64,000 nucleotides of DNA from Burkholderiaceae bacterium (GTDB taxonomy: Bacteria; Pseudomonadota; Gammaproteobacteria; Burkholderiales; Burkholderiaceae): assembly GCA_947452535.1 (NCBI GenBank), contig CANGCM010000003.1, positions 36,331-100,330 on the forward strand, read 5' to 3'. Each line of letters begins with the position of its first letter. The stretch's first letter is position 1. A model generated the notes under the pieces. The model had not been told where the DNA came from. It saw nothing but the letters and a program-made list of their open reading frames with translations, and searched no databases. The translations under genes were made by a program, and so were the position numbers. Positions 1-64,000 of the stretch are shown in pieces.

Positions 1-409
1 GCTCCTCAGCCTGCTCCAGCAAGAGGTTTTTATCGGCTGCTATAGCTTTTGTACTGGAGCTGAGATGCTCCATTTCAGATATCTTAAAACTACCCAGTGA
101 ATTAATATTGCCTGGAGTAACCCCCGTCACAATCCAATGACCGGCAAGCTCAACTACTACGAGTCTTTCACGGGAACCCAGATTCACTCCACCAACAATT
201 CTGGCTACTGAATTACCACCAATTTTCGAATTATTAAAGCGTTTCATAGCCCATGCAAAGGCAGCAATCACACCAAGCACAATCAGTAAACCAAAAACCA
301 CTCGAAACGGGCTACTACTATCATCAAAACTGGATGCCTGACCCATCTGCGCAAGTGCCAAGCTTGGCAATAGCACCAATGAAAGAAAGATGGGTCTGAT
401 CAGTTGCAT
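1..409 (-). CDS. fliO: Flagellar export-gate assembly protein FliO (C-terminus off the left edge)
   Basis: I translated this directly. It starts at an ATG 16 nt after the fliN stop and stays open to the window edge, giving about 136 residues. The protein begins with a signal-like hydrophobic segment (about residues 5-20). A second transmembrane helix follows (about residues 37-54), then a basic stretch and a small beta-rich domain with the pattern GSRERLVVVELAGHWIVTGV, which is typical of FliO. FliO is a small inner-membrane protein that helps assemble the FliP-FliQ-FliR export gate of the flagellar type III apparatus. Its place after fliL-M-N matches the usual fliLMNOPQR order, so fliP, fliQ and fliR probably lie just outside the window. 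Confidence 0.88.
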   Translation of the reverse strand, partial: MQLIRPIFLSLVLLPSLALAQMGQASSFDDSSSPFRVVFGLLIVLGVIAAFAWAMKRFNNSKIGGNSVARIVGGVNLGSRERLVVVELAGHWIVTGVTPGNINSLGSFKISEMEHLSSSTKAIAADKNLLLEQAEE

Positions 410-425
410 GATGGCGTCTAATAAA

Positions 426-773
426 TTATTTATTGAGCTTTCGGATGCGCTCTAACGGTGTGATGATTTCTGTTAGTCGCACACCAAACTTCTCATTAAC
501 AACAACGACCTCACCCTTAGCGATGATGTAGCCATTTACCAATATGTCCATCAAGTCACCTGCAGAACCCTCTAACTCCACAACAGATCCCTGGGCAAGC
601 TGTAATAAATTTTTGATGGTGATCTTCGTCCTACCCAATTCAACGGTGAACTGCACCGGAATATCGTGAATAAAATCAATATCTCTGATTGGCTCGTTTT
701 CAGAGCTTCCTTCAATCTCATTTAGCACCTCATCCTGAACGAGATCCTTATCTTGATTATTCTCATTACTCAT
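426..773 (-). CDS. fliN: Flagellar motor switch protein FliN
   Basis: This 115-residue protein has an acidic, probably disordered N-terminus (about 1-32). A SpoA/FliN C-terminal domain follows (about 36-110), with the typical IPVQFTVELGRTKITI and VNEKFGVRLTEII patterns. FliN forms the base of the C-ring with FliM, taking part in the rotation switch and docking the FliH-FliI export complex. The reading frame overlaps the end of fliM by 8 nt, which suggests translational coupling. The length is normal for the family. Confidence 0.95.
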   Translation of the reverse strand: MSNENNQDKDLVQDEVLNEIEGSSENEPIRDIDFIHDIPVQFTVELGRTKITIKNLLQLAQGSVVELEGSAGDLMDILVNGYIIAKGEVVVVNEKFGVRLTEIITPLERIRKLNK

Positions 774-1770
774 TATTTGCTTCCTTCACATACTCATTTA
801 AGTTTGATTGCAAAAACTTTTCGATCCTCAAGGCGTATTTCTTATTAAAAGTTCCATATCTACATTGCATCACTGGGACATCATCAACCGTTACCGTCAC
901 CAGCGGATCATATTCAAGAGGAATGAAATCACCAATTCTTAAAGACACAATGTTTTCTAGAAATAATTTTTTTCCACCCAAGTTGGCAACTAGTTCAAGC
1001 TCTACAGAATTCACTGTTTCGGCCATAGCCTCGATCCATTTGATATCGACGTCCTGAACCCTACCCTGCATTTGCGAGGTTAATAAATCTCTTATAGGCT
1101 CCAAAGCCGAATACGGAATACACAGATCCATTTCATAACTTTTTTCCTCAATCTCAATGGTGAAGGTCGTTGTTACAACGACCTCGCTCATCATTGCTAT
1201 ATTGGCAAACTGCATATTCATCTCAGATCGAATGTATTCATATTCGATTGGATGAACGGGAGCCCAAGCTTCTGTATAGGGCTCAAAGAAGACTTCTAAA
1301 ATACGCTCAACAATGCGGAGTTCTGTAGGTGTAAATTCTCTGCCCTCAGAGTTCGTCTTAAATCGACCACCACCGCCAAATAAGTTGTCAACCACAAATA
1401 GGACAAACTCAGGCTCGCATAGCATTAAGCTAGTAGCGCGTAATGGCTTTATCTTAATGAGATTGATATTGGTTGGGTCTTTATGCTTTGCAACAAACTC
1501 ACTGTACTTACAAGTTTCTACTGCGGTTGCCTTGATCTCTACTAAGCGACCCAAAAAGGTCGACATGCTAATTCTGAATAAACGGATAAAACGCTCGTGG
1601 ATGTTCTCGAATGTCGGCATTCGCCCACGGACAATACGCTCCTGACTTCCCAGGGCGAATGAAGTGGCCTGACCAGGACTCTCTTTCACGGATTCAGGCT
1701 CGGCCGCACCCTCCTCTACATTTTTTAGAAGAGCATCAATTTCTTGATCGGAGAGATTTTCATCAGTCAT
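766..1770 (-). CDS. fliM: Flagellar motor switch protein FliM
   Basis: This 334-residue protein is of normal length for FliM. The N-terminal LSDQEIDALL motif (residues 6-15) is the classical CheY-phosphate docking helix. The middle domain (about 45-230) carries the RIVRGRMPTFENIHERFIRL and FGGGGRF patterns of the FliG-binding region. A C-terminal SpoA domain (about 250-325) pairs with FliN. It is the middle ring of the switch complex and receives the chemotaxis signal. It lies between fliL (14-nt gap) and fliN (8-nt overlap) in the same operon. Confidence 0.96.
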   Translation of the reverse strand: MTDENLSDQEIDALLKNVEEGAAEPESVKESPGQATSFALGSQERIVRGRMPTFENIHERFIRLFRISMSTFLGRLVEIKATAVETCKYSEFVAKHKDPTNINLIKIKPLRATSLMLCEPEFVLFVVDNLFGGGGRFKTNSEGREFTPTELRIVERILEVFFEPYTEAWAPVHPIEYEYIRSEMNMQFANIAMMSEVVVTTTFTIEIEEKSYEMDLCIPYSALEPIRDLLTSQMQGRVQDVDIKWIEAMAETVNSVELELVANLGGKKLFLENIVSLRIGDFIPLEYDPLVTVTVDDVPVMQCRYGTFNKKYALRIEKFLQSNLNEYVKEANNE

Positions 1771-1784
1771 TTTTGGGATCGAAT

Positions 1785-2297
1785 TTATTGAACGATGAAA
1801 GAAGTAAAGTAGGCGCCAGTTAATTCTTGCTCTGACTCAGAACCCATAAATGGCTTTTTAAGTGCATTAATAATTTCAGAAGTCAGATTCACTTTTCCGT
1901 CCAAGGTAGAAACCTCCGAGGCGGATTTTGCAGAAAGAATGAATAAAATTCGATTTCTCACTTCAGGCATGCGATCTTTTAAGGCCTGAGCATCTTTTTC
2001 GCTGGGCACTTGCAAACTTAAGATTGCTTGAAGATATTGCTGAGAATCGCCGCTCTCAGGCCTCAGATTGACAGTAAATACTTCTAAGGGCACAAAAATT
2101 TGTACAACTGGTTTACTTTCGGCAGCTGAACCACTGGATCTATAAACTAAAAAGTAATAAGCGCCTGCACCTGCAACGAGCAGTGCAAGGACGGCAATAG
2201 CGATAGTTACAAATAGCTTTTTGTTGGATTTCTTTCTCGGCGCACGTGCAACTTCCGCCTCATCCTTTGCGTCTTTTTTGTTAGGTGCTATAGCCAT
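1785..2297 (-). CDS. fliL: Flagellar basal-body-associated protein FliL
   Basis: This 170-residue protein has a Lys/Arg-rich cytoplasmic tail (1-28), one transmembrane helix (about 29-51) and a periplasmic FliL domain (about 65-170). The domain shows FVPLEVFTVNLRP and the C-terminal AYFTSFIVQ pattern. FliL surrounds or supports the MotAB stator at the basal body. It is the first gene of the LMNO block. A Shine-Dalgarno-like TGGAG precedes the ATG. The 132-nt gap upstream holds only a weak 6-bp hairpin near 2362. Confidence 0.93.
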   Translation of the reverse strand: MAIAPNKKDAKDEAEVARAPRKKSNKKLFVTIAIAVLALLVAGAGAYYFLVYRSSGSAAESKPVVQIFVPLEVFTVNLRPESGDSQQYLQAILSLQVPSEKDAQALKDRMPEVRNRILFILSAKSASEVSTLDGKVNLTSEIINALKKPFMGSESEQELTGAYFTSFIVQ

Positions 2298-2429
2298 TTA
2301 TGACTCCATTTGTAATATAGGGACTATTATGAAGTCCAAATTAACGCATAGATAGTCAGAAAAGAGGGGTATTTAGCCTCTTGCTATTGATTTGGGGGCG
2401 CCAAAAATAGCAATTCCAGATACGGAGAT

Positions 2430-2861
2430 TTAAACCCTAAGGCTCACAGAGCTAGGATTGACTGGTATGAACTTGTTTTGTGCATCAATATAGGGGTTCA
2501 ATGCAGCTTGGAGAAGCCCCAAATTCTGACCAGAAAGCATATCTGGCGCACGAAACTCATTTTGCTTAGCAATTTGAATTGAGCTGCCAGCAGACCCAAG
2601 AGAATTAGGGCTCAGATTTTTTACCAAGGATTGAACCAATTTATCTGAGCTAGCCCCTAAAGCCACGCCGCCAACTCCTGGCAATGCAACTGAAGCTGCA
2701 ATACCTGCGCCAGCCCCCAAGGTCTTGCCTAGTAAATTGGTAAATTGCGCCAAAAAACTCGCTTTTTGCAAGGAGCCCTTGTTTGGAGTGGCCGAAACAC
2801 CGCTGGAATAAACTTCTCCAGCACCAGAGCCAACAAGGAAGGGGTTAATTGAGGTATCCAA
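2430..2861 (-). CDS. Unrecognised protein encoded within the flagellar operon
   Basis: I do not recognise this 143-residue protein. It has a Gly/Ala-rich hydrophobic centre (about 47-70, LGAGAGIAASVALPGVGGVA) that could be a membrane-active or amphipathic segment, flanked by Ser/Asn-rich ends. The only standard start codon is a TTG at 2861, and no convincing ribosome-binding site precedes it, so the true start is uncertain. It lies between the BLUF gene and fliL on the same strand, so it is probably co-transcribed with flagellar genes. A rod, hook or export accessory is possible, but nothing in the sequence shows it. Confidence 0.6.
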   Translation of the reverse strand: MDTSINPFLVGSGAGEVYSSGVSATPNKGSLQKASFLAQFTNLLGKTLGAGAGIAASVALPGVGGVALGASSDKLVQSLVKNLSPNSLGSAGSSIQIAKQNEFRAPDMLSGQNLGLLQAALNPYIDAQNKFIPVNPSSVSLRV

Positions 2862-3021
2862 ATTGATATTTTCTATTGATTCGCAATCATAACTGGATTT
2901 TCTCAGTACCCAGCAGGATCAATTGAGAGAATAAAGGGCAAAAAACCCTCTAATTTAGGGAAACGCCTATATTTTGATGTCTTTTGGTAAACCCCAATGG
3001 TGGTGATACTAGCAAATGCAC

Positions 3022-3327
3022 TCATAACGCCCCTTCCTCAGAATTGAAATAAGTACTGGACCAGTCTGGATATTCTCTCAAATCAATTGGACCCTCTTGA
3101 ATAATACTCACTAAGGTATGCCTTGAATCTACTCTAATGGTCGAATAGAGCCTAGAAATAATTTCCTGCTCACCCTCCAATACCTGCATAAAATTCCCAT
3201 CCTTAAACATCAACACGCCAGTAATATCCAAAGCCTCATTTCTACTCTTTGAAAGCGCTACGAGCTCTAAAAATTCATCCCTAGCAAGATTTTTAGTGGC
3301 CGAACTAATGTAGATAAGTTGATACAT
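3022..3327 (-). CDS. BLUF-domain blue-light photoreceptor inside the flagellar operon
   Basis: This 101-residue protein is a single BLUF domain (FAD-binding blue-light sensor) with no attached output domain. Visible hallmarks are the N-terminal QLIYISSATK with the flavin-proximal Tyr6, Asn30 in the SRNEALDITG stretch, Gln48 in NFMQVLEGE, and the distal RHTLVSIIQEGPI and YPDWS motifs. Tyr6 and Gln48 correspond to the Tyr-Gln pair essential for BLUF photochemistry. It starts 12 nt after the fliK stop, on the same strand as the surrounding fli genes, so co-transcription is likely. Short BLUF proteins signal by binding partners. The partner here is unknown, but location suggests a link to flagellar assembly or motility. 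Confidence 0.93.
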   Translation of the reverse strand: MYQLIYISSATKNLARDEFLELVALSKSRNEALDITGVLMFKDGNFMQVLEGEQEIISRLYSTIRVDSRHTLVSIIQEGPIDLREYPDWSSTYFNSEEGAL

Positions 3328-3339
3328 GAATATCTATCA

Positions 3340-4473
3340 TTAGACGTAGAAATTGACTATCTTGGCCGCATTCAAATCAGTTACATCGAGCTTACTTGGG
3401 CCGTCTCTTGCTATGACCTCATTTGCTTGATAACTGGAACCAGAGCTAATATTTAGGTGACTTAAAACCAGTCCGGCTTCCAGCATCGATGATTTAAGAT
3501 CACTCGAACCCATTTGAAGCGCCTGAAGAACATCAGAATTATTAGAATGAAAGCTGACGCTTACTTGATCGCCCTTGATAAGAAGGATGATTTTTAGAGA
3601 CCCTTTATCAGCTGAGTTTAGAGTAATTACTGCGGTGTGTTTGTCAGATCCAAACATCACAATGGTTTTTTGCGCTAATTCTGTAATCCATTCTGGACTA
3701 GAGAGGGATGATTGCATCTGCAGTTGAATAGCACTGGCATCCCCCGAAGTTAAATCCTGCATGTGGTTTATAGAACTCATGGCCAACGCCCCCACAGCCT
3801 CAAGCTCATCCGCAGAGGGCTCTTCAGAGGCTTTGTCATGCGGATTACGATGATGTGGTGAATCTTTCAAGAATTGCCCATGACTAGAGCCATCATCCTT
3901 TGCTAAAAGCTCGGCTGCTTCAGCTTCTCCAGCTTCTTCAGCCTCTTCGGCTTCACCGGCTAAATTGCGAGACCCATTTAAAACATGCTCATCTGCTTTG
4001 TACTTCAGGTAATTTAAAGTACGCGGAGTTCCTTGACTTGAAGGATTTGCGACTGAATATAAGGGGCTTGATCCATCCACCCTAGAGATATTGCGACCCA
4101 ACTTATCAACAGCAGAAGTAAGTGCAACACTAGCATTGCTTTGCTTATATTCTGCAATGTTTTTCATTGCAAGGATGTATTCAGTCTGATGAATATTGAC
4201 CTCAAAAGCATGAATAGATTTGCTATTCAATTGGCTATATGTCTTGGATTGACTCAATATTTGATTGGCATGGACAACATCTGGCGAGAGGAGTTTTGCA
4301 GAATTTAAGCCCTGCTTACCATCATCCATTTTGAATAGCGCAGCTTGTGTACTTAAAACCTCACCGAAAGTACCGCCTGATCGCACAGTAGCATTAACGC
4401 CATTACCGCTGGTAGCTGAAGCCCCATTAGCTTTTACTAATAAGGGATCATGAGATTGCAGTTCGATGCTCAT
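3340..4473 (-). CDS. fliK: Flagellar hook-length control protein FliK
   Basis: I chose the ATG at 4473 (MSIELQSHD), 4 nt after the fliJ stop. A reading frame starting at 4527 would overlap fliJ by 50 nt. The protein is then 377 residues. A long low-complexity N-terminal half (the secreted ruler region) contains an Ala/Glu-rich segment near residue 180. The C-terminal Flg_hook-type domain (about 250-350) has VITLNSADKGSLKIILLIKGDQVSVSF. FliK measures hook length and switches FlhB export specificity. Its place directly after fliJ fits the canonical fliFGHIJK order. N-terminal sequence is poorly conserved in this family, so the call rests on the C-terminal domain plus synteny. Confidence 0.85.
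   Translation of the reverse strand: MSIELQSHDPLLVKANGASATSGNGVNATVRSGGTFGEVLSTQAALFKMDDGKQGLNSAKLLSPDVVHANQILSQSKTYSQLNSKSIHAFEVNIHQTEYILAMKNIAEYKQSNASVALTSAVDKLGRNISRVDGSSPLYSVANPSSQGTPRTLNYLKYKADEHVLNGSRNLAGEAEEAEEAGEAEAAELLAKDDGSSHGQFLKDSPHHRNPHDKASEEPSADELEAVGALAMSSINHMQDLTSGDASAIQLQMQSSLSSPEWITELAQKTIVMFGSDKHTAVITLNSADKGSLKIILLIKGDQVSVSFHSNNSDVLQALQMGSSDLKSSMLEAGLVLSHLNISSGSSYQANEVIARDGPSKLDVTDLNAAKIVNFYV
3912..3956 (-). repeat. Imperfect 9-nt tandem repeat within fliK
   Basis: Five consecutive 9-base units, roughly CAGCTTCTT on the plus strand, run in frame through fliK. On the coding strand they encode an Ala/Glu/Gly-rich stretch (AEEAEEAGEAEAAE). Units differ by one to three bases. 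Because 9 is a multiple of three, gain or loss of units would change FliK length without breaking the frame. Confidence 0.75.
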
Positions 4474-4477
4474 ATTT

Positions 4478-4933
4478 TCAGTGAAAAACTGCCGTATGAA
4501 ATTGGCGATGAGTAATTGCAAACTCATCCATTAATTTTTGATCTGACTTTAACTCTAAGGCACGCTTCTCTTTTTTATTCTTTTCAATCAGTATTTCATA
4601 CTTCCGTTTCTTTGCCTCACAAGCTTGCCAAAACTTCATATGCTGCTTAACGACCTCAAGATACTGTTCAATCACGATTTCTTGAGTTTTGACAGCAGAA
4701 TCAATGCTATCTAAGAAGGCTTGAAAGTTTTGTAAATCAACAACAGCCATGCCCTGCGAGAGCCGAACTGCATTTTTTACAACATATTCCTCTCGATAGA
4801 ACAGTAGTTGCTCTTTTTGCGCTTTAGACTCATTGGCAGTGCGATGTGCCTTAGCCAATTGCTCAGCCGCCATATCAACCTCGCGCTTGGCTAACTTTAG
4901 TAGTAGGTGCATAGCTTGAGATGAATAGCTCAT
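4478..4933 (-). CDS. fliJ: Flagellar export chaperone FliJ
   Basis: This 151-residue protein is almost entirely charged and helical, with a heptad pattern predicting an antiparallel coiled coil. The family-like segments are [20 protein letters not shown] and [21 protein letters not shown]. FliJ is the central stalk of the flagellar export ATPase, analogous to F1 gamma, and links FliI to FlhA. It overlaps fliI by 4 nt (ATGA type), which supports translational coupling. Length and synteny agree with the family. Confidence 0.9.
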
Positions 4934-6372
4934 GAAGTGCCCTCCAGGATGTTTTGTATGCCATCAAGGCTCTCCTCAATGCTAGCTCTAACCTTTAAAT
5001 CTTGCTTCAAGAATTGCTCTATTAACTGATGCTTTTGTATGGCTTCGTCCAATATTGGGTCAGCGCCACTAACATAAGCACCCACATTAATTAAATCGAG
5101 GTTACGACTATATTTAGCATTCAGCTGTTTGATTTTCTGTGCATGCATTTGATGCTTTTCATCAATGATGCCGTGCATCACTCGACTAATAGACTGCTCT
5201 ACATTAATCGCCGGATAATGACCAGCTTCTGCTAATGCTCGATCTAGAACAATATGGCCATCTAAAATTGCACGTGCAGAATCGGCGATTGGATCTTGCT
5301 GATCATCACCTTCTGTTAGGACGGTATAAAAAGCAGTAATAGATCCACCGCCAAGCTCGCTATTGCCTGCACGCTCTACTAATTTTGGAAGCTTTGCAAA
5401 TACCGATGGAGGATAACCCTTTGTTGCCGGTGGTTCACCAACAGCCAAAGCGATCTCTCGTTGAGCCATAGCAAAGCGAGTTAATGAATCCATGATCAAT
5501 AAAACATGCTTACCTTCATCACGGAAGTATTCAGCAATACTTGAACAATAGTTCGCTGCCTGGACCCGCATGAGGGGTGACTCATCTGCTGGAGAGGCAA
5601 TGACCACAGAACGCTTTAGGCCATCTTCACCTAATATATTCTCAATAAACTCTTTTACTTCACGGCCGCGCTCACCAATGAGGCCGACAACAATAACGTC
5701 TGCATCGGTATATCTAGCCATCATTCCCAATAAAATACTTTTACCCACTCCAGATCCCGCAAATAAGCCCATGCGTTGACCCCGACCCACGGTAAGTAGG
5801 CCATTAATGGCTCGCACTCCAACATCTAAAATATGATCGATCGGTGAACGCTTTAAGGGATTAATTGGTTCAGATTGGAGGGATGAGAAAAATTGGGCAT
5901 TTAATGGGCCAAATTGATCAAGCGGTCTTCCAGATGCATCAAGCACTCTACCTAATAATTCAGGCCCAACAGGCAATTGCATACTGTTGGAATTCGAGTT
6001 TGCCTGGAAATTTTTATCATTCTGAATATCTGCAAATAAACGTCCATACTTTGCAGGCATACTTTTGAGGTATACCCTTGTGCCAGGGGATAAACCTTCA
6101 GTGCTACTTTGAGGCATCAAGAAAAGTTTTTGCTTATCAAAGCCAACAACCTCAGCTTCTATAGTCTTGTTATCAGATAGAGGTATTACGCAAGTGCTCC
6201 CAACGGATAACTCGATGCCTGATACTTCAATGACTAAGCCCGTTACCCTAACTACCCGACCAGCAAACTGCATGGTCTCTATTCCTGAAAGGGTTTCATG
6301 ACAGTTATTTAAAAAACGGGAAAGTAAACCAGTGAAATCTTGTTGGATATCCTGGTTCAAATGAGGGATCAT
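4930..6372 (-). CDS. fliI: Flagellum-specific ATP synthase FliI
   Basis: This 480-residue protein is a RecA/F1-type export ATPase. An N-terminal beta-barrel is followed by the Walker A sequence AGSGVGKS (residues 205-212), a catalytic [12 protein letters not shown] motif and the Walker B region [19 protein letters not shown]. The C-terminal helical domain ends near ILEGTS. It energises export of flagellar axial proteins and works as a hexamer with FliH and FliJ. A Ser/Asn-rich linker near residues 118-132 is slightly longer than I expect but lies outside the catalytic core. It overlaps fliH and fliJ by 4 nt each. Confidence 0.97.
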
Positions 6373-7016
6373 TTTACTTCCTCATGCCAATCTAGATTCT
6401 TACCTAATGATTCAGCAATAAATTTCCAGCGCACTTCATTAGTAGCGTCCATAGAATTATTTGCCGTGTCTATAAAACACCCGCCTCTATCGATATTTGC
6501 GCTCTCTACTAGCTGCCATTGCTTTTTACTCAGCTCATCATGCAAGTACTGTCGCACAATGACTGCGTCATCAGGATGGACGGTGAGCTTTAACTCGCTA
6601 GCATCAATGAATTGTCTAGTTGCCTCGCCAATAGTAGCTTTAATCACATCGGGGTTAATTTTAATTTCAGATCGAATCATCGACTGAGCTATCGCTAAAG
6701 AAAGAGTGAGGACATCATCACAAATCTCTACATTTTTCGAGTTAATGCTTGCACCAAACTGTCCCATCAAGGCGGCCAAAGCAAGCTTTTCATTAGCATT
6801 TTCAGACTGCGCTAAAGATTTACCTTTGGAATATCCGTCTTTGAATCCGGAATCATGACCCTCTGCGTAAGCTTTATCGATCACTGCCTGAATTTCTTCG
6901 GCAGTTAACTGAGGAACCGCGTCTGGATCCTCTTTTGGAATAGGATTAGCAAAGCCTGGCGGTACAAGGTCAACAAAAATTAAACTATTGTCCCTATTAG
7001 ACATAAGACTCATCAC
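6369..7016 (-). CDS. fliH: Flagellar export regulator FliH
   Basis: This 215-residue protein has an N-terminal proline-rich segment and a GxxxG-like helical stretch ([20 protein letters not shown], about 51-70) typical of FliH. The C-terminal FliH/HrpE domain (about 90-205) contains [17 protein letters not shown]. FliH dimerises, binds the FliI N-terminus, regulates the ATPase and tethers it to FliN. The reading frame overlaps fliG by 20 nt and fliI by 4 nt, as expected in a tightly packed operon. Confidence 0.92.
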
Positions 7017-8007
7017 CCTTATTGCTCAGCATGATTTGGCCTTCCTCAAACAGAGTACGAACAATCTGCAGGATTTCTTTTTGGGCGCCTTCAACATCAG
7101 ATAACTTAACAGGGCCTTTATTTTCTAGATCATCCCGCATCATATCTGCAGCTCGAGTAGACATATTTTTGAATATTTTCTCTCTCAGCTCTGCACCAGT
7201 GCCCTTAAGAGCAGTAATTAATACCTCAGATTGCACATCGCGGAGAATAGTTTGGATACCTTTATCGTCAATACCCAGAATGTCATCAAACACGAACATT
7301 TCATCCATGATTTTTTGAGCCATGTCGATATCGTATTCTTTAAAACTATCCATCAGAATCACTTCTTGAGGACCGGTAATAAAGTTCATAATCTCAGCAG
7401 CAGCTCGTATTCCACCAATTTGTTTTTTGCCACCCGCTTGATTGGTGGCAAGTAATTTACCCAATACTGCGTTAAGCTCTTTGAGCGCTGTTGGCTTGAT
7501 TTCTTCCAGGGTAGCAATACGGAGCATTACATCTTTGCGCAAATCTTCAGTAAATAGAGTCAATACTTGGGACGCTTGATCGGGCTCTAAGTGCACCAGG
7601 ATGGTTGCAATAATTTGCGGGTGTTCGTAACGGATTAAATCTGCAACTGCAGTTCCATCCATCCACTTCAAACTTTCAATACCATCAGAATCTCGACTAT
7701 CTAAGATTCTCTGGAATAGGCCACTTGCTGTTTCGTTACCGAGCGCTTTACTTAATACATTTCGAGTAAATTCATCGGTATCAAAGTTCAGTGCTGCGCC
7801 CTCACCAGCTACACTAAAAAATTCTCTTAGGGTCGAAGCAACTTCGCTTTGCTCCACTCTTCTGAGAGTGGCCATAATCCCACCCAAGCGCTGAACATCT
7901 CTTGGGCTAATGTATTTCATGACCTCAGCAGCACCCTCCTCGCCGAGGGCGAGCATCAGTACCGCTGCTTTACTTAGGCCATCAGTATTAGGAGGAGGCA
8001 TTTCCAC
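6997..8007 (-). CDS. fliG: Flagellar motor switch protein FliG
   Basis: This 336-residue protein shows all three FliG domains. The N-terminal domain contacts FliF (about 7-100, KAAVLMLALGEEGAAEVMKY). The middle domain carries the EHPQIIATILVHLEP motif (about 128-142). The C-terminal torque domain (about 240-330) holds the charged helix facing the stator. FliG couples the MS ring to the C-ring and generates torque with MotA. It overlaps fliF by 20 nt and fliH by 20 nt. Confidence 0.97.
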   Translation of the reverse strand: MEMPPPNTDGLSKAAVLMLALGEEGAAEVMKYISPRDVQRLGGIMATLRRVEQSEVASTLREFFSVAGEGAALNFDTDEFTRNVLSKALGNETASGLFQRILDSRDSDGIESLKWMDGTAVADLIRYEHPQIIATILVHLEPDQASQVLTLFTEDLRKDVMLRIATLEEIKPTALKELNAVLGKLLATNQAGGKKQIGGIRAAAEIMNFITGPQEVILMDSFKEYDIDMAQKIMDEMFVFDDILGIDDKGIQTILRDVQSEVLITALKGTGAELREKIFKNMSTRAADMMRDDLENKGPVKLSDVEGAQKEILQIVRTLFEEGQIMLSNKGDESYV

Positions 8008-9634
8008 TCGCCCAGTTAGATACTACGTCAGCAACCACCTTCGGATTGTCTTTGGCTAATTTCTGCACATTGTCAATATCTCGCTGATAAGGAGACTTTT
8101 TGATCACCGGCATACCCGCATCATCCATATCATCTTCCAAGGCTAGAGCTGCTTGAGCGCGTCCAGGGAACATGGACTCCCCTGAAGCCCATTTAGCTAA
8201 CATTGGCTTTAGCGCTTTTCTATACAGGAGGAAGGCAATCAAGATGCTGAGGATAATTTTTCCTGAGTCTTTAGCCATATCAAGATAACTAGCATCTTTC
8301 CAAACAGGTAGATCAGGCATATCGCTCGCTCTATTGTCGGTAAATGGCGTATTCACTACTGACAAGCTATCGCCCCGCTCCTCATTAAAGCCCATAGCCT
8401 TTTTAGCCAGCTCTGAAATTTGGGCTTTTTCATCATCATTCAATGGGCGACTGGTAATAACGCCGTCCTTATCGACTTCTTGTTTGTTGTTGACAACCAC
8501 TGCGACGGAGAGCCTCTTAATGCCGCCCATCGATTTTTGCTCATAAGTGACCGTCTTATTAATCTCGTAATTGGTCAGTGTTTTCTTATCACTACCCATT
8601 GCTGGTGACGGTGCAGCATCTGCGGCAGGTCCAGCACCCGCCCTAGCGTTTGCAATTGGTGCGTTAGCATTTGCCGCCGGCTGATTACTTGTGGCACCCG
8701 GAATTCCACCTGCAGTACCACCACCTGAATTAGCGCCACCTACAGGCTGATTGGCCTCATAGGTTTGCATGCTTCTAATAGCAGCAGTCTTTGAATCCTG
8801 ATTTGGCTTGAATATTTCATTGGCCTCTTCAATACTGGAGAAATCAATTTCGGCATTTGCCTCCGCTTTCACGTTCTTAGCACCCATGATTGGAGTGATG
8901 ATGGACTGAACGCGCTTAGCAACGTTACGCTGAATTTCATCAACGTACTTCATTTGACTCGCATCAAGCGTTTTTTCGCCTTTTTTACCCTGGTCAGATA
9001 ATAGATTACCGCCGCTATCGACGATATCAACCCCTGCCGTAGGTAGATTTGGAACGCTGCTCGATACTAAGTGCACGATTGCACTCACTTGACGCTGTTC
9101 TAAGGATCTTCCTGGAGCTAGCTTTACCAACACCGAGGCGGTAGGCTTTTGATCTTCACGGATAAAGACGGTTGACTTTGGAATCGCCAGATGAACACGA
9201 GCGTTATCAACCCCAGAAATAGATTGAATACTTCTCTCAAGCTCTCCCTCCAGAGCACGCTGATAATTGACCTGCTCAACAAACTGCGACACTCCGAACT
9301 TTTGATTTTCAAGTAACTCAAAACCCACATTTCCAGCTCTAGGAAGACCCATAGCCGCAAGTCTCAATCTAGTTTGATAAACCTGGTCATCAGGTACCAA
9401 AATAGACGCCCCACCGTCCGCAAGCTTATAGGGAACATTCATTTGCTCTAATGCGGCCACTATCGCGCCCCCATCCTTATCATTAAAGTTGGAAAAGACG
9501 ACCTTATATTTGCCACCCATACTCCACATTAGAACTACGCTAATAATGGCAACGGTTGCAGCAATACCAAAGGCCAATAGCATCTTCCCGCTACTTTCGC
9601 CATTTAGATTCATTCGCTCCATTAGTTTTTCCAC
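7988..9634 (-). CDS. fliF: Flagellar MS-ring protein FliF
   Basis: This 548-residue protein has a first transmembrane helix (about 19-39) and ring-building motifs with YceF/FliF domains (KVVFSNFNDKDGGAIVAAL; GVDNARVHLAIP). A Gly/Ala/Asn-rich periplasmic linker spans about 295-345. A second transmembrane helix lies near 455-472, and a cytoplasmic tail binds FliG. It forms the MS ring, the platform for the export gate. The start is a GTG at 9634 with an AAGGG Shine-Dalgarno sequence about 9 nt upstream; an ATG four codons later is the alternative. It is the first large gene of the minus-strand fli operon. Confidence 0.96.
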   Translation of the reverse strand: MEKLMERMNLNGESSGKMLLAFGIAATVAIISVVLMWSMGGKYKVVFSNFNDKDGGAIVAALEQMNVPYKLADGGASILVPDDQVYQTRLRLAAMGLPRAGNVGFELLENQKFGVSQFVEQVNYQRALEGELERSIQSISGVDNARVHLAIPKSTVFIREDQKPTASVLVKLAPGRSLEQRQVSAIVHLVSSSVPNLPTAGVDIVDSGGNLLSDQGKKGEKTLDASQMKYVDEIQRNVAKRVQSIITPIMGAKNVKAEANAEIDFSSIEEANEIFKPNQDSKTAAIRSMQTYEANQPVGGANSGGGTAGGIPGATSNQPAANANAPIANARAGAGPAADAAPSPAMGSDKKTLTNYEINKTVTYEQKSMGGIKRLSVAVVVNNKQEVDKDGVITSRPLNDDEKAQISELAKKAMGFNEERGDSLSVVNTPFTDNRASDMPDLPVWKDASYLDMAKDSGKIILSILIAFLLYRKALKPMLAKWASGESMFPGRAQAALALEDDMDDAGMPVIKKSPYQRDIDNVQKLAKDNPKVVADVVSNWASGNASS

Positions 9635-9654
9635 TGCGCATCCCTTTTAGCCAA

Positions 9655-9807
9655 TTATTTAGTTCCTGCAGCTACCCTATAAACAGTAGCTCTATCTTTG
9701 GACATATTATCTGCATCTTTATTTTCTTTCAATTGAGGGAATAGAGGCTTTTTTTCCACCTTATTGAGCTTACTGAATGGGGGCAATCCTGATAAATTAA
9801 CCTCCAT
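9655..9807 (-). CDS. Possible 50-residue small ORF upstream of fliF
   Basis: An ATG at 9807 opens a 50-codon frame ending at 9655, between the divergent fliE and fliF genes and 20 nt ahead of fliF. The product is Lys-rich with a short Pro segment (MEVNLSGLPPFSKLNKVEKK at the start, VYRVAAGTK at the end). No signal peptide or membrane helix is visible. There is no clear Shine-Dalgarno sequence, and the region must also hold the fliE and fliF promoters, so it may be chance. I recognise no homologue. Confidence 0.3.
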   Translation of the reverse strand: MEVNLSGLPPFSKLNKVEKKPLFPQLKENKDADNMSKDRATVYRVAAGTK

Positions 9808-9834
9808 CCAGGTTATAGGAATGGTAAACAGATT

Positions 9835-10215
9835 ATGGCAATTGGTGCAATAGATTCAGGCAAGATCCAGGCGATGCTATCTCAATTGAAGGCAGCGGCC
9901 CAAAATCAACCCTCGAACCCCACCTCCTTGGTGGGTGGCCTTAATGGGGTCGGAAAGCCCACATCCCTACAACCTGTAAACACCCAGACTAAGGTTGATT
10001 TTTCAGAGGCCTTAAAAGCTTCCTTAGACCAAGTGAACAATAGCCAATCCAAAGCGGTTGAACTTGGCAAAGGATTTGCCATGGGGGACGATAGCGTCAA
10101 TCTCTCCGATGTGATGGTTGCATCTCAAAAAGCAAGCATCTCGTTTCAAGCTACAGTGCAAGTCAGAAATAAGCTAGTGTCGGCCTATCATGACATTATG
10201 AACATGCAGATTTAA
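9835..10215 (+). CDS. fliE: Flagellar hook-basal body protein FliE
   Basis: This 126-residue protein has a Gln/Pro-rich N-terminal part and the conserved FliE C-terminal helix region (about 55-126). That region includes VDFSEALKASLDQVNNSQ, VNLSDVMVASQKASISFQ and QVRNKLVSAYHDIMNMQI. FliE joins the MS ring to the proximal rod and is the first exported rod component. It is transcribed divergently from fliF, with about 200 nt between them. An AGGAATGG sequence precedes the ATG. Confidence 0.95.
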   Translation: MAIGAIDSGKIQAMLSQLKAAAQNQPSNPTSLVGGLNGVGKPTSLQPVNTQTKVDFSEALKASLDQVNNSQSKAVELGKGFAMGDDSVNLSDVMVASQKASISFQATVQVRNKLVSAYHDIMNMQI

Positions 10216-10219
10216 GACC

Positions 10220-10492
10220 TTACTGCCGTTGCTCTAACTCGTATACCCAAGCTAAGATTTCAGCGATTGCCCGATACATCTCCTCAGGCACATAGTCATC
10301 TAGATCTACCTGCATCAGTAAGCTCACTAGCTCTTTGGACTCATGAATATAGATTTGGTTTTCTATTGCGGCTTGAATAATCTGCTCTGCAACAATTCCT
10401 CGCCCAGAAGCAACCACCTTCGGGGAAAAGTCACCATGCTCATAAGCCAAAGCTACTGCTTGCTGGATTGATTTAGGATTATTTTTATCCAT
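10220..10492 (-). CDS. FlhB C-terminal-domain homologue (FhlB-like)
   Basis: This 90-residue protein resembles only the cytoplasmic tail of FlhB/YscU-type substrate-specificity switches. The pattern AVALAYEHGDFSPKVVASGRGIVAEQII and the VDLDDYVPEEMYRAIAEILAWVY stretch fit FlhBcc. There are no membrane helices, and no NPTH autocleavage motif is present. Such stand-alone proteins can sit beside fliK-like genes and may assist the FliK-FlhB export switch. It overlaps the upstream FliK-like gene by 8 nt and converges on fliE with a 4-nt gap. Confidence 0.85.
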   Translation of the reverse strand: MDKNNPKSIQQAVALAYEHGDFSPKVVASGRGIVAEQIIQAAIENQIYIHESKELVSLLMQVDLDDYVPEEMYRAIAEILAWVYELEQRQ

Positions 10493-11381
10493 TTTTTAGC
10501 ACACTGATGCCATCAAGCTTGTTCGTGTAAGACTCAAAATGATGACGCAACTGAGGAATCGCCACCTCAACCGCCCGCCGAGACTGTTGACTTGCAACCT
10601 CAATCTGAATATGAATACGATCTTGGTTCATTACGATATGAAAAATCATTTTTCCTAAGGAGGGCAGATCAAGCGCCAAGGTACTCTTAAACGATTTTTT
10701 TTCAGGTAATTCCGAGCTTGAACCACCGCTATCTCTACCTATAGTCCACTGCATATGCTGCTTTGGCCAGATCATACCAGCCCACTGAATTTGCTGCTTT
10801 TCTAAGACGTCCAATTGCTTGCTAATGATTGATGAGCTATTAACATCTTTTTGATTTTGCAGCTCTTTTCGAAGCTGCTCGATTGTTCTTTTGCCCTGTA
10901 TAAAACTGGCAATATGCGACTCGTAAAATAAACCACTAAAACGTAAAGCATTTTGTAGTTCTATTGCTGACATTTGCGGGCTTGTTACAGATGTCAATAA
11001 AGGCGCCATATCCGACCCGTCAACTTGGTTAAGGCTAGAAAATTGCGCTGTTGCAGACAAGGCCTCCAGTACCAATTTCCCAGCCTGACTTAATAGGACA
11101 TTACTAGGAAGGAGAGATGATGGGCTTGGCTGAAGCAACATAAAGGTTGGCTTAGGATCAGCACCCAAATAGCGTAAATTGATCGTTTGCCCAGGCTCGC
11201 GTAGCTCCGGTAATTGCATCTTAAAAATCTGATCACCAATTTCGACTGAGGTGATATTTTCAGAGTCGATCCCTATTACTTTGCCGACATATTGCATGCC
11301 CACCACAAGACGATTAGCTTGGGTAGACTGATCGCGATTCAGTGCACTTAATTCAGCACCTGTAATGAGTTTAATTGTCAC
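10485..11381 (-). CDS. Second FliK-like protein, paired with the FlhB-tail protein
   Basis: This 298-residue protein has an N-terminal beta-rich segment (about 25-95, VVGMQYVGKVIGIDSENITS). The C-terminal region (about 215-290) has LDLPSLGKMIFHIVMNQDRIHIQIEVA, which fits a divergent Flg_hook/FliK C-terminal domain. A WAGMIWPKQHMQWTI stretch sits before it. In betaproteobacteria such genes can lie next to an FlhB-tail gene, as here (8-nt overlap). A role in export switching or hook-length control is inferred from family and neighbours. It is not a duplicate of the fliK at 3340: I see no close sequence similarity between them. Confidence 0.7.
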   Translation of the reverse strand: MTIKLITGAELSALNRDQSTQANRLVVGMQYVGKVIGIDSENITSVEIGDQIFKMQLPELREPGQTINLRYLGADPKPTFMLLQPSPSSLLPSNVLLSQAGKLVLEALSATAQFSSLNQVDGSDMAPLLTSVTSPQMSAIELQNALRFSGLFYESHIASFIQGKRTIEQLRKELQNQKDVNSSSIISKQLDVLEKQQIQWAGMIWPKQHMQWTIGRDSGGSSSELPEKKSFKSTLALDLPSLGKMIFHIVMNQDRIHIQIEVASQQSRRAVEVAIPQLRHHFESYTNKLDGISVLKNG

Positions 11382-11393
11382 TGAATAAAATGA

Positions 11394-11702
11394 CTATTTT
11401 CTGAGTCCTTCACTGCCACTCACAATATCGTTTAAGCGTAGCATCCATGGTTGAAGTAAATCCATGATTTCTTTGTCGTTAGATAAGATTGTCTTAAGGC
11501 AGGCCACTTTCCTTTGAAGTCCATCCGCACTAAGCTGGGACTTACCATTATGCATGGGTATTTGATGGATGTAGCCTTTGCATACTAACTCTAACTGAAC
11601 GTAGCATTTCCAATCCTCTCGACGGGCTGCCTCCAGCATTTGTTCGCTGATTTCAGTTACTGCCTCGTAAAGAGAAAGCATATCGCTTGGGGGTGAGATC
11701 AA
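11394..11702 (-). CDS. fliT: FliT-like flagellar chaperone
   Basis: This 102-residue all-helical protein has the pattern LYEAVTEISEQMLEAARREDW followed by LKTILSNDKEIMDLLQPWMLRL. Both segments fit the FliT family, which chaperones the filament cap FliD and modulates flagellar gene expression. Sequence conservation in FliT is low, so the call leans on length, helical pattern and context. It is the first gene of a minus-strand trio with the FliK-like and FlhB-tail genes and ends 12 nt before the FliK-like start. Confidence 0.75.
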   Translation of the reverse strand: MISPPSDMLSLYEAVTEISEQMLEAARREDWKCYVQLELVCKGYIHQIPMHNGKSQLSADGLQRKVACLKTILSNDKEIMDLLQPWMLRLNDIVSGSEGLRK

Positions 11703-11824
11703 TTGGATAGGGCTTAAAAAGATTTAGGGGATAACTTTCGATAAAGAGATCATACCGATCTTAGGAAAAACCAAAGCCTGTAAAAAGGCATTAAAAGCCC
11801 TCTACCAATTAAATTTAAAGTCCA

Positions 11825-12475
11825 TTAAGAAATAATGTTATTCCTGATAGCATAATGCGCTAATTCTGCTGTACTTGTCATTCCCATTTTCTTTAAAGCA
11901 CGTGACCGATACATGCTAATAGTCTTGGTTGATAATTTCATCCGATCTGCAATTTGGGTCAAGGTTAATCCAGAGGCAACCATAACGAGATATTGGTACT
12001 CACGATCCGATAAGGATTCATGTGGGTCTCCATCAAAGCTCTTTTCATAAGCCTGGGTCGCTAAGATATTAGCAACATTAGGACTAACATATTTAGCATT
12101 GGATGCAACTTGCCTAATCGCTCCGACCAAGTCAGCTGTTGAGGACGATTTTGTAATATAGCCAGAGGCGCCTGCTTTTAAAACTCTGACTGCGTAAAGA
12201 TTTTCTGGATGCATGGACAGCACAAGAATGGGCAGTTTTTTGTTTTCACGGCGAATGGCCTTGATTACATCTATTCCACTTTTATCTTCGAGATCTAGAT
12301 CTAAAACCAAGCAATCAATTAAATGATTTGAAACGAATTTAATCACATCAGGAGCTGTACCCAATTGCGCGGCAATTTCAATGCCTGGGTAGGTAGAAAG
12401 AATCTGTGCAAGCCCTTCCCTCAAAACAACATGATCGTCAGCCAACGCTAAGCGGATATGCCTCATTAGGGTCAT
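11825..12475 (-). CDS. NarL/LuxR-family response regulator
   Basis: This 216-residue protein has a receiver domain (about 6-125), with acidic Asp13-Asp14, predicted phospho-acceptor Asp59 in VLDLDLE and conserved Lys109 in YITKS. A LuxR-type helix-turn-helix domain (about 153-215) carries LSDREYQYLVMVASGLTLTQIADRMKLSTKTI. It is a DNA-binding transcription regulator. No cognate histidine kinase with an ATPase domain lies next to it, but the small H-box protein at 14532 is about 2 kb away. Its targets are not evident. The flagellar neighbourhood makes motility control plausible. Confidence 0.92.
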   Translation of the reverse strand: MTLMRHIRLALADDHVVLREGLAQILSTYPGIEIAAQLGTAPDVIKFVSNHLIDCLVLDLDLEDKSGIDVIKAIRRENKKLPILVLSMHPENLYAVRVLKAGASGYITKSSSTADLVGAIRQVASNAKYVSPNVANILATQAYEKSFDGDPHESLSDREYQYLVMVASGLTLTQIADRMKLSTKTISMYRSRALKKMGMTSTAELAHYAIRNNIIS

Positions 12476-12526
12476 GCGGAAAATCCTATTCAGTTAATTG
12501 AGAAGCTGACTGAATATACCAAAAAA

Positions 12527-13843
12527 CTAGGATTTTGCTCTATTGATTTGGCTATTTAGCTCATTACTCCAGCGAATAGCTTGAATTTGGATATTAGTTA
12601 TTTGCTCAGCAGTTAAGTCTAATGACTTTCTTATAGACTCCATCTCATCGAAATTGACTGATTCAATAGCGTCAGCTAGGTTTAGCAATTGGCCAAATAA
12701 GCCCTCTCGATGCAGTAGACCATTTTGTAACTGCTCGGCTAATGGTATTTGAGCTAATACCTCTTCAAGCGATAAATCAGTTACATGATTAATCAGGGAG
12801 AGCATGCCCACCATAAATGCCTGATCGCTAATACCTGGCTGTGCAATATCGTTTTGTTGCGACAAAAGCTCTAGGAACTTAGCTCGGTTAACCACCCTCT
12901 GCTGTAAGTCAGTATTTAATTTTGATCCAGCTTGGGTATAAACCAATAACATCATCCACTGAAGTAATTGTTTTTGACCCAGCACAACTAATGCTTGACG
13001 CACACTTGATATCTGCATGTGCCCGCCAATCCCAACAGAGTTAACTAGGCGTAACAATCCTAAGGTTAAGTCAGGGCTATTTTTAAAATACGGCTCTATC
13101 GAATCAATGTCTGAATCTTTGAATAGCAAGCCAATCAACTGAATTAAGCTTAATTGCTCAGCCTTGGGCTTTTTACCTTTAAGCAGAGTTGGCTGAGAAA
13201 AATACTCACCTTGAAAAAGCTTAATACCCAAATCCTTGCATAACTCAAAATCGGCCTCTGTCTGAACATGCGCTGCAAAAATGGCAACCGTGGGTGACTT
13301 CTTCCGAACCTCTGCAACCAGCACCTTGAAATTATCTTGCGACAATTGATTTAAGACTACAGATTGGCCATCAAGCATAGTTAAGGCAAGATTTACTTTA
13401 ATGTAGTCCAGTAAATTAGTAATGTTTTCATTTGCGACAGAAAAGTTAAACCATTCCACAGCAAAACGAAATCCTTTTCGCTTGAGAGCCTGAAGGCGCT
13501 CAATAGCCTCTTCTCCAAATCGAGAGAAATCAATTAACTCCAGGACAATTCTGCGCGGGGGCAATAAGTCGATTGCGTTACTGGTAAGCATCTTCTCAGA
13601 AACAGGAATAAATCCGTCCACATCACCAAGAACACTTTCAAGACCGAAATGACTCATCGCGTTAATGATGATATTGCTACTAGCAGCTAAATCATCTTCA
13701 TCGGTATGGTTGTCCAGACTTTCCTTAGACCTAAATAGCATTTCGTAGGCAACGATTTTTCCGCGAACATCTAGGATGGGATTTCTGCCCAGAAAGATAT
13801 CTGCAGAATTAGCATCCACCAGAACCGGATCAGACTGAATCAT
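12527..13843 (-). CDS. EAL-HDOD signalling protein with degenerate EAL motif
   Basis: This 438-residue protein has an EAL-like domain (about 17-205) followed by an HDOD domain (about 215-410). The signature EAL is changed to YEMLFR, and other metal-binding acids are not obvious, so phosphodiesterase activity is unlikely. The HDOD part carries the LGLLRLVNSVG and IQLIGLLF patterns. Such YuxH-type proteins usually act as c-di-GMP-related sensors or scaffolds. It lies upstream of the response regulator on the same strand with a 51-nt gap, so the two may be co-transcribed. A second EAL-HDOD gene is at 15191. Confidence 0.88.
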   Translation of the reverse strand: MIQSDPVLVDANSADIFLGRNPILDVRGKIVAYEMLFRSKESLDNHTDEDDLAASSNIIINAMSHFGLESVLGDVDGFIPVSEKMLTSNAIDLLPPRRIVLELIDFSRFGEEAIERLQALKRKGFRFAVEWFNFSVANENITNLLDYIKVNLALTMLDGQSVVLNQLSQDNFKVLVAEVRKKSPTVAIFAAHVQTEADFELCKDLGIKLFQGEYFSQPTLLKGKKPKAEQLSLIQLIGLLFKDSDIDSIEPYFKNSPDLTLGLLRLVNSVGIGGHMQISSVRQALVVLGQKQLLQWMMLLVYTQAGSKLNTDLQQRVVNRAKFLELLSQQNDIAQPGISDQAFMVGMLSLINHVTDLSLEEVLAQIPLAEQLQNGLLHREGLFGQLLNLADAIESVNFDEMESIRKSLDLTAEQITNIQIQAIRWSNELNSQINRAKS

Positions 13844-13918
13844 GTATCCCCATTTCGCGAAAAAGAATGAAAAAACCCAATGGGCATCTCCATAGGATAC
13901 AAGGAATGTAATGTGGGG

Positions 13919-13966
13919 AAAACGGATTTAATCCGCAGAATAGAGGCATAAATAGCACTCTATTCT
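13919..13966 (-). terminator. Two adjacent hairpins, possible terminator
   Basis: A 9-bp perfect stem (AGAATAGAG with CTCTATTCT, 12-nt loop, 13937-13966) is followed on the minus strand by a short CGGAT/ATCCG hairpin and TTTT. They lie between the 134-residue ORF and the EAL-HDOD gene. Termination is plausible, but the short T-run makes it weak. Confidence 0.4.
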
Positions 13967-13990
13967 ATTTTGAAACTAGCTAGGCGTGAT

Positions 13991-14395
13991 TTAGGCCGAA
14001 GTATTGATAATGGAGCCCAGACTAGCACCAACCAATAAAGAGTGATCCGTATGGTCAACCGTAGGATTGCCCGGATTGCTAGCGCTCTGTGGATTATTGG
14101 GTCCAGCCACTTTATTTAGCTGTTGTGTTTCCTGGGAATTAGCAATATCTCTGGCCACTTGATCCATTTGAGTTTTATCGCCAGTACCAAGGGAACGCTG
14201 AAGCTTTTCAAATAGGGAGCTAGGCGAAATGATCCCGCCGCTTCCAACAAAGCCTAAAAGTGCTTGTTGCGCCGCATCAATATCTCCGCTACGCAAGGCT
14301 GCGTTTAGAGCCCCAAGATATCTGCTTTTAATATCTTGAGTAGATGGGTCAGGTGAACCACCATACGATGAAATTGAATTAATCTGCATATTCAT
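13991..14395 (-). CDS. Unrecognised 134-residue protein
   Basis: I do not recognise a family. The start is well supported: a strong AGAGGAGG lies about 6 nt before the ATG at 14395. The N-terminal half is helical and Ala-rich (SRYLGALNAALRSGDIDAAQ at about 25-44, then QALLGFV), reminiscent of a short helical repeat. The second half is Gln/Asn/Pro-rich and likely disordered. No signal peptide or membrane helix is seen. It sits alone in the signalling block, with an AT-rich 136-nt region upstream that probably contains its promoter. Confidence 0.7.
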   Translation of the reverse strand: MNMQINSISSYGGSPDPSTQDIKSRYLGALNAALRSGDIDAAQQALLGFVGSGGIISPSSLFEKLQRSLGTGDKTQMDQVARDIANSQETQQLNKVAGPNNPQSASNPGNPTVDHTDHSLLVGASLGSIINTSA

Positions 14396-14531
14396 ATGAC
14401 CTCCTCTAACTAAAGAATATCTCCTAAATTACGTAATTACATTAAAAATGAACAAAAAGCATAAAAACTAACTTTTAATACACTTCCCATGTATTTCTTT
14501 ACGACACTAGATTAGGAAACTTTAATAATTA

Positions 14532-14786
14532 TTAAAGAAATTTTCTTAATTTTTGTAAATCGGCACTTAAGGCACTAGAAATAGCGTTGGACTCATTGAT
14601 AGCCTGACTGATTAAGTCTATTTTTAAGGCCAAATCCTCCTTAGAAATCCTCTCTAACTGAGAGGCAAGGAACTCAGAGGTAAATCTGGCCCCCAATAAG
14701 GGCTGAGCCAGATCATGAATCAGCTGCTCCAAATGGGTTATTAGGGCTTGAGCCTCATTTTCTGGCAGTTCTTCCCGAGCAGTCAT
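14532..14786 (-). CDS. Stand-alone histidine-kinase H-box-like protein
   Basis: This 84-residue helical protein contains an HDLAQPLLGARFTSEFL segment beginning at His24. It matches the H-box of HisKA dimerisation/phosphoacceptor domains (HDLxQPL, HELNQPL types). There is no HATPase domain, and no room for one before the next gene. It could receive phosphate from another kinase, act as a phosphotransfer partner for the nearby response regulator, or be a decoy dimerisation module. The functional call is inference; the motif itself is clear. It follows the secreted protein gene by 12 nt. Confidence 0.65.
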   Translation of the reverse strand: MTAREELPENEAQALITHLEQLIHDLAQPLLGARFTSEFLASQLERISKEDLALKIDLISQAINESNAISSALSADLQKLRKFL

Positions 14787-14798
14787 AGGGTTAGATGC

Positions 14799-15149
14799 TT
14801 AGTTGCAAATCTTTTTACCATTCGCATTCACAACACAGCTTATTCCATTGGCATTAATGGTCTGATTTCCATTCGTAACAGAGCTACCGCCCTGTAGAGG
14901 GGGCCCAGAACTAGTGACTGCAGTATTGGCACTGCCCGAATAGCCGTAAGGGACAACGATGGGGTAGGTATTAGGAGGAAAATTAGGGTTTCTACCTACT
15001 TCATGACCACCCATTGGGCCACCTACGGGTGGGCTAACTAAAATCGGGCCAACCCCTATTGGGCCGGCCAAGGAAGGGTTAGAAAGTGCTGGGCCCGAGC
15101 TCAAAACACCCAAAACTAGAGAAAGCAGTAATTTTTTACGCAAATTCAT
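14799..15149 (-). CDS. Small secreted Gly/Pro-rich protein
   Basis: This 116-residue protein has a clear signal peptide (KKLLLSLVLGVLSSGPALS, about 4-22). The mature part is rich in Gly, Pro, Val and Asn with repeated GPIGVGPILVSPPVGGP-like units, and ends in a short segment with two cysteines (ISCVVNANGKKIC). The composition suggests an extended periplasmic or surface protein. I recognise no family. It is in tandem with the H-box protein gene and 41 nt after the second EAL-HDOD gene's stop region, all on the minus strand. Confidence 0.7.
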   Translation of the reverse strand: MNLRKKLLLSLVLGVLSSGPALSNPSLAGPIGVGPILVSPPVGGPMGGHEVGRNPNFPPNTYPIVVPYGYSGSANTAVTSSGPPLQGGSSVTNGNQTINANGISCVVNANGKKICN

Positions 15150-15190
15150 GTTCTAGCCCTTAAAAATTGGGTCAGTATCGATCAAGAGCT

Positions 15191-16801
15191 CTATTGTTCT
15201 TCTGAGGTCTCTTCAACCTCAGCATCAGGCCACTCATCCTCGTCGGGCTCTTCTTGAGTCTGCTGAACGAAGCTTCGAATAGCATGCAAGGAGTCATCGG
15301 CAATCGCTTGCATCGTTAGCGGCTCTAAATCATCTACAGCCAATAAACGCAACTGCTCTTCATCACCCAGCTCAGCGGCACGCGCCAACTCCAGTAATTG
15401 CCCTAAAAAACCGCTTCCGTCTGAAATGGCATCAACAACGGCATGAGGCAAATTAAAGTCCTGCAGCACTTCACGGCTAGGCTTATCAAAAAGCACCTCA
15501 ACCAAGGATAATCCGCCAGTTAAGAAGGCTAGATCGGTAGAGGCGAGTCCGCCCCCGGCCCCAAGACGGCCCGCGGCATTTTCCATGAAGAATGCACGCA
15601 CACAAACGTGTTGCAATAAAGGCAAGGAATCCAGATGAACGCCCGCACTATTGTTGGCATATAACAATAACTGGGTCCATCGGGTAATCCGTTTAATCCC
15701 AGACAGAACGACTGCATCACGCACGTTTACAACCTTGCGGTTCTTTCTTTTCCCTTCAATTTCAGCAATCTTAATAAGATGCTTGGCCACAGTCGGATTT
15801 TGAGATAGCTCAGAATCCAATTGGGACAATTCTGGGTTCGAAAGCAAGAGAGTTAGCAACTTTAAGAGCTTAAGATGCTTTTCATCTCTGTGCATGGACG
15901 TTTCTGGAGCGGCATGGGTAAAAAAGTAGCCCTCAAATAGATCAAAACCAAGCTCTTTAGCTTGATGTAATGCATCTATCGTATTTACATCGGTGGCGAG
16001 AGCCTGGATCTCTAATTCATGGCATTTATCAATAATTTCTTTTAATTGATCATGATTACCATGGACCGGATCCAGCTTTACAAACTTGAAAAGCGGCAAA
16101 ATATCGCTGTAACCCTCAAAAAGATGGTCAAAATCAGTGAGCACTAATTGATACTTCACTCTATTGAGACTCTCGCATTCCTTCAGAACCTCAGGATCCG
16201 CCAGAAGCTTGTAAGGAATCTCCAAGGCAAATTTCAGCGCTGGAAGCGACCTCACCTTCTTATCTAGCAAAATCTCTTTATTGACCTTAATGAATCCAAT
16301 TTGACGACCAAGAGAATTTGCTACTCCCTTTTCACGCAAGGCACGCATGACTTCGCTCAGCTTTACAAATGGCTCTGGAGGCAATTCTGGAGGGGTCTCT
16401 GATGCATTTTCCTCTGCGGACTCAGGCTGCTTTTCTTGCTCCCGGTCTTCATTGGAGACTTCACCAGGCCCATCGGAATCTTCTGGATTCGACTCATTTG
16501 CGCTAGATTCATCGTCCTCTGCGGGCAAATACGAATTAGGATTTAAGTCTTTTTCAGCAATTTCTTCTGGAGTTGCGCCGGCAAAAATCAACTCAGCCCG
16601 TTTTAAGGCAATGGCATTGGCTCGGTCAGCAGCGTCTTCAGTACCCATCCTAAAAAATAATTCAAAACCCATCAATACGCTGTTTTTATCAACGATTGGC
16701 TCGCGTCCAAAATAGGCGTTTTCTGGTTGAATTTGCTCAGGTGGCTCAAACGCTTCTGGCTCTTCTGGCTTGCTACTTTTAAATTTTGAAAAGAATCCCA
16801 T
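15191..16801 (-). CDS. Second EAL-HDOD protein with acidic insertion
   Basis: This 536-residue protein has a degenerate EAL domain (FELFFR in place of the EAL motif, near residues 46-51) interrupted by an acidic low-complexity insert. The insert spans about residues 88-148 and is rich in Glu, Ser, Asn and Pro. An HDOD domain follows (about 310-500), then an acidic tail. It is organised like the protein at 12527 but is not a close copy. Loss of catalytic residues suggests a scaffolding or ligand-sensing role. The insert would form a flexible loop on the EAL surface, a possible protein-interaction site. Confidence 0.85.
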   Translation of the reverse strand: MGFFSKFKSSKPEEPEAFEPPEQIQPENAYFGREPIVDKNSVLMGFELFFRMGTEDAADRANAIALKRAELIFAGATPEEIAEKDLNPNSYLPAEDDESSANESNPEDSDGPGEVSNEDREQEKQPESAEENASETPPELPPEPFVKLSEVMRALREKGVANSLGRQIGFIKVNKEILLDKKVRSLPALKFALEIPYKLLADPEVLKECESLNRVKYQLVLTDFDHLFEGYSDILPLFKFVKLDPVHGNHDQLKEIIDKCHELEIQALATDVNTIDALHQAKELGFDLFEGYFFTHAAPETSMHRDEKHLKLLKLLTLLLSNPELSQLDSELSQNPTVAKHLIKIAEIEGKRKNRKVVNVRDAVVLSGIKRITRWTQLLLYANNSAGVHLDSLPLLQHVCVRAFFMENAAGRLGAGGGLASTDLAFLTGGLSLVEVLFDKPSREVLQDFNLPHAVVDAISDGSGFLGQLLELARAAELGDEEQLRLLAVDDLEPLTMQAIADDSLHAIRSFVQQTQEEPDEDEWPDAEVEETSEEQ

Positions 16802-16906
16802 ATTTACCTAAATTTACTCAATTAGCGCGCAATAAAAATTTATACCCATTGAATAGGAAATGCAACAAATCTTACACATTAAATACGCAGCGAAAGTGGG
16901 CAAATA

Positions 16907-17203
16907 TTAGGGGTTCTTTTTAACCGGCTGCTTTGCCTGCTCTTTAGCTAAGTTCAGAGTAGCCATAAGAGCCTCAATTTCCTCGAGCTTTTTTAAGGCA
17001 TCGGCAAGCTTGTCTCGCGTAACCATCAGGGCGTCACTGTTGCTTCGGCTCTCAACCTGAGTTTCACGCAAAATCGTATGTAAGGATTTTTGACTGTTAT
17101 TTAGCAAGTCAAAGGAATCATTCAGCCTAATTGCGTATGCCGCAATAGCAACAAAAGCTATCGCAACGATAACAAAAATGACGGGGACAAGTGTTTCAAC
17201 CAT
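16907..17203 (-). CDS. Small membrane-anchored coiled-coil protein
   Basis: This 98-residue protein has an N-terminal transmembrane helix (about 5-26, VPVIFVIVAIAFVAIAAYA). A charged helical region follows (about 40-90, including DALMVTRDKLADALKKLEEI) and should form a coiled coil, with a basic tail. I recognise no family. It lies between the second EAL-HDOD gene and the divergent flagellin gene, with its own 169-nt upstream region. Confidence 0.65.
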   Translation of the reverse strand: MVETLVPVIFVIVAIAFVAIAAYAIRLNDSFDLLNNSQKSLHTILRETQVESRSNSDALMVTRDKLADALKKLEEIEALMATLNLAKEQAKQPVKKNP

Positions 17204-17301
17204 ATTGTCGGTAATTTTACATCTTTATGCTTGTCAGGCAAGTGTTCATAGCCGTTTTTTGGCATCCCGCCCCTCAGTCAAAATATTTTTCATCAATTCT
17301 C

Positions 17302-17328
17302 TAAAGCTTTACTAAAAATAACCGTAAA
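17302..17328 (+). promoter_or_regulatory. Sigma-28 (FliA) promoter of the flagellin gene
   Basis: TAAAGCTT (17302-17309), an 11-nt spacer and ACCGTAAA (17321-17328) match the sigma-28 pattern TAAAGTTT-N11-GCCGATAA. The -35 box has 7 of 8 matches, the -10 box 5 of 8, and the spacing is exact. The predicted transcription start is near 17335, about 38 nt ahead of the flagellin ATG. An AGGAGGG at 17329-17335 falls at or before the start point and so would not serve the flagellin ORF. Confidence 0.75.
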
Positions 17329-17372
17329 AGGAGGGATGAGGCTTCTTTTTGTCGAAAAACTATTGAAAAAAA

Positions 17373-18194
17373 ATGATACTGAATTTATCTAAAGCTTTAG
17401 GCCCGATCCTATCTGCTGCAGTAAGAAAAACTGACACCAGTATTTATGATGTTCAGAAAACCTTGGCTACAGGGAAAAATCCTGATATGAATGCTGCTGA
17501 GATGAGGATTTCTACTGGGGTAGCTCTTGACATTAGCCTTTGGGCTGTCAGGCAACAAGCTCTAAATCAAAGTCAAAATATTATTGAAGTGGCAAGAACC
17601 GGCTTAGATAGCGCCACGAGCCTCGTCTACCAACTTCAAACGCTTGCGAGTAGCGCCTCGAGCGGGACATTTTCAGATTCGGATTTGTCTAATATGAATG
17701 CGACATTCCTGGTGCTTGCAAAGCAAATTATCTCGGCAGCCTCAAATGCAACCGTCAATGGCACTAACCTATTAGTAGGAACTACCGGGGCTGTTTTCTA
17801 CGCGGGTATCAGCAACGGCACTCGATCTGCAACCGCAATGACCATTGTAGGCGTCAATTTAGACTCTATTGGCGCAGTTTGTACTGCTCTCAGCATTACG
17901 TCCACAGGGTCTGCAACATCTGCAATTTATGTTTTATCGACCCAGCTTACCAATATTAGTGCTGGGCAGTCTTCATTGAGTGCCCACTCTATGGCTATGG
18001 CAATTAACTCCACTGCAGCCTCCAGTATCAGCTCCAACCTAGAGGACTATATTGCCGCTATTGAAAACATAGACCCTACAGCCCTACAAATGAAGCTGCA
18101 AGAGCTAAATCAACAGCAAAGCATTAACTATTACCTCATATCGCAAATGAATCTTCAGTCAGAGAAAATACTTGCGGTATTCAAAGTGCACTAA
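17373..18194 (+). CDS. Divergent flagellin
   Basis: This 273-residue protein has flagellin-like termini. The N-terminal region (about 18-90) has KTDTSIYDVQKTLATGKNPD and ARTGLDSATSLVYQLQTLAS. The C-terminal helix (about 222-271) has LNQQQSINYYLISQMNLQSEKILAVF. The Ala/Ser/Thr-rich centre is short, with no large variable domain. The usual N-terminal signature (INTNxxSLxAQ) is absent, so it is a diverged filament protein or a minor flagellin. A well-spaced sigma-28 promoter supports a late flagellar gene. The ribosome-binding site is weak (only A-rich sequence precedes the ATG). Confidence 0.8.
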   Translation: MILNLSKALGPILSAAVRKTDTSIYDVQKTLATGKNPDMNAAEMRISTGVALDISLWAVRQQALNQSQNIIEVARTGLDSATSLVYQLQTLASSASSGTFSDSDLSNMNATFLVLAKQIISAASNATVNGTNLLVGTTGAVFYAGISNGTRSATAMTIVGVNLDSIGAVCTALSITSTGSATSAIYVLSTQLTNISAGQSSLSAHSMAMAINSTAASSISSNLEDYIAAIENIDPTALQMKLQELNQQQSINYYLISQMNLQSEKILAVFKVH

Positions 18195-18529
18195 GCCCAT
18201 TTGTTTAAAGGAATAATTTGACTGTCAATCATGATTCCAAGCTGAAATGCATCTGCGGCACCAATATTTGTATTGACGTGAGTTGTCATAACGTAGCGAA
18301 TGATATTGATCGTCATATTCCTTAATTCGCTTGGCATGAACACTTTCATTTGCGCATTAAACAGAGCAAGAACCTTTTCCGGATCAATTGACCTCAGCTC
18401 AGGAACGTGATTTTTATTAACATTCATCATCAGCAATAGGCATGCCTTCACATCCTTACCCTCTGAGAAGTGGCGATTAAAACTTTGGCAAAGAGCGCGA
18501 GCAACGTCTTTATCGGCGGTTCGTATCAT
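18191..18529 (-). CDS. Unrecognised 112-residue protein, convergent with flagellin
   Basis: I do not recognise this protein. It is mostly helical with no signal peptide. A DAFQLGIMIDSQIIPLNKW segment ends it. Its stop overlaps the flagellin stop by 4 nt in convergent orientation. It sits downstream of a late flagellar gene, but on the opposite strand, so co-regulation is not implied. Confidence 0.6.
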   Translation of the reverse strand: MIRTADKDVARALCQSFNRHFSEGKDVKACLLLMMNVNKNHVPELRSIDPEKVLALFNAQMKVFMPSELRNMTINIIRYVMTTHVNTNIGAADAFQLGIMIDSQIIPLNKWA

Positions 18530-18668
18530 GTGATGCAGGGGCTATGGTGAATATGGGAAATTTATAATAGCATAGGGTTTACAAGCCAAATTATTCAAAG
18601 CAAATTGGCCCTCCCCCCTAATATAATAGTAGTCAATTATCCGAATAAAACTAGACCTGCTCCAGATC

Positions 18669-19166
18669 ATGAAAACTTATCAATTACTTTTAGTCTCAGT
18701 TCTTTTATCCAGCCCAATGTTGAGCTTTGCACAAGAGGTAGATCCAAGTTCAGCATGTATTGCTAACCTATCGGAAAACCCTGACTTTAAAATAATTAGT
18801 AGCAAGGTGGCTTTGGCTGGGGCAAATAATCAAACAATTGAAATGCTAACCAATAAATCAAAGCCTAAGAAAAATGAAATGCCTGTTATTTCAAAATGGA
18901 GCTCTTCTCTAAAAGAATGCTTCGACTTGGGTGGGGCATATAGAAAAGAGAATTATTCCGAATTCATGCGGTCTGCTCAAGTTGAGACATTTCAGAATTT
19001 TGAAAATTTAGTAGAGAAGCTCTACATGCGAAAAATGACCTATGGTGCATTCGCAAGTGCGAGAGCCTCAGAGTTGCGCACCTATAACGCAAAAGTACTT
19101 CAAAATCAGCGCAATATTGAGAATCAGAAAAACTTAGATACCACGGTCAAAATTAAGTCGATGTAA
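18669..19166 (+). CDS. Small secreted protein of unknown function
   Basis: This 165-residue protein has a signal peptide (about 1-21, cleavage after SFA). The mature part is helical and charged, with one cysteine near each of residues 30 and 80 (SACIANL and KECFDLG). No family is recognised. It starts 502 nt after the flagellin stop and runs toward the toxin-antitoxin pair at 19182. Confidence 0.6.
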   Translation: MKTYQLLLVSVLLSSPMLSFAQEVDPSSACIANLSENPDFKIISSKVALAGANNQTIEMLTNKSKPKKNEMPVISKWSSSLKECFDLGGAYRKENYSEFMRSAQVETFQNFENLVEKLYMRKMTYGAFASARASELRTYNAKVLQNQRNIENQKNLDTTVKIKSM

Positions 19167-19181
19167 ATTGATAGGATAGCC

Positions 19182-19418
19182 ATGAAAGAGATCTACCTCG
19201 TCTTTGCCGAATGGTGCAATTCTGAAAACACCTGGATCGCCTCGTCGAATGACATTCCAGGATTTATGGCGGAAGCTGACAGTATTGAAGCACTGTCAAT
19301 AAAAATACAGTCCCTTGTTCCTGAATTACTACTTTTAAATAATCAGGCGACCGCAGGAGAGATCATGATTGAAATCATTGCTCGTAAATTCGTAAAAACC
19401 CACTCCTTGGAGAATTAA
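19182..19418 (+). CDS. DUF1902-type antitoxin (HicB-like)
   Basis: This 78-residue protein matches the DUF1902 pattern: VFAEWCNSENTWIASSNDIPGF followed by an acidic ADSIEALSIKIQSLVPELL helix. DUF1902 proteins have a partial HicB fold and are found beside HicA-type toxins. An AGGATAG ribosome-binding site precedes the ATG. The next gene starts 1 nt after its stop, so the two are translationally linked. Antitoxin-first order fits autoregulated TA pairs. Confidence 0.8.
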   Translation: MKEIYLVFAEWCNSENTWIASSNDIPGFMAEADSIEALSIKIQSLVPELLLLNNQATAGEIMIEIIARKFVKTHSLEN

Positions 19419-19419
19419 C

Positions 19420-19680
19420 ATGGTGACTGTTTATTCCCAATCGATGAGCTCATCGCTGACGCCGAGGATTATTGAGTTAATTAAGGCGGCTGGTTGTGAG
19501 TACATCCAAGCAGGTCGTCGCGGTAATCATGATATTTGGTACTCCCCAATAGTTAACCTACACTTTCCTGTGGACAGCAAAATTCGCTCAATCAAGGCCG
19601 CCAATATTTTGCTTACGATTTCAGGCCTACCTCACCTTGTTCAAGAAAATGACGATGAAGGCGAAAATACCGAGGGATAA
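19420..19680 (+). CDS. HicA-type mRNA-interferase toxin
   Basis: This 86-residue protein has the HicA dsRBD-like arrangement. A RIIELIKAAGCEYIQAGRRGNHDIWYSP segment places the catalytic His in GNHD. The terminal IKAANILLTISGLP helix corresponds to the HicA C-terminus. HicA toxins cut translated mRNA. An acidic tail (ENDDEGENTEG) is unusual. It is paired with the DUF1902 gene. The catalytic assignment is by motif only. Confidence 0.78.
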   Translation: MVTVYSQSMSSSLTPRIIELIKAAGCEYIQAGRRGNHDIWYSPIVNLHFPVDSKIRSIKAANILLTISGLPHLVQENDDEGENTEG

Positions 19681-19765
19681 AATGAAACCATGTTGCATAA
19701 CAAGTGATTAGTGATTTCAACAACGAATTCAAATCTCTATTTCACTATTGGCTTCATTTAAAAAA

Positions 19766-21427
19766 CTAATTTTTTTGGCTTTCTGGACCACTCTCAGCCT
19801 GAGGGGTCAAAATAGTTGGATATGAAACTGCCCAGGTTCCCGGATAATCACGGCTATAGTGCAGCCCCCTACTTTCTCTGCGCATGAGTGCTGATCTCAC
19901 AATCAGCTCCGCGCATTCTAGTAGGTTGCGCAACTCGATTAAGTCACGGGTTACCTTAAAGTTAGCGTAATATTCTTGTACTTCATAACGTAGTAGCTTA
20001 ATGCGATGCAATGCTCTCTCAAGACGTCGATTAGTTCTAACAATACCAACGTAGTTCCACATTAATGAACGCAGCTCGTCCCAGTTATGGGCGATGACAA
20101 CCTGCTCATCGGCATCTTCTACCTGACTCTCATCCCATAGGGGTAGCTTGGGCATAGCAGGAGTCTTAAGAGCTGAGATATCTCGAGCAGCTGCTTTACC
20201 AATCACTATGCATTCTAATAATGAATTGCTTGCCAAGCGATTAGCGCCGTGAAGTCCGGTATAGGTTGCCTCGCCCACCGCGTATAACCCTGGTAAATCG
20301 GTTTTTCCCTTCAGGTCGGTAACGACTCCACCGCAGGTGTAATGTGCTGCGGGTACAACAGGAATTGGCTCTTTAGTAATATCCAGACCTAAGCTCATAC
20401 AACGTGCATAGATCATCGGAAAATGCTCTTTGATAAATGCTTCACCTAAATGGGTTGCATCCAGCTGTACATAATCAAGACCGTGCTTCTTCATCTCAAA
20501 GTCAATGGCTCTAGCAACGATGTCACGAGGAGCTAACTCATTGCGCTCGTCATGTTCTGACATAAAGCGTGTGCCATCAGGTAACTTGAGTAAGCCACCC
20601 TCACCGCGTATCGCCTCAGTAATTAAAAAAGTTCTATCACTAGGGTGATACAAGCAGGTCGGATGAAACTGGATAAATTCCATATTACCAACTCGACAAC
20701 CTGCTCGCCATGCCATGGCAATACCATCGCCTGTTGCTGTATCGGGGTTGCTGGTATATCGGTAGACCTTGCCCACGCCACCAGTAGCCAAGACTACTGA
20801 TTTAGCTTCAATCGTTTCTACGTGATTATTTTTAATATCGAGTGCATACACACCATAACAACGATTCGGTTTAGCCCGTTGGGCCTTCTCATCCAGGTGG
20901 CGATTAGTAATCAGATCTAAGGCAATCCAATGCTCTAATAATTGAATATTTTTGTGGGTACGGGCTTTATCTAAAAGTACTTCATGAATTGCCTTACCGG
21001 TAGCATCGGCAACGTGGGCAATACGACGCTGACTATGGCCACCTTCACGCGTGAGATGCAAACCCATCGGACCAGTCTCATCAGGGGTGAAAGGTACACC
21101 CTGCTCCACTAACCAGCGAATAGCTTCGGTGCTTTCTTCGGCAATATAGCGTGCAGTCGATTCCACTACGAGACCAGCACCAGCATCAAGCGTGTCGGCT
21201 ACATGAGAATCAACACTGTCACGCTCCTTATCCACCACTCCGACAATGCCACCTTGGGCCCAGGAAGTAGCACCTTCGCCCAGCGCTCTTTTGGCCATCA
21301 CAATGACTGGCTGAGTCTCGGCCATATGTAAGGCTACGGTTAATCCGGCGAGACCCGCTCCAATAATGAGAACAGGTAATTCAGCTTTAGTGTCAGTCGA
21401 TTGGGAGGAGGGTTTTGAGCTAGTCAT
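19766..21427 (-). CDS. nadB: L-aspartate oxidase
   Basis: This 553-residue flavoprotein has an N-terminal FAD-binding motif GAGLAG (residues 23-28), the [10 protein letters not shown] and [11 protein letters not shown] motifs and a [14 protein letters not shown] stretch, as in NadB. It oxidises L-aspartate to iminoaspartate, the first step of de novo NAD synthesis, and feeds NadA. The C-terminal helical domain (about 430-535) is present, so the protein is complete. It starts about 170 nt from a small ParD-like ORF on the same strand. No nadA or nadC is adjacent. Confidence 0.96.
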
Positions 21428-21601
21428 GCTTCATTCTAAAGGGCAATGGAAAAACCTGTTCTTGCAGGACTTGAGATCAGCCCACAGCTATGCAAAAACC
21501 TATGAATAAATTAAGCAAGGTTAGAAAAATATGTCTGCCAGACACTACAGAATCTCTTTACCCACAGGTCGTATATTCAGCCATTCACCATCTTCTTTAG
21601 A

Positions 21602-21745
21602 TCACCTCAAATCTGGATTATCAATTGCCGTTCGCCCTACTTTTACCCAAAACTCAATTTGCCCCGCAATACTGCGGCGCTCATTCTTAGACGCCACTCT
21701 CGCTGACTCATATAAATCCTGATTTATTTTGACCGATATACCCAT
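21602..21745 (-). CDS. Short ParD-like antitoxin protein, no toxin partner
   Basis: This 47-residue frame has an AGGAGA ribosome-binding site directly upstream of its ATG at 21745. The product (starting MGISVKINQDLYESARVASK, then IAGQIEFWVKVGRTAIDNPDL) matches ParD_like antitoxin-type proteins. Members are usually about 70 residues, and this one stops just after the conserved NPDL. The C-terminal toxin-binding tail therefore looks lost. No toxin gene lies beside it, so it is either a solitary regulator or a decayed TA remnant. The frame was found by reading the minus strand. Confidence 0.6.
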   Translation of the reverse strand: MGISVKINQDLYESARVASKNERRSIAGQIEFWVKVGRTAIDNPDLR

Positions 21746-21811
21746 GCAATTTCTCCTGTTAGGGTAGTTTTACTACATAAGCAGCACTGTTGAAAACAAG
21801 GTCTTTTTAAT

Positions 21812-21836
21812 AAAAAAAACCGCCCTAAGGCGGCCT
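21812..21836 (-). terminator. Intrinsic terminator after fdsA
   Basis: CCGCC (21820-21824), CTAA loop, GGCGG (21829-21833), followed on the minus strand by TTTTTTTT. It lies 18 nt past the fdsA stop and is the end of the formate dehydrogenase transcript. Confidence 0.85.
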
Positions 21837-21853
21837 TTTCTTCAGTGAAAGAA

Positions 21854-24748
21854 TCAGGATACGGCAACCACTTTCTGCCTTGCTGGATCGTTTGTGCCGT
21901 AGCCCACTACTGCAGCTACTTGGCCACCCTTAGCAACCTTGACTGCACAATACTTAAACTCTGGAATTTTGCCAAAGGGATCTAAGGCAGAGTTGGTGAT
22001 GAGGTTGGCTGCAGCCTCGTAGTAGGCAAACGGAATAAAGATCACGCCACGTGGTGTGCCGTCGTCTCTACGCACATGAATGCCGATCTCGCCACGACGT
22101 GATTGAACAGTAATCACATCACCCGCAGAGACGCCAAGCTGGGTCATATCTTCACCATGCATAGACACTGTTGCCATTGGCTCAATTGCATCCAAGATAG
22201 TTGCACGGCGAGTCATACTACCGGTATGCCAGTGCTCTAGCTGACGACCCGTAATTAATACAAATGGGAACTCAGCATCAGGACGCTCATTGGCAGGAAT
22301 GATGTCGGCAGGAACCAGCTTGACCTTGCCATCTACCGTTGCAAACTGATCATTAAATACAATCGGGCGACCTGGATCCTCGAGTGACAGGCATGGATAA
22401 GTCACACTAGATTCTTTTTCGAGACGCTCCCAAGTAATACCGTTAATCGCTGCGTGCATAGCTTGACGCATCTCGTCATAGACTGCAGCAACACCATCAT
22501 CCTCGCCTAGATAGTTCCAGTTCAGGCCCATACGCTTGGCAATCTGCTGAATGATCCACAGATCAGGCTTAGCATCTCCGGGAGGATTAATCGCCTTCTT
22601 ACCCATCTGTACCATACGGTCAGTATTACTTGCAGTACCAACTTTCTCTGGCCAGGCGCTAGCGGGCAACACCACATCAGCTAGGAGAGCGGTCTCGGTC
22701 ATAAAGATGTCCTGCACGACTAAAAGATCCAAGGAAGCCAAAGCATGACGCGCATGATTTAAATCAGGATCACTCATTGCTGGGTTTTCACCTTCGACAT
22801 ACATGCCGCGAATCTTGTCCGGATCACTCTCAGGTGCAGTGATCTTATGCATGATCTCCACTACGGTGTACCCAGGCTTCTTATCTAACGGGGTATCCCA
22901 GAACTTCTCAAACCAGGCATGCGCCTCTGGGTTATCCACCCGCTGATAGTTGGGGAACATCATTGGAATCAAACCCGCATCACTAGCACCCTGAACGTTG
23001 TTTTGTCCTCGAAGTGGGTGCAGACCTGAACCAGGCTTACCAATTTGACCGGTAATACTGACTAAGGCAATTAAGCAACGCGCATTATCAGTTCCGTGTA
23101 CGTGCTGGCTAATGCCCATACCCCACAAAATCATGGCTGACTTAGTGGTAGCAAACTCGCGTGCTACTTCACGCAAAGTCTCCGCTGGAATACCGCAAAG
23201 TGGCGCCATCGCTTCTGGGCTGTAACCCTTGATATTCTCTTTTAGGGCCTCATAGTTATTAGCACGATTTTTAATAAAATCTTGGTCAGCCAAACCTTCT
23301 TCAATCACGGTGTAGATCATGGCATTGAGCATCGCCACATCAGTATCTGGCTTGAACTGCATCGTACGCCAAGCGTGCTTAGCCATATCCGTTATGCGCG
23401 GGTCACACAAAATAATCTTCGTACCGCGTTTAGCAGCATTCTTAAACCAAGTAGCCGCCACTGGATGGTTAGCAGTTGGATTAGATCCAATCAACATAAT
23501 CAAGCTAGAGTGCTCAACGTCATTCACTTGGTTACTTACTGCGCCAGAGCCTACGCCCTCTAAAAGAGCAGCAACTGAGGATGCGTGACAAAGGCGAGTA
23601 CAGTGGTCAACGTTATTACTACCAAAACCAGTACGTACTAGTTTTTGAAATAAGTAGGCCTCTTCATTGCTGCCTTTAGCAGAACCAAAGCCTGCCAATA
23701 CTTTATTGCCGTATTGATCTTTGAGTTTCTTCAGGCCGCCACCGGCAACTTCCAAGGCCTCTTCCCAACTCGCTTCACGAAAGATCTCAGACCAATCTTG
23801 CTTACCCTCTAGCAGGGCCTCATCTTTAGGAACACCCGCTTTTCGAATGAGTGGCTTAGTCAAGCGCTGCGGGTTATGGATATAGTCCATACCAAAGCGC
23901 CCCTTTACGCAAAGGCGGTTGTGATTGGCCGGGCCATCACGACCCTCGACGCTAACAATCTTTTCATCTTTGACGTTATAAGTAATCTGGCAACCGACAC
24001 CGCAAAATGGGCAAACGGAGTCCACCTTGCGATCAACCGTTTGTGAGCCTATCAATCCCTTGGGCATCAAAGCGCCTGTTGGACAAGCCTGTACACACTC
24101 ACCACAGGCCACGCAAGTGCTATCACCCATAGGGTCATTCAGATCAAATACGATCTCACTATGAGCGCCACGCATAGCATAGCCGATCACATCATTGACC
24201 TGCTCTTCGCGACAAGCACGTACGCAACGATTGCATTGGATACAAGCATCTAAATTCACCGCCATTGCTGGATGCGAGATGTCGTGAGTGACTCTATCGC
24301 GGCGTAAAGCCTTTAGCTCTGGACGAACAGTCACATCCATGCGAGTAGCCCAAGTACTCAACTCACCATGTTGGTTCTTTTGTTCTTCTTCTTTGCTATC
24401 GCCTACCCACTTAAATCCCTCATCCGGCATATCCGATAACAGCATTTCTAGGATGAGTTTTTGACTCTTCAGTGCACGCTCGCTGTTGGCCTTAACATCC
24501 ATACCAGGAGTAGCGATGCGGCAGCAACTGGGGGCCAAGGTGCGCTCACCATTGATCTCTACTACACATGCACGGCAATTACCATCTGCACGATAGCCCT
24601 CTTTAAAACATAGATGGGGGATATCAATACCATGGCGTTTAGCGGCCTTGAGAATAGTTTCGCCTTCGTAAGAAACGATAGTTTGCCCGTCTAACTTGAA
24701 CTCGACGGTTTGCATCTCAAGTTCTTTGGGATTTAATGGTGCGTTCAT
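21854..24748 (-). CDS. fdsA: NAD-dependent formate dehydrogenase, molybdopterin catalytic subunit
   Basis: This 964-residue protein carries, in order, an N-terminal 2Fe-2S domain (Cys47, 58, 61, 75) and two ferredoxin-like 4Fe-4S motifs (Cys169-179 and 212-222). A further 4Fe-4S site follows (Cys246, 249, 253, 280), then the molybdopterin oxidoreductase body. The active-site residue is Cys387 in CTRLCHASS, not selenocysteine. It oxidises formate to CO2 and passes electrons through its clusters to the FdsB-type NAD site. It follows the fused fdsG-fdsB gene by 41 nt. A terminator follows. fdhD/fdsC and fdsD, often in such operons, are not adjacent. Confidence 0.95.
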   Translation of the reverse strand: MNAPLNPKELEMQTVEFKLDGQTIVSYEGETILKAAKRHGIDIPHLCFKEGYRADGNCRACVVEINGERTLAPSCCRIATPGMDVKANSERALKSQKLILEMLLSDMPDEGFKWVGDSKEEEQKNQHGELSTWATRMDVTVRPELKALRRDRVTHDISHPAMAVNLDACIQCNRCVRACREEQVNDVIGYAMRGAHSEIVFDLNDPMGDSTCVACGECVQACPTGALMPKGLIGSQTVDRKVDSVCPFCGVGCQITYNVKDEKIVSVEGRDGPANHNRLCVKGRFGMDYIHNPQRLTKPLIRKAGVPKDEALLEGKQDWSEIFREASWEEALEVAGGGLKKLKDQYGNKVLAGFGSAKGSNEEAYLFQKLVRTGFGSNNVDHCTRLCHASSVAALLEGVGSGAVSNQVNDVEHSSLIMLIGSNPTANHPVAATWFKNAAKRGTKIILCDPRITDMAKHAWRTMQFKPDTDVAMLNAMIYTVIEEGLADQDFIKNRANNYEALKENIKGYSPEAMAPLCGIPAETLREVAREFATTKSAMILWGMGISQHVHGTDNARCLIALVSITGQIGKPGSGLHPLRGQNNVQGASDAGLIPMMFPNYQRVDNPEAHAWFEKFWDTPLDKKPGYTVVEIMHKITAPESDPDKIRGMYVEGENPAMSDPDLNHARHALASLDLLVVQDIFMTETALLADVVLPASAWPEKVGTASNTDRMVQMGKKAINPPGDAKPDLWIIQQIAKRMGLNWNYLGEDDGVAAVYDEMRQAMHAAINGITWERLEKESSVTYPCLSLEDPGRPIVFNDQFATVDGKVKLVPADIIPANERPDAEFPFVLITGRQLEHWHTGSMTRRATILDAIEPMATVSMHGEDMTQLGVSAGDVITVQSRRGEIGIHVRRDDGTPRGVIFIPFAYYEAAANLITNSALDPFGKIPEFKYCAVKVAKGGQVAAVVGYGTNDPARQKVVAVS

Positions 24749-24789
24749 GTTTACCTTGTTTTTCCCTGGTCTCTTATTAAGCGACTTCC

Positions 24790-26604
24790 TTATGCAACTT
24801 CATTTGGGAAATATTTTGCAATACAACGAATAGGATTTGGTGCTGCTTGGCCTAAACCACAGATAGATGCATCTATCATCACTGTTGCCAAATCCTCTAA
24901 AGTTTCTTGATCCCATGACTGAGATTGCATTAACTTAGCGGCTTTACTAGTACCAACACGACAGGGCGTACATTGACCACAGCTCTCATGCTCAAAGAAG
25001 TGCATTACATTGAGCGCCAGATCGCGCGCTTTATCTTTATCACTAAACACCATGACTGCAGCAGAGCCAATGAAGCATCCATAAGGCTGCAAAGTATCAA
25101 AGTCCAGCGGAATGTCATTCATCGTTGCCGGCAATATGCCGCCAGATGCGCCACCAGGTAGATAGCCATAAAATTTGTGACCGTCTTGCATGCCTCCGCA
25201 ATATTCATCGATGAGCTCTTGAATAGTAATACCGGCTGGCGCCAATTTCACACCGGGACTTTGAACTCGTCCACTAACGCTGAAGCTGCGCAAGCCTTTG
25301 CGATCATGGCGGCCAAAAGAGCTAAACCACTCAGGACCGCGTTGGATAATATCGCGCACCCAATAGAGCGTCTCAAAATTATGCTCAAGCGTTGGACGAC
25401 CAAACAGTCCTACTTGCGCAATATAGGGAGGACGCATCCGTGGCTCGCCACGCTTACCCTCAATACTTTCAATCATGGCAGATTCTTCGCCACAAATATA
25501 GGCGCCAGCACCGCGACGCAATTCAATCAAAGGCAATTTAAATGGTGGATTAGCTTGTAATTTTTTTAATTCAAGTTCAAGCATTTCACGGGCGCCGTGA
25601 TATTCATCGCGTAAGTAAATATAGCAAGCATCAATACCAACTACAGCGGCTGCAATCAATAGGCCTTCTAAAAAGCGATGTGGATCACGTTCTAAATAAG
25701 TACGGTCTTTAAATGTGCCTGGCTCACCTTCGTCGATATTGACTGCCATCAACTTCGGAGCTACTTGATCCCTCACAATGCGCCACTTGCGCCCCGCTGG
25801 GAAACCTGCACCGCCAAGGCCCCGCAGGCCTGAGCTTTCCATCATCTTGATAACGCTCTCAGCATCACGCGAGTTTTCCGTACTACCTTCAATTATTTCT
25901 TTTGCCAAGGCATAGCCACCTTGCGCACAATAAGACTCATAACCAACATAGTCTGGTGAAACAGCTTGATCTTCACCCTGAGGAGATATCCCCTTTTCAG
26001 CTAAGGCTGCAGGATCAAATGCGGCACTATCTTTTGCCATGGGCTGAGTTGTCAGATTATTTTTGACGGCAGCAGCAACCTTATCGCTAGTAGCAAACAA
26101 TACTGGGTACTGATGAACTACTGCTATCGGCGCTTGCTCACAACGACCAACACAGGGCGCTGGAATTACTTTGATATTTTGGTTGCCCAAGATACTTGGC
26201 AACTTTGTCAGTAAGTTTTGGGCACCCGCTAATTCACACGCAATACCATCGCATACGCGCACGGTAATATCGGCTACTGGATCATTGCCACGTACCACTT
26301 CAAAGTGGTGATAGAAAGTAGCGACTTCATAAACCTCAGCCATCGGTAAATTCATTTCTTTAGCCAAGGCAACTAAATGGCGATCATGCAAAGCGCGGTA
26401 TTCGTCATTCAGTTTATGTAAATACTCGATCAGCAAATCCCGTCGATGTGGGGCAGTACCGATGAGTTGTTGGACCTCCGCTAATGACACATCATCCGCT
26501 TGACGTCCTTTGAGCTTGCTTTTGCGCCGAATAGTTTCCCTTAGATCATCTGCAGTTGCTACGGCAACAGCCTTTATCTCTCCAGAGGGTTTTGGGTCAT
26601 TCAT
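24790..26604 (-). CDS. Fused FdsG-FdsB diaphorase subunit of formate dehydrogenase
   Basis: This 604-residue protein joins two subunits usually encoded separately. Residues about 20-170 are NuoE/FdsG-like with the 2Fe-2S cysteines 118, 123, 151 and 155. Residues about 200-600 are NuoF/FdsB-like, with an FMN-NADH region (GLRGLGGAGFPAGRKW, GAGAYICGEESAM) and a C-terminal 4Fe-4S motif (ESCGQCTPCRVG). It transfers electrons from FdsA to NAD+. It is the promoter-proximal gene of the operon. The fusion point is a Pro/Ala-rich linker near residues 175-200. Coding continues through this linker in one frame. Confidence 0.93.
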   Translation of the reverse strand: MNDPKPSGEIKAVAVATADDLRETIRRKSKLKGRQADDVSLAEVQQLIGTAPHRRDLLIEYLHKLNDEYRALHDRHLVALAKEMNLPMAEVYEVATFYHHFEVVRGNDPVADITVRVCDGIACELAGAQNLLTKLPSILGNQNIKVIPAPCVGRCEQAPIAVVHQYPVLFATSDKVAAAVKNNLTTQPMAKDSAAFDPAALAEKGISPQGEDQAVSPDYVGYESYCAQGGYALAKEIIEGSTENSRDAESVIKMMESSGLRGLGGAGFPAGRKWRIVRDQVAPKLMAVNIDEGEPGTFKDRTYLERDPHRFLEGLLIAAAVVGIDACYIYLRDEYHGAREMLELELKKLQANPPFKLPLIELRRGAGAYICGEESAMIESIEGKRGEPRMRPPYIAQVGLFGRPTLEHNFETLYWVRDIIQRGPEWFSSFGRHDRKGLRSFSVSGRVQSPGVKLAPAGITIQELIDEYCGGMQDGHKFYGYLPGGASGGILPATMNDIPLDFDTLQPYGCFIGSAAVMVFSDKDKARDLALNVMHFFEHESCGQCTPCRVGTSKAAKLMQSQSWDQETLEDLATVMIDASICGLGQAAPNPIRCIAKYFPNEVA

Positions 26605-27003
26605 TGTATGTAGTCTCTAATTTCTAGTCGCAATGATTAATGCTATTTTTATGTAATCAAAATAATGCTGAATACTTACCCTGAGAATGCCTGAAATAGA
26701 GAAAGTCGTATTTTTCGCTCTAAAAAGGGAATCCCCAAAATCTCTTGTAATTTTGGGTTATTTATACCGTCAAGTCCTTGACGCCGCTCAAGTCAATGAT
26801 GATGAGTGTAAACCCTTATATCGATGACAGATGAGGCGCCCGGCGGGAGGGAATGATCCAGCATACATTCATAGAACCTAGCGTTAAAGGAATCTTAGGG
26901 GTAAGTTAAGGGAAAGTAAGTACTTGTGGAATTGGAGGAAAGTCAGCAACAATATAAAAGAGCAGTAGTGCACCCATAACAATAAATCCATTCGGAGATC
27001 ACG
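26605..27003 (+). other. 399-nt intergenic region with a perfect dyad
   Basis: I see no convincing gene here. It lies between the divergent formate dehydrogenase and DUF1080 genes and must hold both promoters. A 7-bp perfect inverted repeat, CGTCAAG-TC-CTTGACG, lies at 26768-26783, 164 nt before the fdsGB start. Its half-site core CTTGA recurs inverted as TCAAG at 26788, so a regulator site is possible. No terminator or RNA gene was seen. Confidence 0.45.
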
Positions 27004-27597
27004 ATGCAACCTATCCTGAAACAAGTTTTTGCAATCGCCTTTTCGCTTACCGCCGCCCTGCTTTCCATGAACGCCCATGCTCAAGCACAAGATGGCTACA
27101 CTGATTTAATTGATGGAGTGAGTTTAGAGGGCTGGAACATTATCGGCAACGCAAATTGGGTCATTGGCAAAGGAATAGTCGAAGGCAATAAGCCCGCAGG
27201 ATTTTTGGTAAGCAGTAAAAGTTATCGGAATTTTATTATTCGCGCTGAGTTTTGGGCTGAATCGAATACCAATAGTGGAATTTTTATTCGCTGCCAGGAC
27301 CCTCAGAAAGTAACTGCTGCCAATTCATATGAGGTCAATATTTGGGATACTCGCCCTGGTCAAGAGTACTCAACCGGGGCCATTGTAGATGTTGCCAAGG
27401 TCAACCCAATACATAAGGCTGGTGGACGTTGGAACACAATGGAAATCGTAGCAAATGGGCCTCAACTCAAAGTCACGATGAATGGCGTACCTACTGTTAT
27501 TGACGCCAGAGATAGTAAGTTTGCGGATGGGCCAATTGCACTGCAGTCCGCCGGCGGCATCATTCAGTTTAGAAAGTTGCAGATCAAGCCAATCTAA
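27004..27597 (+). CDS. Secreted DUF1080-family protein
   Basis: This 197-residue protein has an Ala-rich signal peptide (about 1-26, ending near NAHAQA) and a DUF1080 (3-keto-disaccharide hydrolase-like, concanavalin-fold) domain. Characteristic stretches are LEGWNIIGNANWVIGKGIVEG, SGIFIRCQDP, and the terminal IALQSAGGIIQFRKLQIKP. It is probably periplasmic or lipid-surface exposed and acts on a sugar derivative, but the substrate is not evident. It ends at a strong terminator. Confidence 0.85.
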   Translation: MQPILKQVFAIAFSLTAALLSMNAHAQAQDGYTDLIDGVSLEGWNIIGNANWVIGKGIVEGNKPAGFLVSSKSYRNFIIRAEFWAESNTNSGIFIRCQDPQKVTAANSYEVNIWDTRPGQEYSTGAIVDVAKVNPIHKAGGRWNTMEIVANGPQLKVTMNGVPTVIDARDSKFADGPIALQSAGGIIQFRKLQIKPI

Positions 27598-27618
27598 GCA
27601 GCTCTCAAGTAATGCCTA

Positions 27619-27647
27619 TAAGCCACCCAGATTGGGTGGCTTTTTAT
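27619..27647 (+). terminator. Intrinsic terminator after the DUF1080 gene
   Basis: A stem of AAGCCACCC with GGGTGGCTT (loop AGATT) is followed by TTTTATTTA, 22 nt past the stop. It can also act as a boundary for the YciI-like gene coming from the other side. Confidence 0.85.
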
Positions 27648-27953
27648 TTATGCCGAAGGTGGAAAGCCTACCTTTTGCTCCCACATATTACTAAAGGCGT
27701 GAATGATGGGCTTTTCATAAACGCCTGCTTTAGTGAAAGGCTCCTCCGATAACCAGGCCTCTGCTGCCGCCTTGCTTGGGAAATCCATGACTAATAAGCT
27801 GCCGACAGCTGTCTTGCCATCTTCTGATGTTAACGGGCCAGAAAAGGCCATCTTATCTGCTAGTTTTGCTAAATAGTCACGATGCGCTGGACGCACTTGA
27901 GTACGCAACTCCGCAGTGCCAGGACGGTCCATTAAAAGGATTGCAAAAATCAT
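27648..27953 (-). CDS. YciI-like protein
   Basis: This 101-residue protein has the YciI/ferredoxin-like dimeric fold pattern: MIFAILLMDRPG at the start, then RPAHRDYLAKLADKMAFSGPL with His25, and SLLVMDFPSKAAAEAWLSEEPF. Family members have a conserved His-Asp pair of unknown chemistry. It is a single gene ending against the DUF1080 terminator, with no operon partner. A role in catabolic lactone or ester chemistry is sometimes proposed but is not shown here. Confidence 0.85.
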   Translation of the reverse strand: MIFAILLMDRPGTAELRTQVRPAHRDYLAKLADKMAFSGPLTSEDGKTAVGSLLVMDFPSKAAAEAWLSEEPFTKAGVYEKPIIHAFSNMWEQKVGFPPSA

Positions 27954-28000
27954 ATTTTTCTCCGTTTTTGTTTAAGTACTGAGATATTACGGCAAATAGA

Positions 28001-28027
28001 AACCGAAAAGCCGCCCGAGGGCGGCTT
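28001..28027 (-). terminator. Intrinsic terminator after the phasin gene
   Basis: A 9-bp perfect stem, AAGCCGCCC/GGGCGGCTT with a 2-nt centre, is followed on the minus strand by TTTTCGGTTT. It lies 24 nt past the phasin stop. Confidence 0.85.
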
Positions 28028-28050
28028 ATTCCATTTAACTATTGGGATAA

Positions 28051-28623
28051 TTAAGCAGCTTTGCGGCTTTTTGTAGCCGGCTTAGCAACCGCAAATTCAC
28101 CTTGAATATTAGCCATTACAGCATCAATATTCTTCTCAAAGCTTGCAAAAGCATCAGTTGCTGTAGCGCGAACTTGATCAAACTGTTGAAGTGAAGTGTC
28201 AAATGCAGTTTTAAATGCAGATAAGAATGCCTCAGAACCAGCAGGAGCTGTCTTAGTAGCTTCTTTAACAAACTTCACCATATCAGCACGTGCGTCATCA
28301 ATAGATGCATCAACTGCCTGAGCAACTTCTTTGCTACCATTGCGCATTACTTTATTTACCTTAGCTTGGTAAGCAGCAGCGTACTTAGCAACATCTTGTG
28401 CAGCTTCTGGCTGAGCTAATTTAGTCAATTGCTGTGGATCTTTGATTGCTAACAATTGAGTGCTAGCTTCTTGAGCAGCAACCATTGCATCTTTAGCAGC
28501 AGCTTGGTTGATCTCAGCTAATTCTTGCGCGCTTTGAACCGCTACTTGGGTCAAAAACTTGGCGCTCTCTACTGCTTTGGTTTGAGCTTGTGAAAGTTGG
28601 TCGTTTAATTGATTCTGGAACAT
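28051..28623 (-). CDS. Phasin, PHA-granule surface protein
   Basis: This 190-residue Ala/Gln-rich helical protein fits the phasin_2 type. It starts MFQNQLNDQLSQAQTKAVE and has long amphipathic helices with little Gly or Pro. The final basic tail (KPATKSRKAA) resembles PhaM/phasin DNA-binding tails. Phasins coat polyhydroxyalkanoate granules and control their size. It is a monocistronic gene bounded by a terminator. TTGC-rich dyads lie upstream (28659-28720) and could be PhaR-type operator sites. Confidence 0.9.
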   Translation of the reverse strand: MFQNQLNDQLSQAQTKAVESAKFLTQVAVQSAQELAEINQAAAKDAMVAAQEASTQLLAIKDPQQLTKLAQPEAAQDVAKYAAAYQAKVNKVMRNGSKEVAQAVDASIDDARADMVKFVKEATKTAPAGSEAFLSAFKTAFDTSLQQFDQVRATATDAFASFEKNIDAVMANIQGEFAVAKPATKSRKAA

Positions 28624-28658
28624 GGTGTTTTCCTAACTTTAAGAGTGGATAAAATTTA

Positions 28659-28720
28659 TTGCGATGCACCATTGTAAAAAGTTTTTTATTGCAGTGCAAG
28701 AACTATTTGCGGCAATGCAA
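28659..28720 (-). promoter_or_regulatory. TTGC-rich dyads upstream of phasin gene
   Basis: Three TTGC/GCAA elements lie in 62 nt: TTGCGATGCA (28659-28668), the perfect dyad TTGCAGTGCAA (28689-28699), and TTGCGGCAATGCAA (28707-28720). PhaR-type regulators of phasin genes bind TGC-rich repeats, so an operator cluster is inferred. The sites begin about 35 nt upstream of the phasin ATG. Confidence 0.5.
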
Positions 28721-28731
28721 CAAAATATCAA

Positions 28732-28764
28732 AAACCCCTATTTTTTGATTAAAAATAGGGGTTT
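28732..28764 (-). terminator. Intrinsic terminator after the MmgE/PrpD gene
   Basis: A perfect 14-bp stem (AAACCCCTATTTTT with AAAAATAGGGGTTT, 5-nt loop) is followed on the minus strand by TTGATATTTT. It lies about 70 nt past the MmgE/PrpD stop and separates that operon from the phasin promoter. Confidence 0.8.
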
Positions 28765-28835
28765 ACGAGGCCCGATACAGGTTATTTAAGCGCTCAAATC
28801 AGCCAAAATATAGCCAAAATCCTCGCCCAGAACTA

Positions 28836-30209
28836 CTAAATTGAGGTCAATCGCATCAATGAGCCAACATCATCTAATTGCGTAATATTCCAACACTGCT
28901 CAAGTAATTGATTGGCATCCTTAGTATTTAGTATGTTCGCAGTAAGAGATCTAAATTTATCCTCCAAATCCTGATTACTCATTGGGTGCGCAAGACTTCC
29001 CAAGGCATCCGATACATGGCACTTGATCTCTCTTCCATCTTTCAAGATCACCGTAACGTAACCCTCCAGCTTTCGAACAGTAGGATCAACCTCCACCTCA
29101 ATTAAGGATCGTAAGTTTGCAACATCAGATTGACACACCACTTCAGAGCTAAATTGAGCTTCTCCAGCTGCGCCATAAATGATGGCCACAGCCATCGCAT
29201 GGTAAACACTAAACTTTCCTTCCAAGCCAGTCTTGGGCTGCTTAATACCAGTTAACTCCAAAACCAATGGTCCTACAGTTGCCTTCACTGAGGCGATATC
29301 TTCCGCCTTCAGATGGTGTTGATGACGCAACTGCAAGCAAGCATCAATCACAGCATGGACGACTAAACCACATGCAAATGGCTTATACATATTTTTGGAA
29401 AGCTCATATTCCACACCAAGCGCATTAGTAATAACAGAAGGATCAAATCGACTCGACATCACCTGACCAAAGCCTCGCTTAGCCTCAAGAGCGCGTGTTG
29501 AGCTAGTAAACCCCTTCTCTGCCATTAAAGCTGCAGCCAAGCCTCCTTGAGCAGCATGGCCGGGATGGAAACTTTTGCACATTGTTCCAAACATTTCTCG
29601 TAGGCCTGAAGACTGAGTTGCGGCAATACCTAATGCCCAAGTCATTTGTTCTACGTTTAGCTTAAGTAACTTTCCTGCCGCTGCAGCAGCACCAAATACC
29701 CCAGCAGTCCCAGTAATATGCCAACCACGGTCATAGTGCTCAGGAAATACCGATAATGCGATGCGTATTTCAGCTTCAACACCTAATACATAGGCATGAA
29801 CTAATTCTTTCCCGCTAAATTGACGCCACTCCGCAAGTGCAAAGATTGCCGGTAGCACTGGCGCACTAGGGTGAACAGCCCGAAAATGAGTATCGTCAAA
29901 ATCTAGGACGTGAGTACTAATGCCGTTAATCAAGGCTGCATGCAAAATATCAGCCCTTTCAGAGCGCCCCCAAATCTGGGCCTGGGGACTACCGAAAAAT
30001 GGTGCCAAGGCTGCCATAGCAAAATTGACTGTGTCATGCTGAGCAGCGCCAATTGCACAACCAAGACAATTCACAATTGCCCTTGAGGCTTCCTTCACAA
30101 CACTGCTTGGCAAAGTATCAAACTTCGACTCAACAATGAATTGCGCTAATTGACGTGTTACGTCCGCGTCTTCCATAGACATCCCTTGTAAATGATTCAT
30201 ATCAGTCAA
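28836..30209 (-). CDS. MmgE/PrpD family protein
   Basis: This 457-residue protein follows the MmgE/PrpD family: an all-helical N-terminal domain (about 1-260, with IVNCLGCAIGAAQHDTVNFA and HVLDFDDTHFRAVHPSAPVLPA) and a C-terminal domain (about 265-430). PrpD itself is 2-methylcitrate dehydratase, but many homologues dehydrate other carboxylates. No prpB or prpC is nearby, so methylcitrate activity is unsupported. It overlaps the upstream Bug gene by 8 nt. The pairing with a carboxylate-binding protein suggests catabolism of an imported carboxylate. Confidence 0.85.
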   Translation of the reverse strand: MTDMNHLQGMSMEDADVTRQLAQFIVESKFDTLPSSVVKEASRAIVNCLGCAIGAAQHDTVNFAMAALAPFFGSPQAQIWGRSERADILHAALINGISTHVLDFDDTHFRAVHPSAPVLPAIFALAEWRQFSGKELVHAYVLGVEAEIRIALSVFPEHYDRGWHITGTAGVFGAAAAAGKLLKLNVEQMTWALGIAATQSSGLREMFGTMCKSFHPGHAAQGGLAAALMAEKGFTSSTRALEAKRGFGQVMSSRFDPSVITNALGVEYELSKNMYKPFACGLVVHAVIDACLQLRHQHHLKAEDIASVKATVGPLVLELTGIKQPKTGLEGKFSVYHAMAVAIIYGAAGEAQFSSEVVCQSDVANLRSLIEVEVDPTVRKLEGYVTVILKDGREIKCHVSDALGSLAHPMSNQDLEDKFRSLTANILNTKDANQLLEQCWNITQLDDVGSLMRLTSI

Positions 30210-31182
30210 TTTGTATCCCAGAGTTTTTAATTATTTTGCTAAATTTATCAATCTCTTTTTTCAAGAATGCATCTGCCTGAGCAGCAGACCCTAATCTTGG
30301 AGTAGCGCCTTGTTTTGATAAATTATTTTGTGTGTCAGCCTGCTGAGAGACGTCAACTAATTTTGCATTTAAAGATTGAATGATATCGCTAGGCGTACCA
30401 GTAGGCGCTAACAAAACAAACCACGTTTCGGATTCAAAGCCTGGTAAACCGGCCTTTGACATGGTTGGAAGATCTGGCAAGCTCGCATTCGTTTGCAGAC
30501 CAGTGACGGCCAAAGCCCTCAAGCTCCCCGATTGAATATGTGGCAATACCGATAAAGCATTAGCAAACATCATCGTCACCTGCCCCGATATTAAATCCGT
30601 TAAGGCAGGCGCTGAACCCCGATAAGGCACATGCCGAATATCGATTTTCGCTTGTAGCTTAAACATCTCTGCCGTGAGTTGTGGAGAGCTGCCATTACCA
30701 GTCGACGCATAAGTAAGGACGTCTGGCTGCGATTTTGCCAACGCAATTAATTCAGGAAGAGATTTTGCTGGCACAGCGGGATTAACTACCAACACAAAAG
30801 GAACGGAAGCCATTAATCCAACCGCTCTAAAATCTTTTTCAACATTAAAGGGAAGATTTTTGAACAAACTTTGACTCAATGCAATGGAGGATGGTGCAGC
30901 AAGTAATGTATAGCCATCAGGTGTTGCTCTAGCAGCTTCAGCAGCACCAACATTTCCACCCGCCCCCGAACGATTTTCTATAACAAATTGTTGCCCCGTT
31001 GCTATTGATAACTTATTGGCAATCAACCGAGTCACAATATCCACTCCAGCGCCCGGCGGAAAAGGAACCAGAATCTTGACCGGCCGAGTAGGATAGCTTT
31101 GCGCCTTCACATCCATCGCCATCAATGGCTGAAGGATAAGAAGAATGGTGATGATGATTCTAGGAAGACTAGACTGCCTCAT
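30202..31182 (-). CDS. Bug-family tripartite tricarboxylate transporter substrate-binding protein
   Basis: This 326-residue protein has a signal peptide (about 1-28) and the Bug fold. Visible signatures are YPTRPVKILVPFPPGAGVDIVTRLIA, ENRSGAGGNVGAAEAARATPDGYTLL, VPYRGSAPALTDLISGQV and VLLAPTGTPSDII. It binds a small carboxylate in the periplasm. TctA/TctB membrane partners are not in the window, as is common in Burkholderiales. Co-transcription with the MmgE/PrpD gene is likely (8-nt overlap). Confidence 0.93.
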   Translation of the reverse strand: MRQSSLPRIIITILLILQPLMAMDVKAQSYPTRPVKILVPFPPGAGVDIVTRLIANKLSIATGQQFVIENRSGAGGNVGAAEAARATPDGYTLLAAPSSIALSQSLFKNLPFNVEKDFRAVGLMASVPFVLVVNPAVPAKSLPELIALAKSQPDVLTYASTGNGSSPQLTAEMFKLQAKIDIRHVPYRGSAPALTDLISGQVTMMFANALSVLPHIQSGSLRALAVTGLQTNASLPDLPTMSKAGLPGFESETWFVLLAPTGTPSDIIQSLNAKLVDVSQQADTQNNLSKQGATPRLGSAAQADAFLKKEIDKFSKIIKNSGIQID

Positions 31183-31316
31183 AAAATTTCTCTTTCGATA
31201 TCAAATGATCGCGAATTGGTGGGGCTACTGCAAGGGAAAAGTGGCAATGCCACAAATGGAAAAGCATGAGCAAATAATAGCTTTTAATTTAATCATGCTT
31301 TAACTATAGCTTTAGA

Positions 31317-31535
31317 CTACTTCCAGCTGAGGTTTAACTTCCTGTGAGAAGCTGCACAATCACGCAAATAGAGATTAATAAGGCTTTGATAAGGAATGCC
31401 AACCTCTGCGGATACTGATTTGAAGTAGGTCACAGAGTCTTCATCTAGTCGAATCGTTATAGGCTTCTTGAGCATAGAAGCATATGGATTTTTACGAGCT
31501 TTTGAGAAATCATATTCTTTACGCATATTCATCAC
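31317..31535 (-). CDS. brnA: BrnA-type antitoxin
   Basis: This 72-residue protein has a ribbon-helix-helix region with KPITIRLDEDSVTYFKSVSAEVGIPYQSLINLYLRDCA, the BrnA signature. It binds and neutralises BrnT and represses the operon. Toxin-first order (brnT then brnA) is usual for this family. It begins 2 nt after the brnT stop. Confidence 0.88.
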   Translation of the reverse strand: MMNMRKEYDFSKARKNPYASMLKKPITIRLDEDSVTYFKSVSAEVGIPYQSLINLYLRDCAASHRKLNLSWK

Positions 31536-31537
31536 CT

Positions 31538-31816
31538 TTAATAAGCTTTTGACTCTTTAGGAGTTGCCTTACGAGCCGAAATAATACGAATGACATTACC
31601 CTCACTTCGATAGCAATGACAAACCAAAACCACACGAAGAGAATGACTTACACCCAGCAAGATAAATCGATCTTCATCCTCTGAATGATCGGGATCCGAA
31701 ATTAACCTAGCACTTTCATCATAAAACACGGATTTTGCCTCTTCAAAGGAAATGCCATGCTTTTTTAAATTGGCAGAAGCTTTTCGGGGCTCCCATTGAA
31801 ATCGTAGTGAATTCAT
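31538..31816 (-). CDS. brnT: BrnT-type toxin
   Basis: I set the start at the ATG at 31816 (MNSLRFQWEPRKASANLKKHG). This gives the 92-residue length usual in the family; an ATG 15 nt upstream lies within the operator palindrome and is less likely. The protein has the BrnT pattern FQWEPRKASANLKKHGISFEEAKSVF, then DEDRFILLGVS and IRIISARKATPKE. BrnT is a RelE-like ribonuclease that arrests growth until bound by BrnA. The palindrome overlapping its start probably autoregulates it. Confidence 0.88.
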   Translation of the reverse strand: MNSLRFQWEPRKASANLKKHGISFEEAKSVFYDESARLISDPDHSEDEDRFILLGVSHSLRVVLVCHCYRSEGNVIRIISARKATPKESKAY

Positions 31817-31834
31817 ATGTACATTGTACATATG
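31814..31834 (-). promoter_or_regulatory. Perfect 21-bp palindrome at the brnT start
   Basis: The half-sites CATATGTACA and TGTACATATG flank a single central base. The dyad covers the chosen brnT start codon. BrnA represses its own operon by binding a dyad at the promoter, so this is the likely operator. No other copy was seen in the window. Confidence 0.7.
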
Positions 31835-31865
31835 TTAATTAGGGGAAGCAATTCCGCCCCACCAA

Positions 31866-31894
31866 AAGAAAAGCCACCCTCTAGAGGTGGCTTT
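31866..31894 (-). terminator. Intrinsic terminator downstream of tRNA-Ser
   Basis: A 9-bp stem (AAAGCCACC with GGTGGCTTT, 7-nt loop) is followed on the minus strand by TTCTTTT. It lies about 50 nt past the tRNA 3' end and before the brnTA operon. Confidence 0.75.
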
Positions 31895-31941
31895 GGTAAC
31901 AAGGGGTTGTATATCGCAAACCCTTGAAGTGCTTGTTAACT

Positions 31942-32032
31942 TGGCGGAAGAGGCGGGATTCGAACCCGCGGTAGGCTATTAACCTACGCACGCTTTCCAG
32001 GCGTGTGACTTAAACCGCTCATCCACCCTTCC
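31942..32032 (-). tRNA. tRNA-Ser (GGA)
   Basis: The minus strand begins GGAAGGG, pairs at the acceptor stem with CTCTTCC and ends with encoded G-CCA. The anticodon loop reads CTGGAAA, anticodon GGA. A long variable arm (GTAGG...CCTAC) marks a class II serine tRNA, and the T-loop GGTTCGAATCC is intact. The total is 91 nt including CCA. Confidence 0.97.
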
Positions 32033-32078
32033 GAAGCGATGATTATACGTTTTCCGGGAGGGTTTCTTCTCAATCCCT

Positions 32079-34052
32079 TTATAGGGGCTGCTTGAGTTGA
32101 TCCAAAATGGCCGGATTCTCCAATGTGGAGGTATCTTGGGTTACCTCTTCACCCTTAGCAATCACACGCAATAAACGGCGCATGATCTTGCCAGAGCGAG
32201 TCTTAGGCAAGTTGTCACCAAAGCGAATATCTTTCGGCTTGGCGATCGGCCCAATCTCCTTGCCAACCCAGTTACGTAAGTCAGTTGCAATCTTCTTAGC
32301 CTCATCGCCTGTTGGGCGCCCGCCTTTGAGAACGACAAATGCGCAAATTGCCTCACCTGTTAACTCATCAGGACGACCCACTACCGCTGCCTCTGCAACC
32401 AATGGATTGGCCACTAAAGTAGACTCGATTTCCATTGTGCCCATACGATGGCCGGAAACATTCAAGACATCATCGATACGGCCAGTAATGGTGAAGTAAC
32501 CGGTTTCTTCATTGCGAATTGCGCCATCGCCAGCGAGATATAAGGTGCCCCCCAATTCTTCCGGGAAGTAAGACTTGACGAAACGATCCGGATCACCCCA
32601 AATCGTCCGAATCATCGAGGGCCATGGGCGCTTTACAACTAAGATACCGCCACTACCATTGGGCACATCCATACCCGCCTCATCCACAATCGCTGCCATG
32701 ATGCCCGGTAATGGCAAGGTGCATGAACCTGGAACCATCGGTGTTGCGCCTGGCAATGGTGAAATCATATGACCACCAGTTTCTGTTTGCCAAAACGTAT
32801 CGGCAATTGGGCAGCGTGAGCCACCGACATTTTCGTAGTACCACATCCATGCCTCTGGATTAATCGGCTCGCCAACCGAACCTAAGAGACGCAAAGAGGA
32901 GAGATCGTAACTCTTAGGGTGCACTGATTCATCATTACTAGATGCCTTAATTAATGAGCGAATAGCCGTTGGTGCAGTATAAAAAATCGTTGCTTTGTGT
33001 TTTTGGATCGTGCTCCAGAAACGGCCAGCATTGGGATAGGTTGGCACACCTTCAAACACGATCTCCGTAGCGCCTACTGCAAGCGGGCCATAAGTAATAT
33101 AGGAGTGACCAGTTACCCAGCCAATATCAGCGGTACACCAGAACACATCGTCTGGCTTAATGTCAAAGGTCCACCTCATAGTGAGAATCGCCCACAAGAG
33201 GTATCCACCAGTAGAGTGTTGAACGCCCTTTGGCTTACCAGTCGAACCCGATGTATAGAGAATAAACAAAGGGTGCTCAGCACTCACCCACTCTGGCTCA
33301 CAAGTTGCCGCTTCGTTCGCGACCAGCTCATGCATCCAAGAATCCCGTCCAGCAGTCATGGGGATATTGCCACCGGTGCGCTGATATACAACGACGTTTA
33401 TGACTTTGTGACAATCGCCCAATGCAATCGCTTCATCAACAATTACTTTTAGTGGTAGCGCCTTGCCACCGCGGAGCTGCTCATCAGCAGTAATCACTGC
33501 AACAGCACCAACGTCTACAATGCGCTCTTGAAGTGACTTTGCTGAGAAGCCGCCAAATACAACCGAGTGAATGGCACCAATGCGGGCACAAGCTTGCATT
33601 GCCACAATGCCCTCAATCGACATTGACATATAAATAATGACTCGGTCACCTGACTTAATGCCCATTTTGCGCAAGGCGTTTGCCATCTTACAAACACGCT
33701 CAAGCATTTCTTGATAGGTCGCATTACTTACTGAACCATCGTCAGCTTCAAAAATAATCGCATTCTTATTACCTAGCCCATTTTCGACCTGGCGATCTAA
33801 GCAGTTGTATGAAGCATTGGTTGTGCCATCTTCAAACCATTTATAGAAAGGCGCCTTAGATTCATCAAGAACTTTAGTGAAAGGCTTCTTCCAGTAAATA
33901 TTTTCTTTTGCTAGACGACCCCAGAAACCATCGTAATCTTTCTCGGCTTCCGTGCAGAGCTTGTTGTAAGCCTCCATTCCAGGAACGGTAGCCCCATTTA
34001 CAAAATCTACCGGTGGGTGAAATATGCGGTTTTCATGCATTAATGATTCCAT
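32079..34052 (-). CDS. acs: Acetyl-CoA synthetase
   Basis: This 657-residue AMP-forming ligase has the P-loop-like [11 protein letters not shown] motif (about residues 265-275), the WWQTETG-type motif here as FWQTETGG, and the C-terminal [15 protein letters not shown]. The lysine in the SGK sequence is the residue acetylated to inactivate Acs in other bacteria. It activates acetate to acetyl-CoA via acetyl-AMP. It is monocistronic, with its 3' end 47 nt from tRNA-Ser. An ATG four codons inside is an alternative start. Confidence 0.97.
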
Positions 34053-34218
34053 GCTTCACAGCCCTTCTATTGAATAATCAGACGTCTTTTTTGCGAAAAT
34101 AACGCACAATTTGGGAAACGCGCCTATAAGACCTAACAAGATAAGTGAAAATACCCTAGATTTGCTCTATGGCAAACCCTTAAAATGGGAGGGTCCTTAC
34201 CCAATTAAGCCTAAAAAA

Positions 34219-35742
34219 ATGACAAATATAAAACAAAACGATCTCATTCAAAGCGTTGCTGACGCATTCCAGTTTATCTCTTACTACCACCCCAAAGACT
34301 TCATCTCTGCCATGGGGAAGGCTTATGAGCTTGAGCAAGGTGCAGCTGCGAAGGATGCCATTGCCCAAATCTTGACCAATAGCCGGATGTGCGCCGAAGG
34401 GCACCGCCCGATGTGTCAAGACACCGGCATTTCGGTGGTTTTCCTCAAAATTGGTATGAACGTTCAGTGGGGTGATGCCACTATGAGCGTGACCGAAATG
34501 GTGAACGAGGGCGTACGCCGCGCTTACATGAATCCGGATAACCCGCTACGCGCTTCGATATTGGCCGATCCAGCAGGAAAACGCAAGAATACGGGCGATA
34601 ACACTCCCGCTGTCGTTCATTACGAAATCGTTCCAGGTGATTGCGTAGAAGTTATTTGCGCGGCTAAAGGTGGTGGCTCAGAGAACAAAGCCAAGATGGC
34701 CATGCTCAATCCTTCTGACTCGATTGTCGATTGGGTTCTGAAGACTGTTCCAACAATGGGCGCCGGCTGGTGCCCTCCCGGTATTTTGGGGATCGGGATT
34801 GGCGGAACACCAGAAAAAGCTATGCTGATGGCCAAGGAGTCCTTGATGGGTCCAGTAGATATTCAAGAGCTGATTGCGCGTGGTCCACAAAACCGCGTTG
34901 AAGAACTCCGTTTAGAAATTTTCGATAAAGTCAATAAGCTGGGTATTGGCGCTCAAGGTCTAGGCGGCTTAACCACTGTCCTTGATATCAAGATCCTTGA
35001 CTACCCAACCCATGCAGCATCCTTGCCAGTGGCAATGATTCCAAACTGTGCCGCTACTCGCCACGTTCACTTCCATTTGCATGGTGATGGACCTGCAAAA
35101 CTCGAGGCACCCTCATTGTCCGATTGGCCGGATGTCACATGGACTCCAGACACTAAAAAATCGAAGCGTGTGAACTTGGATACCTTGACTCCCGAGGAAG
35201 TTGCTGGATGGAAAGAAGGCGAAACACTACTTCTCAACGGCAAAATCTTGACCGGTCGCGATGCGGCTCATAAGCGTATTCAGGATATGCTTGCTAAAGG
35301 TGAAGAGCTGCCGGTGAGCTTTAAAAATCGGGTGATCTATTACGTTGGCCCGGTTGATCCTGTAGGAGATGAAGCGGTTGGGCCAGCCGGACCAACAACC
35401 TCAACACGGATGGATAAGTTTACGGAAATGATGTTGGCGGAAACGGGTCTGATCTCCATGATTGGTAAAGCAGAGCGCGGTCCAGTTGCAATTGAAGCAA
35501 TCAAGAAACACAAATCCGCGTATTTGATGGTGGTGGGTGGCGCCGCTTATTTGGTCTCTAAGGCAATTCGAACGGCTAAAGTAGTTGGCTTTGCTGACTT
35601 GGGCATGGAAGCTATTTACGAGTTCGATGTCAGAGATATGCCAGTGACTGTGGCCGTGAGCTCTGCAGGTATCGCGATGCATGAGACTGGTCCAAAAGAG
35701 TGGCAAGCAAAGATTGGTAACATCCCAGTCACGATTGCCTAA
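34219..35742 (+). CDS. fumA: Class I fumarate hydratase (4Fe-4S)
   Basis: I placed the start at the ATG at 34219 (MTNIKQNDLIQ), which gives the usual 507 residues. An in-frame TTG 108 nt upstream adds an uncharacteristic tail. The iron-sulfur class I enzyme is shown by Cys66 in MCQDTG, Cys185 in GWCPPG and Cys277 in IPNCAATRH, the three cluster ligands. A C-terminal Fumerase_C domain (about 330-500) carries the RDAAHKR and TTSTRMDKF motifs. It interconverts fumarate and malate. It is divergent from acs. Confidence 0.95.
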   Translation: MTNIKQNDLIQSVADAFQFISYYHPKDFISAMGKAYELEQGAAAKDAIAQILTNSRMCAEGHRPMCQDTGISVVFLKIGMNVQWGDATMSVTEMVNEGVRRAYMNPDNPLRASILADPAGKRKNTGDNTPAVVHYEIVPGDCVEVICAAKGGGSENKAKMAMLNPSDSIVDWVLKTVPTMGAGWCPPGILGIGIGGTPEKAMLMAKESLMGPVDIQELIARGPQNRVEELRLEIFDKVNKLGIGAQGLGGLTTVLDIKILDYPTHAASLPVAMIPNCAATRHVHFHLHGDGPAKLEAPSLSDWPDVTWTPDTKKSKRVNLDTLTPEEVAGWKEGETLLLNGKILTGRDAAHKRIQDMLAKGEELPVSFKNRVIYYVGPVDPVGDEAVGPAGPTTSTRMDKFTEMMLAETGLISMIGKAERGPVAIEAIKKHKSAYLMVVGGAAYLVSKAIRTAKVVGFADLGMEAIYEFDVRDMPVTVAVSSAGIAMHETGPKEWQAKIGNIPVTIA

Positions 35743-35783
35743 GGCAAGAACTTAATCACGATAACCAGTTAAGCGACTGTCCA

Positions 35784-36593
35784 TTGGCACTCATCGGGGT
35801 ATTTGATTCAGGCGTTGGAGGCTTGTCCATTTTGGATGAGGCTCTGCGGCAGCTTCCAGAGCATGACTATATTTATTTAGCAGACTCTCTGAATGCTCCT
35901 TATGGAGAAAAATCTAGCGAATGGATTGCCTCTCGCAGTATGGAGCTCTGTCAATATCTAGCGGCACAAGGTTGTGATGCCATTGTGGTGGCGTGCAACA
36001 CGGCTACTGCGCAAGCAATCGAGCACATTCGCATCGAACTCCAGAACATTCCAATCGTAGGCGTGGAGCCTGGCATCAAGCCCGCAGCGATGCAATCGAT
36101 CAATGGTGTAGTGGGAGTACTCGCGACTGAAGCCACCCTCAAAAGTGATAAGTTCAATGCCCTATTAGCAACGCTGCCAAGTGATTGCCGCTTTATTAAA
36201 CAAGCTGGCCCAGGTTTGGTTTCCCTGATTGAGGCAGGCCGAGCCAATGACGAAGAAACGCTAGAACTGCTTGCCCAACACCTTGAGCCTATTCAGGATG
36301 CTGGGGCCGATACCATTGTCCTTGGATGTACGCACTATCCTTTTTTAAGAAAAGCGATTCGCAAACTGTTGGGCGATTCGATTAATCTCATCGACACCGG
36401 CGATGCAGTAGTGCGCCAGCTCAAGCGCAAATTAGAAGCGCAAGGCAAGAACCTAGATTCTGATAATCACGGGTGCATTCAATTCATCAGTAGTAAGGAT
36501 GCAGACAACTTATATCAAATGGCACAAGAATTAATGCAGTCTGATCTTAGTGCGCACCACATTGAATCCCGCTTAGTGAACGCTTTTGGATGA
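35784..36593 (+). CDS. murI: Glutamate racemase
   Basis: This 269-residue protein makes D-glutamate for peptidoglycan. The start is a TTG (MALIGVFDSGVGGLS), the only reasonable start near the conserved N-terminus, with no strong ribosome-binding site. The two catalytic cysteines are Cys71 in VACNTATA and Cys182 in LGCTHYPFL. The gene overlaps tonB by 4 nt (ATGA), forming murI-tonB-exbB-exbD, which couples cell-wall and uptake genes in one transcript. Confidence 0.95.
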   Translation: MALIGVFDSGVGGLSILDEALRQLPEHDYIYLADSLNAPYGEKSSEWIASRSMELCQYLAAQGCDAIVVACNTATAQAIEHIRIELQNIPIVGVEPGIKPAAMQSINGVVGVLATEATLKSDKFNALLATLPSDCRFIKQAGPGLVSLIEAGRANDEETLELLAQHLEPIQDAGADTIVLGCTHYPFLRKAIRKLLGDSINLIDTGDAVVRQLKRKLEAQGKNLDSDNHGCIQFISSKDADNLYQMAQELMQSDLSAHHIESRLVNAFG

Positions 36594-37282
36594 GCACCTT
36601 CTTAACTCAATTGAGTGCTCGCCTGCCTTTTGATAAAAGCGAACGCATCATCATCGGCATTGTCATTGCGTTACATCTCTTGTTTCTGATTGGCTTTCAG
36701 AGTGGCATGAAACCCGATAATGAGAACAATCAAGATGATGTACGAGTAATGGCAAATTTAGTCAGCCCCGAGGCTGGAAAACAGCCTCAAGCAGCTCCAG
36801 CTCCGCCTCCACCAAAACCAAAGCCAGAGCAAAAGAAGAAAACTGTGGATGAAAAGTCCACTCAAGCACCTAGCCCACCACAAAATCAACAACAGGCTCC
36901 AACACCGCCGGCACCCCAATCGAAAAGTGAATCCCAGGTGCCCACTACCACTGTGGCACCCGCAACCGCCTCAGGATCCAGCGGTACACCGATTCAGACT
37001 GACATTGGTAAACTAATAGTCGTATATCAACCAGATGCAGATGCTTATTACCCGTCTTTCTCCAAGCGATCTGGAGAGCAAGGTGAAGTAGTTGTCAGAT
37101 TAGTTATTGATGAATCAGGGAATGTTGAAGACTTCGCCATATTACGTTCTAGCTCATTTCCAAGGTTAGATCGAGCAGCAACTGAGATTGGCAGACGCTA
37201 CCGCTTCAAACCTTTTTTAGTAAACGGATCACCCGCCAGAATTTCTACCAACCTTTTAATTAAATTTAATTTAAAGAATTAA
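36590..37282 (+). CDS. tonB: TonB-family energy transducer
   Basis: This 230-residue protein has one N-terminal transmembrane helix (about 21-37), a Pro/Lys/Gln-rich periplasmic spacer (about 60-130) and a C-terminal TonB domain (about 150-228, YQPDADAYYPSFSKRSGEQGEVVVR). It transfers proton-motive force energy to outer-membrane receptors. The 4-nt overlap with murI and tight spacing to exbB and exbD support one operon. No TonB-dependent receptor is present in the window. Confidence 0.9.
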   Translation: MSTFLTQLSARLPFDKSERIIIGIVIALHLLFLIGFQSGMKPDNENNQDDVRVMANLVSPEAGKQPQAAPAPPPPKPKPEQKKKTVDEKSTQAPSPPQNQQQAPTPPAPQSKSESQVPTTTVAPATASGSSGTPIQTDIGKLIVVYQPDADAYYPSFSKRSGEQGEVVVRLVIDESGNVEDFAILRSSSFPRLDRAATEIGRRYRFKPFLVNGSPARISTNLLIKFNLKN

Positions 37283-37287
37283 TCATT

Positions 37288-37980
37288 ATGAATACACCAT
37301 TTGGCTTAGCAAATTTATGGCTCGAGGGCGATGCAATTACCCGCTTTGTGGCCCTCGCACTTCTCATCTGCTCTATTGTGACCTGGGTCATCTTGCTGTC
37401 ACGCTTTTGGGATTTGCGTAATCTGCAAAAACTGAAATCTCAGCTCGACCAATTTTGGCGCGCCACTTCCTTTGATCAAGGTCTCAATGTATTCAGCAAC
37501 CCCGCAAGCAATCCCTACTATCAGATCGCTAAGGCAGCAAGTGGTGCATCCGCTCATCATCAAAGTCAATCTAATAATCATCGCGAACTCCTGCAGACCC
37601 TGAATTACTCCGAATGGATGGCGAGAAGCCTAAAGAACAGTGTTGACGGCATTGCTGCACAACTCCAAAAAGGGCTGACCTTTCTGGGCTCTACTGGAGC
37701 AACGTCACCGTTTATTGGCCTGTTTGGAACGGTATGGGGCATCTATCACGCTTTAATCGCAATCAGCAGCTCTGGTAGCGCGCAAATTGATCAAGTGGCT
37801 GGCCCGATTGGTGAGGCACTCATCATGACCGCACTGGGTTTGGCCGTTGCGATTCCGGCCGTACTGGGTTTTAACGCGATTAACCGCGCTAATAAGTTGC
37901 TAGTTGCTGATCTCAATCGCTTCGGCAATGACCTGCTCGCTTACTTCGTCACTGGTGCCCGCGTAGAGTCCGGAGAATAA
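37288..37980 (+). CDS. exbB: ExbB/MotA/TolQ-type proton channel protein
   Basis: This 230-residue protein has three predicted transmembrane helices (about 18-38, 130-150, 170-195) and the MotA/ExbB signature FLGSTGATSPFIGLFGTVWGIYHAL. With ExbD it forms the proton channel that powers TonB. It starts 5 nt after tonB and ends 2 nt before exbD. Confidence 0.93.
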   Translation: MNTPFGLANLWLEGDAITRFVALALLICSIVTWVILLSRFWDLRNLQKLKSQLDQFWRATSFDQGLNVFSNPASNPYYQIAKAASGASAHHQSQSNNHRELLQTLNYSEWMARSLKNSVDGIAAQLQKGLTFLGSTGATSPFIGLFGTVWGIYHALIAISSSGSAQIDQVAGPIGEALIMTALGLAVAIPAVLGFNAINRANKLLVADLNRFGNDLLAYFVTGARVESGE

Positions 37981-37982
37981 AT

Positions 37983-38396
37983 ATGTCCTTCAATCTACAA
38001 AACGATCAGAACGACGATGCCATCATGGCAGAAATCAACATGACTCCCATGGTGGATGTCATGCTGGTACTCTTGATTATTTTTATCATCACCCTGCCCG
38101 TGATCCAGCAGGCAGTGAAGGTTGAGCTCCCCAAAGCCAATAGCGTCCGTAATGAAGTCAAGCCAGAGTCTGTGCAATTATCCATCGATGCTCAGGGTCA
38201 AATTTTTTGGAATAGCACAGCCATTGATTTAAAAACTTTTGATGGTTACGCAGAAAAAGTAGCTCAGAAAGAACCGCAACCAGAAATTAATTTGCGTGCC
38301 GATAAATCCGTCAAGTATGAATACGTTGCTCAAGTACTGGCGGCGTCACGCCGTGCAGGCTTAACCAAGCTAGGGTTTGTAACAGAGCCGAACTAA
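37983..38396 (+). CDS. exbD: ExbD/TolR-type protein
   Basis: This 137-residue protein has a single N-terminal transmembrane helix (about 22-42) with the conserved Asp25 in MVDVMLVLLIIF, which carries protons. A periplasmic domain follows. It completes the TonB-ExbB-ExbD complex. It converges on the next gene with a 4-nt overlap of stop codons. Confidence 0.93.
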   Translation: MSFNLQNDQNDDAIMAEINMTPMVDVMLVLLIIFIITLPVIQQAVKVELPKANSVRNEVKPESVQLSIDAQGQIFWNSTAIDLKTFDGYAEKVAQKEPQPEINLRADKSVKYEYVAQVLAASRRAGLTKLGFVTEPN

Positions 38397-38869
38397 AGAG
38401 GGGCTAAAGGGGTGCACTCTTCCTCATAAGACTTAGTGCCCTCGCCCAAACTTAAAGTCAGAATACCCCCGGAGACTGTTTCAATTCTCCTTAGTCTTCC
38501 AGAGGGGCGATCAATAATCACTATCGCCAGCACAGATCCTGGTGGATAAGAGACGCCATCAAACACTTCCGCCTCAAAAGAGGTATCACTTAAGTAGGAA
38601 ACTCGATCTTTCCCAATGACTACGTTTTTAATGGTTTGATTGCCACCATCTCCGCGCCGATCTAGGTCACGGCCATCCAAATAGACTTTACCCTTTTGAG
38701 TAGGAGAATTCGGGGGAGGGGTACTTACCTTTAATTCATAGACCTCTTTGACATCCCGCTCTACTCTTGTACAAGTAAATACCAAGGTTTCTGCAGATGC
38801 ACAGGTCACGAACAAGCTTAGAAGTAAGGGTGTCAGGCGTGCGCTCATTTGTGGGTAATAGTGATTCAT
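38393..38869 (-). CDS. Small secreted protein of unknown function
   Basis: The likely start is the ATG at 38869; a TTG at 38884 and an ATG at 38848 are alternatives. The N-terminus has a signal peptide ending near CASA. The mature part (about 135 residues) has LVFTCTRVERDVKEVYELK with one cysteine, and a second cysteine near the end (YEEECTPL). The beta-strand-rich composition suggests a small periplasmic domain. I recognise no family. It converges on exbD. Confidence 0.65.
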   Translation of the reverse strand: MNHYYPQMSARLTPLLLSLFVTCASAETLVFTCTRVERDVKEVYELKVSTPPPNSPTQKGKVYLDGRDLDRRGDGGNQTIKNVVIGKDRVSYLSDTSFEAEVFDGVSYPPGSVLAIVIIDRPSGRLRRIETVSGGILTLSLGEGTKSYEEECTPLAPL

Positions 38870-38938
38870 TAATAGGAAATTCAATTTAAACTAATCAAAT
38901 AATACTAACTAAATCTAGCAAGCTGGAGACAAAAACTG

Positions 38939-39931
38939 ATGAACCAAGCGCTTCCCCAAGTAATTCGCTTATTGATGATTGGGCTACTACTCAATTTCTG
39001 CCCCATTAGCCATGCCCAAGAATCAGCCAACACCTTCCCAAGCCGAACAGTCAAAATTATCAGTCCATTTGCGCCAGGCGGTGCCACGGATATTCTGGCT
39101 CGGATCTTAGCGCAAAAGTTAGGTGAAGCCTGGAAACAAACCATCATCGTTGATAACAAATCAGGGGGTGGTGGTGTGATTGCTGCCGCAGAAGTAGCGC
39201 GAGCTGAAAAGGATGGCTATACATTACTTCTCGGTTCAGTCGGGCCCGTTGAAGTGCTTCCAAAAATTATGAAAAAGGTGCCCTACGATTCTGAAAGGGA
39301 TTTTGCTGGTGTCGACATCCTGGTCAACGTGGAAAATGTGGTGGTAGTGAATAACCAAGTCCCTGTCAAAAACATCCCTGAATTAATTGCTTATGCAAAA
39401 GCCAATCCTGGAAAACTCCACTCTGGCTCCTCAGGCATTGCAACAACAGGCCACCTCTCACTTGAAATCTTTAATCAACAAACGGGGGTTGATATCGTGC
39501 ACGTCCCCTATCGTGGTGGCGCACCAATGGCAACCGCTTTGTTGGCCGGTGATATTCAGATGAGCTTTTCAACCGTGCCATCAGTCATTCAGCACATCAA
39601 GTCCGGTAAGTTGCGTGCAATTGCAGTCACTGGTGATAAATCATTGGAAACACTACCAGATGCAAAACCTATCAAAGACCAAGGTGTTCCCGGCTTTAGA
39701 GTGGGCTCTTGGTATGGCATTCTTGCGCCGAGCGGAACGCCGCCCGCCATCATCAACAAAATTAATCTTGAACTAGGCAAAATTGTGGCAAATCCAGAAG
39801 TGAAATCCAAATTACTGGAACAAGGTTGGACAACTACCCACACTACCCCTGCGCAAATGAACAAACAAATTCAATCGGAGATCCAGGATTGGAAAGTGGT
39901 TATTGAGAAAGCCGGCATTACTTTAGATTAA
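38939..39931 (+). CDS. Bug-family tricarboxylate-binding protein
   Basis: This 330-residue protein has a signal peptide (about 1-27, ending SHAQ) and Bug signatures: FPSRTVKIISPFAPGGATDILARILA, VDNKSGGGGVIAAAEVARAEKDGYTLL, HVPYRGGAPMATALLAGDIQ and GILAPSGTPPAIINKI. It binds a carboxylate in the periplasm. No TctAB membrane genes are adjacent. It is a single gene followed by tRNA-Leu on the other strand. Confidence 0.93.
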   Translation: MNQALPQVIRLLMIGLLLNFCPISHAQESANTFPSRTVKIISPFAPGGATDILARILAQKLGEAWKQTIIVDNKSGGGGVIAAAEVARAEKDGYTLLLGSVGPVEVLPKIMKKVPYDSERDFAGVDILVNVENVVVVNNQVPVKNIPELIAYAKANPGKLHSGSSGIATTGHLSLEIFNQQTGVDIVHVPYRGGAPMATALLAGDIQMSFSTVPSVIQHIKSGKLRAIAVTGDKSLETLPDAKPIKDQGVPGFRVGSWYGILAPSGTPPAIINKINLELGKIVANPEVKSKLLEQGWTTTHTTPAQMNKQIQSEIQDWKVVIEKAGITLD

Positions 39932-39993
39932 ATCCCACATACCCACTAGGGTGGATGACCAGCCTGATCTGGTGGGGGTGATGCTAACTACTT

Positions 39994-40082
39994 TGGTGCC
40001 CGAGGCCGGAATCGAACCGGCACGACTTTTTTGAGTCGGCAGATTTTAAATCTGCTGTGTCTACCGATTTCACCACTCGGGC
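39994..40082 (-). tRNA. tRNA-Leu (TAA)
   Basis: The minus strand begins GCCCGAG and pairs perfectly with CTCGGGC before A-CCA. The anticodon loop is TTTAAAA with anticodon TAA. A long variable arm (CGACTC...AAAGTCG) and T-loop GGTTCGATTCC identify a class II leucine tRNA. The total is 89 nt including CCA. Confidence 0.97.
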
Positions 40083-40215
40083 CCGCACGAGCAATAAAGC
40101 CGTACTAAATAAATCAAGACAAGCAAAATTTTAGCATGCGAGGTCTATTGGTGGCGGGAAGCCTGTTTTCATCTAGGTTCAGCTGATATTCCAGCAAACC
40201 CACTACACTATTCTC

Positions 40216-42681
40216 ATGAAAATTCCTCCCTTAAGCTCAGGCCTCAAAACCCTCCTGAAGGGCATCTTTTGGCTTACTTCTACAGCACTTGCACTAGTCA
40301 TTCTTGTTGGAATAATCTACTTTGCCTCAGCCCATACCAATTCTTCTGGTAAGCGGGTAATCAAAAGCTTGGGCGACTCTGTTGCCATTACTTTTGATGA
40401 GGCTGATGTACCTCATATTCAAGCAAAGAATTCCAGCGATGCACTCTTTGCTTTAGGTTACTTACACGCTAGTGAGCGCTCCTGGCAAATGGAGGTGAAT
40501 CGTCGACTAGCGAGCGGGCGGCTCTCTGAAATCCTAGGTAAGGAAACCCTTGCAATCGATCGCTTTATTCGGACGCTCGGCATTAAGCATGCTGCTGAAA
40601 AACAATTTGATCGTTATCCGATCGCCACCAAACGATTACTGCAATCCTATGCAGATGGAGTCAATGCTGGCAACGCCCATTTAGGTTGGGCGCTCCCGGT
40701 TGAATATTTTTTAACGGGATCCAAACCGGGTCATTGGTCACCAACTGACAGCGTGGCATGGATGCTGATGATGGCACTCGATCTTGGCGGGAATTGGCAT
40801 AAAGAATTACAACGTCTTGAGTTGTCGCAATTCTTAACGACTAAGCAAGTGTGGGAGGTAATGCCCCCCTATACGTCAGGTGAGCCCGTTAGCAATGTCG
40901 ACTTTGCCAAAATGTATCGCGATATCGATGTCTTCAATCCAAATCCAGTAACTAGAAGTCAGAAATCTAAGAAGCTGCCTGCAACGGAGTTAGCTCTCAA
41001 TGAAGTGCCGGGCGGGAAAGAGGGTATTGGCTCCAATAATTGGGCCCTCAACGGTAAGTTGACTGCCAGCGGTAAGCCCTTGCTTGCAAACGATCCTCAC
41101 CTTGGCCTCTCTACTCCTGCCATTTGGTATGTGGCTCACTTAGAGGCGCCAGGCCTCAATGTTATTGGCGCCACCCTCCCAGGTATTCCGGGAGTTGTTT
41201 TAGGTAGGACGGATAAGTTTGCTTGGAGTTTCACCAATACCGGCCCCGACGTACAAGACCTATATATTGAGCAACTAGACTCTAAAAATCCCGGTGTCTA
41301 TCGCGGCCCTGAAGGTCCGTTAGCCTTTAAAGTTCGCCAAGAGATCATCGATATTAAAGGGGAAGTGCCACTACGCTTTTTAGTCAAGGAGACACGACAT
41401 GGCCCCATTATTTCTGAAGCATATGCGAGTGCCAAACGGGTCATAGATACAGACCGCTTTGCCTTGGCATTACGCTGGACTGCCTTGGATGTTCAAAATC
41501 AATCTGTCGCTGGTCTGCTGGATATGAATCATGCGAAAGATTTAGAAACCTTCAAGCAAGCGCTGCGCAAAAACTATGCGCCAATGCAAAATGTCGTGAT
41601 GGCTGATGTCGATGGCAACATCTCTTTTCAGGCGGCCGGTGTTGCGCCAAAACGAACTTTGCATCAAGGACTCTACGGCGTGGCTCCAGCTCCAGGATGG
41701 GAGAAGCAACACGATTGGATCGGGTACGTCCCTTTTGAGCAGCTACCTAGTAGCAACAATCCAGACTCCAATTGGATTGCTACAGCCAACCAAAAGATAT
41801 TGGCTAGCAATGATTCCAATCCATTAACGGGTGACTGGGAGCGACCAGCTCGCTTTGACAGAATTTCGGATTTGATTAAAGGCAAATCAAGCCATGATCT
41901 TGCCTCCATGAAATCGATGCAGGCAGACACTATCTCCTTGGGTGCCACCCCATTATTAGAGTTATTTAAAACAAGTCAATCAAAGCATCCTTTAGCCCAG
42001 CAGGCCCTGGAACTCACGAAGAATTTTGAGGGTGATATGAAAATCGATAGTAGTGGCGCTCTCATTTTCAATGCTTGGGCCGATCAACTAACACGCAAAC
42101 TCTTCTCTCGTTTGGGTTATTTGTTCACTGAAAATTATGGCAGGCGCAGCTTTAGGCAAGCCTTGATTTTGCAATTACAAAATCCAAATAGCCCTTGGTG
42201 CAATGATCCTCAAACTGAGCAAATAGAAAACTGTTTAGACGCCTCTAATGCAGCATTAGATCAAGCGTTAGACAAGCTCAGTTCGCAATTCGGTAGTAAT
42301 CCGAAAAATTGGGCTTGGGGGAATGCCCATATTGCAATCTCAGAGCACCGCCCATTCAGCAAAGTCCCCTTCTTAGGCAGCATCTTCAACCTGACGCAGC
42401 CCTTACCGGGGGATAGCTACACCATCAATGTGGGAAGACTCGAACTTTTCGGCGCCGATAATCCATTTGAGACCAAGCAGGGACCTAGTCTACGTGCAAT
42501 TTATGATCTCTCGAATCTAGAGCAATCCCTCTTTATTTATCAAACTGGCCAATCAGGCTGGGTACAGAGTAAGTTCTACCGAAATATGAGCGCACTCTGG
42601 GCTCAAAATGAATATCTCCCGCTACAAATGAAGCCTGCAAAAGTCAGTCGCCAACTCGATCTGAATGTTAAGGAAAAATAA
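40216..42681 (+). CDS. Penicillin acylase-family N-terminal nucleophile hydrolase
   Basis: This 821-residue protein has an N-terminal transmembrane or signal segment (about 12-38), an alpha-chain region and a predicted self-cleavage site before Ser273 in EGIGSNNWALNG, the new N-terminal nucleophile. A large beta-chain follows, with HLGLSTPAIWYVAHLEAP and the terminal GPSLRAIYDLSNLEQSLFIYQTGQSG. Known members are penicillin or acyl-homoserine-lactone acylases. The substrate is not evident. It is a single gene. The periplasmic location fits acyl-amide scavenging or quorum-signal degradation. Confidence 0.9.
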   Translation: MKIPPLSSGLKTLLKGIFWLTSTALALVILVGIIYFASAHTNSSGKRVIKSLGDSVAITFDEADVPHIQAKNSSDALFALGYLHASERSWQMEVNRRLASGRLSEILGKETLAIDRFIRTLGIKHAAEKQFDRYPIATKRLLQSYADGVNAGNAHLGWALPVEYFLTGSKPGHWSPTDSVAWMLMMALDLGGNWHKELQRLELSQFLTTKQVWEVMPPYTSGEPVSNVDFAKMYRDIDVFNPNPVTRSQKSKKLPATELALNEVPGGKEGIGSNNWALNGKLTASGKPLLANDPHLGLSTPAIWYVAHLEAPGLNVIGATLPGIPGVVLGRTDKFAWSFTNTGPDVQDLYIEQLDSKNPGVYRGPEGPLAFKVRQEIIDIKGEVPLRFLVKETRHGPIISEAYASAKRVIDTDRFALALRWTALDVQNQSVAGLLDMNHAKDLETFKQALRKNYAPMQNVVMADVDGNISFQAAGVAPKRTLHQGLYGVAPAPGWEKQHDWIGYVPFEQLPSSNNPDSNWIATANQKILASNDSNPLTGDWERPARFDRISDLIKGKSSHDLASMKSMQADTISLGATPLLELFKTSQSKHPLAQQALELTKNFEGDMKIDSSGALIFNAWADQLTRKLFSRLGYLFTENYGRRSFRQALILQLQNPNSPWCNDPQTEQIENCLDASNAALDQALDKLSSQFGSNPKNWAWGNAHIAISEHRPFSKVPFLGSIFNLTQPLPGDSYTINVGRLELFGADNPFETKQGPSLRAIYDLSNLEQSLFIYQTGQSGWVQSKFYRNMSALWAQNEYLPLQMKPAKVSRQLDLNVKEK

Positions 42682-42749
42682 GTCGGGGAGTTAGAATAGT
42701 TCTTACGGGCCCTAGTGGGGCCTCACCCTCTTTAAGAGCAATCTCGAGA

Positions 42750-43169
42750 ATGCGAGCTATGATGAAAAAAATACATGCCCTAACCCTGCTTACTACCCTC
42801 ACACTATTACCCTTGTCTAATACTTTCGCTGCTTGGACAGAACTAGGGTCAAACGAGGCAATGGTGGTGTATGTAGATACAGATACCATCAACCGTTCTG
42901 GTGAAAAAGCACAAATTTTGTCGATGTTAGATTTTAAAAAACCAGGTGTAAACCCACAAACCAAAGAGCCCGTTAGTTCTATGGTCGGCATCAATGAATA
43001 TAACTGTCCTACCGTCAGCTACCGCCCCATCGAATACAAAGAGTTCGCTGGCAACAAAGGTTCTGGCAAGATGGTTTCAGATAATAAAACCCCAAAGAGT
43101 GAATACGAGCCTGTTGTAAGCGAATCCTGGACAGCCGGAGTCTTTAACGTTGTTTGCCAACGTAAATAA
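42750..43169 (+). CDS. Surface-adhesin protein E-like small secreted protein
   Basis: This 139-residue protein has a signal peptide (about 1-27, ending TFA) and a domain like the surface-adhesin E family: WTELGSNEAMVVYVDTDTINRSGEKAQILSMLDFKKP, then NEYNCPTVSYRPIEYKEFAGNKGSGKMV, with two cysteines near the ends. ATGs 9 and 12 nt downstream are other start options. The function is not shown. It overlaps the next frame by 20 nt. Confidence 0.75.
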   Translation: MRAMMKKIHALTLLTTLTLLPLSNTFAAWTELGSNEAMVVYVDTDTINRSGEKAQILSMLDFKKPGVNPQTKEPVSSMVGINEYNCPTVSYRPIEYKEFAGNKGSGKMVSDNKTPKSEYEPVVSESWTAGVFNVVCQRK

Positions 43170-43566
43170 ACGCATCGCCTCGATCAGCCGCCTCAGCAGA
43201 TCAAGTCCGTTGGGTTGGCCTGCTTTTTTCTTTTATGGGGCTGTGACTCTTGGTGGTTTGACCATCTGCTTCAACCTGACTGGCTGCGCTGCTCCTCTAA
43301 TGGCACTAGGTGGCTCTGCAACTACAGTCGCTGGGTCTGCCGGAACCACTGCAGCCTCGGCAGCGGTAGCAAACCCCGCAACGGCAGCGAGTCTTGCTTC
43401 CACCGCCGCGACCGGCAAGTCTCCACTCGAGCATGCTGCTTCAGCAGCAACTAAGCAGGACTGTAACTTTTTCAATGTGCTGGGATCCAAACCCATTTGC
43501 ACCGATGTGCTGATTCCACGGGTCAAGGATATGAGCGAGCCCTACCCAGGGCCTGCAGTTAGATGA
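43150..43566 (+). CDS. Putative lipoprotein, Ala-rich
   Basis: This 138-residue protein contains a lipobox, FNLTGC, with Cys46 as the predicted lipidation site. The start is uncertain: a TTG at 43150 overlaps the upstream gene, while a TTG at 43210 would give a 26-residue signal region. The mature part is a low-complexity Ala/Thr/Gly stretch followed by KQDCNFFNVLGSKPICTDVLIPRVKD, with two cysteines. I recognise no family. Confidence 0.55.
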   Translation: MFANVNKRIASISRLSRSSPLGWPAFFFYGAVTLGGLTICFNLTGCAAPLMALGGSATTVAGSAGTTAASAAVANPATAASLASTAATGKSPLEHAASAATKQDCNFFNVLGSKPICTDVLIPRVKDMSEPYPGPAVR

Positions 43567-43623
43567 ATTGAGTATGCAGTTTAAAATGGCCCTTAATCAG
43601 CAATTTTTTCCCAGATAGAATCC

Positions 43624-44478
43624 ATGACTACAGAAAATTATTACCTCACACTCACCTGCCCTAACCGTCCAGGTATCGTTGCTGCCGTATCTACCTATAT
43701 CTTTGAATTAGGTGGTGATATTGAAGAGGCTCAACAATTTGATGACAAGGCCTCAAAGCGCTTCTTCATGCGCGTGAGCTTTAGCTGCGATAGTAATACC
43801 AGCACACTCAAAGCAGGATTTATAGAAATTGCCACCCGCTTTGATCTCACTTGGGACTTACGCGCAGTAAAAGATTTAAAGCGTGTATTAATCATGGCTT
43901 CCAAACTCGATCATTGTCTGGTTGATCTTCTTTATCGTTGGCGCATCGGTGAATTGCCAATGATTATTAGTGGGATTGTTTCAAACCACCCACGCGAGGT
44001 TTATGCCAGCATTGATTTTGCAGATATACCGTTTTATCACTTGCCCGTTACCCCTGAAACTAAAGCCACTCAAGAGGCAAAGTTGCTCCAGATTGTTGCG
44101 GACTCTAAGGTGGATATGGTGATCTTGGCACGCTATATGCAAATTCTGTCAGATGATTTATCTACCAAACTATCTGGGCGCTGCATCAATGTTCACCATT
44201 CTTTTCTGCCCAGCTTCAAAGGTGCCAAGCCATATCATCAAGCCCACGCACGGGGTATTAAGCTGATTGGTGCTACCGCACACTTTGTGACGAGCGATCT
44301 AGACGAAGGTCCGATTATTGAGCAAGACGTGACGCGTGTCACTCATGGCGACACACCCGACGACTTAGTGCGTAAAGGTCGTGATTTAGAACGTACCGTA
44401 CTATCGCGCGCCCTCCGATATTACTTGCATGATCGTGTTTTGATTAACAGCGCTACTTCCGTAGTCTTCTCAGACTAG
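43624..44478 (+). CDS. purU: Formyltetrahydrofolate deformylase
   Basis: This 284-residue protein has an N-terminal ACT domain (about 1-82, YLTLTCPNRPGIVAAVSTYI) and a formyl-transferase domain. The catalytic region NVHHSFLPSFKGAKPYHQA and the Asp in HFVTSDLDEGPIIEQD fit PurU. It hydrolyses 10-formyl-THF to formate and THF, keeping one-carbon pools balanced. The formate it releases could feed the formate dehydrogenase at 21.8-26.6 kb, which is inference. It converges with soxA. Confidence 0.95.
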   Translation: MTTENYYLTLTCPNRPGIVAAVSTYIFELGGDIEEAQQFDDKASKRFFMRVSFSCDSNTSTLKAGFIEIATRFDLTWDLRAVKDLKRVLIMASKLDHCLVDLLYRWRIGELPMIISGIVSNHPREVYASIDFADIPFYHLPVTPETKATQEAKLLQIVADSKVDMVILARYMQILSDDLSTKLSGRCINVHHSFLPSFKGAKPYHQAHARGIKLIGATAHFVTSDLDEGPIIEQDVTRVTHGDTPDDLVRKGRDLERTVLSRALRYYLHDRVLINSATSVVFSD

Positions 44479-44482
44479 ATCC

Positions 44483-45268
44483 TTAGGGCCTCACCCCTGG
44501 AGTTTCCAGGGGCATTCCTCTCGCTCGCCACATGAGATAGAACTCAAGTTGAGCCATTTGGGTCGAGCCATACTCAAACTGTTTAGCGCGCACTCCACTC
44601 ATACAGTTACGCAAGCGTCTTTGTAAAGATCCCATGGTTTGCCATTCAATTCGATAGATAGGATAAGCATTGGGGTGGCCTTGAGGAATCAAACTGCCTC
44701 CCAACTTCAATCCAGCACGATCTTGATGACATTGCGCACAGGATAAATTCAGCTGCCCCATTCTTTCATTAAAAAACTGCTTCCCTTGTTGCAGATCCTT
44801 TTTATTCTGGAGCGTTTCTTTAATGGCGATTGGTAAGCCCTTTGATTGAGAGGCCACAAATGTCGTTAATGCCAAGAGCTCTTTGCTTTCATAGGCGAGT
44901 GCGGGAGCCTCTTGCCGTGATGTACGACATTGATTAATTTGCCCCTCAATAGTCTGTAACTTACCTTGAACGAATTTAGGAAATTGAGCTGCTACACCAA
45001 GCATCTTTTTTCCAGAATCGCCATGACAGGCTGCGCAAGACACATTCTTGTTGCCCGTTTTTTCTTTCCAGAGACTATGACCATCCATCACCCAAAACAG
45101 CGCAGGGTTCAGATTGGGGTCATCTTGCATGGCTTGATTTTCAGCCGTCATCAATTGATAACTAGATTGGCGGCTATCTTTTGGAGTATCAGCCGCAACT
45201 GCGACAGAGGTAATCATTAGCGCAAGCACTACATACAGCCAGCGATTACGGAATGAGAAGACTTTCAC
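44483..45268 (-). CDS. soxA: SoxA, dihaem cytochrome c of the thiosulfate-oxidising complex
   Basis: This 261-residue protein has a signal peptide (about 1-26) and two haem-c motifs, CAACH (Cys78, 81, His82) and CAQCH (Cys177, 180, His181). Cys222 (RNCMSG) matches the cysteine that becomes the persulfide haem ligand. SoxA with SoxX catalyses the joining of thiosulfate to the SoxY carrier. It is the last gene of the soxX-Y-Z-A block, overlapping soxZ by 4 nt. A perfect hairpin overlaps its 3' end. Confidence 0.93.
   Translation of the reverse strand: MKVFSFRNRWLYVVLALMITSVAVAADTPKDSRQSSYQLMTAENQAMQDDPNLNPALFWVMDGHSLWKEKTGNKNVSCAACHGDSGKKMLGVAAQFPKFVQGKLQTIEGQINQCRTSRQEAPALAYESKELLALTTFVASQSKGLPIAIKETLQNKKDLQQGKQFFNERMGQLNLSCAQCHQDRAGLKLGGSLIPQGHPNAYPIYRIEWQTMGSLQRRLRNCMSGVRAKQFEYGSTQMAQLEFYLMWRARGMPLETPGVRP
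44494..44512. terminator. Inverted repeat at the purU-soxA junction
   Basis: CCCCTGGA (44494-44501), GTT, TCCAGGGG (44505-44512) form an 8-bp perfect stem inside the final codons of soxA. It may act as a bidirectional stop between the convergent genes, but no T-run follows on either side. Confidence 0.4.
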
Positions 45269-45594
45269 GACACAGTGATTTTTGCTTGATTTACCGCCTC
45301 GTAGCCATTATCTCCCAGCCATTTAAATTCCAGCGTTCCAGAAGCTACTGCCACAGTGTTGAAAATGATGAGGGGGTTGGCTCCGATGCCTGGATAAAAA
45401 TCCGCCCTGAATACTTCCTCACCGTTGTACTGACAGGTAAAAAGACGAATGATGTCGCGAGGTATTCGCTTACCATCTTCGGTATATCCATAGCCCGTCT
45501 CCATATCGTGCTGGACGATGGCTCGGATCTCAATAATGGAACCTTTTTTTGCCTGAGCGGGAACTGTAATACCTGTACGCGAGGTCTTGCTCAT
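45265..45594 (-). CDS. soxZ: SoxZ, sulfur carrier partner
   Basis: This 109-residue immunoglobulin-like protein has the SoxZ pattern GSIIEIRAIVQHDMETGYGY and DGKRIPRDIIRLFTCQYNGEEVF. It forms the SoxYZ heterodimer that carries the thiosulfate sulfane intermediate. No signal peptide is seen; SoxZ is normally exported along with SoxY. It overlaps soxY and soxA by 4 nt each. Confidence 0.95.
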   Translation of the reverse strand: MSKTSRTGITVPAQAKKGSIIEIRAIVQHDMETGYGYTEDGKRIPRDIIRLFTCQYNGEEVFRADFYPGIGANPLIIFNTVAVASGTLEFKWLGDNGYEAVNQAKITVS

Positions 45595-46076
45595 ACCGAC
45601 TCCGTGCAGGCAGATAAGGTTACTAAAGTATCAGCATGGCCTTGCCAAAAACTACCATCACTCATATGGGCAATAGCCCATACCCTTTGCGAGTCGGCCA
45701 ATCTAACCCGTGTCGTTAAGTCAGCTCGGCCAGAGCGGGGCGTGAAATAAGCAGAAAAGATATTGGGGAGCGGGTTGCCCTCTGCAATGACATGCACTGC
45801 CTTAACGTAGTTACTTGCAGTCATTGGACTCTCTATGGAAAGTTTTAGCACCACTAAATTACCACTCTCCACCAATGGCGGAATGACTAGCTTTACCCGT
45901 CCATCCTGAATACTATTTGAGCCGACTATCTTTGCAATCGCCTCCATCGCCTCCGGCTTTTTCGCTGCGACAGAGCATGGAGTGAGCCCACTCGCTAAAC
46001 CTAACATTCCCAGCGCAGATAAATAGAGTCTGCGAGTGAGATTAGGGGAGGCGGACTTTGCTGTGAATGCATTCAT
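45591..46076 (-). CDS. soxY: SoxY, sulfur carrier with a variant C-terminal tail
   Basis: This 161-residue protein has a Tat signal (TRRLYLSAL, Arg15-Arg16) and a SoxY domain. The substrate-carrying cysteine is Cys157. The usual C-terminal GGCGG swinging arm is replaced by SACTESV, leaving Cys157 in a different sequence and adding four residues after it. It pairs with SoxZ to shuttle sulfur between SoxAX and downstream enzymes. A second cysteine sits near residue 34, in or next to the signal region. Confidence 0.88.
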   Translation of the reverse strand: MNAFTAKSASPNLTRRLYLSALGMLGLASGLTPCSVAAKKPEAMEAIAKIVGSNSIQDGRVKLVIPPLVESGNLVVLKLSIESPMTASNYVKAVHVIAEGNPLPNIFSAYFTPRSGRADLTTRVRLADSQRVWAIAHMSDGSFWQGHADTLVTLSACTESV

Positions 46077-46092
46077 AGTGATATTTTAATTC

Positions 46093-46542
46093 TTATTGAA
46101 CAGCTGTTGTTTTCAGACTCACCAGAAAAGCGACGACATCTTCAATTTCTTGAGCGCTTAATATCGTTTGACCTTCAAACTTGGCAGCCACTCGATTTAG
46201 CCCTTCTGCTCTGTAATAAGAAGGCATGATTGTGCCGGGATTAAAACGGCTGGGGTCTACTATTCTGGCTCGCAACTGGGCTGCGCTGAGGCGCCCAACA
46301 CTAGCGCCAATATCTGGCGCCAAATTTCCCTGAAAGCGCTCCTCCGGAAATGGCCCGTTGTGACAGAGTAGGCATAAGCCTGTTTGACGACTGGCAACAA
46401 TCATGCGGCCTTTAGCTGCATCCCCAGGAGATAAAGTCAGGGGATTCACAATCGCATCCCCCGACCAGGTTTGGGCTTGAATTGGGTGAGCAAGAGATAA
46501 GGTCAACACAGTTAGCAATACCGCTGCTAGTCTGCCTCTCAT
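46093..46542 (-). CDS. soxX: SoxX, monohaem cytochrome c
   Basis: I chose the ATG at 46542 (MRGRLAAVLLTVLTLSLAH), which gives a clean signal peptide. A GTG at 46575 is in frame upstream. The mature protein has one CLLCH haem motif and a TIMPSYY methionine ligand region. It forms SoxAX with soxA, the c-type cytochrome pair of the Sox system. It starts 40 nt after the IorB-type gene with no terminator between, so it may be co-transcribed with that gene. Confidence 0.92.
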   Translation of the reverse strand: MRGRLAAVLLTVLTLSLAHPIQAQTWSGDAIVNPLTLSPGDAAKGRMIVASRQTGLCLLCHNGPFPEERFQGNLAPDIGASVGRLSAAQLRARIVDPSRFNPGTIMPSYYRAEGLNRVAAKFEGQTILSAQEIEDVVAFLVSLKTTAVQ

Positions 46543-46582
46543 TAGCGCTTGCCCAATCCCATATACAAGTAACACAAGTAAC

Positions 46583-48838
46583 TTAGACCAACTTGATGCC
46601 GCTATTTTTCAATGGCACTGTACGTAAGCGTTTACCAGTCGCACGATAAATTGCATTCAGTACTGCTGGCGCTGCTACTGCAATGGTTGGCTCACCAACA
46701 CCACCCCAGTCTTTACCGCCACCCTGAATGATGATAGTTTCAACCCTAGGCATCTGTGACAGACGAATAGAGTTAAAAGTATCAAAGTTCTTTTGAACAA
46801 CTGCGCCCTTCTCAATCGTAATTTCTTCTTCGAAGAGTGCAGACAAACCATATACAAAAGAACCCGCAACCTGGCGAGAAACTTGTGCTGGATTAACCAC
46901 ATAGCCCGGGTCTGTTGCAGCCACAATGCGATGAATCTTCACCTCATTACCATTGGTCACAGATAACTCGCATGCAGCGGCAACATAGCTGCCGTATGAG
47001 CCCATCTGAGCGACGCCACGGAAGACGCCTGGCTTAGCAGGCTTTGTCCAACCAATCCCATCCGCTACTGCATTGAGCACTGCTAAGGCACGAGGATACT
47101 TCTCCATATGTTTGCGACGGAACTCCACCGCATCCATACCCGTAGCTTCAGCCATCTCATCCATAAAAGTTTCAAGGAATATTGCATTTTGATTGACATT
47201 CACACCACGCCAAAATCCTGGTGGAACGTGACTATTGCGCATGGCGTGATCAACCATCAAATTCGGGAAGCTATAAGTAATGCCATGTTCGCCTGCGACA
47301 TCTAAGCCCTGAAATACGGCAGGATCCTTACCCTTGTTAGCCGCTACGACTGCTGGACGGACTGCCGCCAAAATAGATTGGCCTGATAAGCGCATATTGA
47401 GACCGGTAATATTTTTCTTTTCATCAATCGCTGCAGTCATTTTGCACATCATGACGGGGTGATAACGACCCTGGGTCATATCCTCTTCACGAGTCCAAAT
47501 CAATTTGATTGGTGTGCCCGGCATTTGCTTGGCAATATTGACTGCTTGCGTTGTGTAATCTTGGAAAGCACCACGACGACCAAATCCGCCACCGAGATTG
47601 ACTTTATAGACATTACATTTTTCAGCAGGCAAGCCTGAAGCGGCAATCACCGCAGCCAAGGAAGATTCGCCATCTTGAGTGGGAACCCAAGCTTCGCAGG
47701 AATCTGTTGTCCACTTCGCAGTAGCGGTTTGAGGTTCTAGAGTGGCATGATTTAAATAGGGGTAGAAATACGTTGCCTCAATCGTTTTAGACGCTTTAGC
47801 AATGGCCTCTTTAGCATCGCCATTGGAATTACCCACAAAAGTGTCAGTGGCAGTTAAGCCTTCTTCCAATATCTTCTTGATCGAAGCGCTGGAAACGTTG
47901 CCATTAGCGCCGTTATCCCAAACAATGTTGACTGCATCTAAACCTGTCTTTGCCTGCCAGAAAGTATCGGCAATCACCGCAATCGAAGCATCATTTACTT
48001 GAATCACCTTCCTCACGCCCTTCATACTGGAGGCTTTAGAAGCATCATAGCTTTTGACTTTGCCACCAAAGACGGGAGACTCTTTAATAGTAGCTACTAG
48101 CATTCCAGGCATCTTTAAATCAATGGCATATACCTGCTTACCGGTGACCTTATCTGCAGTGCCGTCAATACGACTGACTGACTTGCCAATCAAGGTCCAT
48201 TCTTTAGGATCTTTTAAAGGAATTTCTTTTGGTACTTCTAGTTGTGAAGCAGCTACAGACACTTTACCGAAGGTCGTTTTACGTCCAGAAGGTGTATGGG
48301 TAATCACACTGTCTTTAGCTACGCACTCTGATACGGGAACATTCCACTGATTAGCTGCTGCCTGAACCAGCATGATGCGAGCTGCTGCGCCGCCCTTACG
48401 AACATATTGCTCAGAGGTACGAATACCACGGCTACCACCCGTAGAGTAGCTACCCCAGGCTTGCTTGCGCTTGAGACTCTCGGCCGGGGATGGATACTCG
48501 TAAGACACTTTTTTCCAGTCACATTGCAATTCTTCGGCAACCATTTGCGCCAAACCAGTAATCGTTCCTTGGCCCATCTCGGAGCGCACGATACGCACAA
48601 CGATGTCGTCATTTGGCTTTACTACCACCCAAACTCCAATCTCAGGGCTTGCAAGTGGTGCCATGGAGGTAGTACTGGTACCCATAGCAGCATTCGCAGC
48701 AGACATGAATGAGAGGTCAAAGCCAATTGCTAACCCTGTGGCAATGGCACTAGAGCCAACGATGAAGTGGCGACGTGAAGTATTCGTAGCTTCTGTATTT
48801 GTTGCTTTATTAGTTACTGCATTAGTTATTTTGCTCAT
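46583..48838 (-). CDS. IorB-type molybdenum hydroxylase large subunit
   Basis: This 751-residue xanthine-dehydrogenase-superfamily subunit has a Tat signal (SRRHFIVGSS, Arg22-Arg23) and a molybdenum-cofactor region. A C-terminal GGVGEPTIA motif holds the catalytic Glu, with RATGKRLRTVPL after it. The best fit is isoquinoline 1-oxidoreductase-type beta subunit, or a related aldehyde or N-heterocycle oxidase. The true substrate is unknown. It is Tat-exported, so it acts in the periplasm with cytochrome partners. It is 9 nt after the iron-sulfur subunit. Confidence 0.9.
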   Translation of the reverse strand: MSKITNAVTNKATNTEATNTSRRHFIVGSSAIATGLAIGFDLSFMSAANAAMGTSTTSMAPLASPEIGVWVVVKPNDDIVVRIVRSEMGQGTITGLAQMVAEELQCDWKKVSYEYPSPAESLKRKQAWGSYSTGGSRGIRTSEQYVRKGGAAARIMLVQAAANQWNVPVSECVAKDSVITHTPSGRKTTFGKVSVAASQLEVPKEIPLKDPKEWTLIGKSVSRIDGTADKVTGKQVYAIDLKMPGMLVATIKESPVFGGKVKSYDASKASSMKGVRKVIQVNDASIAVIADTFWQAKTGLDAVNIVWDNGANGNVSSASIKKILEEGLTATDTFVGNSNGDAKEAIAKASKTIEATYFYPYLNHATLEPQTATAKWTTDSCEAWVPTQDGESSLAAVIAASGLPAEKCNVYKVNLGGGFGRRGAFQDYTTQAVNIAKQMPGTPIKLIWTREEDMTQGRYHPVMMCKMTAAIDEKKNITGLNMRLSGQSILAAVRPAVVAANKGKDPAVFQGLDVAGEHGITYSFPNLMVDHAMRNSHVPPGFWRGVNVNQNAIFLETFMDEMAEATGMDAVEFRRKHMEKYPRALAVLNAVADGIGWTKPAKPGVFRGVAQMGSYGSYVAAACELSVTNGNEVKIHRIVAATDPGYVVNPAQVSRQVAGSFVYGLSALFEEEITIEKGAVVQKNFDTFNSIRLSQMPRVETIIIQGGGKDWGGVGEPTIAVAAPAVLNAIYRATGKRLRTVPLKNSGIKLV

Positions 48839-48847
48839 GATCGTTCC

Positions 48848-49297
48848 TTATGCCTTGCTCACAGCATGAATAGCATCACGCACTTGTTGGAAGGTTCCGC
48901 AACGGCAGATATTCGTTACTGCTGCATCAATCTGCGCATCTGTAGGTTTAGGGGTATTGCGCAACAAAGCAGTGGTTGCCATCACCATGCCAGATTGGCA
49001 GTAACCACATTGAGGCACCTGGTTGTCGACCCATGCTTTTTGCACTTTGGAAAGCTGGCCATTTTTTTCTAGACTTTCGATCGTTTCGATTTTCTTACCT
49101 GCTGCAGCACTCACCGGAATGGCACAGCTGCGAATAGCTTGGCCATCAAACAGCACAGTACAGGCACCACATTGGCCAACACCGCAACCATATTTAGTAC
49201 CAGTTAAGCCAACATGATCCCGAATCACCCACAATAAAGGAGTGTCTGGATCAACATCCACCTTGTACTTTTTTCCGTTGACGTTTAAGTCAGCCAT
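48848..49297 (-). CDS. IorA-type 2Fe-2S subunit
   Basis: I chose the ATG at 49297 (MADLNVNGKKYKV), 18 codons inside the longest frame. It has an AGGAG ribosome-binding site and fits the family's start. The 149-residue protein has a plant-type 2Fe-2S site (GCGVGQCGACTVLFDG) and a second 2Fe-2S domain (CGYCQSGMVMA, then NICRCGTF). It passes electrons from the molybdenum subunit. No cytochrome subunit of the Ior type follows, but soxX is close. Confidence 0.92.
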   Translation of the reverse strand: MADLNVNGKKYKVDVDPDTPLLWVIRDHVGLTGTKYGCGVGQCGACTVLFDGQAIRSCAIPVSAAAGKKIETIESLEKNGQLSKVQKAWVDNQVPQCGYCQSGMVMATTALLRNTPKPTDAQIDAAVTNICRCGTFQQVRDAIHAVSKA

Positions 49298-49390
49298 GAG
49301 TGCTCTCCTATGTGTTTTTCGAGTGAAGTCGTATCTATTAGATAAGACCATGTTATTGATGTGTTTATCTTAACTAAGAAATAATTTATT

Positions 49391-49414
49391 GCCCTGCAAC
49401 ATTTATTGCGGGGC
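49391..49414. other. Hairpin between iorA-type gene and lrgA
   Basis: GCCCTGCAA (49391-49399), a 6-nt loop and TTGCGGGGC (49406-49414) form a 9-bp stem with one G-T pair. It ends 14 nt before the lrgA start codon, so it may lie in the lrgA leader or overlap its promoter. No terminator T-run is present. Confidence 0.4.
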
Positions 49415-49428
49415 AGTAAGATCAGATA

Positions 49429-49782
49429 ATGATCTCCGGCCTCGTCCAAATCCTGCTCTTTCAAAGCCTAGGAGAGCTTGTTTCTAAATTTGTCCTTCCC
49501 ACTCTTCCTGGCCCCGTTATTGGACTGGTACTCCTCATTATTTGGCTAGTACTGCGCAAAGGGGTTAACCCAGAATTGGCTTTTGTAGCAGATGGCTTTA
49601 GCCAGTATTTCGGACTCTTATTTGTCCCTGCTGCCGTTGGCGTGGTTCTGTTCCTGCCACAACTCAAAACCAATGCTTTGGCGATTGTGAGCGCCCTGAT
49701 TGCTAGTGTGATTCTGACGATTGCCACCAGCGCAATCGTTGTCCGCTTTTTCAGCGCTAAGGCTACAGAGGTCGACTCATGA
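49429..49782 (+). CDS. lrgA: CidA/LrgA-family membrane protein
   Basis: This 117-residue protein is almost wholly hydrophobic with four predicted membrane helices. It carries the LrgA signature LGELVSKFVLPTLPGPVIGLVLLIIWLVLR. Family members act like holins and affect export of metabolites such as pyruvate or murein hydrolases. It overlaps lrgB by 4 nt, the usual lrgAB pairing. Confidence 0.9.
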   Translation: MISGLVQILLFQSLGELVSKFVLPTLPGPVIGLVLLIIWLVLRKGVNPELAFVADGFSQYFGLLFVPAAVGVVLFLPQLKTNALAIVSALIASVILTIATSAIVVRFFSAKATEVDS

Positions 49783-50504
49783 GTGAGAAGCACTCCATCG
49801 TCGAAATTTGGGTTTATCTATCCGGCAGCCCTTTATTTGCGCTCTTTATTACTTTGGCCGCCTTTCAAATTGGACTCTGGGTTTACAAGACTGCGAAGCA
49901 GAATCCTCTGGCTAATCCAGTAGCAATTGCCATCATCTTGGTAGCCAGCATGATTCAGTTCATTGAAATGCCCTACTCCACCTACTTTGAAGGCGCGCAG
50001 TTCATTCACTTTTTATTAGGCTCAGCAACCGTGTCTTTGGCAATCCCGATTTATAGAGGATTAAACAGCTTGAAAGGTCGATCTCTTCCTTTAATTGCAT
50101 CCATGCTTGCCGGTAGCTTGGTATCGATCATCAGTGCAGTCAACATCGCTAAATTATTTGGGGCTGACTCCAGCATTACTGGCGCAATGTATCCTAAGTC
50201 CGTTACCGCACCCATTGCGATGGGTATCGCAGAACGCATTGGCGTATCGCCAACATTGACAGCGATTTTTGCCGTGACCACCGGTATTTTAGGGGCTATT
50301 TTGGCACCCTTTATTCTCAATGCATTAGGAATGAAGGCTTGGTGGCAGCGAGGCTTTGCCATTGGCATTGGAGCACATGGTATCGGCACCTCGAGAGCCT
50401 TTAGCATTCATCCTGTGGCGGGCACTTATGCCAGTCTTGCGATGGGCATGAATGGCGTGATTAGTGCCGTTGCCATTCCTATTCTCTATCACCTCTTCAA
50501 TTAA
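49779..50504 (+). CDS. lrgB: LrgB-family membrane protein
   Basis: This 241-residue protein has six to seven predicted membrane helices and the LrgB stretches MYPKSVTAPIAMGIAERIG and GFAIGIGAHGIGTSRAF. It works with LrgA as a membrane transport pair. Translation is coupled by a 4-nt overlap. A GTGCC/GGCAC hairpin follows near 50585 without a clear T-run. Confidence 0.92.
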   Translation: MSEKHSIVEIWVYLSGSPLFALFITLAAFQIGLWVYKTAKQNPLANPVAIAIILVASMIQFIEMPYSTYFEGAQFIHFLLGSATVSLAIPIYRGLNSLKGRSLPLIASMLAGSLVSIISAVNIAKLFGADSSITGAMYPKSVTAPIAMGIAERIGVSPTLTAIFAVTTGILGAILAPFILNALGMKAWWQRGFAIGIGAHGIGTSRAFSIHPVAGTYASLAMGMNGVISAVAIPILYHLFN

Positions 50505-50662
50505 TAATCTAATCTAGCCTCAGTCTCATCAATACTCAAAAATGGAGCATGATGCACTCGAAGTGGGCAGTAAATTTCATCTCCGTGCCTAAGGGCACAC
50601 TCAGATATCCATTACCACTTTAAACTGATGTTTTTCTAATACCATAGAACTATTACTTAAAG

Positions 50663-51658
50663 ATGATTGAAATGAACCACTTAAAACACCTCTATGGCCG
50701 CATCCTCGTAGCTTTACTATTTTCATTAGGTCTTTGCACTCAAGCAGCCGCTGAGGCGGATTGGCCCAAGAAACCCATCATCGCCATTCTGCCTTTCCCT
50801 GCCGGCGGATCTACTGATGTATTTGCCCGGGCAATCTCTGTACCGCTTGGCGAGGCACTTGGTCAGCCCATCGTGATTGAAAATAAACCGGGTGCAGGCG
50901 GGATGATCGCTTTGGGTGCGGCAGCTAAAGCTACGCCCGATGGTTATACCCTGCTGTTTAGTGCGCTAACGAATCAATCCATATCTCAAGCACTCTTTAA
51001 AAATCCACCCGCCGATTTAACCAAAGACTTTACCTCCATCTGCTTGGTTGGCACCATACCGCATTTGATCGTCGTCAATCCTTCTGTGCCAGCAAAAAAT
51101 CTACCGGAACTGATTGCGTTTATTAAATCCAAACCGGGTAACTTTAACTATGCGTCCCAAGGAAATGGCAGCCTGTCCCATTTAGAGGCAACCTTGTTTA
51201 TGCAGCGTATTGGCGCAACAGGCACGCATATTCCTTACAAGGGTAGCGCGTTCGCTTTGCCAGATTTAATTGCAGGTAACACGCTGATGATGTTCGATAG
51301 CGTCACAGCATCTTTGCCCCATATTCAAAGTGGTAAGTTACGCCCCATCGCTATTGCAGCTGCAGAGCGTTCACCACTAATGCCTAATGTGCCGACCTTA
51401 GGACAAGATGGGATGAAACAGTTTGATGTTGAGAACCTGTATGCCATCTTCACACCCAAGGGAACTCCCCCAGCTATCACCGCCCGACTGGAAAGAGAGA
51501 TTCGGAAGATTTTGGCCAACCCAGACTTTAAGGTACGCCTAGGCAACCAGGGTATTCATCCCCAGTTCGCTAATGCGGAGCAATTGTCCGCCATTACCCA
51601 AAGCGAGCATGACAAATGGGCAAAAGTTGTTAAGTCTGCAAATGTTAAAATTGATTAA
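50663..51658 (+). CDS. Bug-family tricarboxylate-binding protein
   Basis: This 331-residue protein has a signal peptide (about 1-31) and the Bug pattern WPKKPIIAILPFPAGGSTDVFARAISVPL, IENKPGAGGMIALGAAAKATPDGYTLL, IPYKGSAFALPDLIAGNTLMMFD and AIFTPKGTPPAITARLE. It binds a small carboxylate in the periplasm. No TctAB genes are adjacent. It is the third such orphan in the window. A gamma-glutamyltransferase homologue follows 75 nt later on the same strand, so co-transcription is possible. Confidence 0.93.
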   Translation: MIEMNHLKHLYGRILVALLFSLGLCTQAAAEADWPKKPIIAILPFPAGGSTDVFARAISVPLGEALGQPIVIENKPGAGGMIALGAAAKATPDGYTLLFSALTNQSISQALFKNPPADLTKDFTSICLVGTIPHLIVVNPSVPAKNLPELIAFIKSKPGNFNYASQGNGSLSHLEATLFMQRIGATGTHIPYKGSAFALPDLIAGNTLMMFDSVTASLPHIQSGKLRPIAIAAAERSPLMPNVPTLGQDGMKQFDVENLYAIFTPKGTPPAITARLEREIRKILANPDFKVRLGNQGIHPQFANAEQLSAITQSEHDKWAKVVKSANVKID

Positions 51659-51733
51659 GCATCAACTCAGAATTAACTCAGCCTAATTAAGCATACATTC
51701 CATTGCAGCATCCCCACTAAATAGATTGCATCC

Positions 51734-53323
51734 ATGTTGATTTCTCCTCCCTATGGTGGCGCTCGCGCCCCAGTCCTCGCCAAGAATGCGGTAGCTAGCT
51801 CACAGCCCTTGGCTACGCAAGCGGGTATCGAGGCCTTGCAAAATGGTGGCAATGCGGTTGATGCTGCCCTAGCTACTGCGATCACACTCACAGTAGTAGA
51901 GCCTACGATGAATGGCCTGGGTGGTGACAGCTTTGCATTAATTTGGGATGGTAAAAAACTTCAGGGTATGAATGCCTCCGGTCGTGCACCAGGCGCCTGG
52001 ACCCCAGAATATTTTGCTGGTAAAACAGCAATGGATTTGATTGGCTGGAACACAGTAACGGTACCGGGCATGGTGTCTGGATGGATTGCGCTCTCCCGAA
52101 AATTTGGCAAGCTACCCTTTGCGCAACTATTTAAGCGTGCGATTGATTACGCAGAGAATGGCTTTCCAGTCTCTCCGGTCATTGCACGTCAATGGCTTGA
52201 AGCTGTTCCAGTCTTACAGAATCAACCTGGCTTTCGCGAGTCCTTCTTGTTGGATGGTAAAGCACCTACTGCCGGTCAACTTTGGCGCCACCCCGCTCAA
52301 GCCAAAACACTGCGCGAGATTGCAGATACCGAAGGTGAATCTTTTTACACCGGCAAGTTAGCACAAAGCATGGTTGACTTTGCTCAAAGTACAGGTGGGT
52401 GTTTTACGATGGCAGACTTTGCCAATCATCGGATGGACTGGGTTGAACCCCTAGCCTTTGATTATGGTGACTACACCTTACATGAGATCCCCCCGAATGG
52501 CTCGGGTATTGCAGCTCAAATAGCACTCGGTATTTTGCAGGCAGCGAATGCAAAGCAATATCCCGCTAACTCTGCACAACGAATTCATCTACAAGTAGAG
52601 GCAATGCGTATGGCCTTTGCTGATGCTCACGCACACGTCTCTGATGCCAGTACGATGAGAGTGCCACCGAGTGCTTTATTAGATAGGAAGTATTTAGCAA
52701 GTCGCGCTGCGCTGATTAATCACCATCAAGCAGGAACGTATGGTGCAGGAGATCCACACGCTGGTGGCACTGTCTATCTTTGCGCTGCCGATGACTCTGG
52801 CATGATGATTTCTTATATCCAGTCCAACTTCAAAGGCTTTGGTTCTGGAGTCGTTGCTCCGGGTGGTATTGCATTCCAAAACCGGGGCATGGGCTTTAGC
52901 TTGGTCGATGGCCACCCCAACCAAGTGGCTCCAGGTAAGCGTCCTTTTCATACCATCATTCCTGCGTTCCTCACTAAAGGGAATCAACCCGCCATGGCCT
53001 TTGGCGTGATGGGTGGCAACATGCAGCCACAAGGACATCTTCAGTTTGTGATGCGCTTTGTCGATGAGCATCTCAATCCACAGGCCTGCTCTGATGCACC
53101 TCGCTGGAGAATTGATGATGTGGGTAAGCTCACAGTTGAAGCCTCTATGCCAACTGCTGTAGTAGAAGGCTTAAAGGCAATGGGACATGAAGTCACTGTC
53201 ATGCCAGCCAACAGCCTAGAGTTTGGTAGCGCTCAAGCTATTGCGCTATTAGGAGAAGAAACGAAAGAGGCTTATATCGCTGGTAGTGATCATCGCCGCG
53301 ATGGATTGGCGGCTGGTTTTTAA
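51734..53323 (+). CDS. Gamma-glutamyltransferase-family hydrolase
   Basis: This 529-residue Ntn hydrolase has the GGT arrangement. The alpha chain shows NGLGGDSFALIW and GWNTVTVPGMVSGWI. Thr346 (HAGGTVYLC) is the predicted autocleavage nucleophile, and the beta chain follows, with FQNRGMGFSLV and FGVMGGNMQPQGH. No signal peptide is visible, so it is likely cytoplasmic, unlike glutathione-degrading periplasmic GGT. The substrate is probably a gamma-glutamyl compound or another amide. It follows a Bug protein gene. Confidence 0.92.
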   Translation: MLISPPYGGARAPVLAKNAVASSQPLATQAGIEALQNGGNAVDAALATAITLTVVEPTMNGLGGDSFALIWDGKKLQGMNASGRAPGAWTPEYFAGKTAMDLIGWNTVTVPGMVSGWIALSRKFGKLPFAQLFKRAIDYAENGFPVSPVIARQWLEAVPVLQNQPGFRESFLLDGKAPTAGQLWRHPAQAKTLREIADTEGESFYTGKLAQSMVDFAQSTGGCFTMADFANHRMDWVEPLAFDYGDYTLHEIPPNGSGIAAQIALGILQAANAKQYPANSAQRIHLQVEAMRMAFADAHAHVSDASTMRVPPSALLDRKYLASRAALINHHQAGTYGAGDPHAGGTVYLCAADDSGMMISYIQSNFKGFGSGVVAPGGIAFQNRGMGFSLVDGHPNQVAPGKRPFHTIIPAFLTKGNQPAMAFGVMGGNMQPQGHLQFVMRFVDEHLNPQACSDAPRWRIDDVGKLTVEASMPTAVVEGLKAMGHEVTVMPANSLEFGSAQAIALLGEETKEAYIAGSDHRRDGLAAGF

Positions 53324-53329
53324 AGCGGC

Positions 53330-53482
53330 TTACCACTCTATATATTTATCCTCTAGATTCGGAAATTCACCGAGAATTAAATAATCATCACCATGCTTGG
53401 CGATATCTTTTGAGGCCTCACTCCAGCCAGCTCTGGATATTCTTTTTTTGGAGGTGATGGCTTTGCATCGTTTTTTGTCGAA
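53330..53482 (-). pseudogene. Remnant of a MazE-type antitoxin
   Basis: On the minus strand a 50-codon frame opens after a stop codon at 53485 and ends at 53330. It has no usable start codon. The translation runs through RISRAGWSEASKDIAKHGDD and then LGEFPNLEDKYIEW, like the C-terminal toxin-binding tail of AbrB/MazE-family antitoxins. The DNA-binding N-terminus is missing. A 47-codon frame from an ATG at 53520 overlaps it in another phase across an A7 run. No MazF gene is seen. This fills most of the 357-nt gap after the GGT gene; the rest shows no further gene. Confidence 0.55.
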
Positions 53483-53655
53483 CTAACAGACCCATCATTC
53501 TTAATAAGATCTTTTTTCATAGGAATCGAATTGAGTAATAACACGAGAAATTTTAGTGGGGATTACCACTCCACTCTCTTGAAATAAATTCCACTCTTTC
53601 AATCATGGGTTAATTCACTCATTCAGTTCTAGAGCCCATCTCTTTGATAAAATAT

Positions 53656-53671
53656 GTATATACAATACAAT
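53656..53671. repeat. 16-bp direct repeat, copy 1 (before toxin)
   Basis: GTATATACAATACAAT at 53656-53671, just upstream of the toxin start at 53681, is identical to the sequence at 53943-53958 near the toxin's end. The core TGTATATACA is palindromic. It is likely an operator for the downstream antitoxin. Confidence 0.8.
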
Positions 53672-53680
53672 GGTGATGGA

Positions 53681-53974
53681 ATGAAAAATCTGGTAATTAG
53701 CCCAGCAATCGAAGAAAAATTAATCCTCAAGCACCGTATCAGCCGTCAAGATGTTGAGCAGTGTTTTATAAATAGAACCCGCTCTTACCTTGAGGATAAT
53801 AGGCTAGATCACCATACAGAACCACCTACCGAATGGTTTATCTCGGAGAATAATCAAGGATTACAAACTAAGGTTGTTTTTATATTCGATAGCGGAATAA
53901 TTTATCTAAAAAGTGCATTTCCGCCAAATTTTACAGAAATTTGTATATACAATACAATATCATTACCTTACTAA
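53681..53974 (+). CDS. Putative small toxin of a TA pair
   Basis: I set the start at the ATG at 53681 (MKNLVISPAIEEKL). An upstream in-frame ATG at 53654 lies within and before the operator repeat. The 97-residue product has a helical N-terminal part and a WFISENNQGLQTKVVFIFDSGIIYLKSAFPPN segment. Small proteins of this type, often labelled ADP-ribosyl-dinitrogen-reductase-hydrolase-like, occur next to CopG antitoxins; I recall the family only from its pattern. The toxin role is inferred from the pair. The last codons (ICIYNTISLPY) come from the second 16-bp repeat. Confidence 0.65.
   Translation: MKNLVISPAIEEKLILKHRISRQDVEQCFINRTRSYLEDNRLDHHTEPPTEWFISENNQGLQTKVVFIFDSGIIYLKSAFPPNFTEICIYNTISLPY
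53943..53958. repeat. 16-bp direct repeat, copy 2 (at toxin end)
   Basis: Identical to 53656-53671. Here it forms the 12-bp perfect palindrome TTGTATATACAA (53942-53953), inside the toxin's last codons and about 70 nt before the antitoxin ATG. Confidence 0.8.
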
Positions 53975-54029
53975 AAATATCATTTCTATGAAAGTGATGA
54001 AATATTAAAACCCATAAGCGAGGAATGCG

Positions 54030-54374
54030 ATGATCGCAAAAAGTAAGAAAGTAAAAATAGAGAATTCCGCTGAGGCCTGGGAGAGTGGTGAGCTCGGTAG
54101 TGACCTAAAGCATGCGAGAGCAGTTGATAAAAAAATGGGTGCTCAAATTGACGAGGCACTAGGCCTACAAATGATCTCAATAAGACTGGAGCAGGACTTA
54201 ATTGAGACCTTTAAGCTCTTGGGCACTAAATACGATATGGGCTATCAACCTCTTATGCGTGAGGCTTTAAAACGATTCGTCGAGGGTGAATTTAAGATGA
54301 TTGCCAGCGAGGCATTGGAGAAGCAGAAGGTTGAGAAACAAAAGAATGGTAAGAGGATGGTAAAAGCGGCTTAA
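54030..54374 (+). CDS. CopG/BrnA-type antitoxin
   Basis: This 114-residue protein has a ribbon-helix-helix stretch (about 48-90, LQMISIRLEQDLIETFKLLGTKYDMGYQPLMREALKRF), preceded by AEAWESGELGSDLKHAR typical of BrnA-like antitoxins. It ends in a charged tail. It is expected to neutralise the toxin encoded 55 nt upstream and repress the pair. A GAGGAATGCG sequence precedes the ATG. It converges on the helicase gene with a 4-nt overlap. Confidence 0.8.
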   Translation: MIAKSKKVKIENSAEAWESGELGSDLKHARAVDKKMGAQIDEALGLQMISIRLEQDLIETFKLLGTKYDMGYQPLMREALKRFVEGEFKMIASEALEKQKVEKQKNGKRMVKAA

Positions 54375-55696
54375 CTGGGTAAGCAATTCAGATAAAAACG
54401 CTTCACCTCTTGATCGCAACTCACATCCCTAGGCTGAATTGGTCGCTCTAGGGTAATGCCTTCTATTGAGGTGCAGCGACTTAAGGCCACATAGACCTGT
54501 CCCGATGCAAATGCTCCTGAGGAGAGGTCGACTTTGATCTTATCGAGTGTCTTGCCCTGGCTCTTATGGATGGTGACTGCCCAAGCCAGCATTAAGGGGA
54601 TCTGCACGAAGGTACCAATGATGTTTGGCGAAATTCTGCCGGACATCATATCGTGGTCATAGCGATACGATTCCCACTGGTGTCCTTTGACTTCAACCGT
54701 GTTGGAGTGTGGGCCGTTTTGCACCATCACCTTGACAGTATTGGGAAGCAATTCACGAACAACGCCAATGGTGCCATTTACCCAGCGCTTGGGGAAGTTG
54801 CTATCGGTTGCCGTGAACATGACCTTGGCGCCCACCTTCAAGGTCAAATGATTCGGGGATGGCAGATTGCGATCATCCACATTGAATTTGCCAGTGCTAT
54901 TACCGGTGTAGATCTTGGCATCCGTAGTTAATGCACGTAAACCTGCGCCATTAATTTGATCGGCCCGCGCATTGGTCGTGGTCAAAGTAATCGTTTGCTC
55001 ATCCGCCTCTTTTTTAGTTTCATAACAAACGGCATTTAAAGTATCGAGTGCTTCATCAATATCTTGATTGATACGAATCTGATTCAGTAAGCCTGCAAAG
55101 TGCGCGTCCTTCTGACGGAAGATCTTGGATAACTCCACCATCGTGACGTCTTTGCGATGCAAGGCCATCGCGCAGAAGAAATAAGGGCCTTCATAGCCCC
55201 GCTCAGAGAGGACTTGCATATCGGCATTAGAGACCACTGGGGGCAACTGAAATAAGTCACCCACAAACATTACCTGAATACCGCCAAAGGGTTGGCTTTT
55301 ATGGGGGCCATTTGCGCGTAGAAATAAATCCATCGCATCTACTACATCTGCCCTAACCATCGAGATCTCATCAATGATGAGTAAGCGAATGTCTTTATAG
55401 AGGCGCTTATCTTTTAAGGGCTTGATGTCCTCTTCAGGAAAAATGAGGCGAGGTGGCAAGCGAAAGAAGGAATGAATGGTCACTCCTTTAACCTGCAATG
55501 CGGCCACGCCGGTTGGCGCTACTACGACTACGTTCCCAGGAATGTTCTCGCGCAGATAACCGATGAGGGTTGTCTTACCCGTACCTGCCTTACCGCTAAC
55601 AAAGATATAGGGGTCGTGACGCTCAATGGCGTCGATTACAACCTGATATTCAGGGGTGATTTCAATGGCGGATAGGTCAGCTACGGGATTGGTCAT
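54371..55696 (-). CDS. Pif1-like DNA helicase
   Basis: This 441-residue SF1B helicase has Walker A VSGKAGTGKTTLIG (about 33-46), Walker B LLIIDEISM, a GDLFQLPPV motif, and late helicase motifs WAVTIHKSQGKTLD and VYVALSRCTS. It is a compact Pif1/RecD-like protein without accessory domains, probably acting in replication or repair. It begins 3 nt after the SUMF1-type gene stop, so the two are probably co-transcribed. It converges on an antitoxin gene. Confidence 0.92.
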   Translation of the reverse strand: MTNPVADLSAIEITPEYQVVIDAIERHDPYIFVSGKAGTGKTTLIGYLRENIPGNVVVVAPTGVAALQVKGVTIHSFFRLPPRLIFPEEDIKPLKDKRLYKDIRLLIIDEISMVRADVVDAMDLFLRANGPHKSQPFGGIQVMFVGDLFQLPPVVSNADMQVLSERGYEGPYFFCAMALHRKDVTMVELSKIFRQKDAHFAGLLNQIRINQDIDEALDTLNAVCYETKKEADEQTITLTTTNARADQINGAGLRALTTDAKIYTGNSTGKFNVDDRNLPSPNHLTLKVGAKVMFTATDSNFPKRWVNGTIGVVRELLPNTVKVMVQNGPHSNTVEVKGHQWESYRYDHDMMSGRISPNIIGTFVQIPLMLAWAVTIHKSQGKTLDKIKVDLSSGAFASGQVYVALSRCTSIEGITLERPIQPRDVSCDQEVKRFYLNCLPS

Positions 55697-55699
55697 CCC

Positions 55700-56485
55700 C
55701 TATTGTTTCACGGCATCAGCCACACACCGAAATCCAATGTAAACCACCCCAATATCAGCAGCTTTAGACTCCACATCGGCTTCTTTTTGCCGCTCAGGGC
55801 CATACCACCAAGATGCGCCACGGGTAATAAAGCCGCCATTGCGCTCAGTAGCTGTCCACTCCCAGACATTGCCACCCATATCCAATAGACCATTGACACC
55901 GGGCTTAGTAGTGCCGGCGGTCACATGACCTGTTCCCCGATTTAAGGCGCCAGCAGGCGCTAAACCTTGGTAATCCCCGCAACCAGACAGGCAATGTGAA
56001 ACCGCTGGCGTGTTACCACCCGGAAATGGATAGCGCTCCCCTTTGACGAAGCCCGCAGGTGAATTAGACCGCTGTTCTACAAACGCAGCAGCAGTCCACT
56101 CAGCATCGGTAGGTAAACGTTTACCAAAATAACGACAGACAGATGCAGCTTCAGGCTGATTAAGATGAACCGCTGGCTCAGCATCTTTCGCAGGAACCCC
56201 ATAAGGAGTCTTCCAAGTCCAGCCAGGCTTCTTTACAAAGCCAGACTCATAAGAGAGGCCGCCGCCATTTTTCTCGGCAACACTCACAAATCCTGTGGCA
56301 CTAGCAAAAGCCTTCATATCTGCAATCGTCATCTCGGTTTGATCCCAAGACAGATTGCCTACCTTAACAGCAGAAATAGTAGAAACAGGAGCGCTAGTAG
56401 CCGTTGATGGCCTCAACATGAAATACAGCGCGATGACTGACAGCAAGACGCCAAAGAGAATGGGAAGAATGTCAAATTTTTTCAT
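55700..56485 (-). CDS. SUMF1/FGE-fold membrane-anchored protein
   Basis: I chose the ATG at 56485; a TTG at 56518 would add 11 residues. The 261-residue protein has a signal anchor (about 5-24) and a formylglycine-generating-enzyme-fold domain (SUMF1, about 42-255) with NVWEWTA, RGASWWYGPE and IGFRCV. The pair of catalytic cysteines of true FGE (SYLCHxSYC motif) is absent, so formylglycine formation is unlikely. The periplasmic location and helicase neighbour are odd together. The substrate is unknown. Confidence 0.85.
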   Translation of the reverse strand: MKKFDILPILFGVLLSVIALYFMLRPSTATSAPVSTISAVKVGNLSWDQTEMTIADMKAFASATGFVSVAEKNGGGLSYESGFVKKPGWTWKTPYGVPAKDAEPAVHLNQPEAASVCRYFGKRLPTDAEWTAAAFVEQRSNSPAGFVKGERYPFPGGNTPAVSHCLSGCGDYQGLAPAGALNRGTGHVTAGTTKPGVNGLLDMGGNVWEWTATERNGGFITRGASWWYGPERQKEADVESKAADIGVVYIGFRCVADAVKQ

Positions 56486-56597
56486 AAATATGCTGATACA
56501 AAGAAAATAGCGCTTCAATTTATCATGAATGTACTTTTGATTTAAAAGCCAACTTTATAAAGCGTCAATACCCACAACTGTTACAGCAGTTGAGTCA

Positions 56598-57764
56598 TTA
56601 ACAATAAAAATAAGATTGGTTTTTACCCAATTCTTTGGCATGATATAAAGCCGCATCAGCATGGGTAATTAATTCATAGGCAGAACTCACCGTGTCAACA
56701 GGATAAATGGTTACCCCGATACTAGCCAATACAGTTACGACCTTTCCATTGAGATAATATGGAGCGCTTAATCCCGCCAAAACACGCTCGATAAGACCTT
56801 CTAATTCATGCCTGCTCTCTAGATTTTGACAACAAATCACAAACTCATCGCCTCCGTAGCGAAAAATCTGATCTTCAGATCTAAAGAGCTTAGTTAAACG
56901 CTCTGAAAATTGAATTAACAATAAATCTCCAACTTGATGGCCATACTGATCATTAATCTTTTTAAAACCATCCAGATCTAAAAAAAGAATAGCTAATAGT
57001 TGATTGTGCTCATTGGCCTGACTAAAAGCAGATTGAATGGCGGCATATAAACTGCGTCGATTAGGTAAATTGGTGAGTGTATCTTGGGATGCCTGCTGAT
57101 TTAACGAGCTTAATTGTTCATCAACCGCATTTTCATAAAGATAGACCTGCTTCTTAAAAATACGGGTTAGGGATAACATGATGATAAACAAGATCACAAA
57201 AACTATCGCCATTACAAGGACAAGATTGGTCCTTAAGCGCGACAATAACCCCGCTCCAACATCGTCTCTTAATTCCAAATAAAGCCAACCTACCGGTAAG
57301 CCAGCGCTAAGAAAGTGCCAGGCGTGAGTTTTTGTATCGTCATCAAGCTCAATTTTGACCCCACTTCCAATGGCATCTGGTATCGATAGTCTTTTTGCCT
57401 GATAAAAAGACTCCAATTGGTCTTGGCCATCTCGCCTCTGAAGGCCCATCAACACCCTTCCTTCCAAGTCGCTAACCAATGCTTTATTGATGACTTGATT
57501 GGAAAAGGCTCTACGCAAAATCAACTCTACTTCAGCATAATCTCTGGCAAGCAATTTATCCCCCAGAGACAAGCCAACCCCTTTAACCAGCAACTTACTA
57601 CTTATCTCACGATTAGAAGAGTAAATACTTGCGACACTAAAATAATTCCAAAAGCTATAGGCCAAAATGATTGCCAAAGAAAAACTAATCATCCAGGCTA
57701 TTAGCTTGAAAAAAGGGTAATTAAACTGGACTTTACGGCGATCAGCCACCGAGACCCTCAGCAT
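56598..57764 (-). CDS. Membrane diguanylate cyclase
   Basis: This 388-residue protein has two transmembrane helices (about 20-42 and 180-200) flanking a periplasmic sensor domain (about 43-178). A cytoplasmic GGDEF domain follows, with an intact GGDEF motif (304-308) and inhibitory I-site RSED (295-298). It synthesises c-di-GMP from two GTP and should be feedback-inhibited. The reading frame overlaps the PhnD-like gene's end by 23 nt, so the two are translationally coupled. The binding protein probably feeds the sensor, as inference. Confidence 0.95.
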   Translation of the reverse strand: MLRVSVADRRKVQFNYPFFKLIAWMISFSLAIILAYSFWNYFSVASIYSSNREISSKLLVKGVGLSLGDKLLARDYAEVELILRRAFSNQVINKALVSDLEGRVLMGLQRRDGQDQLESFYQAKRLSIPDAIGSGVKIELDDDTKTHAWHFLSAGLPVGWLYLELRDDVGAGLLSRLRTNLVLVMAIVFVILFIIMLSLTRIFKKQVYLYENAVDEQLSSLNQQASQDTLTNLPNRRSLYAAIQSAFSQANEHNQLLAILFLDLDGFKKINDQYGHQVGDLLLIQFSERLTKLFRSEDQIFRYGGDEFVICCQNLESRHELEGLIERVLAGLSAPYYLNGKVVTVLASIGVTIYPVDTVSSAYELITHADAALYHAKELGKNQSYFYC

Positions 57765-58584
57765 ATTTTTCCAGGCCTAATTTTTTTACATATTCATAAT
57801 CTTTTAGATTTACTTTCGTAGGCTTGGGAATTTGAATCGCACTTAATTGTGAGGCCATACTTGGATCTTTACCAAGCTCAATAAAATACTGACTCACTTC
57901 ATTGCGTACCTTAGGCGCTACCTTTAAGTTAGCGGCCAATGGGTGCGGCATATATTTTGGCGTCTCATATAAAATCCTGAGCTCCTTCTTTAGATTTTCT
58001 GACTCACGACTGAAGGTATTATTAACACCGCCACCAGCGATAACATCACCGATGATTACAGAACGATATACATTACTATGTGTTTTGACGTACTCTGGGC
58101 TAATTTGAATCTGACTCTTGGCCAAATGGGCTCTAATCAGTAACGAGGCTGCAAGGGCATTAGGCGCTGGAAATGCTATCTTTTGGCCATTTAAATCAGC
58201 TATCCTCGATATAGGACTATCTTTTTTAATCACCACAATCCCAAATAATTGATCCTGGGAGTCTGCGATCAAAGGGACGTAATCTTGTGAGCGCTTATTG
58301 TGAACTAAGTGATAGGGATTCATGAAGGCAAAATCAGGGGCCCCAGAATTCAATTTGTTCTCAAACAAAGGAATGGTTGAGGGAACGTAAAGCTCAAAAC
58401 AAATGGATAGCTTTTTACCAACCCTCTCAAGTACTGGCGCCCAGGCTACATAGGTATCCGATACTGTTTGCTGGGGAACTACATAAAAGGAATACGAACG
58501 TTCCTTGGTATTTGCATCACCAAGACAGGCTCCATTGGCATTCAATGCAATTAGAGATAAAAAAAGGGATAACCAATATTTCAT
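57742..58584 (-). CDS. PhnD-like periplasmic binding protein coupled to a diguanylate cyclase
   Basis: This 280-residue protein has a signal peptide (about 1-18, ending ANGA) and a type 2 periplasmic-binding fold of the phosphonate/phosphite PhnD family: FYVVPQQTVSDTYVAWAPVLERVGKKL, DFAFMNPYHLV, and GDVIAGGGVNN. No ABC permease or ATPase is near. The overlap with a diguanylate cyclase suggests a ligand-sensing role, not transport. The ligand is unknown. Confidence 0.88.
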   Translation of the reverse strand: MKYWLSLFLSLIALNANGACLGDANTKERSYSFYVVPQQTVSDTYVAWAPVLERVGKKLSICFELYVPSTIPLFENKLNSGAPDFAFMNPYHLVHNKRSQDYVPLIADSQDQLFGIVVIKKDSPISRIADLNGQKIAFPAPNALAASLLIRAHLAKSQIQISPEYVKTHSNVYRSVIIGDVIAGGGVNNTFSRESENLKKELRILYETPKYMPHPLAANLKVAPKVRNEVSQYFIELGKDPSMASQLSAIQIPKPTKVNLKDYEYVKKLGLEKYAEGLGG

Positions 58585-58741
58585 TTAATTATCACTGTCA
58601 ATTTATACAACTTGACTCTAGCATGATAGTTATCTAATACATAGTCTTTATGCTAACTATATCTAATAATTAAGGTTATTACCCTTAAAGGGAGCCTAAC
58701 TGGCTATTTTGGCGCAATACATCCGATTTTGACGTGTGCAT

Positions 58742-59167
58742 TTATTTAATCAGCAGAACTGCTTGTTTAGCCATCACAGAGACCCTTTGGGAGACAGAGC
58801 CAAGGACGATGTCACTCACGCTGGATCGACCTTTAGCACCCAGAATGATCAGATCGCACTTTTCAGCTTTAGCAATTTTGCAAATCATAGTAGGTATATG
58901 CCCTAATTCGATGATGCAGCTATGTTTTACCTGCGATTGATCCAGTATTTTCAGTGCCGACTTTAATTCCTTTTGACTCATCTCAATCAAGTAATCCTTA
59001 ACTACTTGACGACCAACATATCGCTTCACTAAATTCAAGGGATCATCGTCATGTACATTAATCAATGTAATGGAAGATTTAGAGCGAAGATCTTTCACTA
59101 AATTGACCGCAAACTTGACGGCCCTTAATGAATTGGATGAACCATCCACAGCGACAAGTATTTTCAT
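58742..59167 (-). CDS. Universal stress protein, UspA type
   Basis: This 141-residue protein has the UspA fold: MKILVAVDGSSNSLRAVKFAV at the N-terminus and the ATP-binding GAKGRSSVSDIVLGSVSQRV (G-2x-G-9x-G-S) near the C-terminus. It binds ATP and helps under growth arrest or stress. It lies alone between the PhnD-like gene and the Tad pilus cluster. Confidence 0.93.
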   Translation of the reverse strand: MKILVAVDGSSNSLRAVKFAVNLVKDLRSKSSITLINVHDDDPLNLVKRYVGRQVVKDYLIEMSQKELKSALKILDQSQVKHSCIIELGHIPTMICKIAKAEKCDLIILGAKGRSSVSDIVLGSVSQRVSVMAKQAVLLIK

Positions 59168-59302
59168 AGTATTTCTCCTGGTGAATTGCTTAGTTATTTG
59201 CTATCAATGATTGCCTATAACAACTGATTTACCATTGTTTTCCATAATTACTTTATAAAGTTTTTCTGGCACTTATTTTTGAGATAAATCAATTTTCGTT
59301 AA

Positions 59303-60511
59303 TTAATCCACTAATACTGGCTTACCTGTGGATTCGTAAAGATTGAAACAAGGATTAGAGGAGGCTTGAGGGTTCATATTGCCATGTAAGGTCAGGGAGT
59401 GAGCTACTAAACTACCACTAACACTAATGGCAACGGGAGTACCGTTTACGGTGATATCGTCTGCAGCTAAGTTAACTACGCCAGTTAAGTTAAGGCTATT
59501 TCCTGACCCACTTAAAGTTAATGAGTTATATGAGCTGCTATAAGGATGGCTGATAACAACACCACTGCCAGCAGAACAGCCTGCAGGAGAGGGTGCGGTT
59601 AAATTCACGTTGCCGGTGAGCTGTAATGGCATGTTGCCGGGCACATAAAGGCCAACGCCACCACTAGCACTACTCAAAGCATTTCCGTTGTTACTAAAGC
59701 CACCATTAAATACATAATATCCAGAAGCTAGGGTCGTGGCGGCATTCAAAGTCACTTTTCCACCCGTATAAATCGCTGGCACACACGATGAATTGGTGCA
59801 ACTCGTGTAGGGCAATGTGGCTAGGCTTGAACCATTTAAATTGATAGTCGGAATTAAAGGGCTAGGTAAAATTGGTATCTGCCCTACGACTCCGACGGGT
59901 GCAGGATTACAAGCGCCACATTGATTCGGACTATTGCCATTAAAAACAGTGGTACTACCTAAACCATTGATGGCAATCCCAGATTTGTTGGTAGTGTTTA
60001 AAGTTCCGCCTATAGAGGCAGCACAGTTATTTAATGCAATAGTGTTAGTACCATTGGCGCTAAAGTTTTGGGTTGTCATCACGCAAGATGGGACTTGGCC
60101 AGTTTTTGCTGCAACAGCTGTGGCACTGAGATTTAAGGTGCTGACGCCAAATAAATTAATAAAAAAAGTATTCCACGAAATTTGCGCTATCGCTCTTGCG
60201 CAAGCGCTTTGCTTAGCAGGAATTAAGCAAAGACTCGCATCACCAGGATTTAAGGTCGTTACGGTAAAGCCATACGGATTGACCTGGGGGTAGATATTGG
60301 CACCGCTGGCTGGGCATGGGCTTGAAGCTGGGCCGATCACACAGGCGAGTGCCGCGGCATCGGCAACGCTTTGCAGTCTAGCCCTCTGTAAGTATGCGTA
60401 ACCAAAATCGACAGCTAAGCCTAAAAATGCAATAAAAATCAGCAATAGAAATGCAACCAATACCGACATAGAGCCTTTTTCATTCCCAAAGCGCTCAATA
60501 GATTTATTCAT
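59303..60511 (-). CDS. TadG-like pilus-associated protein
   Basis: This 402-residue protein has an N-terminal TadG signature (SMSVLVAFLLLIFIAFLGLAVDFGYAY, transmembrane about 15-38; SVADAAALACVIG). A long Asn/Gly/Ser/Thr-rich beta-strand domain follows (about 150-395) with many short repeated strands and a few cysteine pairs. The C-terminal part resembles a beta-helical surface domain and lacks the usual von Willebrand region. It may be a pilus-anchoring or surface protein. It overlaps tadE by 8 nt. Confidence 0.8.
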   Translation of the reverse strand: MNKSIERFGNEKGSMSVLVAFLLLIFIAFLGLAVDFGYAYLQRARLQSVADAAALACVIGPASSPCPASGANIYPQVNPYGFTVTTLNPGDASLCLIPAKQSACARAIAQISWNTFFINLFGVSTLNLSATAVAAKTGQVPSCVMTTQNFSANGTNTIALNNCAASIGGTLNTTNKSGIAINGLGSTTVFNGNSPNQCGACNPAPVGVVGQIPILPSPLIPTINLNGSSLATLPYTSCTNSSCVPAIYTGGKVTLNAATTLASGYYVFNGGFSNNGNALSSASGGVGLYVPGNMPLQLTGNVNLTAPSPAGCSAGSGVVISHPYSSSYNSLTLSGSGNSLNLTGVVNLAADDITVNGTPVAISVSGSLVAHSLTLHGNMNPQASSNPCFNLYESTGKPVLVD

Positions 60512-60947
60512 GAAGCATCACAGCGGTAGAGCCGTATTGAGTTGCTGCTAAGCCGCCAAAAAACCAGCCAATGCCCGTATAGGTATATCTAACTATTACC
60601 GTCTGGGCAGTACCAGAACTAAAGTCTACCGAAGGCGAATAGACAGCTGTCAGTAAATAGCTGCCGCCAAAGCTAATGAGATTTTGATAAGCGTAGCTAT
60701 AGCCTGTTTGACAAGGGTCTACTGGAGCAAGGGAATACGCGTTAGTACAAGTCAAACCATAAGTCGAAGTAGTATGAATTGCTGCCCAACGCGCACCTTC
60801 CCTAGCTGCATTGGTAATGACTGCTTGGTTGTACATCAAGACACCAAAATTAATAATCCCAAATAGAATTAAAAATAACACGGGCACCAATAAGGCAAAC
60901 TCTACGGCAACCGAACCACGCTCAGAATTAAAAAGGTTGGTTTTCAC
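60504..60947 (-). CDS. tadE: TadE-like pseudopilin
   Basis: This 147-residue protein has the TadE pattern: GSVAVEFALLVPVLFLILFGIINFGVLMYNQ (transmembrane about 14-35) followed by a soluble part with NAAREGARWAAI. TadE is a minor pseudopilin processed like Flp pilin. It is in tandem with tadC, 1 nt apart. Confidence 0.9.
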   Translation of the reverse strand: MKTNLFNSERGSVAVEFALLVPVLFLILFGIINFGVLMYNQAVITNAAREGARWAAIHTTSTYGLTCTNAYSLAPVDPCQTGYSYAYQNLISFGGSYLLTAVYSPSVDFSSGTAQTVIVRYTYTGIGWFFGGLAATQYGSTAVMLHE

Positions 60948-60948
60948 T

Positions 60949-61905
60949 TTATTTAACGTAGCCCGTCATCGCTGGGAACATCGTGGTACCAATAGAAAGG
61001 ATGGCTGGTCCCAAAACGACCACCATCAACGCCGGAAAAATACAGAGAATCATCGGAATGGTGAGCTTTACGGGTATCTTCGCTGCAGCCTCCTGAGCCC
61101 TTAAGGTACGTTTACCTCGTAGGCCATCAGCATGGACGCGTAGGGCTTCAGCCACACTAGTGCCAAATTTCTCAGTTTGGATCAACATACCTACCAGAGC
61201 ACGAATATCCTCTACCCCAGTCCTCGTTGCCAAATTCTTCAATGCATTTTCATGGGTAGCTCCCGTTCTCAGTTCGAGATTCAGGGTATGAAATTCTTCG
61301 GCTAAGGCCTTACTCTCAATTTTGAGCTCTTTACCCACTCGATCAATGGCCGCATCTAGACCTAGGCCCGCGCTAATGCAAACCCTCATCAGATCTAAGG
61401 CATTCGGAAAGCTATCAAATATTTGGCGCTGTCTTTTTTTTGTTCGATACCTTAACCACAGATCTGGAGCGTAATACCCTATTGCTGCTAAAGAAATGCA
61501 TAAAAATAGGATGCTTAATGCTCCTGAATGACCATCCGAAATAAAATAGTAAATCAGATAGAACACAGGAAACAAAAAAGTAAAGAAAGTTTTCGCCGAT
61601 AGAAAAATCAAAGCTTGCATCTCATATTGATAGCCAGCCCTGACTAAACGCTCTCGAATTGGAGAGCTTTCCCACTTTTCTTTGGGCATGGATAATTCAA
61701 TCACTTGATAAAAGATTTCTCGTGCTCTCAGCTCTAGACCGCTCACTTTTCGCTCAGAGGCTTCACTAAGCTCTTCACGAATAGCCTTGAGTCGATTGCG
61801 AATCATTGAATAGGTTAAAAATTGAGTGACCGCATAGAAGACAGCGCTAGTAATTCCAATAAATACCAGTAAGAGGAAAAGTATAAAAATGATGTCAGAG
61901 AGCAT
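60949..61905 (-). CDS. tadC: TadC, inner-membrane pilus assembly protein
   Basis: This 318-residue type II secretion F-domain protein has several membrane helices (N-terminal about 5-25, 95-145, C-terminal about 285-305). The central domain has DLMRVCISAGLGLDAAIDRVGKEL and RTGVEDIRALVGMLIQTEKFGTSV. It forms the Tad pilus platform with TadB. It follows tadB by 15 nt. Confidence 0.92.
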   Translation of the reverse strand: MLSDIIFILFLLLVFIGITSAVFYAVTQFLTYSMIRNRLKAIREELSEASERKVSGLELRAREIFYQVIELSMPKEKWESSPIRERLVRAGYQYEMQALIFLSAKTFFTFLFPVFYLIYYFISDGHSGALSILFLCISLAAIGYYAPDLWLRYRTKKRQRQIFDSFPNALDLMRVCISAGLGLDAAIDRVGKELKIESKALAEEFHTLNLELRTGATHENALKNLATRTGVEDIRALVGMLIQTEKFGTSVAEALRVHADGLRGKRTLRAQEAAAKIPVKLTIPMILCIFPALMVVVLGPAILSIGTTMFPAMTGYVK

Positions 61906-61920
61906 AGGAAATTTCAGACC

Positions 61921-62892
61921 TTAAAAGCGTATCTTGGACAGGCGCTGCATCCATAGCACACCAACAATCATGAGAACCAAGGTATAAGCCATCATGGTTC
62001 TACCAGCTGGTTCGCGCCACAAGACTGCAATAAAGTCAGGCCTCACCACAAATAAAATCAAACCTACAGCAAATGGCATTAAGCCTAAAATCCAAGCCGA
62101 TACTCGCGCCTCTGAAGTCATGGCATGTACTGACATTTTGAGCTTAAGTCGCTCACGGATCAGCACGGCAACACCACTCAATAGCGTCGCTAAATTACCC
62201 CCAATTTCATGGTTGACGAAAACTGCAACTGCAAAATATCGCATCTCAGGGCAGTCAATCCGTAGTGCTAGATCACCCATCGCCGACTGCACTGATTTGC
62301 CAAAGTTGATTTCGCGAAATGCTTCCTGGAATTCACTTCCAATAGGCTCAGGAGATTCATCTGCAGCCATTTGTAATGACCCAACAAAGGTATGCCCCGC
62401 TTGCATTGCACGAGATATAAATTCTAGAATATTAGGGAGTTGCTCCTCTAATGCTCTCTGCCTTCGTGCTACCAACATTCGAATGGTCAGGAAAGGCAGA
62501 ATACCAATCACACTGGCTGAAATCATCGCGAAAAAAATGGAAATATCTAATCTTAGGAACAAAAGAAAGGTCAAAATCCATGAGGCTAAAGCTGAAAGCA
62601 GAAACACATCTACTTGAATATTCAACCTACCCTTAATGATTTGCGCCTCTAATTCATTTGCAAATTTGGACTTACTTAAAAGAGTATTTAATCTTGTATT
62701 TTTACTAAAGACTCGACTTTTAATTTCTTGCGAAACCTGCTGTGGATTATCGGTTGAAAAATACTTCAATCGATTGCGAATTCGAACATGAGTCACGCCA
62801 TACTGATGCTGCCATACTGTATATGAAATCCAGCTCAATATAGAACCAGTAATGATTAGGGTTACTATAAAAAGAATGAGCGGCCAATTCAT
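61921..62892 (-). CDS. tadB: TadB, inner-membrane pilus assembly protein
   Basis: This 323-residue T2SSF protein has membrane helices near 5-25, 90-135 and 260-315, and the motif LPNILEFISRAMQAGHTFVGSLQMAADESPEPIG. It is the partner of TadC in the pilus platform that TadA drives. It follows tadA by 4 nt. Confidence 0.92.
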   Translation of the reverse strand: MNWPLILFIVTLIITGSILSWISYTVWQHQYGVTHVRIRNRLKYFSTDNPQQVSQEIKSRVFSKNTRLNTLLSKSKFANELEAQIIKGRLNIQVDVFLLSALASWILTFLLFLRLDISIFFAMISASVIGILPFLTIRMLVARRQRALEEQLPNILEFISRAMQAGHTFVGSLQMAADESPEPIGSEFQEAFREINFGKSVQSAMGDLALRIDCPEMRYFAVAVFVNHEIGGNLATLLSGVAVLIRERLKLKMSVHAMTSEARVSAWILGLMPFAVGLILFVVRPDFIAVLWREPAGRTMMAYTLVLMIVGVLWMQRLSKIRF

Positions 62893-62896
62893 TTAG

Positions 62897-64000
62897 CTAA
62901 TCCTTGATGTGCGATGGATCAAATAAGTGATCTGACAAAGTTGAACCTCTTGCTTGTAGGCGATCTGCAAAACGAGGTCGGATACCCGTTGCACGAAAAT
63001 GGCCCAGCACGGTGCCATCAGGAGCAACACCCGTTTGGTCAAAACAAAAAATTTCTTGCATGGTGATCATGTCAGCTTCCATGCCCGTAATCTCCTGAAT
63101 ACTCATTACCTTACGGCGACCGTCACTCAAACGAGAGATATGAATAATCACTGAAATGCCGGAAACAATCTGCTGTCGTAAGGCTTTTTGCACTACATTG
63201 ACTCCAGCCATACCAACCATATTCTCTAATCGAATCAGGGCATCACGGGGATTATTCGCATGAATCGTGGTTAAAGATCCTTCATGTCCCGTATTCATCG
63301 CCTGAAGCATGTCGATGACTTCGATACCTCGAACCTCGCCAACAATAATTCGGTCTGGTCTCATCCTCAGCGTATTCTTCACTAAGGCACGCTGATCAAT
63401 TTCACCCTTCCCTTCGATATTGGGAGGCCTAGTTTCCAGGCGCACTACATGTGGCTGCTGAAGACGTAATTCGGCAGCGTCTTCAATCGTAATAATGCGC
63501 TCATTATTGGGAATAAAGCCAGACATCACATTTAATAGGGTGGTCTTACCGCTACCAGTACCCCCTGAAATCAACATATTGGTTTTCACCTTGACTAAGG
63601 CACCAATAATGAGCGCCATATCATCCGTCATACTGCCGTAGTCAATTAAATTTTGAACGGAGAGTGGCACTTCCGAAAAACGGCGAATCGATAAAGCGGG
63701 TCCGTCCAAAGCAAGAGGAGGAATAATGGCATTGACACGTGAACCATCAGGCAATCTAGCATCCACCATCGGACTAGATTCATCAATCCTTCTTCCAACC
63801 CGCTCGACAATCTTTTCAATGACTTTTAATAAGTGAGCGTCGTTATCAAACGCGACCCTAGTTCTCTCTAAACGACCCTTTCTTTCAACAAAGATAGTCT
63901 TGTAATTATTGACTAATATATCCGACACTGTCGGATCAGAGATTAACGGTTCGATCGGGCCCAAGCCCATAATTTCATTCTGGATTTCATATACCAGACG
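62897..64000 (-). CDS. tadA: TadA/CpaF secretion ATPase (N-terminus off the right edge)
   Basis: The frame continues past 63970 without a stop ([19 protein letters not shown]), so the gene is cut by the window edge. The visible part has the CpaF/TadA core: [19 protein letters not shown], Walker [14 protein letters not shown], an Asp box ([11 protein letters not shown]), Walker B ([10 protein letters not shown]) and the [18 protein letters not shown]is box. It drives Flp pilus assembly. Together with tadB, tadC, tadE and the TadG-like gene it forms a partial tad locus. Flp pilin and cpaB/cpaC were not seen and may lie beyond. Confidence 0.94.

Follow-up and report, generated by a model that had tools for sequence, protein, structure and literature searches.

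A gene for a short BLUF protein is embedded in the flagellar operon of a freshwater Polynucleobacter lineage, in every genome of that lineage found, and the canonical Gln/Met pair of the protein has been replaced in most members of the family. BLUF domains are textbook light switches, and it is tempting to suggest that this one has taken up another task, as a core-only BLUF with altered coupling that stays mostly signalling-like and helps the flagellum constitutively, in an accessory or regulatory capacity, instead of turning on and off with light; this reading is given a little less than an even chance. The evolutionary account that accompanies it, in which one insertion was followed by the fixation of different switch-pair replacements in separate branches, yielding naturally light-locked BLUFs that are used constitutively by the flagellum, is put forward tentatively, as a distinctly possible course of events. 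The gene was studied in a window of 64,000 nucleotides (i.e., the whole stretch of DNA analysed), in which the relevant features, with their strands, are the following:

2..409 (-): fliO, truncated by the window end, named by its position after fliN, with same-place matches in relatives
426..773 (-): fliN (PF01052, 1.8e-24)
766..1770 (-): fliM (PF02154, 5.7e-59)
1785..2297 (-): fliL, type A form (PF03748, 3.1e-21)
2430..2861 (-): ORF143, 143 aa, Gly/Ala/Ser-rich, between the BLUF gene and fliL, without a Pfam match
3022..3327 (-): BLUF gene, ATG start, 101 aa, core fold only (b1-a1-b2-b3-a2-b4-b5)
3055..3057 (-): Ser91 codon, a position held by Met in canonical BLUFs (PixD Met93)
3184..3186 (-): Gln48 codon, the flavin-contacting Gln, which is Glu or Gly in other flagellar-type BLUFs
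3328..3339 (-): fliK-BLUF gap, 12 nt, without a coding-strand promoter or terminator pattern
3340..4527 (-): fliK (PF02120, 7.3e-14), ending 12 nt before the BLUF gene
4478..4933 (-): fliJ, an ORF; relatives show the same order
4930..6372 (-): fliI, an ORF; relatives show the same order
6369..7016 (-): fliH, an ORF; relatives show the same order
6997..8007 (-): fliG, an ORF; relatives show the same order
7988..9634 (-): fliF, an ORF; relatives show the same order
11825..12475: response regulator (receiver + GerE) beside the flagellar cluster
12527..13843 (-): EAL-HDOD protein 1, with a degenerate EAL domain (PF08668 + PF00563), a candidate BLUF partner
15191..16801 (-): second EAL protein, 536 aa, degenerate (PF00563, 9.5e-08; Pfam finds EAL only)

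The gene order around the BLUF gene is fliF-G-H-I-J-K-BLUF-ORF143-fliL-M-N-O, in which the names fliJ, fliI, fliH, fliG and fliF (4478..9634) are presumed from position and family knowledge. ORF coordinates and Pfam agree with the initial annotation in placing the BLUF gene 12 nt after fliK, on the same strand and within the flagellar operon; its placement between fliK and fliL likewise stands, with the addition that a conserved ORF (2430-2861) also precedes fliL. The gap to fliK measures 5-18 nt in all 14 intact orthologues, and a pattern scan of this gap in the window gave neither a promoter nor a terminator for the coding strand. An opposite-strand promoter-like site (3311-3340) and a weak terminator-like site inside ORF143 (2772-2758) are both within shuffle expectation. 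A FliA-like consensus had no match. The window has 12 sigma-54-like sites where 5.7 would be expected, a number reached in 2 of 100 shuffles, and none of them falls within the gap. The short spacing and the absence of such patterns fit co-transcription of fliK and the BLUF gene, which is not to say that they prove it.

ORF143 shows 71-73% identity in three close relatives, with dN/dS of 0.09-0.14, and most type A loci have an ORF of similar size at this position. No counterpart was seen in two genomes (G084 and G034), where the BLUF gene ends 129 nt before fliL, and the candidacy of ORF143 as an obligate BLUF partner is weakened by this lack.

The encoded protein has PF04940 as its sole Pfam match (E 2.7e-27; 95.1 bits, cut-off 25; residues 1-90) and retains Tyr6, Asn30, Gln48 and Trp89, so that the single-domain BLUF with intact Tyr6, Asn30 and Gln48 reported by the initial annotation is borne out by both domain match and sequence. 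The Trp-x-Met motif of strand 5 is incomplete, with Trp89 kept and Ser91 in place of Met; since this motif is common rather than invariant in the BLUF domain family, Ser91 does not exclude membership. An AlphaFold2 model built from 100 aligned sequences (pLDDT 95.0) shows the BLUF fold and stops at strand 5, with a short low-confidence tail beyond it and no C-terminal helices, and the model of a Glu-form flagellar BLUF adds only an extra short strand and a low-confidence helix turn. The 50 Foldseek matches listed among solved structures are all BLUF proteins, led by AppA, Tll0078, PixD and OaPAC, the best being the AppA BLUF domain (1yrx; TMq 0.87), and phmmer against PDB sequences gave 22 matches, including photoactivated cyclases, Tll0078, Slr1694, AppA and BlrP1. 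Both fold and family are already known, and a chance ORF or pseudogene is ruled out by the Pfam match, the dN/dS values and the orthologues. Asp67, Arg69 and His70 help flavin binding, and flavin binding by the protein is predicted from the retention of these residues together with Tyr6, Asn30 and Trp89. The genome from which the window derives is 74.6% complete, in 74 contigs, and contains four BLUF genes, the flagellar one being that at 3022-3327. Another (L001:1483-2703, + strand) encodes a 406-aa BLUF-EAL protein with Phe at the usual Trp position of strand 5 and an EAL part that is taken to be intact from its motifs.

The distribution of the gene was surveyed in 186 Polynucleobacter genomes, with BLUF identified by alignment score and FliL by PF03748. 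FliL is present in 59 genomes, 15 of which carry the type A form (defined by a FliL match spanning 309 nt), and the other 44 carry other FliL types. An orthologous BLUF, at 117-228 bits, occurs in 15 of the 186, which are exactly the 15 type A genomes, and in every one of these its place is between fliK and fliL; the copy of G095 is broken. The next-best BLUF in the genus (G015; 89.5 bits) is a 158-aa frame in a 3.3-kb locus without fli genes, and no flagellar-type BLUF was found in the 127 congeners without FliL. A BLUF HMM gave no match near fliL in 22 type B, two type A’ and four type C genomes, some of these pieces being short, and 16 of the 44 flagellated genomes that are not type A were judged from BLUF alignment scores alone. 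Of the nearest fliL loci in other genera of the order, 29 of 29 had no BLUF HMM match within 1.5 kb on either side, and a comparison by eye of fliL and BLUF places among the matches listed, which may miss pairs, found no pair closer than 20 kb outside the window’s genome. Across 299 genomes of the family, the highest BLUF score from another genus (74.7 bits, in G302) likewise belongs to a 3.3-kb locus without fli genes. Finally, a search of 84,980 species genomes with two peptide patterns of the flagellar BLUF family returned 80 loci, ten of which are these flagellar loci; tblastn with the window’s proteins found fli genes at none of the remaining 70, given flanks of at most 8 kb and some short contigs, and distant cases may escape such patterns.

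The same placement in 15 of 186 genomes is far above chance. Sporadic occurrence at the site had been named from the outset as a possible refutation, and the neighbourhood survey found instead a gene present at 15 of 15 type A flagella, which rules out sporadic insertion; its absence from the other fliL loci checked similarly rules out a general feature of flagellar operons or a core flagellar gene. Polynucleobacter has several distantly related flagella, namely types A, A’/C and B, plus a further FliL of 210-227 aa, and the type B FliL is about 250 aa long, with a match spanning 453 nt as against the 309 nt of type A. Among the papers searched, no account was found of a fixed place for a BLUF gene in a flagellar operon or of natural Glu, Gly and Ser variants; in one paper that treats both BLUF and flagellar genes, the BLUF gene is located apart from the latter (PMC4149021).

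The history of the gene can be read from two trees. A quick tree of FliF, FliG, FliI, FliM and FliN (19 rows) unites the ten type A rows in one clade (SH-aLRT 99), with G084 and G034, the P. aenigmaticus/P. finlandensis branch, basal within it, A’ and C together outside it, and B distant. A BLUF tree of 74 rows, from which columns 48 and 91 were left out, places the 40 flagellar rows in one clade (100/99) against 34 others, congeneric BLUFs included; with few columns, and with long branches among the other BLUFs, it was used only for this split and for branches within the flagellar family. The simplest reading would be that the gene was inserted once, on the stem of type A, and has been inherited vertically ever since.

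Since then, the gene has evidently been maintained by selection. In the nine pairs, out of 12, whose dS is above 0.1, BLUF dN/dS (NG86; rough, as some dS values exceed 1) is 0.023-0.073, indicating strong purifying selection, as compared with 0.11-0.29 for fliK and 0.055-0.097 for fliL; the remaining three pairs, with few changes, range from 0 to 0.14. Selection is no weaker where the Gln has been lost (0.023-0.043 in the Glu48 branch), and the protein is therefore constrained even without the photoactive Gln. The gene can nonetheless be lost in one lineage, as shown by the broken copy of G095 (L015 / L088), which is cut short by a stop following residue 74 and whose host does possess CheW and MCP genes, and by a similar 74-aa form (P0033) found on 17 contigs.

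The replacement of the switch pair is best seen against other BLUFs. The residue sample comprised the fetched loci and the best 120 of 1918 proteins, chosen by similarity, and both sites were available in 40 of 43 distinct flagellar-type rows (three fragments were dropped) and in 189 of 192 other BLUF rows (three dropped). At positions 48 and 91, whose residues couple the flavin to the protein, the canonical Gln/Met pair is replaced in 37 of the 40 flagellar-type sequences, either through Gln48 to Glu or Gly or through Met91 to Ser, Ala, Thr or Ile: the pairs are Gln/Ser in 17, Glu/Met in 15, Gln/Met in three, Gln/Ala in two, and Gln/Thr, Gly/Thr and Gly/Ile in one each, which puts Glu or Gly at position 48 in 17 of 40. 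None of these replacements occurs among the 189 other BLUFs sampled, which have Gln/Met (179), Gln/Leu (9) or Arg/Met (1). Fisher’s test on the pair gives 6e-30 and treats related sequences as independent, and as the flagellar-type sequences are related, their residue counts are not independent events; on the BLUF tree, at least two changes are required at position 48 and at least five at position 91. Residues associated with flavin binding are kept, namely Asn30 and Trp89 (each 41 of 41), Tyr6 (39 of 41), Asp67 and Arg69 (each 40 of 42) and His70 (42 of 42). Flagellar-type proteins are also short, at 99-116 aa in 28 of the 29 listed (P0003 has 137 aa), and the intact orthologues within Polynucleobacter have 105-116 aa, as compared with the 101 aa of the window protein; most of the next relatives have 126-156 aa. 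Two sequences deserve separate mention: in P0062, a BLUF that does not belong to the flagellar family, Arg replaces the flavin Gln, and P0031, a fragment among the Glu/Met rows, begins like a peptidase M50 and ends with a Glu-type BLUF tail; it comes from a contig of 893 bases and is probably a chimeric assembly.

Changes at the same two positions have been made in the laboratory. In the text available from PMC5899715, the BLUF Gln is termed strictly conserved and the Met highly conserved, and Met93 of PixD is described as connecting the active site with the C-terminal helices, which matter for the signal. The same source reports that the red shift of the flavin persists in PixD M93A, whereas the protein no longer changes upon illumination, and that the mutant behaves in vivo as though locked in its signalling state. 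Likewise, AppA Q63E and Slr1694 (PixD) Q50A are described as pseudo-light-locked in the portion available of PMC6695109, and the title of Dragnea 2010, as given in the reference list of PMC4780082, describes locked mutants in the same way. Mutant effects do vary among BLUFs, e.g., BlsA W92A is lit-like and Slr1694 W91A behaves like the wild type (PMC6695109, same portion). The flagellar BLUFs, judged by their sequences, combine short length with replacements at two sites whose mutants are reported to be locked.

On this basis, a constitutive role could arise as follows. The BLUF protein would share its message with FliK and FliL, as the 5-18 nt gap to fliK suggests, and would still bind flavin, as predicted from the residues kept. 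If AppA Q63E and PixD M93A are a guide, replacement of Gln48 or Met91 would then hold it in the lit state or uncouple it from that state, and the outer face of the sheet, free in the predicted absence of C-terminal helices, could dock a partner from the same cluster, for which FliK, FliL, a C-ring protein and the type-A-specific EAL-HDOD protein are candidates. Light switching may persist in the basal branch, where Gln and Met are kept. The analogy with the locked mutants is limited, as the mutated proteins do have C-terminal helices, and the nine of 189 other BLUFs with Leu at position 91 speak against the locked reading.

The main rival, considered unlikely overall, is a working blue-light switch acting through Gln48, in which light alters binding to a flagellar protein and thereby tunes assembly or the motor. 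Tyr6, Asn30, Gln48 and Trp89 are intact in the window protein, its operon position is conserved, and PixD M93A keeps its flavin red shift (PMC5899715, as excerpted). Ser91 can itself hydrogen-bond, so that the window BLUF may still switch, and the three members with Gln/Met could be genuine photoswitches; it is for the Gln/Met branch that such a switch is most plausible. A direct flagellar input would also be useful, as neither CheW nor MCP scores over cut-off in 11 of the 15 type A genomes, among them G081 and G007, where an MCP match falls short of it. The other four do have such genes: in G084 and G034 they share a contig with the flagellar genes, at a distance of about 10-45 kb, in G095 they are on separate contigs, and in G430 the distance is about 0.7 Mb. 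For the window’s own genome (G000), which is incomplete, the absence is weak evidence. However, the same holds for flagellated genomes of other types, which have no flagellar BLUF: of 18 tested, 13 likewise have neither gene over cut-off. Further against a switch, Met91 is Ser in the window and the pair is changed in 37 of 40 sequences, the output helices are missing from the model, and selection is equally strong where the Gln is lost. A BLUF that stands in for CheY at FliM would be speculation; it was considered because most type A genomes are without CheW and MCP, but so are most of the other flagellated relatives tested. The window FliM (766-1770) starts with an EIDALL-type peptide, presumably the CheY-binding motif, and this peptide is altered in the Glu48 branch. 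The initial annotation had proposed that the light signal acts on flagellar assembly or the motor: the embedding has proved old and conserved (15 of 15), and the part assigned to light is weakened by the replaced pair, the missing helices and the undiminished selection without Gln.

Less probable still, and rather doubtful, is an arrangement of the PapB-PapA kind, in which the short BLUF regulates the separate EAL-HDOD protein of the cluster and reaches the flagellum through it. EAL-HDOD protein 1 is present in 14 of 15 type A genomes (the one without it, G046, is a fragmented MAG) and in none of 21 other Polynucleobacter tested, and in 13 of the 14 it lies 9-20 kb from the BLUF gene on the same contig; such co-occurrence may equally reflect one inherited cluster. 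Its EAL Asp-Asp motif is lost in the window protein and present, among 13 aligned, only in G084 and G034, the same basal branch that keeps the BLUF Gln/Met pair. This joint retention favours the arrangement and is suggestive only, being one correlated branch, and turnover of c-di-GMP by the window protein is unlikely, as its EAL looks degenerate. The precedent of PapB-PapA supports such a partnership, and yet PapB is thought to signal via C-terminal helices, which are absent here (both from the accessible part of PMC8846402). The initial annotation had set aside a separate effector domain; with the type-A-specific EAL-HDOD protein in the cluster, a separate effector may still be involved. A 134-aa ORF without a Pfam match (13991-14395, - strand) lies between the two EAL genes and has same-place matches in G281 (60%) and G109 (33%).

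A passenger role, in which a general BLUF with a function unrelated to flagella came to lie in the operon by chance, is improbable: a physical or functional link to flagella is so far putative and one lineage has a broken copy, but flagellar-type BLUFs were seen only at the type A flagellum (15 of 15, and none in the 127 congeners without FliL), fli genes are absent by tblastn from the 70 other BLUF loci (metagenomic members have no known context), and the spacing to fliK is short throughout.

Taken as a whole, these data describe a natural BLUF family that belongs to one flagellum and is strongly constrained, with Gln and Met changed in separate branches. Should the constitutive, light-locked reading be true, a light sensor can be retained for a light-independent job. 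The natural Gln/Met, Gln/Ser and Glu/Met variants offer material for testing BLUF signalling. The protein may also be one of few regulatory inputs near the type A flagellum, because matches to CheW or MCP over cut-off are lacking in 11 of its 15 hosts.

Among known systems, PixD (Slr1694) and TePixD (Tll0078) share with the flagellar BLUF a single-domain fold (Foldseek TMq 0.83-0.87 among the matches listed), the Tyr, Asn, Gln and Trp sites and, for PixD, a link to motility, namely phototaxis (PMC5812497, in the text available). Unlike the flagellar BLUF, PixD acts on type IV pilus motility via PixE, a PATAN-CheY partner, whereas the one response regulator beside the window’s cluster is of the receiver-GerE kind; PixD also has C-terminal helices and Met93, and the flagellar family is without the helices, mostly without the Gln/Met pair, and housed in a flagellar operon. 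The laboratory mutants AppA Q63E, PixD M93A and PixD Q50A are changed at the positions that differ in the natural flagellar BLUFs, where Glu stands for Gln and Ala or Ser for Met, but in the flagellar family the changes have become fixed in nature, in lineages on which purifying selection acts. PapB-PapA of Rhodopseudomonas palustris resembles the present case in that a short BLUF without an effector domain has an EAL-type protein available as a candidate partner, although the protein here is a degenerate EAL-HDOD encoded about 9 kb away. BlsA of Acinetobacter is likewise a short BLUF that affects motility in light (PMC6695109, from the portion available), but with a 156-residue chain and an effect on surface motility, as opposed to the 101-aa, flagellar-linked protein of the window. 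Finally, YcgF/BluF and BlrP1 are BLUF-EAL proteins, of which the window’s genome has one as well (L001), and they carry their effector in the same chain as the BLUF domain, unlike the flagellar BLUF.
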